38,203 bases of DNA from Lysobacter sp. Its GTDB lineage: Bacteria > Pseudomonadota > Gammaproteobacteria > Xanthomonadales > Xanthomonadaceae. The stretch is from the NCBI GenBank assembly GCA_004322525.1, contig SCUY01000217.1:1-38203 (forward strand), given 5' to 3'. This document shows, in pieces, positions 1-38,203 of the stretch. Within the stretch, counting starts at the first letter, position 1, and each line of letters begins with the position of its first letter. The notes under the pieces are model-generated. The model ran no database searches, was not told the origin of the DNA, and saw nothing but the letters and a program-made list of their open reading frames with translations. The position numbers were made by a program, and so were the translations under genes.

Positions 1-220
1 GCGCCAGCCGGTGCTTGAGGCTGCCCGACGGATGCGAGGACTCGTCCTTGAAGTAGAAATCGATGCCCAGATACGTGGGCATGCTGACATGCAGAAGGTG
101 CGTGTCGGCGGAGCGGGCGGCTTCGCGCTGCAGCACCCGGACGGCGTTGCGGACCCAGGATCGCGAACTCTCCGCGCGGCGGGCCTGCGCATCGGGCGAA
201 ACAGTGAAGTTGGCGCCCAT
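1..220 (-). CDS. PLP-dependent cysteine synthase-family protein, N-terminal part (runs off window start)
   Basis: Minus-strand reading from ATG at 220: MGANFTVSPDAQARRAESSRSWVRNAVRVLQREAARSADTHLLHVSMPTYLGIDFYFKDESSHPSGSLKHRLA. 'KDESSHPSGSLKHRLA' is the PLP-lysine motif of the cysteine synthase/desulfhydrase family. It is missing from the ORF track because it is truncated. Confidence 0.8.
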   Translation of the reverse strand, partial: MGANFTVSPDAQARRAESSRSWVRNAVRVLQREAARSADTHLLHVSMPTYLGIDFYFKDESSHPSGSLKHRLA

Positions 221-292
221 GTCGGTGTCCTCGTGCTTCAAACACGACAGCCCGGCATGGCGCCGGGCCGTCGCTGTCCACTGCTGCCATGC

Positions 293-2605
293 TCAGGACC
301 GCGCGGTCACCGCGTCGATCGCAGCGCCCTCACGCCGCGGTGCGACCCAGAGCCTCAGTACGAACCATGCGAGCGACAGCGCACCGATGCTGAACACCGT
401 ATCGCCCGGCAAGCGCATCCACACCAGCATGTCGATGATCGGACGGTTCATGAACTCCGCCGACCGCGCATAGGCATAGCCGTGCTGCAGGTTCGCCAGC
501 AGCTGCATCAGCCCGATCGGAAGCAGCGTGAACACCGCCATCATCCCGAGGCCGATGTTCATCGACCAGAACGCGACCTTCAGCGGGGCCGTGTTCCAGT
601 CCATCTGTCCACGCAGGCCGCGCAGGCAGAACAGCATCAGGCCCAGGCCGAGCATGCCGTACACGCCGAACAGCGCGGTGTGGCCATGCAGTGCCGTGAG
701 GTTCAGGCCCTGCATGTAGTACAGCGACAGCGGCGGGTTGATGAGGAAGCCGAACAGGCCCGCACCGACGAGGTTCCAGAAGCTCACCGCGACGAAGAAC
801 AGGATCATCCACTTGTAGCGGGCCATCCACGGCGTCGCCTTGCCCATGCGGTACGTGTGGAAGGCCTCGAAGCCGATGAACGCGAGCGGCACCACTTCCA
901 GCGCCGAGAAGCTCGCGCCGAGCGCGACCACCGCCGTCGGCGTGCCGACGAAGTACAGGTGGTGCAGGGTGCCGAGCACGCCGCCGGTCATGAACACCAC
1001 CGTCGAGAACAGCACGGCGGTCGAGGCGGTCTTCGCACGTACCAGCCCAAGCTTGACGAAGATCAGGCTCATCACCGCGGCCGCGAACACTTCGAAGAAG
1101 CCCTCGACCCACAGGTGCACCAGCCACCAGCGCCAGTACTCGACCTCGGCGATGTGCGTGCGCTCGCCCCACATCAGCGCCGAACCGAAGAACAGGCCGA
1201 TGCAGACGGTCGACAGGAACATGAGGCCGACGATCGGCTTGGTCTCGTCCTTGGTGGAGCGCAGCACCGGCCACAGCGCGCGGCCGACCAGCGTGAGCCA
1301 CAGCATCAGGCCGATGAACAGGAACACCTGCCAGAAGCGACCCATGTCGGCGTATTCCCAACCCTGGTGGCCGAACCAGAAGTTGTATTTCAGGCCGAGC
1401 TTCTGCATCACCGCCATCCACTGGCCGCCAAACGAGCCCACCACGATGACCAGCAGGCAGACCCACAGGAAGTTCACGCCGAGCCGCTGGAACCTCGGCT
1501 CGTGCCCGCTCAGCGCGGGTGCGATGTAGAGCCCGGTGCCGAGCCAGGCCACTGCGATCCACAGCACCGCGAGTTGCGTGTGCCAGGTGCGGGTGATCGA
1601 GTAGGGCAGAACGCTCGACAGATCAAAGCCATAAGCCTGCTGGCCCTCGACCTGGAAGTGTGCCGTCATCGCGCCCAGCAGGATCTGCGTGAGGAACAGC
1701 GCGAGCACGACCCAGAAATACTTCGCGGTCGCGCGCATCGATGGGGTGATGCGCAGCATGGCGAGCGGATCACTGGCCGGCAGCGTGAGCGGATGGTCTT
1801 CCTTGACGCGTGCATGCCACCAGCCCAGCAACGCGACGCCGGCGATCAGGAACAGCACGCTGAACAGCGACCAGCCCCACAGCGCGGGCGCCGGGCGGTT
1901 GCCCACCAGCGGTTCGTGCGGCCAGTTGTTGGTATAGGTCACCACCTGGTCGACCGGGCCGCCCTTGACCAGCGGCGCATCGGCGGGGACCGCACGTTGC
2001 GTGGTCGCCGCCCAGGCCGTCCACCAGAAGAATGCGGTCAGCTCCCGACGGTTGCCCGCGTCGGCCACCGTGCCTTCCTTCATCGCATACGCCTCGCGCA
2101 ACGCATGGGTCACGGGATCGCTGCTGAACAGGCTCTCGTAATGCTTCGCGACATCGACAACCGCCGCCGCACGCTCACGGGTGATCGTGATCGTGCCGGT
2201 CTTCGCGTCGTAGGTATTGCGACGCATCATCGGCTCGAGCCGCGCCTGCAGTGCCGCTTGGCGTTCGGCGGGCAACCCCGCGTACGTGGCGACGCCTTCG
2301 GCGCGCGCCCACTGGTCGAGCACGTCGACCGCCTCGCGATGCAGCCAGTCGGCGGACCAGTCGGGCGCGACGTAGGCGCCGTGGCCCCAGATCGAGCCGA
2401 GCTGCATACCGCCCATCGACTGCCAGACGACGCGGCCGTTCTCGATATCGGCCTTCGTGTAGACCATCTCGCCGCTTTCGGTCACCACGCGCTCGGGGAT
2501 CGGCGGCGCGGCGCGGAAGATTTCTCCGCCCGCCCACAGAAGCACCGAGAACGACGCGACCAGCAACGCGGCAAGCCCCCACCACAACCTGCGTGTACTG
2601 CTCAT
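293..2605 (-). CDS. norB: Quinol-dependent nitric oxide reductase large subunit (qNOR type)
   Basis: ORF 293..2668; start placed at MSSTRRLWWG (2605). N-terminal extension with GEMVYTKADIENGRVVWQSMGGMQLGSIWGHGAYVAPDWSADWLHRE, plus the heme-copper oxidase-like core (WRWWLVHLWVEGFFEVF, LHHLYFVGTP, LTALHGHTALFGVYGMLGLGLML). Confidence 0.95.
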   Translation of the reverse strand: MSSTRRLWWGLAALLVASFSVLLWAGGEIFRAAPPIPERVVTESGEMVYTKADIENGRVVWQSMGGMQLGSIWGHGAYVAPDWSADWLHREAVDVLDQWARAEGVATYAGLPAERQAALQARLEPMMRRNTYDAKTGTITITRERAAAVVDVAKHYESLFSSDPVTHALREAYAMKEGTVADAGNRRELTAFFWWTAWAATTQRAVPADAPLVKGGPVDQVVTYTNNWPHEPLVGNRPAPALWGWSLFSVLFLIAGVALLGWWHARVKEDHPLTLPASDPLAMLRITPSMRATAKYFWVVLALFLTQILLGAMTAHFQVEGQQAYGFDLSSVLPYSITRTWHTQLAVLWIAVAWLGTGLYIAPALSGHEPRFQRLGVNFLWVCLLVIVVGSFGGQWMAVMQKLGLKYNFWFGHQGWEYADMGRFWQVFLFIGLMLWLTLVGRALWPVLRSTKDETKPIVGLMFLSTVCIGLFFGSALMWGERTHIAEVEYWRWWLVHLWVEGFFEVFAAAVMSLIFVKLGLVRAKTASTAVLFSTVVFMTGGVLGTLHHLYFVGTPTAVVALGASFSALEVVPLAFIGFEAFHTYRMGKATPWMARYKWMILFFVAVSFWNLVGAGLFGFLINPPLSLYYMQGLNLTALHGHTALFGVYGMLGLGLMLFCLRGLRGQMDWNTAPLKVAFWSMNIGLGMMAVFTLLPIGLMQLLANLQHGYAYARSAEFMNRPIIDMLVWMRLPGDTVFSIGALSLAWFVLRLWVAPRREGAAIDAVTARS

Positions 2606-2659
2606 GGCATGACTCCGTGAAGTTCCGGGCCATGCTCGTCGAGCGGGGCGATGCCTACC

Positions 2660-2673
2660 TTGATTCAAGTCAA
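2660..2673 (-). promoter_or_regulatory. Candidate FNR/ANR box upstream of norB
   Basis: TTGATTCAAGTCAA (TTGAT-N4-GTCAA), one mismatch from TTGAT-N4-ATCAA; centre about 61 nt from the norB ATG. Confidence 0.7.
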
Positions 2674-2710
2674 TTGCGCCGCGATATCGCGCGTGATTCG
2701 ATGACCGGCC

Positions 2711-3478
2711 TTACTCGCGCAGCACCGGCGCCGCCAAGGCTTCAAGCGCGGCCGGGTTGAGCAATTCGAGCTCGCGCCGATCGACGGCGACCAGCCCGTC
2801 CTGCTGGAGGCGCTTGAGCACGCGGCTCACGGTTTCCGGGGCCAGCCGCAGGTAGTTCGCGATGTCGGTGCGCGCCATCGTGAGCTGGAAGCGGTGCGGC
2901 GAGAAGCCGCGCGCGGCGAGGCGACGCGAGAACCCGACGAGGAACGCGGCGGTGCGCTGGTCGGCGGTGAAATCACCGGCCAGCAGGGCGGCGCGGCCGA
3001 TGTCGCGGCTCATCAGCCGGAACAGCTGCCGCTGCAGGCCCGGCACGCGCGTGGCGAGCAGTTCGATCTGCGGGAAAGAGAAGCGGCAGAGCATCACCGT
3101 GTCGAGCGCGACCGCGTTGCACGGGTAGTGGTCTCCGTCGATCGCGTTGAGGCCGATCACTTCGCCGGGCAGGTGGAAGCCCAGCACGTGCTCCCGGCCG
3201 TCGCGGTCGATCACATAGGTCTTCACGGTTCCTGCGCGCACCGAGGCGATCGCCTCAAAGCGGTCGCCCTCGCGGAAAACGTGCTCACCCGCGGCGAGCG
3301 GGCCGACGTGCTCGACCAGCACATGCAGGTCCTGCAGCGAGCTCTTGTCCATGCCATGCGACAGGCAGGCATCGGAGAACGCGCAGGTGGAGCAGAAGTG
3401 CAGCGCGTCGCCGTCGTCCGAAAGCGTGCGCGCGTCCTGCCGCGGAAATGTGGTCGGGATCAAGGCCTGCACCGCCAT
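2711..3478 (-). CDS. Crp/Fnr-family regulator with FNR-type Fe-S cysteines (paralog 1)
   Basis: Start at MAVQALIPTT (3478). CSTCAFSDAC (C-x2-C-x5-C) plus central Cys in VMLCRFSF; cNMP-like fold FREGDRFEAIASVRAGTVKTY; HTH DIANYLRLAPETVSRVLKRLQQDG. Confidence 0.92.
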   Translation of the reverse strand: MAVQALIPTTFPRQDARTLSDDGDALHFCSTCAFSDACLSHGMDKSSLQDLHVLVEHVGPLAAGEHVFREGDRFEAIASVRAGTVKTYVIDRDGREHVLGFHLPGEVIGLNAIDGDHYPCNAVALDTVMLCRFSFPQIELLATRVPGLQRQLFRLMSRDIGRAALLAGDFTADQRTAAFLVGFSRRLAARGFSPHRFQLTMARTDIANYLRLAPETVSRVLKRLQQDGLVAVDRRELELLNPAALEALAAPVLRE

Positions 3479-3482
3479 CGCG

Positions 3483-4883
3483 TCAGATCGCACGCGAGAA
3501 ACGCGGGCGGGCGATATCCGCAGGACGATCGAGGTAGGCGTCGAAGCACATGGCGATATTACGCAGCAGCAGCCGGCCCTGCGAGGTGGCGAAGATGCGG
3601 CCGTTCTCGCGACGCACCAGGCCGTCCGCTTCCAGCGGTTCGAGCGCATGCAGCGAGCCGTCGAAGTAGCGATCGAAGACGATGCCGTAGCGACGCTCGA
3701 GCGCGGCCACTGGGATCTCGCCCTGGCACATCAGTGCCTGGATGAGGTCGGCACGCAGCTCGTCGTCCTCGCTCATGTGCAGGCCGCGGAATACCGGCAG
3801 ACGGCCTTCGTCGAGCGCGTGCTCCCAGCTCGGCAGGTCGCGCGGGTTCTGGCTGAAGGTACTGCCGATGTGGCTTATGGCGCTCACGCCGAGGCCGATC
3901 AGGTCGCTGTCGGCATGCGTGGTGTAGCCCATGAAGTTGCGGTGCAGGCCGCCGCGCGCCTGCGCGGTAGCGAGCTCGTCGTCGGGCAGCGCGAAATGGT
4001 CCATGCCGATATAGACGTAGCCGGCGGCCGTGAGCCGCGAGATCGCCATGTGCATCAGCGAGAGCTTGACGTCGGGCGTGGGCAGGTCGTCGGCATTGAT
4101 CTGCTTCTGCGCACGGAACATTTCGGGCAGGTGCGCGTAGCTGTAGACCGCCAGGCGGTCCGGACGGATCGTGAGCACCTGGTCGATGGTGCGCGAGAAG
4201 CCTTCGGGCGTCTGCTTGGGCAGGCCGTAGATCAGATCGATGTTGACCGAGCGGAATCCGGCGTCGCGACAGGCGTCGACCACTGCGCGCGTGTCCTCCA
4301 CGCTCTGGATGCGGTTCACCGCGGCCTGCACGTCGGCATCGAAGTCCTGCACGCCGAGGCTCGCGCGGTTGAAGCCGATGCGCGCGAGCTGCGCGATCTC
4401 GCCGGGGGCGACGAAGCGCGGGTCGAGCTCGATCGAGATGTCGCTCTCGCGATGGCGGGCGAAGTGGAAATGCCGGCGCAGCGATTCGACCACCTCGCCG
4501 AGCTGCTGCGGCGACAGGAAGTTCGGCGTGCCGCCGCCGAAGTGCAGTTGGATCGCCTCGCGGTCGCGGTCGAACAGCTCGGCCATCAGCGCGATCTCGC
4601 GATACAGCCGCGCGAGGTAGAGCTCGCCGCGCGCCTTGTCGCGGGTGATGATGCGATTGCAGCCGCAGTAGAAGCACGGGCTCGTGCAGAACGGCACGTG
4701 CAAGTAGATCGACAGCCGGCGCGGGATCGGGTCGCCGTTGCTGGCGGCCGCGGCCGCACGCAGCTCGGCTTCGCCGAACGAGTCGCGGAACTGCGGCGCG
4801 GTCGGGTAGGAGGTGTAGCGCGGGCCCGGGCGGTTGTAGCGCTCGAGCAGACCGCGGTCGATGATGGCGTCAGAGATCGGCAT
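3483..4883 (-). CDS. hemN: Oxygen-independent coproporphyrinogen III oxidase (radical SAM)
   Basis: RYTSYPTAPQF, LSIYLHVPFCTSPCFYCGCNRIIT (CxxxCxxC plus extra Cys), LHFGGGTPNFLS, NIDLIYGLPKQT. Confidence 0.97.
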   Translation of the reverse strand: MPISDAIIDRGLLERYNRPGPRYTSYPTAPQFRDSFGEAELRAAAAASNGDPIPRRLSIYLHVPFCTSPCFYCGCNRIITRDKARGELYLARLYREIALMAELFDRDREAIQLHFGGGTPNFLSPQQLGEVVESLRRHFHFARHRESDISIELDPRFVAPGEIAQLARIGFNRASLGVQDFDADVQAAVNRIQSVEDTRAVVDACRDAGFRSVNIDLIYGLPKQTPEGFSRTIDQVLTIRPDRLAVYSYAHLPEMFRAQKQINADDLPTPDVKLSLMHMAISRLTAAGYVYIGMDHFALPDDELATAQARGGLHRNFMGYTTHADSDLIGLGVSAISHIGSTFSQNPRDLPSWEHALDEGRLPVFRGLHMSEDDELRADLIQALMCQGEIPVAALERRYGIVFDRYFDGSLHALEPLEADGLVRRENGRIFATSQGRLLLRNIAMCFDAYLDRPADIARPRFSRAI

Positions 4884-4918
4884 GGGCAGCAGACTAGCCA
4901 GCGCATCGGGGTGTCGAC

Positions 4919-4932
4919 TTGACCCGGATCAA
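4919..4932 (-). promoter_or_regulatory. Candidate FNR/ANR box upstream of hemN (intergenic with divergent fnr paralog 2)
   Basis: TTGACCCGGATCAA (TTGAC-N4-ATCAA); centre about 42.5 nt from the hemN ATG. Confidence 0.75.
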
Positions 4933-5115
4933 TTGGGCTGCAACGCGAGCCGAACGGTGGAGCGAAGCAAGCGGCATCGCTGCCGTTCCCGCCGGGCCAC
5001 GCGACCGTTACCTGCATGGGAGGGGCTGGCCGGCGCCGGTGCCCCTACCGCGGTCACCCGCCATTTGAGCCTGCTGCGTTAGGCTGGCCACCTGGTACTG
5101 CTGGCCGTCCCGCCC

Positions 5116-5871
5116 ATGACTCCGACGATCGACCTCATCACCCTGCGGAAAGGCTGCGCCAGCTGCTCCCTGCAGCAGCTCTGCCTGCCCGCGGGCATCA
5201 CGCTCGCGGAACTGCAGGAGCTCGAGGACATCGTGAAGCGGAAGCGGCCGGTCGAAGCGGGCGAGCGCCTGTTCCGGCAGGGCGATCCCATGGGCTCCGT
5301 GTACGTCGCACGCGACGGCACGTTCAAGACGGTTCTGGTCAACGAGGACGGCGAGGAACAGGTGATCGGTTTCCACTTGCCCGGCGAGTTGATCGGGCTC
5401 GACGCCCTCGGCACCGGCACGCATCGCGTCGAGGCCGTTGCGCTCACGCGCGCGAACGTCTGCGAAGTGCCTTTCGACGAGCTGGCAGCGGTGGCGTCGC
5501 ATGTGCAGGGATTGCAGCGACAGCTGATGCGCGTCATTGGCCAGAGCGTCGGCCGCGACCAGGACCATCGCGAAATGCTGGTGCGCCGGCAGGCCAACGA
5601 GCGCATCGCCCTGTTCCTGCACGGGCTGCGCGAACGGCTGCGCACCATCGGCGAACCCGGCGACCAGATGCGGCTCTCGATGAGTCGCGAGGACATCGCG
5701 CGTTTTCTCGGGCTTGCGCTCGAGACCGTCAGCCGCGGGTTTACCCGGTTGCAGGACGACGGCGTGATCTCGGTGCGCGGGCGCAAGGTGGAGATCCTCG
5801 ACGTCGCCGAGCTCGATCGCCTCGCGCACGGCCATGACGCACCCGGCGAACGCAGCCGCGCACGCGCCTAG
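5116..5871 (+). CDS. Crp/Fnr-family regulator with FNR-type Fe-S cysteines (paralog 2; FNR/ANR)
   Basis: CASCSLQQLC (C-x2-C-x5-C), central ANVCEVPF cysteine, GFHLPGELIGLDALGTGTH, HTH REDIARFLGLALETVSRGFTRLQDDG. Confidence 0.94.
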   Translation: MTPTIDLITLRKGCASCSLQQLCLPAGITLAELQELEDIVKRKRPVEAGERLFRQGDPMGSVYVARDGTFKTVLVNEDGEEQVIGFHLPGELIGLDALGTGTHRVEAVALTRANVCEVPFDELAAVASHVQGLQRQLMRVIGQSVGRDQDHREMLVRRQANERIALFLHGLRERLRTIGEPGDQMRLSMSREDIARFLGLALETVSRGFTRLQDDGVISVRGRKVEILDVAELDRLAHGHDAPGERSRARA

Positions 5872-6587
5872 GCGGGAAGGCAACCCAGCATCGACAGCGG
5901 GCCATGCAACGCAGGCACGGCCATCAGCCACGGCGCCATCATGGTGACCGCGCCCATCATGGCGACCAGCGCCCCGGCGACGGTGCGCAGCCCGCCCTGC
6001 AACAGCCTGCGCCCGACATGCATGCCCGACCACGTCAGCGGCAGCATCACCGGCAGCGTGCCGAGCCCGAAGGCAGCCATCGTCAGTGCGCCGTTCGCCG
6101 CACTCGCCTGCAGCCATGCGGCAGTGAGCAGCGTGGTGCTCAGCCCGCAGGGCATCCAGCCCCATAGCGCACCGAGCGCGAGCCGTTTCGACGACGTGTT
6201 CGCCGGCAGCAGCCCGCGCTGAAGCGGCTTCAGGACACGCCATAGTCCGCCAGAAAAGCTCGGATACGGTGACGCCGCACGGTTCGCCATCATCAGCCGC
6301 AGCCCGATCACCAGCATCACCAGCCCGATCGCCATGCGCAGCCCTGTACGCAGCCACGGCAGTGCCGCGACGCCGACGATCGCATGGCCGACGCCGCCGG
6401 CGACCGCACCGGCGATCGCATAGCCGAGCACGCGCCCCAGGTTCGGCTCCACCACGTAACGCCAGCCCGCACGCGGCGCCATCGCCGGAAAGCCCGTCGC
6501 GATGCCACCGCACATCACCGCGCAGTGTCCGCTGCCGACGAGCCCCGTCAGTAGGGCCGACAACAGCGTGAGCCAAGCGATGGGCAT
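5868..6587 (-). CDS. SafE/TauE-like integral membrane protein associated with cbb3 assembly
   Basis: Start at MPIAWLTLLSALLTGLVGSGHCAVMCGGIATGF (6587). The GxxxSxHCxxMCGG motif and its position next to ccoS fit the sulfite exporter TauE/SafE-like family at fix/cco loci. Confidence 0.85.
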   Translation of the reverse strand: MPIAWLTLLSALLTGLVGSGHCAVMCGGIATGFPAMAPRAGWRYVVEPNLGRVLGYAIAGAVAGGVGHAIVGVAALPWLRTGLRMAIGLVMLVIGLRLMMANRAASPYPSFSGGLWRVLKPLQRGLLPANTSSKRLALGALWGWMPCGLSTTLLTAAWLQASAANGALTMAAFGLGTLPVMLPLTWSGMHVGRRLLQGGLRTVAGALVAMMGAVTMMAPWLMAVPALHGPLSMLGCLPA

Positions 6588-6588
6588 G

Positions 6589-6756
6589 TCAGCCGGCGCC
6601 CGGACCGTCGTGGCGCGGCGGGTCGTCGCGCAGGATGTCGATCGCCGGCGTGTCGAGATCTTCGAACTGGCCGCGGTTAACCGCCCACCAGAACGCATAT
6701 ACCGCCACGCCCAGAAGCATCAGGCTCAGCGGGATAAGCAACAGCAGGATGTTCAT
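6589..6756 (-). CDS. ccoS: cbb3-type cytochrome oxidase assembly protein CcoS
   Basis: 55 aa MNILLLLIPLSLMLLGVAVYAFWWAVNRGQFEDLDTPAIDILRDD; 'FWWAVxxGQFEDLDTPA' is the CcoS signature. Confidence 0.95.
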   Translation of the reverse strand: MNILLLLIPLSLMLLGVAVYAFWWAVNRGQFEDLDTPAIDILRDDPPRHDGPGAG

Positions 6757-9140
6757 GCCGCCCTCCGCGCCAGGCGTAGCGCGTTGAGCGTTACTGCGAG
6801 CGACGAAAGGCTCATGCCGAGCGCGGCCATCCACGGCGGCACGAGCCCCATCACCGCGGCTGGCAGGGCGAGCACGTTGTAGGCGAGCGCCCAGCCGAGG
6901 TTCTGCCGTACCACCGCGCGGGTGCGGCGGGCCAGCGACACGGCGCCGGCGATGCGCGCGAGCGAGCCGCCAGTGAGTACGACATCCGCCGCGCGCTGCG
7001 CGAGCGCCGCGCCACTGCCGATGGCGATCGAGACATCGGCGCCGGCGAGCACCGGCCCATCGTTGATGCCGTCGCCGACCATCGCGACCACGCGGCCCTC
7101 GCGCTGCAGCGAACGCACGAAGGCGAGCTTGTCCTCGGGACTCTGGCGCGAAAGCGGTACGGGGACGGAAAGTTGCGCACCCACTGCTTCTACCCGCGAG
7201 GCTGCATCGCCGCTCGCGATGTGCGGCATGACGCCTTGCTCGCGGAGCGCATCGACTGCAGTCACTGCATCGGCACGCACGCACTCGACCAGCCCGATGC
7301 GTGCGACTGCCCGGGACCCATCGCCGAGCCAGAGCGCGCCGTCATCCTCGCGACCCGCCGCGAAACCGGCGCGGCCGATGCGCCAGTCGCGACCCTCGAC
7401 GCGGCCTTCGAGGCCCTGCGCGGCGACCACGCACACGGCTTCGGCCGCAGGCGCCTGGATCGACGAAAACGCAGCGGCCAACGGGTGCGTGCTGCCGCAC
7501 TCCAGCGCTGCCGCGATACGCAGCGCTTCGTCACGCGACATGCCGTCGAACGTCGAGACGTCACCCAAGGCGGAGCCCGCGTCGGTCAGTGTTCCGGTCT
7601 TGTCGAAAACGATGTCGGTCACGCGCGCCAGGCAGTCGAGCGCATCCGGCCGCCTCACCAGCAGGCCGTCGCGCGCGAGCGCGCCGTGCGCCGCCGCCAG
7701 CGCCGCCGGGATCGACAGCGACAGCGCGCAGGGACACGAGATCGCCAGCGCGGCGAGCGTGACCTCGAGTGCTCGCGCTGGCTCATGGAGATGCCAGGCC
7801 ATCCATGTCGCAGCGGCGACGAGCAGCATCGCGACAACGAACACACCGGCGATGCGATCGGCCACCTGCGCGAGCCGCGGGCGATGCGCCTGCGCCTGCT
7901 CGACGAGCCGCGACAGTTCCGACAGGCGCGTGTCCGCGCCGATGCGTTCCACGCGGATGCGCGCGGGGCCTTGGCGGCCGATGGTGCCCGCATACACGAC
8001 GTCACCCGCATGGCGCTCGACCGCATCAGGTTCGCCCGTCAGCAGCGACTCCTCGAAGCGCGCCGCGCGATCCAGCAAGGTACCGTCCGCGGGAACGGGC
8101 TCGCCCGCCGCGACGCAGGTGATGTCCCCGACGCGCAGCGCCGACACCGGCACCGTTTCACGGCTGCCGTCGGCGCGCTCGCGCACGGCTAGCACCGGCC
8201 TTGCGCGCGCGAGGGCGTCGACCTGCGCATTCGCGATCCGCCGGACGCGCTCCTCCAAGCTGCGTGCGACCAGCAGTAGGAAGACGAACATCACCGCCGC
8301 GTCGTACCAGACATGCGGGCCACCGCGTACCGTTTCGACCACGCTCGCCGCATAGGCGAGCAGCGTCGACGTCGCGACCAGCACGTCCATGCCCAGGCGG
8401 CGGTGGCGCAGCGCGCGCCATGCGCCTTCGAGAAACGGCCAGCCGGCGTAGAACACCACCGGTGTCGACACGAGGAAGGTGATCCAGCGCAGGAAGTCGC
8501 GCGTGGCGATCGGCATCGTCCCCGACGTGTCGAGGTACAGCGCCTCGCCGAACATCATCGCCTGCATCGCGCCGAGGCTCGCCAGTCCGATGCGCAGCAG
8601 CGAGCGGTTGCGCGCGCGCCTTCGCGAGGCTTCGTCCGCATGGCCAGCGGCAAGATACGGGCGGTAGCCGAGCATGGCCAGGCGACGCAGCGCATGCGAG
8701 AGCGGGGCCACGTTGGGGTCCCACACGAGCCGGATGCGACCGGTCACCGCGTTGGCGCCGACATCAAGGATCCCCGGCTCGCGCGTGAGTGCGCGATTGA
8801 CGAGCCAGGCGCAGGCGGCGCAACGCATGCCATCGGTGACGACGGTGATCTCGCGGCCGCCAGCGACGGCACGTGCATGGTCCGCGACCACCTCGTCGCG
8901 ATCCCAGGCGGAGAAGTCGGTGTCTCCGTTGCCCACGCGCGACGCGGCCTCGCTGCGCAGCCGGTAGTAGTCCCCGAGGTCCGCTTCGCCGATCCATTGC
9001 GCGGCCGCGGCGCAGCCATCGCAGCAGAACGCCTGCGCTGCGCCGTCGACGTCGTAGTGCGCCGGCAGCGGCGGCAATGGTTCACCGCAGTGGTAGCAAC
9101 GGGCCAGCGATATCGTGCGGGGCGGGCACCGCGCGTCCAT
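6753..9140 (-). CDS. ccoI: Copper-translocating P1B-type ATPase CcoI/FixI
   Basis: Start at MDARCPPRTIS (9140). CYHCGEPLP...FCCDGC, MRCAACAW, SCPCALSLS, DKTGTLT, GDGINDGPVLAGADVSIAIG. Confidence 0.96.
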   Translation of the reverse strand: MDARCPPRTISLARCYHCGEPLPPLPAHYDVDGAAQAFCCDGCAAAAQWIGEADLGDYYRLRSEAASRVGNGDTDFSAWDRDEVVADHARAVAGGREITVVTDGMRCAACAWLVNRALTREPGILDVGANAVTGRIRLVWDPNVAPLSHALRRLAMLGYRPYLAAGHADEASRRRARNRSLLRIGLASLGAMQAMMFGEALYLDTSGTMPIATRDFLRWITFLVSTPVVFYAGWPFLEGAWRALRHRRLGMDVLVATSTLLAYAASVVETVRGGPHVWYDAAVMFVFLLLVARSLEERVRRIANAQVDALARARPVLAVRERADGSRETVPVSALRVGDITCVAAGEPVPADGTLLDRAARFEESLLTGEPDAVERHAGDVVYAGTIGRQGPARIRVERIGADTRLSELSRLVEQAQAHRPRLAQVADRIAGVFVVAMLLVAAATWMAWHLHEPARALEVTLAALAISCPCALSLSIPAALAAAHGALARDGLLVRRPDALDCLARVTDIVFDKTGTLTDAGSALGDVSTFDGMSRDEALRIAAALECGSTHPLAAAFSSIQAPAAEAVCVVAAQGLEGRVEGRDWRIGRAGFAAGREDDGALWLGDGSRAVARIGLVECVRADAVTAVDALREQGVMPHIASGDAASRVEAVGAQLSVPVPLSRQSPEDKLAFVRSLQREGRVVAMVGDGINDGPVLAGADVSIAIGSGAALAQRAADVVLTGGSLARIAGAVSLARRTRAVVRQNLGWALAYNVLALPAAVMGLVPPWMAALGMSLSSLAVTLNALRLARRAA

Positions 9141-9144
9141 GGCC

Positions 9145-9648
9145 TCAGCGTGTGCCCGACAGCGCCGGTTGCAATGCAACGGCCTGCTGGCCCTTCGGCA
9201 GCCGGCCGCCGATGCGCCAGCGGCCATCGGCGGGTTCCAGGCGCACGTTCCACTCGCTGCCGGCGTCGACCTTGAACGCGGCATGCCAGCCGAGCGGGCC
9301 CGGCTTCACGTCGATCACGCGATCGTCGACGGAATGCGTGGGATGCACGAGACTCACGCGAAGCGTCGCGCTGCGGTCGAAATCACCCTGCACGGGCAGC
9401 ACGTCGACCGCGCCGCCACCAACGCGCACCACCGCGCCCAGTTTCATCTGCTGCGCGCGCGCGTCCGGCCCGAGGTCGGCGACCTGCATCTGTGCGGTGC
9501 GATCGACCTTGTCGACGATCGCATCGTCGGAATCACGGTTGGCGATCACCACGAGGCCGATGCCGAAGATCATCGAGACCACCGGCAGGCCGACGACCAG
9601 CCACATCACCGGGTTGGACCACTTGGAACGTTCGTCAGGCTGCATCAC
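9145..9648 (-). CDS. ccoH: FixH/CcoH family protein
   Basis: Single N-terminal TM (NPVMWLVVGLPVVSMIFGIGLVV); LRVSLVHPTHSVDD...GPLGWHAAF; between ccoG and ccoI. Confidence 0.88.
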   Translation of the reverse strand: MMQPDERSKWSNPVMWLVVGLPVVSMIFGIGLVVIANRDSDDAIVDKVDRTAQMQVADLGPDARAQQMKLGAVVRVGGGAVDVLPVQGDFDRSATLRVSLVHPTHSVDDRVIDVKPGPLGWHAAFKVDAGSEWNVRLEPADGRWRIGGRLPKGQQAVALQPALSGTR

Positions 9649-11183
9649 ATCGGTCCGAAGAAGCTGCTGTCGACGCTCGCCTGCACGCTGCCGTCGGCGG
9701 CGCGTACGTCGAAGCGCAAGGGGTGGCGGCCGGCGACGCCGGCGGGGGCATGCACCGTCGCTTCCACGGGCACCACCGCCTGCGCAGGCACGTCGACCGT
9801 GAGCGGCGCGCGGCGCAACGCCAGGCCGTCGGCGGCATGCGCGAGCGTGATGCGGTAGTGCTGCGGCGCGTCGGTCCTGTTCGCAAGCTTGAGCGTGTAG
9901 CCGTTGTCGATGCCGTCAGTCACCGGGCGGTACAGCGCGTTGCGATCGCGCATGGCCTCGACGGTGAGCGGCGCACGGTGGCCGACGCCCCAGGCCCATC
10001 CCGCGACGAGTGCAACCAGCAGCGCGCCGTAGACCACGATCCGCGGACGCAGCACGCGGCTGGGGCGCTCCTCGAGCGTGTTCTGTGTGGTGTAGCGGAT
10101 CAGGCCCTGCGGGTAACCGAGCTTGTCCATCACGCCGTCGCAGGCGTCGATGCAGGCGCCGCAGGCGATGCATTCGTACTGCAGGCCGTTGCGGATGTCG
10201 ATGCCGGTCGGGCAGACCTGTACGCAGATCGTGCAGTCGATGCAGTCGCCGAGGTCTTCGGGGGCGAATTTCGGCAGCGGTTCGGCGGTCACGCCCGCGC
10301 CGGCGAAGGTGATCGTGCCGCCGGCACCGGTGGCGGCGGCCGTGGGATGCAGGGCCGCCCGGAAGACGTAGTCGTAGGCGGTGACGCGAGCGAGCAGGCC
10401 GCGCGCGCGCCCGAGCACACTGGGCAGCCCGCGCTTGCGGGCGCCGCGCGGCTCCCCGCGCATCGGGTCGTAGGCGATGATCAGCGTGTTGCGGTCGAAC
10501 ATCGCGCTCTGGAAGCGAGCGTAGGGGCACATGTACTTGCAGACCTGCTCGCGCAGGAAGCCGGCGTTGCCCCAGGTGGCGAGCGCGTAGAACAGCACCC
10601 AGAACGTCTCCCAGCCGCCCCAGGCCAGCGTCGGCAGGCGATGGGCGAGGTCGATGGCCGGCGTGAAGAAGCCCACGAAGGTGAAGCCGGTCCACAGCGC
10701 GAACACCGCCCACAGCAGGTGCTTGGCGCCCTTGCGCAGCAGCTTCTCGCGCGTCCATGGACCTGCGTCGAGCTTGATGCGCTTCGCGCGGTCGCCCTCC
10801 GTCCAGCGTTCCATCCACAGGAATACTTCGGTCCACACCGTCTGCGGGCAGGCATAGCCGCACCACAGGCGCCCGGCGAGCGCGGTGAAGAAGAACAGCG
10901 CGAGCGCGGCGACGATCAGCAGCAGCGCGAGGAACAGGAAGTCCTGCGGCCAGAACGTCAGCGCGAAGACATGGAACTTGCGCGCGGGCAGGTCGAACAG
11001 CACGGCCTGGCGCCCGTTCCATGCCAGCCACGGGAAGACGTAGAACATCCCGAGCAACCATGCGACCGCGACCACGCGCAGCCGCGCGAGCGGGCCTTCC
11101 ACCGCGCGCGGGTAGACCTTGCGCTCGCTGACGTAGGCGCCGACCGGCTCGTCGAGCATCTGCAATGGAATCGAGCGGCTCAT
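9645..11183 (-). CDS. ccoG: Cytochrome c oxidase accessory protein CcoG (FixG/RdxA)
   Basis: WCGYACPQTVWTEVFLWMERWTEGDR, CKYMCPYARFQSAMFD, DCIDCTICVQVCPTGIDIRNGLQYECIACGACIDACD. Confidence 0.97.
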   Translation of the reverse strand: MSRSIPLQMLDEPVGAYVSERKVYPRAVEGPLARLRVVAVAWLLGMFYVFPWLAWNGRQAVLFDLPARKFHVFALTFWPQDFLFLALLLIVAALALFFFTALAGRLWCGYACPQTVWTEVFLWMERWTEGDRAKRIKLDAGPWTREKLLRKGAKHLLWAVFALWTGFTFVGFFTPAIDLAHRLPTLAWGGWETFWVLFYALATWGNAGFLREQVCKYMCPYARFQSAMFDRNTLIIAYDPMRGEPRGARKRGLPSVLGRARGLLARVTAYDYVFRAALHPTAAATGAGGTITFAGAGVTAEPLPKFAPEDLGDCIDCTICVQVCPTGIDIRNGLQYECIACGACIDACDGVMDKLGYPQGLIRYTTQNTLEERPSRVLRPRIVVYGALLVALVAGWAWGVGHRAPLTVEAMRDRNALYRPVTDGIDNGYTLKLANRTDAPQHYRITLAHAADGLALRRAPLTVDVPAQAVVPVEATVHAPAGVAGRHPLRFDVRAADGSVQASVDSSFFGPM

Positions 11184-11476
11184 CGGTCTTGCGGCAGTGG
11201 CTGGTTGAAGCGGCTCGCCGGCCGCAGCAGAATCCAGGTGAACAGGCTCGACGCACTGGTGGCCAGCCAGAAGGTGAAGAAGCCGACGGTGTAACCGAGC
11301 TCGCGCGTCAGGGTGAGTTGCGGGAACGTCATGTCGCGCAGCACCAGCGGGTCGACGTAGGCGAAGAACACCATCGTGGCGACGCCGGCCGCGAAGAAGC
11401 TCGGCCAGAGGATCGCGCCGACCCGCTGGGCCATCGGGCGCGGCGGGTGGTCGAACACGGGCTGCGGTCGCGACAT
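11180..11476 (-). CDS. Small membrane protein of unknown function inside the cco cluster
   Basis: 98 aa with two hydrophobic segments (ILWPSFFAAGVATMVFFAYV; YTVGFFTFWLATSASSLFTWILL); overlaps the ccoG start by 4 nt. Confidence 0.8.
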   Translation of the reverse strand: MSRPQPVFDHPPRPMAQRVGAILWPSFFAAGVATMVFFAYVDPLVLRDMTFPQLTLTRELGYTVGFFTFWLATSASSLFTWILLRPASRFNQPLPQDR

Positions 11477-11488
11477 GCGTGGAGCTCC

Positions 11489-12415
11489 TTACTTCGCCGC
11501 GACCTGCGCGGGGCGGTTCGACAGCGACCAGACGTAGGCAGCAACCAGCCGTGCGCGCGTATCACCCAGCAGCGCACGGTGCGCCGGCATCACGCCGTGG
11601 CGACCGTTGGTGATCGTCTGCACGATTTGCGCCTTGCTGCCGCCGTAGAGCCAGTAGTCGTCGGTCAGGTTCGGTGCGCCCATTGCGATGTTGCCCTTGC
11701 CGTCGGTGCCGTGGCAGGCGATGCAGACACCCTCGTACAGCGTCTTGCCCTGTGCCGCCATGTAGTTGTTGTCCAGGCCCTTCGGGTCTGACAGCGACTG
11801 CACGTAGCTCGCGACATAGTCGACGGCGTTCTCGCCGCCCATGCCGGTCAGCACCTTGCCCCATTCGGGCATCACGCCGTCGCGGCCGTCGAGCACCGTT
11901 TCGAGCACGCGGTCGGACGTGCCGCCCCAGTGCCAGATGTCGTCGGTTAGGTTGGGATAGCCGATCGCGCCCGTCGCCGACGAGCCGTGGCAGCCCGAGC
12001 AGGTGTTCGCGAAGATCGAATGCCCGATGGCCACGGCATGCGGGTCACGCGCGATCACGTCGATCGGCTTGCCCGCATAGCGCGCGAACGCGGTGTTGAG
12101 CTTGGCGTCCTCGCTGGCCTTGTCGGCCGCGTATTCCTTGTTCGACGTCCAGCCCGAAATCCCCTGGTAGCGGCCGAGTCCGCCGTACCAGACGATGTAG
12201 CCGATGGCGAAGATGATCGTCAGGTAGAAACCATTGATCCACCAGCGCGGCAGCGGCTTGTTGTATTCGGTGAGGTCGTCGTCCCACACGTGGCTGGTGT
12301 CGGTCGGCTTCGGGTCGCCGGGGCGCTTGCGCGCGGTGAACCACAGCAGCCACACGCATCCGGCGATGTTCAGCACGACGAGTGCGATCACGTACCACGA
12401 CCAGCCCATGCTCAT
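11489..12415 (-). CDS. ccoP: cbb3-type cytochrome c oxidase diheme subunit III
   Basis: Two CxxCH motifs (NTCSGCHG, IACHGTDGKGN) and DDDLTEYNKPLPRWWINGFYLTI. Confidence 0.97.
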   Translation of the reverse strand: MSMGWSWYVIALVVLNIAGCVWLLWFTARKRPGDPKPTDTSHVWDDDLTEYNKPLPRWWINGFYLTIIFAIGYIVWYGGLGRYQGISGWTSNKEYAADKASEDAKLNTAFARYAGKPIDVIARDPHAVAIGHSIFANTCSGCHGSSATGAIGYPNLTDDIWHWGGTSDRVLETVLDGRDGVMPEWGKVLTGMGGENAVDYVASYVQSLSDPKGLDNNYMAAQGKTLYEGVCIACHGTDGKGNIAMGAPNLTDDYWLYGGSKAQIVQTITNGRHGVMPAHRALLGDTRARLVAAYVWSLSNRPAQVAAK

Positions 12416-12552
12416 CGCGGGGTCTCCTCGGAATCATTGAGTGGCAGACGCGCGGCGGCGTCGAACTCGGGCTTGCGCGCCGGGCGCCAGGCCCAGACCC
12501 AGCCGGCCAGGAACAGCGCCAGCAGGATCGCGGTGACGATGCCTGCAACCAT
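12412..12552 (-). CDS. ccoQ: cbb3-type cytochrome oxidase subunit IV (CcoQ)
   Basis: 46 aa read on the minus strand: MVAGIVTAILLALFLAGWVWAWRPARKPEFDAAARLPLNDSEETPR; between ccoO and ccoP, ATGA overlap with ccoP. Too small for the ORF track. Confidence 0.92.
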   Translation of the reverse strand: MVAGIVTAILLALFLAGWVWAWRPARKPEFDAAARLPLNDSEETPR

Positions 12553-12555
12553 GGC

Positions 12556-13173
12556 TCAGCCTCCCCTCGGCGCGTGGCGGCCGAGGTCCTGCAGGTAGGC
12601 GATCACCGCGTCCAACTCGGTCTTGCCTTCCACGGCTTTCGCCGCGCCGGCGATGTCGGCATCGGTGTAGGGATCGCCAATCGCGCGCAGCGCCTTCATG
12701 TGCGTGGTGATGGTCTCGCCGTCGACGTCGTTCTGCGCGAGCCACGGGAAGCCGGGCATGTTCGACTCCGGCACCACGTCACGCGGCTGGTTGAGGTGCA
12801 CGCGATGCCAGTCGTCCGAATACCGGCCGCCGACGCGCGCGAGGTCCGGGCCCGTGCGCTTGGAACCCCACTGGAACGGATGGTCGTAGACCGATTCACC
12901 GGCGAGCGAGTAGTGGCCGTAGCGTTCGGTCTCGAAGCGCAGCGTGCGCACCATCTGCGAATGGCAGTTGTAGCAACCCTCGCGGATGTAGACATCACGT
13001 CCGGCGAGCTGCAGCGCGGGATACGGTTTGACACCCGGCAGCGGCTTGATCGCCTCGGCCTGGTTCATCAGCGGCACGATCTCGGCCAGGCCGCCGAACG
13101 AGACGGCCACCGCGATCAGCATGGCCATCAGGCCGACATTCTTTTCGACTTTCTCGTGTGCATTGGTGCTCAT
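12556..13173 (-). CDS. ccoO: cbb3-type cytochrome c oxidase monoheme subunit II
   Basis: [52 protein letters not shown]. Confidence 0.98.
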
Positions 13174-13182
13174 GTCGGGTCC

Positions 13183-14667
13183 TCAGGCGAGCGCCGGTGC
13201 GGGTAGCCCATCGACCACCGGCTCGCGACCATCCGCGAGCGTCTTCAGCACGTTCCAGCCCATCAGAAGCATCCCGCCGAGCACCAGCAGGCCGCCGCCG
13301 AAGCGGATCAGGTAGTAGGGATAGGTCGCGTTGAGCGCTTCGACGAAGCTGTAGGTCAGCGTGCCGTCGGGGTTGGTGGCGCGCCACATCAGGCCCTGCG
13401 TCACGCCGGCGATCCACATCGCCACGATGTAGAACACCACGCCGATGGTGTGCAGCCAGAAGTGCACGTCGATCGCCTTCGTCGAATGCATGCGCTCGGC
13501 GCCGACGAGCTTCGGCAGCATCGCGTAGGTCGAGCCGATGGTGATCATCGCCACCCAGCCCAGCGCCCCGGCGTGCACGTGGCCGATCGTCCAGTCGGTG
13601 TAATGCGACAGCGAGTTCACCGTCTTGATGGACATCATCGGTCCCTCGAACGTCGCCATCATGTAGAACGAAAGCGACACGACCAGGAACTTCAGGATCG
13701 GATCGGTGCGCAGCTTGTGCCACACGCCCGAGAGCGTGAGCATGCCGTTGATGGCGCCGCCCCAGGAGGGCGCGAGCAGGATCAGCGAAAACACCATGCC
13801 GAGGCTCTGCGCCCAGTCGGGCAGCGCGGTGTACTGCAGGTGGTGCGGGCCGGCCCACATATAGACCGCGATCAGCGCCCAGAAGTGCACGATCGATAGG
13901 CGATACGAATAGACCGGGCGCTGCGCCTGTTTCGGCACGAAGTAGTACATCATCCCGAGGAAGCCGGCGGTCAGGAAGAAACCCACCGCGTTGTGGCCGT
14001 ACCACCACTGCACCATGGCATCGACGGTGCCGCTGTACACGCTGTACGACTTGAACGCGCCCGCCGGGATGGCGATGTTGTTGACGATGTGCAGTAGCGT
14101 CACCGCGACGATGAAGCTGCCGTAGAACCAGTTGGCGACGTAGATGTGCGGCGTCTTGCGCTTGGCGATCGTGCCGAAGAACAGCCAACCGTAGGCGATC
14201 CAGACCACCGCGATCAAAAGGTCGATCGGCCATTCGAGCTCGGCGTATTCCTTGCCCTGCGTCAGGCCCATCGGCAGCGTCACCGCCGCGGCGAAGATCA
14301 CCGCCTGCCAGCCCCAGAACACGAACCCGGCCAATCGGTCGGAGATCAGTCGCACGCCACAGGTACGCTGCACCACGTACAGGCTAGTGCCCATCAACGC
14401 TGAGCCACCGAAGGCGAAGATCACCGCATTGGTATGCAGCGGGCGCAGGCGTCCATAGCTCAGCCACGGGATGCCGTAGGTGAGGTCGGGCCAGTACAGC
14501 TGCGCCGCGATCAGCGCGCCGACCGACATGCCGACGATGCCCCACAGCACCGTGGCGAGCGAGAACTGCACGACCACGCGGTCGTTGTACGACGCGGCCC
14601 GCGGGCGGGGCACGGTCGGGGCGGGTGCCGGTACGGACACCACGCCCGTGGCATCGAGGACGGTCAT
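13183..14667 (-). CDS. ccoN: cbb3-type cytochrome c oxidase subunit I
   Basis: Start at [10 protein letters not shown] (14667). [72 protein letters not shown]. Confidence 0.98.
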
Positions 14668-14733
14668 GGATGGACCCGGATGGGAAGTTGGGAGATCACG
14701 CGGGAAATTGTCGACCTCGCACTCACGGGCGAC

Positions 14734-14747
14734 TTGATCTCGATCAA
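14734..14747 (-). promoter_or_regulatory. Consensus FNR/ANR box upstream of ccoN
   Basis: TTGATCTCGATCAA, exact TTGAT-N4-ATCAA. On the minus strand a GACAAT -10-like hexamer (14712..14707) is spaced as in class II FNR promoters. Confidence 0.9.
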
Positions 14748-14762
14748 GTGCGGTCGGTGCCG

Positions 14763-15430
14763 CTAGGCTGGTCGCCTGCGCGGCACGAAAGAACACAGCG
14801 GGGGCCGCCCTGTGCCTGGCAGATCGCATAGAACTTTGCCAGCGCGCGACCCGACGAAAGCAACTCCCGGGCCTGCGCCACGCCGCCACTGGTCGCGGCC
14901 CCCTGCGACGAGGTCGAGGAGCGCGCCCGCAAGAAGCAGCGCGCGCTCGCGGAGGTCCGCGGGCGCATCGGCATCGTTGCGAAGTACTTTCAGCACATCG
15001 ATCGCCTCCAGCGCCGGGCCGATGCCGAAGCCGACCGGCTGCAAGCCGTCGGAGTGATGCACACCAATGCGCAGCCCCAGTGTTTTCCCGGCGTCTACCA
15101 GGCGGCGCGTAAGCGCAGCGGCTGCCACGTCGCTGCGCACTTTCGCGGTCGGGCCGATCGGCATGTCGATCAGCACATGGTTCGAGCCCGCGGCGACCTT
15201 CTTCGACAGCACGCTCGCGACGAGCTGGCCGTCACTGTCGAAATCGAGTGGGCGCTCGACGCGGATCAGCACATCGTCTGCCGGGCTCAGCCGCGCACTG
15301 CCGCCCCAGACCAGGCAGCCGCCCTCCTGCTCCATGACGCGTCGCATCGCAGGCAATTCGAGGTCGACCGGTGTCATCACTTCAACCGTGTCGGCGGTAC
15401 CGGCAGGCCCACCATGTCCGGTTCTGCACG
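14763..15430 (-). pseudogene. Truncated, frameshifted thymidine phosphorylase/AMP phosphorylase (DeoA-like) remnant
   Basis: Frame 1: [94 protein letters not shown]...[42 protein letters not shown]. It then shifts to a second frame, [32 protein letters not shown]. The frame changes at the C5 tract 14899-14903. N-terminal catalytic part absent. Confidence 0.85.
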
Positions 15431-15770
15431 AAATAGCCGGCCGGGCTCAGGAATTTGCCGGCCACCAGTGCGGCGTGGTCGCCCAGCAGCCAGCTGGCTG
15501 TCGCGTACTCGACACCCGTCTCGCGCCCGCCATCCGAGTCGACGGCCGCTTCGAGCTCCGTCTCGAACAGGAGTCGTGGGCCGACCTGCAGATGCAGGTC
15601 GGCGCGAGCGTGCCTTCCAGGCGCGAGCCGTCGCCGGTGGTGGCAACCGCAGCGACGTCTGCATACCCGGTGACGTGGAACACGACCGAGCCGTCGTCGG
15701 CAGCCACGGCGTTCGCAGCGGTCAGCTCCTGCGAGGCTGCGGAGCCGGCGGCCGTCAGCAGCAGCGTGGC
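15420..15770 (-). pseudogene. Frameshifted outer-membrane porin-like fragment
   Basis: Frame 1: LATLLLTAAGSAASQELTAANAVAADDGSVVFHVTGYADVAAVATTGDGSRLEGTLA. Frame 2: ADLHLQVGPRLLFETELEAAVDSDGGRETGVEYATASWLLGDHAALVAGKFLSPAGYFVQN. Frame changes near 15601-15606. No good start codon; 3' end runs straight into the DeoA-like remnant. Confidence 0.6.
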
Positions 15771-15983
15771 GAGCGGGCGGTGATCAATATGCGCGGCACG
15801 CCGTGCTCCGAACGCATTGCTGAGCACGCCATACAACGCACCCACCCAGATGCCGGTAATGGTGAAGAAGACCGCGCCAATCGCGACATGCGCGAACGTC
15901 ATCGCCGGCACCGGTTGCTGGAACGGCGCAACGTTCAGGCCGTGCACCAGGACGCTCAGCGCGTCGGACCGTAAGCTCCCCCG

Positions 15984-16050
15984 TCAAGCAGACACTTCAA
16001 AAGTAGAACTTCCGGCGTGGCTGGTGCGGTATTCGGCGGGGGTCATCCCA
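15984..16050 (-). mobile_element. Possible 3' remnant of an IS3-type transposase ORF and element end
   Basis: Short tail GMTPAEYRTSHAGSSTFEVSA* followed by CGGGGGAGCTTACGG. The 'TPAEYR...STFE.S*' tail resembles the C-terminus of IS3-family OrfB proteins; abuts the cusA 3' end. Only about 20 codons, so tentative. Confidence 0.4.
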
Positions 16051-19000
16051 CACCCACACCCACTTCGATTGCGCGACGGACCCGCGAGCGCATCGCGCGC
16101 CGCTTCACCAGCGCGTAGATCACCGGGATCACCACCAGCGTCAGCGCCGTCGACGACACCATGCCGCCAACCATCGGCGCGGCAATGCGTCGCATGACTT
16201 CCGAACCGGCACCCGTACTCCACATGATCGGCAGCAGGCCGGCCATGACTGCCACAACCGTCATCATCTTCGGACGCACGCGTTCGACGGCGCCTTCCAT
16301 GATCGCGTCGAGCAGGTCTTCGTCTCGCAGCTGTTCGCCCGCCTGGCTGCGCTCCAGCGCGCGGGTCGACAGCGCATGGTCGAGGTAGAGCAGCATCACC
16401 ACGCCGGTCTCCGCCGCCACGCCGGCCAGCGCGATGAACCCCACCGCGACTGCGACACTGAGGTTGTAGTCGAGCAGCCACATCAGCCAGACGCCACCGA
16501 CCAGCGCGAACGGTACCGAGAGCATCACGATCAGCGATTCGGTCACGCGCCGGAAATTGAGGTAGAGCAGCAGGAAGATGAGCGCCAGCGTCACCGGTAT
16601 CACCAGCCGCATCTTCGCCGCCGCGCGCTGCATGTACTCGTACTGGCCGCTCCACGTAGCAAAGTAGCCCGGCGGGAAGCGCACGTCGCGGATGACCGCA
16701 GCCTGCGCACTGCGTACGAAGCGGCCGATGTCGCTCTCGCGTGTATCGACATAGATGTAGGCCGACAGCATCGCGTTCTCGGTGCGGATGCTCGGCGCAC
16801 CCTTGCGCACCTGCAGCGTCGCCAGCTCGCCCAGGGGCACCTGCGCGCCGCTCATCGTCGACACCAGCACATTGCGGCCGATGTTGGCCGGATCGCCTCG
16901 AAGCTCGCGGGGGTAACGCACGATCAGGCCGAAGCGCTCGCGGCCCTGCACCATCGTGGTCACCATCTCGCCACCGAGCGCTGTCCCGACCACGTCCTGC
17001 ACGTCCCCCACGGTAAGCCCGTACTGCGCGAGTCGGTCGAGGTCGGGATCGATGTCGAGGTAGTAACCGCCGGTCAGGCGCTCGGCATAGGCGCTCGTGG
17101 TGCCCGGCACCTTCCTCACGCTGGCCTCGATCTGGCGCGACAGCTCTTCCAGCTCGCCCAGATCGCGGCCGAACACCTTGATGCCCACCGGCGTGCGGAT
17201 GCCGGTGGCGAGCATGTCGGTGCGCGCCTTGATCGGCATCGTCCACGAGTTGGCGATGCCCGGGAACTTGAGCGCGGTGTCCATTTCCTTGACCAGCGCA
17301 TCCACCGTCATGCCCTTGCGCCACTGCGACTCGGGCTTGAGGTTGATGACTGTTTCTGACATCTCGAGCGGCGCCGGGTCGGTCGCCGTCAACGCGCGGC
17401 CGGCCTTGCCGAATACGGACTCCACTTCCGGGAAGGACTTGATGATGCGGTCTTGCTTCTGCAACACGGACGCCGCCTGCGTCGCGGACATGCCCGGCAG
17501 TGAAGCGGGCATGTACAGCAACGTGCCCTCGTTGAGCGTGGGCATGAACTCGCTGCCCAGCCGCGACGCCGGCCACAGCGTCACCAGCAGCACCAGCGCG
17601 GCAACGACCAGCGTCGCCGCCTTGTGCCGCAGCACGCCATGGATGATCGGGCGGTAGATCCGGATCAGCACGCGGTTGACCGGGTTCTTCGCCTCCGGCG
17701 TGATGCGGCCGCGCACGAAGATCCACATCAGCACGGGCACCAGCGTGACCGACAGCAAGGCCCCGCCCGCCATCGAGAACGTCTTGGTGAACGCGAGCGG
17801 CTTGAACAGTCGCCCCTCCTGCGCTTCCAGCGCGAACACCGGCAGGAACGACACGGTGATGATCATCAGGCTGAAGAACAGCGACGGGCCCACTTCGCGG
17901 CAGGCTTCGATGATGATCTGCGCGCGAGGCTTGCTACCGTCGTCGCGCTCTAGATGCTTGTGTGCGTTCTCGATCATCACGATCGCGGCGTCCACCATCG
18001 CCCCGATCGCAATCGCGATGCCGCCCAGGCTCATGATGTTGGAGTTCATGCCGAGCAGGCGCATCGCGATGAAGGCGATCATGACGCCGATCGGCAACAT
18101 CAGGATCGCCACCACCGCGCTACGCACGTGAAACAGGAACAAAAGGCAGACTAGCGCCACGATGACGCTCTCCTCCAGCAGCGTGCTGCGAAGCGTCTTG
18201 ATGGCGCGGTGGATCAGGTCCGACCGGTCGTAGACCGTTTCGACCTTGACGCCCTCCGGTAGGCCGGCGCCGATTTCGACGATCTTCTGCTTGAGGTTGT
18301 GGATCACCGACAGCGCGTTTTCGCCGTAGCGAGCGACGACGATGCCGGCAACGACGTCGCCCTGGCCGTTGAGGTCGGTGACGCCGCGGCGCTCGTCGGG
18401 CACCAGTTCCACGCGCGCGAGGTCGCCGATCCGCACCGCGCGCCCGTCACGCGCCGCGACGGTGAGGTTGGCGACGTCTGACATGTTCCGCAGGTAGCCA
18501 CGGCCGCGGATCATGTATTCGGTTTCCGCCATCTCGATGGTCCGGCCGCCGACGTCGCGATTGCTCTCGCGCAACACCCGAGTGATCGTCGACAGCGGTA
18601 TGCCGTATTCGCGCAGGCGCACCGGGTCGACGGTGACCGAGTACTGGCGCACGAACCCGCCGACGCTGGCCACCTCGGCCACGCCGCCGGCCTTGGTCAG
18701 CTGGTAGCGCACGTACCAGTCCTGCAGCGCGCGCAACTCGTCGAGCGAATGCTTGCGCGAGGTGAGCGCGTACTCGTAGACCCAGCCGACGCCGGTCGCG
18801 TCCGGGCCGAGCGTCGGCGTTACGCCCGAGGGCAGGTTCTTGGACGCGAAGTTCAGGTACTCGAGCACGCGCGAGCGTGCCCAGTAGACGTCGGTACCGT
18901 CCTCGAAGATGACGTAAACGAACGATGCTCCGAAGAAGGAGAAACCGCGCACGACCTTCGAGCGGGGCACCGAGAGCAGCGCACTGGTGAGCGGGTAGGT

Positions 19001-19195
19001 GACCTGGTCCTCGACCACCTGCGGCGCCTGTCCGGGCACATCGGTGTAGACGATGACCTGCACGTCCGAGAGGTCAGGCTGGGCGTCCAGGGGGGTATTG
19101 ACCACCGCGTACACACCCGCCGCGGCGAGCGCGACGGTGGCGACGAGGACAAGGAAGATGTTGCGGATGGACCATTCGATCAGCCGGCCGAGCAC
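16043..19195 (-). CDS. cusA: Heavy-metal efflux RND transporter permease, CusA/CzcA family (likely Cu/Ag)
   Basis: GTG start proposed at 19195 (VLGRLIEWSIRNIFLVLV). NTPLDAQPDLSDVQVIVYTDVPGQAPQVVEDQVTYPL, GGIAIAIGAMVDAAIVMIENAHKHLE, RTDMLATGIRTPVGIKVFG. Confidence 0.94.
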   Translation of the reverse strand: MLGRLIEWSIRNIFLVLVATVALAAAGVYAVVNTPLDAQPDLSDVQVIVYTDVPGQAPQVVEDQVTYPLTSALLSVPRSKVVRGFSFFGASFVYVIFEDGTDVYWARSRVLEYLNFASKNLPSGVTPTLGPDATGVGWVYEYALTSRKHSLDELRALQDWYVRYQLTKAGGVAEVASVGGFVRQYSVTVDPVRLREYGIPLSTITRVLRESNRDVGGRTIEMAETEYMIRGRGYLRNMSDVANLTVAARDGRAVRIGDLARVELVPDERRGVTDLNGQGDVVAGIVVARYGENALSVIHNLKQKIVEIGAGLPEGVKVETVYDRSDLIHRAIKTLRSTLLEESVIVALVCLLFLFHVRSAVVAILMLPIGVMIAFIAMRLLGMNSNIMSLGGIAIAIGAMVDAAIVMIENAHKHLERDDGSKPRAQIIIEACREVGPSLFFSLMIITVSFLPVFALEAQEGRLFKPLAFTKTFSMAGGALLSVTLVPVLMWIFVRGRITPEAKNPVNRVLIRIYRPIIHGVLRHKAATLVVAALVLLVTLWPASRLGSEFMPTLNEGTLLYMPASLPGMSATQAASVLQKQDRIIKSFPEVESVFGKAGRALTATDPAPLEMSETVINLKPESQWRKGMTVDALVKEMDTALKFPGIANSWTMPIKARTDMLATGIRTPVGIKVFGRDLGELEELSRQIEASVRKVPGTTSAYAERLTGGYYLDIDPDLDRLAQYGLTVGDVQDVVGTALGGEMVTTMVQGRERFGLIVRYPRELRGDPANIGRNVLVSTMSGAQVPLGELATLQVRKGAPSIRTENAMLSAYIYVDTRESDIGRFVRSAQAAVIRDVRFPPGYFATWSGQYEYMQRAAAKMRLVIPVTLALIFLLLYLNFRRVTESLIVMLSVPFALVGGVWLMWLLDYNLSVAVAVGFIALAGVAAETGVVMLLYLDHALSTRALERSQAGEQLRDEDLLDAIMEGAVERVRPKMMTVVAVMAGLLPIMWSTGAGSEVMRRIAAPMVGGMVSSTALTLVVIPVIYALVKRRAMRSRVRRAIEVGVGVG

Positions 19196-19196
19196 G

Positions 19197-20546
19197 TCAG
19201 CGGCCCTCGCCCGTGCCGGCCGCACGCGGATCGGCGGAAGGCTTGTCCATGCCAGGCATGTCCGGCATGGACGGGGCGGCGGGCCCGGCGGGCGACGGTG
19301 TCGCTGCCGCCGGCGTAGTCGCGGGTCCCTTGGCGTTGCCCAGCCCCTGCAAGGCCGACTGCAGGTTGCTCTCGGCATCGATCAGGAAGTTGGCGGACGT
19401 CACCACCGCCATGCCGTCATCGAGCCCGGCGAGCACTTCGACGCGGTCGCCGAAGCGGCGGCCCAGCGCGACCTCGCGCGGGGCATAGCGGCCTTCGCCC
19501 ACCTGCACCAGCGCGACCTGCCGGGTGCCGCTGTTGATCACCGCGGAGGCCGGCACGGTCAGCGCATCGACCGTGGGCCCCGTGAGCTCCAGCGTCCCGT
19601 AGACGCCGGGCCGCAGTTGCTGGCGGGGGTTGGGCAGCTCCACGCGCACGGCGACCGTGCGCGTCGTCGGATCGACTACCGGCTGCACGAACGTGATGCG
19701 CCCGCGCACGCTTTCACCGGGGAGGGCGGTGGAAACGAAAGCGGCCGACTGGCCGGGCGCCAGCGTCGACGCCTGATCCACCGGCACGTGCGCGATCGCC
19801 CACACCGTGGACAGGTCCGCGATCTTCAGGATCGCCTCGCCGGCCATGAAGCGGGCGCCGGGCAGCACGGGCTTCTCGATCACAACGCCACTGACCTTGG
19901 AGCGATAGACCACGTTGAACGCGTCGCCGCCGGCGTCCACCTCCCAATTGCGCAGGCGTGCGCGGCCAGCGTCGCGCAGGCGCCGCATCGCCGCCGCGCC
20001 CTGCGGATCGGAGCCGGACAGGCGCGCGGCCGCGGTGTCAGCCAACTGGATCTCCTGCCGCGCCGCGGCCAGCTGCGGGCTGTAGACCGCCAGCAGCGGC
20101 TGCCCGGCGCGCACCGCCATGCCCGTCTGGTTCGCATAGAGGTGGGCGACCCATCCCTCGAAACGCGGGGCGACGACGAACTCGCGCGTCTCGTCGATCG
20201 CGACCGTCGCACTGGCGCGCACGCTCATCACCTGCAGGCCGCGCCGTACTGGCTCGGTGCGCACGCCGAGCGTCTGCACGCGGCCCGGGTCCAAAGCGAC
20301 GGTGCCCGGTGCGGCGCTGTCGCCGCCTTCGTACACAGGCACGTAGTCCATGCCCATCGGATCCTTCTTCGGCGTCGGCGAGGTGGCCCCGCTCATCGGC
20401 GCGCGGTAAAACAGGACGCGACGGGCCCCGGGAGCCGTGGCACCCGCTGCCAGCGGGACGTCGTGACGGCGGCCGATCCAGACGCCCGCGCCCAGTGCGA
20501 CGGCGGCGATGACAACGACAAGGACAGTGCGGGTCAGGGTGTTCAT
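19197..20546 (-). CDS. cusB: Efflux RND periplasmic adaptor, CusB-like, with Met-rich C-terminus
   Basis: Start MNTLTRTVLVVVIAAVALGAGVWIGRRH (20546). FYRAPMSGATSPTPKKDPMGMDYVPVYEG heavy-metal-binding motif; PSMPDMPGMDKPSAD tail. Confidence 0.93.
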   Translation of the reverse strand: MNTLTRTVLVVVIAAVALGAGVWIGRRHDVPLAAGATAPGARRVLFYRAPMSGATSPTPKKDPMGMDYVPVYEGGDSAAPGTVALDPGRVQTLGVRTEPVRRGLQVMSVRASATVAIDETREFVVAPRFEGWVAHLYANQTGMAVRAGQPLLAVYSPQLAAARQEIQLADTAAARLSGSDPQGAAAMRRLRDAGRARLRNWEVDAGGDAFNVVYRSKVSGVVIEKPVLPGARFMAGEAILKIADLSTVWAIAHVPVDQASTLAPGQSAAFVSTALPGESVRGRITFVQPVVDPTTRTVAVRVELPNPRQQLRPGVYGTLELTGPTVDALTVPASAVINSGTRQVALVQVGEGRYAPREVALGRRFGDRVEVLAGLDDGMAVVTSANFLIDAESNLQSALQGLGNAKGPATTPAAATPSPAGPAAPSMPDMPGMDKPSADPRAAGTGEGR

Positions 20547-21820
20547 GGTGCGGCTCCTTCCACGGCGCGCACATCGGCCGCGGCAGTGAGCTCGTCGCGC
20601 TGGGCGGCGAGCCGGGTGAGTTCGGCGCCCTGCCACGCGTCGAGCGCGTCGAGGACTGTGGCAAAGTCGACTTCGCCGGCCTGGTAGCTGGCGAGCGCGG
20701 CCTTGAAGTTGGCGTCGCTCTGCACCTGCAGCGTCGTCTCGGCGAGCCGCCGCCGCTCCCGCGCGCCGGTCCAGCGCGCGAAGGCACCGGCGAGGCGACT
20801 GTCGAGATCACGCTGGGTGGCGCCGACCCGGAGCCGCGCCGCCTCGGCCCGCAGGTCGGCCTCGCGCTCGCGCTCATGCAGCGCGCGTCGCTGCAGCGGC
20901 ACCTGCATCTCCAGCATCAGTTCCAGGCTCTCGACGCCGCCGCCGCGCTGCATCGCGCCGACGCCGACGGTGATGTCGGGCCGTCGCGCCCGGCGCTGCA
21001 GTTCGGCCGAGCGTGCTGCTGCAGACGCCATGGATTCGCGGGCCGCCAGTTCCGGCGCGGACACCGACGACAGCGCGGCGCGCGCCGCGGCCAGCGTCGG
21101 ATGCGCGATCGGCAGCAGGGGGGCAGCCGCGGGCTCGGCCAATGGCGCGTCGGCCGGCCGGCCGAGGAGCCCATTGAGCATGGCAGCGGCCTCGCGATGC
21201 ATTGCGTCGCGCTCGAGCCGCTCGCCGAGCAAGCCCGTGCGCACAACCTGGGCGCGGATCGCGTCCTGCTGGGGCACCATGCCCAGCGCATAGCGCACGC
21301 CGGCGATCTCCTCCACCTGATCGAGCAGGCGCACGCGGCGGTCGATCACCACCAGCGCCTGGCCGGTCTCCCAGAAGCGCGCGTAGGTGGATTCGATCTG
21401 CGCGAGCAGCTGGCGGGCTCGCGAGTCGCGGTCGGCCCCGGCCGCCGTGGCCTCGTCGCGCGCCACGTCGCGCGCCAGCTCGCGCTTGCCCCACAGCGGC
21501 ACGGTCTGGCGCAGCTGCAGCAGGTTGCCGGTCTCGCGGCCGGCCCCGTGCCAAGGGGCGGCCGGGTCGATGCCGCGCAGGGTGATGGCGACCATGGGGT
21601 CGGGCAACGCGCCGGCGGGCAGTACGCGCGCCTGCGCGGCCTCGGCGTCCAGCCCGGCGGCGGCGAGCTCGGGGCTGTGGGCGAGGGCCCATTGGCGCAC
21701 CGAGGCGACGTCGCGCCCCGGCATGTCGTGCGCGCCGGCCGGTGCCAGGAATGCGCAGAGCGCCAGTGCAAGCGCAAAGCGCCGCAGCAAGGGGCCCGAA
21801 CGGGCAAGGAAATTCGACAT
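20543..21820 (-). CDS. TolC-family outer membrane efflux protein (CusC-like)
   Basis: Signal peptide, then ALPDPMVAITLRGIDP...NLLQLRQTVPLWGKRELARDVARDEA; coiled-coil repeats; ATGA overlap with cusB. Confidence 0.9.
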   Translation of the reverse strand: MSNFLARSGPLLRRFALALALCAFLAPAGAHDMPGRDVASVRQWALAHSPELAAAGLDAEAAQARVLPAGALPDPMVAITLRGIDPAAPWHGAGRETGNLLQLRQTVPLWGKRELARDVARDEATAAGADRDSRARQLLAQIESTYARFWETGQALVVIDRRVRLLDQVEEIAGVRYALGMVPQQDAIRAQVVRTGLLGERLERDAMHREAAAMLNGLLGRPADAPLAEPAAAPLLPIAHPTLAAARAALSSVSAPELAARESMASAAARSAELQRRARRPDITVGVGAMQRGGGVESLELMLEMQVPLQRRALHEREREADLRAEAARLRVGATQRDLDSRLAGAFARWTGARERRRLAETTLQVQSDANFKAALASYQAGEVDFATVLDALDAWQGAELTRLAAQRDELTAAADVRAVEGAAP

Positions 21821-21897
21821 GGAGCGGTCCTCGGATGGACGCGTGGTGACGCGCGGTCGCTATCGACGGCGCGGCCTGGCGGTCGCTCGAGGAACGC

Positions 21898-22335
21898 CTA
21901 GATCAGTAGCAGTGGCGCCGGGTGGCGGGTCGGGCCACGCGGGGGCCGGTCGGGCGGCGAGTAGGTGCCGGCGATGCATTGCGCCGCCGGGAGCAGGACC
22001 GCGCCCACGGCAAAAGCGAACGGCGCAGGAAGCAGCGCCGGGACCGGCGGGACGCGGGCGACTTCCGCCGAACCTGTCTTCTGGTCGCAGTGCGCATCGC
22101 AGGTCGCACTGCCCGCGCGGCGGACTTTCGCCTCGCAGTGGTGTCCCTCGGCCATGGCGGGGGCGGCGTGGGCGCCGGCGTCGTGCATCCCGTGCCCCTC
22201 CGGTGCAACGTCCGCAGGTGCGGGCATGGGCGGCATGGCGCACGCGCCGTGCATGGCCGACACCACCTGCGTCCACAGCATCGCGGTGATCGCGAGGATC
22301 AGCCAGAAGCGGGGCCGACGGGAACGGCAGTGCAT
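21898..22335 (-). CDS. Small secreted Met/His/Cys-rich protein, probably copper-associated, first gene of the cus operon
   Basis: Signal-peptide-like N-terminus, then MHGACAMPPMPAPADVAPEGHGMHDAGAHAAPAMAEGHHCEAKVRRAGSATCDAHCDQK. Confidence 0.7.
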   Translation of the reverse strand: MHCRSRRPRFWLILAITAMLWTQVVSAMHGACAMPPMPAPADVAPEGHGMHDAGAHAAPAMAEGHHCEAKVRRAGSATCDAHCDQKTGSAEVARVPPVPALLPAPFAFAVGAVLLPAAQCIAGTYSPPDRPPRGPTRHPAPLLLI

Positions 22336-22369
22336 GGGGCTACATTAGCTGCTGCGCGGTGGCTCTGCT

Positions 22370-22383
22370 TTGATCTCGGTCAA
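22370..22383. promoter_or_regulatory. Candidate FNR/ANR box between the cus operon and the divergent ATP-grasp-like gene
   Basis: TTGATCTCGGTCAA (TTGAT-N4-GTCAA). On the minus strand a TAATGT -10-like hexamer (22347..22342) lies at class II FNR spacing upstream of the ATG at 22335. Confidence 0.7.
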
Positions 22384-22425
22384 CCTGGAGGCTTGCCGTG
22401 CCGTCCTGTTTCCGGCCCCCGCATC

Positions 22426-23715
22426 ATGACCGACACGCCCCGCTGCCTAACCGGCTGCACCCCGCCGGACGGCGACTCACTGAACCGGCAATGCACCTGC
22501 GCCGTGGTTGACGTCGCGCAGATACGGAACAGGCTGGCCGCACAGCTGGTGCACGGCGAAGCCGTCGACTCCGAACGCCACGCCCATCTGTTCTCGCCGC
22601 ACGCGCTGTTCGTAGACCGGGCCTCGCTCGACGCCATGGCCGCGGTGGCCAGCGCGGTGCTCGAGGTTGCGACGTGCCCGGCCTATATCGACCGCGTACT
22701 GGACTGGGCGCCGGCGATCGCCTCGCACGACCCGGGTTCCCCCGGCGGCGTGTTCGGCCTCGACTTCCACTTGACCGTCGAAGGTCCGCGGTTGATTGAA
22801 GTCAACACAAACCCCGGTGGCCTGCTGCTGAACGCACTGCTGCTGGACGGCGTTGAGGCCTGCGCACCTGCGTCGTGGGCGCCGACACGAACCTCGACCG
22901 ATGCGCGGGCTGCCGCCGTCGACGCATGGCTCGAGGATGCCCAGGCGCAGCTGGGGCGGGCGCCGACGCGGATTGCCGTTGTCGATCTCGACCCGCCTGC
23001 GCAGTTCCTTTATCCCGAGTTCGAGTTGTACGCCGCCGCCTTCCAGGAGCGCGGGCTCGACTGTGTGATCTGTGACCCGGATGCACTCACCTGGGACGGC
23101 ACGTCGCTGCGCGACGCGTCAGGCACGGTCGACTTCGTCTACAACCGCCTGACCGACTTCGCACTTCAGGATCCAGCTTCCGCGGCGATACGCGCAGCGT
23201 TCCTTGCGGACGCGGTTGCACTGACGCCACACCCTCGTGCGCACGCCCTGCTTGCCGACAAGCGCAACCTGGCGGTGCTGGGGGATGGAGAGCGGCTGCG
23301 GGCGTGGGGTATTGCGCCAGACGTGTCGGCGTTGCTCTCGCGCGCGATTCCCGAAACGTTTGCAGTCGACGGGTCGCGGGCTGAGCAACTCTGGGAGCGA
23401 CGGAAGGACTACTTCTTCAAACCCGCCACCGGCTTCGGCAGCCGGGGCAGCTACCGCGGTGACAAGCTGACGCGAAGGGTGTGGGAGTCGATCGAACAGG
23501 GGATTTACGTTGCACAGCGCTTCGCGCCGCCGAGCCTGCGCGTCGCGGCGGACGGCACCACACTGAAGGCCGATGTGCGTTGCTTCGTCAACCGGGACAG
23601 CGTGCTGATGTTCGCCGCACGCCTGTATCAAGGGCAGACCACCAACATGCGTACGGCCGGCGGTGGGTTCGCCGCGGTACTTACCACGCCCCGGCGGCCT
23701 GCATCAGCGGAGTGA
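22426..23715 (+). CDS. Circularly permuted ATP-grasp-like protein of unknown function
   Basis: ATG at 22426 ([29 protein letters not shown]). Metal-ligand-like [30 protein letters not shown] lies N-terminal to nucleotide-binding-like [32 protein letters not shown], the reversed order expected of circularly permuted ATP-grasp folds. Confidence 0.65.
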
Positions 23716-25073
23716 GCGCGCGATCGCCTCGATCGGCCTCAGGCCCTCGCCGAAGCGCGCGATCGATGCGCGGTGGGTTTCCAAGTCGCTGTAGGCGAGG
23801 TGCCGGACGTCCAGTTCCGCCACTCGGCTGAATGCGGGACGTGCAAGCTGGGCGCGGACGTCCGCCTCGCGGCGATCTGGTACGACAAGGAAGTACTTTG
23901 TTTCATGGTCGATCGCGCTTCCAAGGGCCAGGTCGAGCATGCGGACGATTCCGGAGTAAATACTGGTGCTGTGCTCGACTTCAAAAGCGGCTGCCACGCG
24001 GTCATTGCGGAGCCACAGGACGTCGATCAGACGGACCGCGTCACCGCCTGCAGCGCCCTCGATTGCCGCGGGCAGCCGCTCCAGACAACCGTCCCCCAAA
24101 CGACCTTCCCCGCAAGCGCGGGAACGATCGTTGCTGGCGATCCACACGTCGAATCCCAACGCCTGGCCCAAGTCACGCAGCCAGCCTTGCACGTTCGTAT
24201 GAGACTGATCGTCCGCGGCGTCGGCGTTCCGCCTCTTTAGCGAAACAGCATCCGCCCTTACACGCGACAGGTCCGACTCCCACGCAGCCACGGCGGTCCC
24301 ATCGTTTCCGCCCGGTAGAGGTAGCCGCCCGCTGCCAATGTCGAAGAGGAGACCGGCGACCGCGCCGAGATCGTTTGAAAGCAGGCGACGGGCCGTCGTG
24401 TTGATGTCGAAGATCCCCCGACGCATGGCCAGATAGTCGTCCCATCGGCCAAGCTTCACCTTCGCACCTGTCAGGGCGTTGAAGCCCTTGACGATTGCAG
24501 TGTTGAACGGGGGGACCAGTGTGGGATGCACGAAGTACAGGAGATTGGCTGCCGCGGGGCCAGTCCCTTTATCTTGCGCGCGTCGAGTGCATGGATCGCC
24601 TCCAGGACGCCCGCCTCGGTGTCACACCCCGCGCACGCCTGCAGGAACCGTCCGAAGGCGATCTGATTCGCGCGGTCCTCGTAAATATCCGGGATCCGCA
24701 GCTTTGGCTTCCAGAGGAAGGCGTGGTCGGCCCCCTTGAAAATCTGCCGTTGCTCCGCAACCGCGTGAACGACAGTCTCCAGCGAAGAGCCGCGATAAGT
24801 GTTTCCGAACGTATCCGAGCCAATCTCGGCGACTACCGCCTGCAAGCCCCGGCGAATCGAGCGGAAGTTCTTGATTCGCTCCTCCCAGAGGAACCACGTC
24901 TGGTAAGTGCAGCTCGCGTCTTGCCGCCAGTGCTCGACAATGGGAAATAGATGCACCGCGTCAAGGGGAGCGCCATTGACCACCCTTCTTTTGAAGTCGC
25001 GCCATTGTGACTTCGCCGGCTCCGCTGCGCTCGATGCCTTGCGAAGGTTGCGCTTCGCAGGCAGTTCGGTCAT
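23704..25073 (-). pseudogene. PD-(D/E)XK restriction-endonuclease-like gene interrupted by a 1-nt frameshift
   Basis: ORF 24471..25073 ends in-frame at ...[13 protein letters not shown]. The +1 frame continues [79 protein letters not shown] in ORF 23704..24531. Candidate catalytic core [37 protein letters not shown]. Frameshift at the G4 tract near 24556-24559. Confidence 0.75.
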
Positions 25074-25386
25074 GGCGCCCTGCTATTGAGCATTGCTGGA
25101 CAGGCCATGGCGGGGCGCCGTCGACCCTGCAACGCTACGAACTGGTCCCCAGGACCACAGCGTTGAGTGCACAGCTCGTCCAACCGGCTACGCGTGCCAG
25201 CGGAACGCCCGGCGGCCGGTTCGCAGCAGTACTGAGGACGGCCGACGATGCGCGCTAATCCCGCACAACGTGCTGGGGTCGAAACCCGCTGCGAAAGCCG
25301 GGTGTGCTCCTTGCATTCGGCACAGGTCTGTCACAAGCCCGTCCCACGCGCCCCAGGCCGATGCGGCGCGGCCGTGCTCAAGACAC

Positions 25387-25412
25387 AAAAAAGCCCGCAA
25401 TTTCGCGGGCTT
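25387..25412 (-). terminator. Rho-independent terminator downstream of tRNA-Met
   Basis: Minus strand AAGCCCGC-GAAATT-GCGGGCTT followed by TTTT. Confidence 0.9.
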
Positions 25413-25417
25413 AAGTG

Positions 25418-25494
25418 TGGTGGCTATGGGTGGACTCGAACCACCGACCCCAGCATTATGAGTGCTGTGCTCTAACCGGCTGAGCTACATAGCC
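25418..25494 (-). tRNA. tRNA-Met (CAT)
   Basis: Minus strand GGCTATGTAGCTCAGCCGGTTAGAGCACAGCACTCATAATGCTGGGGTCGGTGGTTCGAGTCCACCCATAGCCACCA: paired acceptor stem, TTCGAGTC T-loop, anticodon loop CTCATAA, encoded CCA. Confidence 0.97.
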
Positions 25495-25661
25495 ATGCGG
25501 CGAACCGCGAATTCTTCTGGTTCCCCCTGCCGCTGTCAATGCGCGATGGCAGCCTTTGGCTGCAGCCCATGCCCTTCACTCCGTATTGGCTTGTTGTATA
25601 CGGGCACGCATGGCAGAGTCGGTCGCAGTGGCGTATGCCTGAGCGAATAGGGGTCCGCATC

Positions 25662-26261
25662 GTGATCGATCCGGACGGATACCGGCCCAATGTGGGCATC
25701 GTGATCATGAACACCGGTGGCCAGGTGTTCTGGGCGCGGCGCGTCCATCGTGATGGCTGGCAGTTCCCGCAGGGCGGGATGAACAGCGACGAGACGCCGC
25801 TCGAGGCGATGTACCGCGAACTGCGCGAAGAGACCGGCCTGCTTCCGCAGCACGTCGAAATGCTGGCCGCGACGCCTGGTTGGCTGCGTTACAGGCTGCC
25901 GCAGCGCGCGATCCGGCGGCATGACCATCTCGTCTGCATCGGCCAGAAGCAGGTCTGGTTCCTGTTGCAGCTCAAGGGCGACGAATCGGAAGTGCGCCTT
26001 GACCTCACCGAGAAGCCCGAATTCGACCACTGGAGATGGGTCGATTTCTGGTATCCGCTCGATCACGTGGTGACCTTCAAGCGCGGGGTCTATTCGCGCG
26101 CGCTGCGGCATCTGGCGCCGACGGCGCGGCACATCGCCGGGGCGGGCGCAGTCCCTTCCAGGGCGCTCGATCCGCGGGAAATCCGCGAGGGGCCTTCGCG
26201 CCGTCGCCCACCACCGCTGGACCCGTCTGGAACCCGACTGGCCGACCCGCCGCCTAATTGA
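25662..26261 (+). CDS. rppH: RNA pyrophosphohydrolase (Nudix)
   Basis: GTG start proposed at 25662 ([60 protein letters not shown]), Nudix box present; longer ATG-initiated versions are possible. Confidence 0.94.
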
Positions 26262-26275
26262 CAATCATTCGCATT
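26256..26275. promoter_or_regulatory. Candidate Fur box upstream of bfd-bfr
   Basis: AATTGACAATCATTCGCATT, resembling the GATAATGATAATCATTATC-type palindrome; overlaps the rppH stop codon. Confidence 0.5.
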
Positions 26276-26331
26276 GGTGGCGGAATGGGGGCGCGGCAAT
26301 CCGCTGCCTGGACCTGCTCCCTGCCTCTGCC

Positions 26332-26535
26332 ATGTACATCTGCGTCTGCAATGGAGTCACCGACAGCCAGATCCGCCAGGCAGCGGAAGCCGGCTGCCGG
26401 ACCATGTCCGAGCTGACGATGCGTACGGGCGCTGGCGCAAACTGTGGCAGCTGCGTCGAAGCCGCGACCGCGCTGCTCGACGAAGCCCAGGTGCGCCGCA
26501 GCCTTCCATTGCCAATGCTCTCGCAGGCGGCCTGA
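26332..26535 (+). CDS. bfd: Bacterioferritin-associated ferredoxin
   Basis: MYICVCNGVTDSQIRQAAEAGCRTMSELTMRTGAGANCGSCVEAA: CxC...CxxC [2Fe-2S] BFD domain. Confidence 0.95.
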   Translation: MYICVCNGVTDSQIRQAAEAGCRTMSELTMRTGAGANCGSCVEAATALLDEAQVRRSLPLPMLSQAA

Positions 26536-26634
26536 CGCACGAGCCGCGGTACCTGGATGCACACGATTCCCGTTACGTCACCGGTCCACGCACGCGGCTA
26601 GAGTGGCGGTTTCCGCGGCATTGGAGCCAGGCTC

Positions 26635-27105
26635 ATGAAGGGCGACCCGAAGGTCATCGAATTCCTCAACCGCGCGCTCTACAACGAGCTGACCGCGATC
26701 AACCAGTACTTCCTGCACGCCAAGATGCTGAAGAACTGGGGGCTGAAGGAACTCGCCGAGCACGAGTACCACGAGTCGATCGATGAAATGAAGCACGCGG
26801 ACAAGCTGTCCGAGCGCATCCTGTTCCTCGATGCCCTGCCGAACTTCCAGGCACTCGGAAAGCTGCGGATCGGCGAGAACCCGCGCGAACTGCTGGGCTG
26901 CGACCTCGCACTCGAATACGAGGCGCTGCCGCTGCTGCGTGAAGCGATCGCCCACTGCGAACAGGTCAGCGATTTCGTCAGCCGCAAGTTGTTTGCCGAC
27001 ATCCTCGAGTCGGAGGAAGAACACATCGACTGGATCGAGACTCAGCTGTCGCTGATGGATCGCATCGGAGACCAGCTGTACCTGCAGTCCAAGATGGAAA
27101 GCTGA
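26635..27105 (+). CDS. bfr: Bacterioferritin
   Basis: [72 protein letters not shown]. Confidence 0.97.
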
Positions 27106-27114
27106 TCGTCGCGC

Positions 27115-27738
27115 TCAGCGTCGGGTGCGCCGTCGCCCGGTGGTCTCGCCGTCCGCACCGGGCACGCCGCCTATCTGTCGCCATCCGCGGCGCAGGTGAC
27201 GGAACAGCCACCAGGTGGGCAGGGCGATCGCGAGGGACAGGCTGAGTACCAGCACGAGGGCGAGCAGCGGATAGTGGAAGACCAGCGCAAGGCCGCCGAT
27301 GGTGGATGCGTCTTCCGTGGCCGAGGCGGCCCAGTTGCTGACGGGTTCCGGCGAGGCATTGAGCATCGCGCGCGTACCGCCCTTCAGGGCATGGCTGGCC
27401 AGCGACACGCCCGCGCCCGTTACCAGGGCCCCGGCGCCCAGTTGCCCGTCCACTGACAGTGCCGCGGCGGCGAGAAAGGCGCCGGCAGGCACCCGCAGCA
27501 AGGTATGCAGAAGATCCCAGATCGAATCGACGCCTGGAATCTTGTCGGCGAAGAACTCGACCAGCGCCAGTACGCCGGAGACGCCGAGCACCCAGGGCGA
27601 CTGCGTGACTTCGAGGGCCGCGGGCAATTCCACCCAGCCCATCAGCCCCGCCAGGCCGACTCCGAACACCGTCATGTAGGCGCGGATGCCCGCCAGCCAG
27701 GCCAGCACGATGCCGATCGCGAACAGATGGGCGGTCAT
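27115..27738 (-). CDS. DUF4126-like membrane protein
   Basis: MTAHLFAIGIVLAWLAGIRAYMTVFGVGLAGLMGW...VLALVEFFADKIPGVDSIWDLLHTLLRVPAGAFLAAAAL. Confidence 0.8.
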   Translation of the reverse strand: MTAHLFAIGIVLAWLAGIRAYMTVFGVGLAGLMGWVELPAALEVTQSPWVLGVSGVLALVEFFADKIPGVDSIWDLLHTLLRVPAGAFLAAAALSVDGQLGAGALVTGAGVSLASHALKGGTRAMLNASPEPVSNWAASATEDASTIGGLALVFHYPLLALVLVLSLSLAIALPTWWLFRHLRRGWRQIGGVPGADGETTGRRRTRR

Positions 27739-27843
27739 GCGGCTCTCCAGGAAGTGGTGGCCATGAGACGCGGCGGCGCGTGCAGGAAGCGTCGCGCCAC
27801 GGGCCCAGTGTAGGCTTCGAGCCCCTTTGCTGCGCCCGATGCC

Positions 27844-28533
27844 ATGAGCCCCACGCCGACTCCACCGCATGCCGCCCGTGCCGGGGTCGGCCTTGTCCTC
27901 GCCCTTGTCGTTTTCCTCGCCGCGCTGCTGTTCGGTGCCTGGGGTGTCTGGCAGGCCGCGCGGACGGGGTCGCCACCGCCCTGCGATGCGGGCCGCGCCG
28001 GGCAGCTCGAACAGCGCATCGCCACGCTCGAGCGTTCCGACCAGGTCAGCCGCGAGGCCAACACGCGGCTGCAGGGCCTGTTGGCCGAACGCGAGGAGCA
28101 GATCGCCGGCCTGCGCGCGGATGTCGACTTCTACGAACGCCTTGTCGGCGCCACCGGCCAGCGTCACGGCCTGAGCGTGCATGCCCTGCGCATGCAGCGC
28201 CAGCCGGGCGGGGCCTGGCATTTCTCCGCGGTACTCACCCAGAACGTCGCGCGCGACAGCATCAGCACCGGACGGCTCAGTCTCGCCATCGAAGGCAGCC
28301 GCGGCGGTCGGCTGGAGACGCTCGACTGGAGCGCACTGCGTCAGCAGCCGGGCGCCGCAGGCGTCGATTACTCGTTCCGGTATTTCCAGGAAGCCCGCGG
28401 CGATGTCTTCCTCCCGGCCGGTTTCACCCCCTCCCGGGTGATCGTCCACCTGCAGCCGCGCGGGGGCGCCGTTGTCGAACGCGAGGTGACCTGGGCCGAG
28501 GCGACCGAACCCGCGAGCCCCGTTGCGCCTTGA
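27844..28533 (+). CDS. Single-TM coiled-coil protein of unknown function (DUF6776-like)
   Basis: N-terminal TM; coiled coil QLEQRIATLERSDQVSREANTRLQGLLAEREEQIAGLRADVDFYERLVG; beta-rich C-terminus. Confidence 0.7.
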   Translation: MSPTPTPPHAARAGVGLVLALVVFLAALLFGAWGVWQAARTGSPPPCDAGRAGQLEQRIATLERSDQVSREANTRLQGLLAEREEQIAGLRADVDFYERLVGATGQRHGLSVHALRMQRQPGGAWHFSAVLTQNVARDSISTGRLSLAIEGSRGGRLETLDWSALRQQPGAAGVDYSFRYFQEARGDVFLPAGFTPSRVIVHLQPRGGAVVEREVTWAEATEPASPVAP

Positions 28534-28563
28534 TCCCTCCCGCTTCGGCCCTATGCTGGGTGG

Positions 28564-28938
28564 ATGGAAACGATCGACCTGCCCACCGCCCCGGGTTACC
28601 AATCCCTGGAGCGGCCGCTTAACTTCACTTCGTCCGCTGCCGCGAAAGTCCGCGAGCTCATCGCCGAGGAAGGCAACGCGGCGCTCAAGCTGCGCGTCTA
28701 CATCCAGGGTGGCGGCTGCTCGGGTTTCCAGTACGGCTTCGAATTCGACGAACAGCAGGCCGATGAGGACCTCGCGGTCTATACCGACGGCGTGGGCCTG
28801 ATCGTCGACCCACTGAGCCTGCAGTACCTGATGGGCGCGGAAGTCGACTACACCGAGAGCCTGCACGGCGCGCAGTTCGTGATCCGTAATCCGAACGCCA
28901 AGACCACCTGCGGCTGCGGTTCGTCCTTCTCCGCATGA
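28564..28938 (+). CDS. erpA: Iron-sulfur cluster insertion protein ErpA
   Basis: [23 protein letters not shown]...[10 protein letters not shown]-type carrier signature. Confidence 0.95.
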
Positions 28939-29864
28939 CCACGCGGGCCGACGACGCGCCCTTCGCTTTCGTCGCCTCCGACCCCTGCCAGGCACTGCTC
29001 GACCGCGCTGACCACCTCCGTGCCGATGCCGATGCGCTGGCCGCGCTGTGGGCGGGCGCCAGCGTGCTGCTGTTCGACAGCGATGGCCGGGTGGTCGCCG
29101 ATTCCGCCGGCCAGCCGATCGTGCATCGCGGCGCGCAGATCGGCGATGGACCCGGCACCGCGGTGTTTCTGGGCGTCGATACCGACGCCCGCGGCTGGTT
29201 CGCACTGGATGCAGCGCAGGTGGCCGGGGTTCCCGATGGCCGTGTCGACCTGCGCTCCGCCGCGGCGACGTGGCGCGCGCCCGAGCTGTCCGCCTTTGTC
29301 ACCGGCCGTGCCTTGCAGCAGTGGCGACAACGGCATCGCTACTGCGGCGCCTGTGGCGATGCCGTCCTGTTGCTGCGCGGCGGCTGGCAGGGCACCTGCC
29401 GCAGTTGCGCCCTGGAGCACTATCCACGCACCGATCCTGCCGTGATCGTCGCTGTGGTTGATGGCCGCCGCCTGTTGATGGGCCGTCAACGCAGCTGGCC
29501 GGAGCGGCGCTATTCGGTGATCGCCGGCTTCGTCGAACCCGGTGAGACGCTGGAGCAGGCCGTGCGCCGCGAAGTGCACGAGGAGACCGGCGTGCACGTG
29601 CGCCACTGCCGCTACCTCGCTTCGCAGCCGTGGCCATTTCCCGGTGCATTGATGCTCGGCTTCATCGCGGAGGCCGAACCGGGGGATGCCGTGGCAGGCG
29701 ATGAGCTGGACGAGGCGCGATGGTTCGAGCGCGACGAGATCGAAGCGGCGCTCGCCGCCGAGCAGGCGGGGCGAGCGGAGGATGGCCCGTTCCTGATGCC
29801 CGCACGCATATCGATCGCGCATTGGCTGGTTCGCCAGTGGCTCGCAGGCGCGGCTACGCGCTGA
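28935..29864 (+). CDS. nudC: NAD(+)/NADH diphosphatase (Nudix)
   Basis: [39 protein letters not shown] zinc-binding segment plus Nudix box [37 protein letters not shown]. Confidence 0.95.
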
Positions 29865-29870
29865 AACGCA

Positions 29871-30287
29871 TCAGCCGGGGGCGAGCCAGGAGAACGGTGC
29901 CCAGGGGAGGTTGCGAAGCATGCCGAATGCCAGCACGAACCCGATCCACAGCCGCGCGTCGTACAGCACGCGCGCTACCGCGGGCGACAGCAGCCGGCGT
30001 GAGCGGGATTCGTTGAGAACTATCGCGCCCAGGGCTGGCAGGCTCACCAGCACCATCAGGTTCATCGACACCGCGCGGCGCAGATCGCCATGCAGCAGCG
30101 CATGCAGCATGCGCGTCAGCCCGCAGCCCGGGCAGTACAGCCCGGTGAACTCGAGGAACAGGCACTTGGGGAATATCGAGCCCGCAGAGCCTGGGTCGAA
30201 AAAAGACAAGGCGAGCACTCCGGACAGCAGCCCCGCGGCGACGACTATCGCCGCTCCCCCGCGCACGACTGCCGGCCGCAAATTCAT
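29871..30287 (-). CDS. DUF2752 domain-containing membrane protein
   Basis: FPKCLFLEFTGLYCPGCGLTRMLHALLHGDLRRAVSMN. Confidence 0.85.
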   Translation of the reverse strand: MNLRPAVVRGGAAIVVAAGLLSGVLALSFFDPGSAGSIFPKCLFLEFTGLYCPGCGLTRMLHALLHGDLRRAVSMNLMVLVSLPALGAIVLNESRSRRLLSPAVARVLYDARLWIGFVLAFGMLRNLPWAPFSWLAPG

Positions 30288-30667
30288 CGCTGCTGCGCTG
30301 CCTTGATCTGTTCAAGAAGCTTCAAGGATTCGGGTGTGTTGCCAGCGAATGCCATGAAAATGCTGACGGCCCAGTAAACAATGCCAAGCACCCCTACGCC
30401 CGTTGCGACCCAGCACCAGATCTTCGCGTTACGCGAGGCGCGACGCGCCTCAAGTAGACGGCCGTCAGCGATCTCCCGGTTGACCTTGGACGCGAAGACG
30501 ATGGCGACAATGCCCGGCACGGCACCCACGACGCAGCAAATGCAAAACGTCGCTACGGTCACCACGATCGACCACGCCATGTGCGTCGGGATCGCGTCCG
30601 CCGGCGCAGTGCTGGACATCTGGGGCGGTGGCGGCGGTGGCGGTTGGATCGGCGGCGGCATGCTCAT
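30284..30667 (-). CDS. CD225/dispanin-like membrane protein
   Basis: Pro-rich N-terminus then HMAWSIVVTVATFCICCVVGAVPGIVAIVFASKVNREIADGRLLEARRASRNAKIWCWVATG. Confidence 0.85.
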   Translation of the reverse strand: MSMPPPIQPPPPPPPQMSSTAPADAIPTHMAWSIVVTVATFCICCVVGAVPGIVAIVFASKVNREIADGRLLEARRASRNAKIWCWVATGVGVLGIVYWAVSIFMAFAGNTPESLKLLEQIKAAQQR

Positions 30668-30736
30668 GGGAATCCTTCGTCGGTAGCGGTGGGCAGCCTC
30701 ACGGAGGCCGCGGGGGATGCTAGCAGGCCGCGCCGC

Positions 30737-32632
30737 TCAGGCCGCATCGCCACGCAGTGCGCGCACCTGCATTTCCAGCATCGGCGCATCCACGAGGCTG
30801 CCGTCGAGCGGCGCTGCGGCAACCACATCCACATGTGCGCGGAAACGCCGCGGCAGCCGCATGCGATGCATCGAGCCGTCGCGGCGGCTCCACATACTCG
30901 ACCACATGCCGCGCAGCGCCATCGGCACTACCGGCACCGGCCGCCGCTCCAGGATTTTCTCCACGCCCGACTTGAACGCCGCGATGTCGCCATCCTTCGT
31001 CAATGCGCCTTCGGGAAAGAGGCCGACCACCTCGCCTGCCGCCAGCGCAGCGTCGATCTCGTCGAAGGCGCGCTGCATCAGCGCCGGGTCTTCGCGTGCA
31101 CCGGCGATCGGGATCGCCTTCGCGGTGCGGAAGATCCACCGCATCACCGGAACATTGAAGATGCGGTAGTACATGACGAAGCGAACCGGCCGCGGAATGC
31201 TGCCGGCAAGGATCAGTGCATCCATGTAGCTGACGTGGTTGCAGACGATTAGCGCCGGGCCGTCGTCGGGCACGTGTTCGATGCCGCGCGTGCGCAGGCG
31301 GTAGAGGCTGCGCACCAGCAGCCAGCTCAGGAATCGCATCGCGAACTCGGGCACGATGCTGAAGATCCACAGCGTCACCAGTGCGTTGGCTATCGCCAGC
31401 GCGAGGAAGATCTGCGGAATCGACCAGCGCAGGTGATGCGCGCCCAGTACGAGGCCCGTCGCCGCCACAATCAGCAGGGCGTTCTGGATGTTCATGCCGG
31501 CGATGACGCGCGACATCTCCGCCTTTGGCGAACGGCTCTGGATCAGTGCGAACAGCGGCACCACGAAGATGCCGGCAAACAGCCCGATGCCGGCGAGGTC
31601 AAAGGCAATGCGCCAGGCATCGGGCTGGTCGAGGAACGCGCTGACGCCCAGGCCGGTGACAGGCGCGTAGCCGGTTCGCGCGAAATACAGGTGCAGCAGG
31701 AATGCGCTGATGCCGAACGCACCGATCGGCACGAGCCCGATCTCCACCGTGCGCGCGGACAGCTTCTCGCAGAGCATCGAACCCACGCCCGTACCGACCG
31801 AGAACAGCGCCAGCGCGAACAGGTACAGCTGGCCGTCACCGCCCAGGTTGGCCTCGGCATAGGCCGGCAGTTGCGAAGTCAGCACGGTGCCCACGAACCA
31901 GAACCAGGAGACGCCGAGAACCGAATTGCGAACGGCCGGCTGCCGGCGCGTGAGCCGCAGCGCCTTCATCGATTCCGGGATCGGGTTCCAGCCGATGCGA
32001 AGCTGCGGTGCATTGGCGCCAGCGACGGGAATGAGGCGGCTTACCAGATGGCCGGTGACGGCGAGCACCACCACCAGCACGCCGGCGACCATCGGCCCGT
32101 AGGCGCCCGCGAGCGCGAACACCAGGCCACCCACCAGCATGCCGAGCAGGATCGACACCGACGTGCCCATCTCCACCAGGCCGTTGCCGCCGGTGAGCTC
32201 CTCCGGCCTGAGCACCGACGGCAGGATCGAATACTTCACCGGCCCGATCAGCGTCGACTGCACGCCAGTGCAGAACAGGGCGACCAGCAGCACGACAAGG
32301 TTCTGCGTGGCGAAGCCGAACGCCGCCACCGCCATGATCGCGATCTCCATCGCCGTGGTGATGCGGATCAGCCGCGACTTCTCCAGTTTCTCCGCGATCT
32401 GCCCGGCGAGCGCCGAGAACAGGAAGTAGGGCGCGATGAACAACGCAGGCGCGAGCGTCGCGTACAGCTGCTTGTCTTCCGTGCTCGCGCCCATCCAGAA
32501 CAGCAGCGCGATGATCGCCTGTCGGTAGACGTTGTCATTGAACGCGCCGAGCGCCTGGGTGAAGAAGAACGGCGAGAACCGGCGCTGTCCAAGCAGCCCG
32601 GACTGCGAATGCGGTTTCATCTCACGCGCCAT
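30737..32632 (-). CDS. MFS (LplT-like) transporter fused to 1-acylglycerol-3-phosphate O-acyltransferase (PlsC) domain
   Basis: FFFTQALGAFNDNVYRQAIIALLFWMG MFS start; C-terminal acyltransferase motifs CNHVSYMDALILAG and GLFPEGALTKDG. Confidence 0.9.
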   Translation of the reverse strand: MAREMKPHSQSGLLGQRRFSPFFFTQALGAFNDNVYRQAIIALLFWMGASTEDKQLYATLAPALFIAPYFLFSALAGQIAEKLEKSRLIRITTAMEIAIMAVAAFGFATQNLVVLLVALFCTGVQSTLIGPVKYSILPSVLRPEELTGGNGLVEMGTSVSILLGMLVGGLVFALAGAYGPMVAGVLVVVLAVTGHLVSRLIPVAGANAPQLRIGWNPIPESMKALRLTRRQPAVRNSVLGVSWFWFVGTVLTSQLPAYAEANLGGDGQLYLFALALFSVGTGVGSMLCEKLSARTVEIGLVPIGAFGISAFLLHLYFARTGYAPVTGLGVSAFLDQPDAWRIAFDLAGIGLFAGIFVVPLFALIQSRSPKAEMSRVIAGMNIQNALLIVAATGLVLGAHHLRWSIPQIFLALAIANALVTLWIFSIVPEFAMRFLSWLLVRSLYRLRTRGIEHVPDDGPALIVCNHVSYMDALILAGSIPRPVRFVMYYRIFNVPVMRWIFRTAKAIPIAGAREDPALMQRAFDEIDAALAAGEVVGLFPEGALTKDGDIAAFKSGVEKILERRPVPVVPMALRGMWSSMWSRRDGSMHRMRLPRRFRAHVDVVAAAPLDGSLVDAPMLEMQVRALRGDAA

Positions 32633-32778
32633 GTGGCGAAGCCTCCCCGAAGACCGCGCGAGCCTAGCAGGCCACGGGACAATCAACGCACCGCGCCTGC
32701 GGGCTCCATGAAACAGCGCTCACACCCCCGGATCTAGGCTGCGCTGCGGCGAACGTGCCCGATCAGGAGCTTCCTTCC

Positions 32779-35220
32779 ATGGCAACCAGCAAGACTCCGC
32801 GTGGTGGCAAGCCCACGCGCACGAACGGCGGCAGTACGCGGGCCACGGCCGGCAAGGCGGCAAAGGCGGCAGCACGCAATACCGACAGCGGCAGCAGCAA
32901 GGGCCCGCGTCGCGGCAGCGGTGACCCGGCCGCCGAGAAGATGGCGCAGACGCAACAGCTGGCGGCCTCGATGCCGGTGAACACGACCAAGGCCAGCGAG
33001 TACGCGCGCCGTGATATCGGTATCGCGCCGGAAGGCCAGCATGTCGATCCACCGTCGGATCTGGTCACCGGCAGCACGCTGACCGAGCGCAATGCCAATC
33101 CCAAGGCCGGCACCCGCGCGATTCCCGGCGCGAATCCCACGGTGGACCCGCTCGACCGCGTGCGTGTGGATGCCACCGCGCAGCGGCTCACCACCAACCA
33201 GGGCGTGCCTGTCGCCGATAACCAGAATTCGCTCAAGGCGGGCCTGCGTGGCCCCGCCCTGCTGAAGGATTTCATCCTCCGCGAGAAGATCACCCACTTC
33301 GACCACGAGCGCATTCCCGAGCGCATCGTGCATGCGCGCGGCTCCGCGGCGCATGGCTTCTTCGAATGCTATGCACCGCTCACCGGCATCACCGTGGCCG
33401 CGCCGTTCCAGGCCGCAGGCAAGCGCACTCCGGTATTCGTGCGTTTTTCCACGGTGGCCGGCGAGCGCGGCAGCAAGGACACCGCGCGCGACGTGCGCGG
33501 TTTCGCCGTGAAGTTCTATACCGAGCAGGGCAACTGGGATCTGGTTGGCAACAACATGCCGGTGTTCTTCATCCAGGACGCGATGAAGTTTCCCGATCTC
33601 GTCCATGCGGTGAAGCCGGAACCCCATCATGCGATGCCGCAGGCCGCGAGCGCGCACGACACCTTCTGGGACTTCGTCTCGCTGATGCCCGAGTCCACGC
33701 ACATGCTGCTGTGGCAGATGAGCGACCGTGCCATTCCGCGCAGCTATCGCACCATGCAGGGCTTTGGCGTGCATACCTTCCGGCTGGTGAACGCCGATGG
33801 CGAATCGGTTTTCGTGAAATTCCACTGGACACCCATGCTGGGCACGCATTCGCTGACATGGGACGAGGCGGTCAAGATTTCCGGCGCCGATCCCGACTTC
33901 CATCGCCGTGACCTGTGGGAGGCGATCGAATCCGGCGCCTATCCCGAGTACGAACTCGGCCTGCAGATATTCTCCGAGGCCGATGCGGAGAAGTTCAGCT
34001 TCGACGTGCTCGACGCCACCAAGCTCATTCCCGAAGAACTCGTGCCCGTGCAGCCGGTGGGGCGGCTGGTGCTGGATCGCAACCCCGACAACTTCTTCGC
34101 CGAGACCGAGCAGGTGGCGTTCTGCACCGCGCACGTGGTGCCAGGCATCGACTTCACCAACGATCCGCTGCTGGCAGGGCGCATCCATTCGTATGTCGAT
34201 ACGCAGATCAGCCGGCTCGGCGGCCCGAACTTCCACGAGATTCCGATCAATGCATCGATCGCGCCAGTACACAACAACCAGCGTGATGGCATGCACCGCC
34301 AGGCCATCCATCGCGGCCGTGTTTCCTATGAGCCCAACAGCCTCGGCGGCGGTTGTCCGTTCCAGGCTGGCATGGCCGGTTTCGCGAGTTTTCCCGAGCC
34401 GGTCAAGGCCGACGAGGTGCGCGGCAAGCCGGAGAAGTTCGCCGAGCACTACAACCAGGCGCGGCTGTTCTTCGACAGCCAGTCGGCGGTTGAGCAGGCG
34501 CACATCATTGCGGCGTTCCGCTTCGAGCTGAGCAAGGTGACGGTGCCGGCAATCCGTGAGCGCACGGTGTCGATGCTGGTCAACGTATCGCCGGCGCTGG
34601 CGCAGGGTGTGGCCGACGGGCTCGGCATGGATCTGCCGGCGCCGATGCCGCCGGTGCTTGCACGCGCGCCACGCCCGGAAGTGAAGCAGTCGCCGGCACT
34701 GTCGCTGCTGGCGCGCCCCGGTGATGGCGGTATCCGCTCGCGCAAGATCGCGCTGGTGGTGGCGAACGGCGTCGATGGCGGCATGGTCAGCGCGCTGCAG
34801 GCCGGCCTGCTGGCCGAAGGCGCGGTGCCCCGCCTGGTCGGCATGCGCATTGGCCAGGTTCGCACGGCGGAGGGCGGTGTGCTGGATGCCGATGCCTCGC
34901 TGGAGAACGAGCCGGCGTTCCTGTTCGATGCGATCGTGCTGCCCGATGGAGCGGCCGCGGTGGACGCGCTGCTCGCCAACGGCCATTCGCTGGAAGGCCT
35001 CAAGGACCAGTACCGCCACTGCAAGACGATTCTCGCGCTGGGCGAATCGCGTCGCCTTGTGGAGGCCGCTGGCCTGCCGGCCACGCTGCCCGACGGTGAG
35101 CCCGACCCGGGCCTGCTGCTGCTCGATGGCGCCAGCGCGAAAAAGGCGCTGGCCGTGTTCGTTGCCGCGGTGGCGCAACACCGCCACTGGGCGCGCGAGA
35201 CCGATCCGCCGCGGGTGTGA
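32779..35220 (+). CDS. katE: Large-subunit catalase HPII
   Basis: AGGAGC RBS-like sequence before ATG 32779. [81 protein letters not shown], and a C-terminal class I GATase-like domain. Confidence 0.96.
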
Positions 35221-35369
35221 CCGCCAGCGCCGTGCCGCCTTTCCGCCGCGCCATGCCGTGTGCGGGGGATGCGCGGCATGCCGACCGGCGGCCGGTATGG
35301 GACGGCAGGCGCGGCGATGATGGAATGGCGCGCGGGGAGCGCGCCTCACATCACAAGGGGATTCACCGC

Positions 35370-35738
35370 ATGAAAGCGACCACGTTCCAGCGCACGGGCA
35401 TCGTGCTGCTGCTGATCGGCATTGTGTATGGCATGCACATGGGCATTTCGCAGGACTTCACCTACGCACCGGCGCATGCGCATCTCAACCTCGTGGGTGG
35501 CGTGCTGATGTTCGTGGCCGGCCTCTTCTACGCCAGCCGGCCGGACATCCCCGCGCGCGCGGTGACCGTGCATTACGTGTTGCACGCCCCCGGCGCGGTA
35601 CTGCTCACGGCGGGCATCTACGGTTCGGTCAGTGGCCGGACGTGGGCCGAGCCGGTGGTGGGCACCGGTGCGGTGCTTGTGTTGTTGGCGATGCTGGTGT
35701 TCGCTTTCAACGTATTCCGCAGCGAGCGCGCCCGGTAA
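35370..35738 (+). CDS. Small four-TM protein with HAHLN motif resembling heme-copper oxidase-type helices
   Basis: MKATTFQRTGIVLLLIGIVYGMHMGISQDFTYAPAHAHLNLVGGVLMFVAGLFYASRP...VTVHYVLHAPGAVLLTAGIY. Confidence 0.75.
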   Translation: MKATTFQRTGIVLLLIGIVYGMHMGISQDFTYAPAHAHLNLVGGVLMFVAGLFYASRPDIPARAVTVHYVLHAPGAVLLTAGIYGSVSGRTWAEPVVGTGAVLVLLAMLVFAFNVFRSERAR

Positions 35739-36035
35739 GCCCGCCCGGTAGCTGCCGCCGCGCGTGCCATGCAAGGCGTGCAGCACAACTCGCAGCGCGC
35801 ATGACAGGGCAGGCCTGCGCCGCCGGGCGGGATGACTGCCGCAACAAGGGGCAAGCACGCCGAAAAAAGCGGCATCACCGCCATGGTGAACGCGGCAGGT
35901 GCCGTGCCCGACGGGGCGCGTGCCCGTGGACGCGCCATTGATGCCGCCGCGTGCGGTGGGGCGCGCGGACAGGAAAGGCGATCGCCATACGGGACAGTGA
36001 GCCCGCCCACGCGGGGTGATCCCCCACACTGGGGC

Positions 36036-36905
36036 ATGGCCGCTCCCGGAACCCCGCCCAGTCACCTGCAACTTCCGCCCGGCCCGTGGGCGACGGTGCT
36101 CGATGGGCTTTGCGCGCGTTTTCCGGCGATCGCGCGGGCGACGTGGGAGGACCGTTTCGCGCGCGGGCGGGTGCAGGATGCGTCGGGCGTGCCACTGCGC
36201 GGCGATGCGACGTATCGCATCGGCATGGAGATCCGTTACTTCCGCGAGGTACCCGACGAGCCGGTGATTCCGTTCGAGGAAACGCTGCTGCACGTCGACG
36301 CGGATCTGGTGGTGGCGGACAAGCCGCACTTCCTGCCGGTGACGCCGGCGGGCGAGTACGTGCGCGAGACGTTGCTGGCGCGGCTGGCGCAACGGCTGGG
36401 CAACCCGCGGCTGGTGCCGTTGCATCGCATCGACCGTGAAACCGCCGGGCTGGTGCTGTTCTCGGCCAACCCGGCCACACGTGGGGCGTACCAGGCGCTG
36501 TTCCGCGAGCGTCGCATCGACAAGACGTATCAGGCACTCGCGCCGCCCCTGCCGGGGCTCGCGTTGCCGCATGTGCACCGCTCGCGCCTTGTAGCGGGCG
36601 AGCCCTTCTTCCGGATGCGCGAAGCCGATGGCCCTGCCAACAGCGAGACGCATGTCGACGCCATCGGGCGCGAGGGGCCGATGTGGACCTATGCGCTACG
36701 GCCGGTCACCGGGCGCAAGCACCAGCTGCGCGTGCACATGGCCGCGCTCGGTGCACCGATCGCCAACGACCGCCTGTACCCGGTGCTCGATGTGGGCCGC
36801 ACGGGCGACTACACGCAGCCACTGAAACTGCTCGCGCGCTCCCTGGCATTCGCCGATCCGCTGACTGGCAAAGAGCGGTGTTTCGAGAGCGGCTTGTCGC
36901 TGTAG
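36036..36905 (+). CDS. RluA-family pseudouridine synthase
   Basis: VVADKPHFLPVTPAGEYVRETLLARL, PLHRIDRETAGLVLFSANPATRGAYQALF, VTGRKHQLRVHMAALGAPIANDRLYP. Confidence 0.93.
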   Translation: MAAPGTPPSHLQLPPGPWATVLDGLCARFPAIARATWEDRFARGRVQDASGVPLRGDATYRIGMEIRYFREVPDEPVIPFEETLLHVDADLVVADKPHFLPVTPAGEYVRETLLARLAQRLGNPRLVPLHRIDRETAGLVLFSANPATRGAYQALFRERRIDKTYQALAPPLPGLALPHVHRSRLVAGEPFFRMREADGPANSETHVDAIGREGPMWTYALRPVTGRKHQLRVHMAALGAPIANDRLYPVLDVGRTGDYTQPLKLLARSLAFADPLTGKERCFESGLSL

Positions 36906-36923
36906 GGGCGCTATTGCCCAGAC

Positions 36924-36948
36924 GCGATGCGCGATGCGCGATGCGCGA
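36924..36948. repeat. Short tandem repeat, 7-bp unit GCGATGC x3 plus partial fourth copy
   Basis: gcgatgc gcgatgc gcgatgc gcga, just downstream of the pseudouridine synthase stop. Confidence 0.85.
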
Positions 36949-37022
36949 CATGCCGGCGTGGCTGCGGTCTGCGACGTGTTCCACCCGGGTGATGGTGCGT
37001 GCGTTGCGCACCCCGGCCGGCC

Positions 37023-38174
37023 TCAGGCGGCCAGCTCGCAGGCGGGCTGCTGCGCCGGCTGTCCGAGGTAGCGATCCCGTTTGCGCGGCCGCAGGCGGGT
37101 CAGGTCCACTTCCACCAGGCCGTCGATGACATCGCTGAAATCGGGGTCGGTGCCGAAGGCGAGGAAACGCGCGCCGCCGGGTTCGCACAGGTCGGTGTAC
37201 TGCTTGTAGAGCATCGGCACCTGTGCACCGAGCAGGGCGAGGCGGTCACGCAGGCCGCGAAACGCGGTGTCGGCATCACCCGCGCTGGCGTCGGGCGTGG
37301 CATCGACGGTGGGTTTGAAAGGGCGACGCGCGCTGACCTCGTCGCGGCCGCCATGCCAGGCTGCGTAGAAGGCCACCACCTGCTCGCGTGCCGCGGACGG
37401 CAGGGTGGCGCTGATCGACACCGGGCCGTAGAGGTAGCGCACCCAGGGTCGCCGCGCGACATAGGCGCCCACGCCCTGCCAGAGGTAGTCCAGGCTGCGG
37501 CTTCCCCAATAGTCGGGCACCACGAAGCTGCGCCCCAGTTCAAGCCCGCTCGCCAGGCGCGGCAGCATGCCGGGCGCGTAACGGAACAGCGAGGCGGTAT
37601 ACAGCCCGGCCAGCCCCTGCTCGCCGATCAGCCGCGCACAGTGCGCGACGCGGTAGCCACCGGCGATGCAGGCGGCGTCCGCGTCCCACAGCACGATCTG
37701 ATCGTAGTCCGCATCGAAACGGTCGATGTCACGCGCCTGGCCGGTGCCTTCACCGACAGCGCGGAACGTGAGTTCGCGCAGCCGGCCGATCTCCTGCATC
37801 AGGGGCGAATCGATGCCGGGGCGGCCGACACGGATCTGCTTGCCGTCCAGCGTGCGGCCGAGCAGTTCGAGCGCCTCGATATCCGCGCCTACCTGCGCGG
37901 GGTCGGCGGGTGCTGCCAGCGGGGCGGGCCCGGCTTGTACGGTGTCACCCGGTGCGCGCGTGTCGAGCCGTTCAAGCTGCCGGCGTACCGCGTCCGCGGC
38001 CCCGCGACGGTCGGCGGGTTCGCAGGCGTCGGTGGCGGCGCCGAAGGCCAGCCGCAGCGGCTGCGAGCGGCGCGCGAACATCTCGCGCGCCAACAGGGCG
38101 GTGCCGGCGGGACGGAACAGCAGCGAGGCGCCGTAGAACAGCGCCGAATTGCGGGCGTCGATACGCACCGGCAC
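37023..38174 (-). CDS. GNAT/OlsB-like acyltransferase (hemolysin-type) protein, possibly 5'-incomplete
   Basis: LRELTFRAVGEGTGQARDIDRFDADYDQIVLWDADAACIAGGYRVAHCARL...LELGRSFVVPDYWGSRSLDYLWQGVGAYVARRPWVRYLYGPVSIS. The upstream end is confounded by the adapter sequence. Confidence 0.8.
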   Translation of the reverse strand: MPVRIDARNSALFYGASLLFRPAGTALLAREMFARRSQPLRLAFGAATDACEPADRRGAADAVRRQLERLDTRAPGDTVQAGPAPLAAPADPAQVGADIEALELLGRTLDGKQIRVGRPGIDSPLMQEIGRLRELTFRAVGEGTGQARDIDRFDADYDQIVLWDADAACIAGGYRVAHCARLIGEQGLAGLYTASLFRYAPGMLPRLASGLELGRSFVVPDYWGSRSLDYLWQGVGAYVARRPWVRYLYGPVSISATLPSAAREQVVAFYAAWHGGRDEVSARRPFKPTVDATPDASAGDADTAFRGLRDRLALLGAQVPMLYKQYTDLCEPGGARFLAFGTDPDFSDVIDGLVEVDLTRLRPRKRDRYLGQPAQQPACELAA

Positions 38175-38185
38175 TACCGGCGCAC

Positions 38186-38203
38186 AGATCGGAAGAGCGT
38201 CGT
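38186..38203. other. Illumina adapter sequence at contig end (artefact)
   Basis: AGATCGGAAGAGCGTCGT is identical to the start of the Illumina TruSeq universal adapter read-through sequence. Confidence 0.93.

Follow-up and report, generated by a model that had tools for sequence, protein, structure and literature searches.

Class II FNR/ANR promoters are known for FNR in Escherichia coli, for ANR in Pseudomonas and, in alphaproteobacteria, for FnrL/FixK2 at fixNOQP-fixGHIS. FNR control has also been predicted in alphaproteobacteria for metal P-type ATPases that are tied to the cbb3 oxidase (PMC2908626). The cusCFBA copper exporter of E. coli is under the control of the two-component system CusRS, and Cus is more important than CueO in this organism when oxygen is absent (PMC10100754). 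In Dickeya and Pectobacterium, cusCFBA expression rises without oxygen (PMC3349551). FNR-driven cusCBA was not found in the literature searched, the coverage of which leaves out most subscription papers.

Copper operons headed by a small regulatory gene have been described as well. CutF, encoded in the cutFOG operon of Rhodobacter capsulatus, is a co-translationally exported copper sensor whose tail, together with a stem-loop, controls the next gene, and CutF-like genes often precede OEP/CusCBA genes (PMC9973294). Copper-responsive upstream ORFs also head copper operons in Bordetella pertussis, where CruR belongs to DUF2946 (PMC9426467), and in Xanthomonas, where the example is CopL as far as it is discussed in PMC9973294. 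In Cupriavidus metallidurans, the CutF-like gene czcI2 heads an RND metal operon and is transcribed leaderless (PMC7563307).

The locus described here lies in a 38,203-nt stretch of DNA from Lysobacter sp. (contig SCUY01000217.1), which is referred to as the window. It shares with the class II FNR/ANR promoters the box sequence, the -41.5 position, and the use of a -10 without a -35, and it shares with those systems the [4Fe-4S] FNR proteins and the cco, hemN, and nor companions. Unlike the known promoters of this class, it is directed at an RND exporter for periplasmic Cu(I), and its mRNA is predicted to be leaderless. The operon has the CusCBA homologs of E. coli Cus but, in place of two-component control, an oxygen-sensor box with no adjacent CusRS, and its first gene is cusX. 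From the sequence evidence below, we consider it likely that cusX-cusC-cusB-cusA is activated at low O2 from this box, as a class II FNR (ANR-type) site, and is transcribed into a leaderless mRNA.

A copper-efflux operon with cusX as its first gene

The operon is encoded on the minus strand in the order cusX, cusC, cusB, and cusA (Table 1). CusA scores 1204 bits against TIGR00914, aligns with E. coli CusA at 1211 bits versus 552 bits for ZneA, and carries the Cu/Ag-type motif GIAIAIGAMVDAAIVMIEN. Together with the CusB adaptor and the OEP, this CusA-type permease makes up an HME-RND system of the Cu/Ag type, CusCBA. The first-pass annotation had placed the box in front of a copper-efflux operon, and the CusCBA genes are indeed downstream of it; what had been missed is cusX, the 145-aa ORF that, rather than cusC, is the first gene. 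The window also encodes norB, two FNR paralogs, hemN, and the cco cluster. A 306-aa ORF between ccoN and cusA (positions 15054-15974) has no Pfam match and shares a 47% identical stretch with one other locus (L025).

Table 1. Positions of genes, promoter elements, and RNA features in the window
Feature	Position	Strand	Remark
FNR box upstream of norB	2660..2673	-	
FNR paralog 1	2711..3649	-	Cys86, 89, 95, 188; recognition helix ETVSR; beside norB
FNR box of hemN	4919..4932	-	centered 42.5 nt from hemN ATG; TAGTCT 22 nt after box
FNR paralog 2	5116..5871	+	Cys14, 17, 23, 116; recognition helix ETVSR
Perfect FNR box upstream of ccoN	14734..14747	-	ACAATT 22 nt after box
cusA (HME-RND permease)	16043..19378	-	true start inside ORF
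cusB (CusB/HlyD_D23 periplasmic adaptor)	19197..20636	-	true start probably downstream of ORF start
cusC (outer membrane efflux protein, OEP)	20543..21820	-	
cusX-cusC intergenic RNA	21821..21897	-	fold z = -2.7
cusX (145-aa predicted exported Cys/His/Met protein)	21898..22335	-	C-x2-HC motif; C-terminal PTxHPAxLLLI
Predicted +1 (A of cusX ATG, leaderless)	22335..22335	-	inferred from box/-10 spacing
-10 hexamer TAATGT	22342..22347	-	starts 22 nt after box; fits conserved TAnnnT
FNR/ANR-type box, TTGATCTCGGTCAA (plus) = TTGACCGAGATCAA (minus)	22370..22383	-	basis: sequence, footprint over 43 non-redundant promoters
Divergent ATP-grasp-like gene	22426..23715	+	-10 absent at FNR-dependent position
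Second box-like palindrome	22792..22805	+	inside ATP-grasp-like ORF; codons of conserved LIEVN motif

Architecture of the cusX promoter

Read on the minus strand, the box TTGACCGAGATCAA has one change relative to a TTGAT-N4-ATCAA-like palindrome consensus. Its center, at 22376.5, is exactly 41.5 nt from A22335 of the cusX ATG, as confirmed by rechecking the coordinates. The first-pass annotation had given the position of the box, its centering, and the placement of TAATGT correctly to the base. A -35 element is absent, and the combination of a box at -41.5 with a -10 at +22 is the geometry of an activator. The assignment of this arrangement as a class II FNR promoter is well supported by the sequence features.

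With this class II FNR promoter geometry the leader would be 0-4 nt long, and for this reason transcription of cusX is predicted to be leaderless, with a start on the ATG or no more than a few nt away. TAATGT is separated from the ATG by the 6 nt AGCCCC, in which no Shine-Dalgarno sequence is evident. Among the orthologs, the distance from TAnnnT to the ATG is only 5-11 nt, from which leaders of 0-4 nt are calculated; the start is therefore expected 0-4 nt before the cusX ATG. Strong Shine-Dalgarno energies precede cusX in 26 of 70 loci (24% for random sequence) versus 43 of 62 for cusC. The short TAnnnT-to-ATG distance and the weak Shine-Dalgarno signals before cusX thus support the leaderless reading.

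Occurrence of FNR boxes in the window and the genome

The genome assembly that holds the window (2.4 Mb, 318 contigs, 91% complete) contains 12 sites that match TTGAYN4RTCAA, five of which are within the 38-kb window, and a reversed-pattern control gave none. Four of the five precede norB, hemN, ccoN, and cusX, and the fifth is the palindrome inside the ATP-grasp-like ORF. When up to two mismatches to TTGATN4ATCAA are allowed, 19 matches are found in the window as compared to 3.6 expected. Near-matches of this kind do occur in 38-kb windows, which is what could be said for the palindrome being a chance match in an intergenic region. The probability of this explanation is nevertheless negligible, because the box is part of a footprint in 43 non-redundant promoters (described below) and is followed by TAnnnT at an exact spacing of 22 nt.

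The hemN box (window positions 4883-4932 with its surroundings) appears, by its architecture, to be a second leaderless-type FNR promoter like that of cusX. Because hemN shares the layout of box, -10, and ATG with cusX, FNR promoters of the leaderless type may be a general feature of the genome. Elsewhere in the genome (locus L003, G000:C109), an apparent copper nitrite reductase gene has two FNR-type boxes upstream, TTGACGCAGGTCAA and TTGATCTGGATCAG.

The divergent ATP-grasp-like gene

The first-pass annotation had noted that no comparable -10 precedes the ATP-grasp-like gene on the plus strand, and this holds: all eight divergent ATP-grasp sides are without a -10 at the corresponding distance. 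The possibility that the box serves this gene was rejected, since the -10 is missing at 8/8 loci and the box itself is missing where the gene is located elsewhere. The palindrome within the gene was likewise rejected as a regulatory site, as it consists of the LIEVN codons. Four relatives (L015, L018, L019, and L021) share this accidental palindrome, a perfect FNR box, at the same LIEVN codon, and scans of genomes for FNR boxes can pick it up as a false site. The protein matches no Pfam family above threshold. In relatives (L014-L029), the gene is repeatedly found beside CopA-type ATPases or cus operons, and the encoded protein is a candidate copper-linked enzyme.

Conservation of the promoter among relatives

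Orthologs were gathered with a CusX profile, and 70 loci that encode full-length proteins from many genera of the family were read. The search of orthologous cus operons that the first-pass annotation had proposed returned the same box and spacing. A box with at most one mismatch is centered 40.5-46.5 nt from the cusX ATG in 59 of the 70 family loci. Outside the family, three further families of the same order provided 14 loci that could be scored, and 10 of them have it. After removal of near-copies, the box is in place in 34 of 45 non-redundant upstream regions, as compared to ∼0.002 expected per locus. A Dokdonella MAG has the same placement at cusX, and a search with a single CusX protein led to named Lysobacter and Dokdonella records. 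Altogether, the arrangement extends across some two dozen genera and no fewer than four families. In an alignment of 43 non-redundant promoters, positions outside TTGAY, RTCAA, and the hexamer TAnnnT carry next to no information, and the distance from the box to the start of TAnnnT is exactly 22 nt. In one large subgroup of orthologs, a half-site is weaker (ATCAG).

Paralogous first ORFs of OEP/RND operons (L106-L124) end in DPPPRLRFCSLLI directly before the stop codon and have no Pfam match. In several genomes, these operons have an FNR box, TAGACT, and a nearby ATG, all of them before the start codon that the profile had selected. A search of plasmids with CusX gave no match.

Loci without the box

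Eleven of the 70 family loci are without a box (at most one mismatch) in place, one of which (L070) has a version with two mismatches. Most boxless loci group in a single clade of nine, which has strong support (100/99). Three loci of this clade have clear CueR-like operators, CCTTCC-N-GGAAGG, and others have related sequences of the CueR kind. CueR-like operators replace the FNR box at L093, L098, L099, L100, and L101; at L098 and L101 the palindrome is centered only about 45-49 nt from the start, unlike in classical CueR promoters. Two genomes (G168 and G335) have two copies of CusX each, one with the FNR box and one without.

These promoters, together with a CueR-like protein in the genome that scores below the curated cut-off, could indicate that the operon is mainly controlled by copper at transcription, through a regulator of the CueR or CopR type, and that FNR only modulates or even represses it. 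We regard this as quite improbable: a CueR-like palindrome is found upstream of 0/59 FNR-type cusX genes, no regulator of the CusR/CopR family in the genome scores above the curated cut-off, and the box at -41.5 with its -10 at +22 and no -35 is arranged for activation. Most simply, these data suggest an old FNR promoter that gave way to other promoters in the boxless clade, in at least part of the cases to one of the copper type.

FNR proteins encoded in the window

Both FNR paralogs retain the four cysteines of a [4Fe-4S]-type protein and align with solved FNR structures. The ORF of paralog 1 is approximately 57 codons too long at its 5' end, and an internal ATG (MAVQALIPTTFP) is the likely start. 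FNR homologs were detected in all 66 cusX-bearing genomes tested, in a few of them weakly; some box-bearing genomes (e.g., G379, G194, G267, and G327) have weak FNR homologs only.

DNR-type regulators recognize the same TTGAT-N4-ATCAA motif. The site could therefore be read by another CRP/FNR-family protein of the same DNA specificity, such as a NO sensor of the DNR/NnrR type, in which case the operon would respond to denitrification intermediates and not to O2. The genome does have norB and the copper nitrite reductase gene, both with boxes, and paralog 1 adjoins norB. However, all four Fe-S cysteines are present in both paralogs, and in a PDB search the two are far closer to FNR (about 162 and 172 bits) than to DNR (43 and 33 bits), which makes a NO sensor unlikely. 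From the promoter sequence we infer that FNR occupies the cusX promoter and that the promoter responds to O2.

CusX and the cusX-cusC spacer

CusX matches no Pfam or NCBIfam model. Its N-terminus resembles a signal peptide on inspection, and Met/His stretches are present. Across the orthologs, C67, C79, and C83 are invariant and H82 is nearly so, as in a short exported-type protein with a CxxxC-type metal motif. The tail, PTxHPAxLLLI, is nearly identical up to the stop in 42 of 42 representatives (<85% identity), and the middle of the protein is unconserved. A PP pair is located 14-15 residues from the end of CusX in the window; in most orthologs it is outside the last 15 residues, usually at 18-19.

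CusX resembles CutF in that it is a short ORF, predicted to be Sec-exported, at the head of a copper operon, with a conserved C-terminus at the stop and, in the window, an mRNA stem over the next Shine-Dalgarno sequence. The cysteine motif is C-x2-HC here and CxxxC in CutF. CusX differs from CutF in having no Pfam match, a PTxHPAxLLLI tail rather than a plain PP motif, and an FNR promoter. CruR lowers expression through Rho and uses RAPP, and CusX has no sequence match to its family; five CusX orthologs gave no match to DUF2946 even at an E-value of 10, and membership was rejected on that basis. The CutF-like gene czcI2 resembles cusX in heading an RND metal operon with a leaderless transcript (predicted for cusX), but it belongs to a Czc heavy-metal system and no FNR site has been reported for it.

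The gene cusC is nearly always the next after cusX; the two are 98-138 nt apart in most loci, and 77 nt separate them in the window. The spacers are more stable than dinucleotide shuffles (mean z -2.9; 19 of 26 below -2). In the window, TCCTCG (21893..21888), 5 nt past the cusX stop, is fully complementary to CGAGGA (21833..21828) and pairs with it; the latter segment includes GAGGA, the Shine-Dalgarno sequence of cusC. Among orthologs, the Shine-Dalgarno sequence pairs more than in shuffles with the 25 nt that directly follow the cusX stop (3.24 versus 1.68 paired positions, sd 0.42). A stem that shields the Shine-Dalgarno sequence is clear in the window and in about half of the representatives, but mean accessibility across orthologs equals that of shuffles (0.40 vs 0.40), and general occlusion of the cusC site is thus unsupported on average. 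RNAalifold gave no consensus on a MAFFT alignment of the intergenic regions, which are too divergent for plain alignment.

By analogy with CutF and CruR, CusX could be an exported, copper-sensing nascent chain, a possibility to which we give somewhat less than even weight. A simpler role, the likelihood of which falls just short of even, is that of a plain periplasmic copper-binding protein or chaperone analogous to CusF, whose tail serves protein function and next to which the RNA folds are incidental. The exported, Met/His/Cys-rich appearance of CusX and the fact that Shine-Dalgarno occlusion is not general in orthologs are consistent with this role. It accounts less readily for conservation that is focused on the final 11 residues, directly before the stop, beside an unconserved middle, or for the structured mRNA after cusX, where the Shine-Dalgarno sequence in the window is locked by nucleotides 5-10 past the stop. 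It should be noted that the CusF-like role competes only with the sensor function of CusX and not with the FNR promoter.

Proposed mechanism and biological meaning

Our current model for the FNR promoter is as follows. At low O2, a [4Fe-4S]-FNR dimer, formed by one or both of the paralogs in the window, would bind at -41.5 and recruit RNA polymerase to TAATGT. Transcription would begin on the cusX ATG, or only a few nt away from it, and yield a leaderless cusX-cusCBA mRNA. CusCBA would then be made alongside the cbb3 oxidase, HemN for heme synthesis, and NO reductase. In this setting periplasmic copper would be Cu(I) and O2-dependent multicopper oxidases could not detoxify it, which is the situation where E. 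coli depends most on Cus (PMC10100754). The PTxHPAxLLLI tail may govern how long the ribosome resides at the cusX stop, which would unmask the cusC Shine-Dalgarno sequence. The operon would thereby answer to both low O2 and copper, with copper acting on translation of the pump via CusX.

The first-pass annotation had proposed that an oxygen sensor controls this copper operon. The box, its spacing, the -10, and their conservation are sequence support for that proposal; a reading in which oxygen takes the place of copper sensing probably leaves something out, because copper may act after transcription, via cusX, and because one clade has non-FNR promoters. Tentatively, and with clear doubt, we suggest a two-input gate in which FNR provides the leaderless mRNA and CusX represents a new family of nascent-chain sensors, whose arrest-like tail would let cusCBA be translated only once the emerging chain has bound copper in the periplasm. 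Under this scheme, with CusX sensing copper, a dedicated copper transcription factor would be unneeded.

Bacteria with this arrangement probably make the copper pump at low oxygen, and copper itself is perhaps sensed later, via CusX at the head of the operon. The prediction is that Xanthomonadaceae and their relatives switch periplasmic copper export by CusCBA with oxygen rather than with CusRS, which would make the exporter part of the regulon responsible for two cuproenzymes, the cbb3 oxidase and nitrite reductase. Such a switch would explain how Cus could take over from O2-dependent copper oxidases once oxygen is exhausted. If the sensor role is true, CusX would be a new and testable family of copper-sensing upstream ORFs with a strictly conserved C-terminus.
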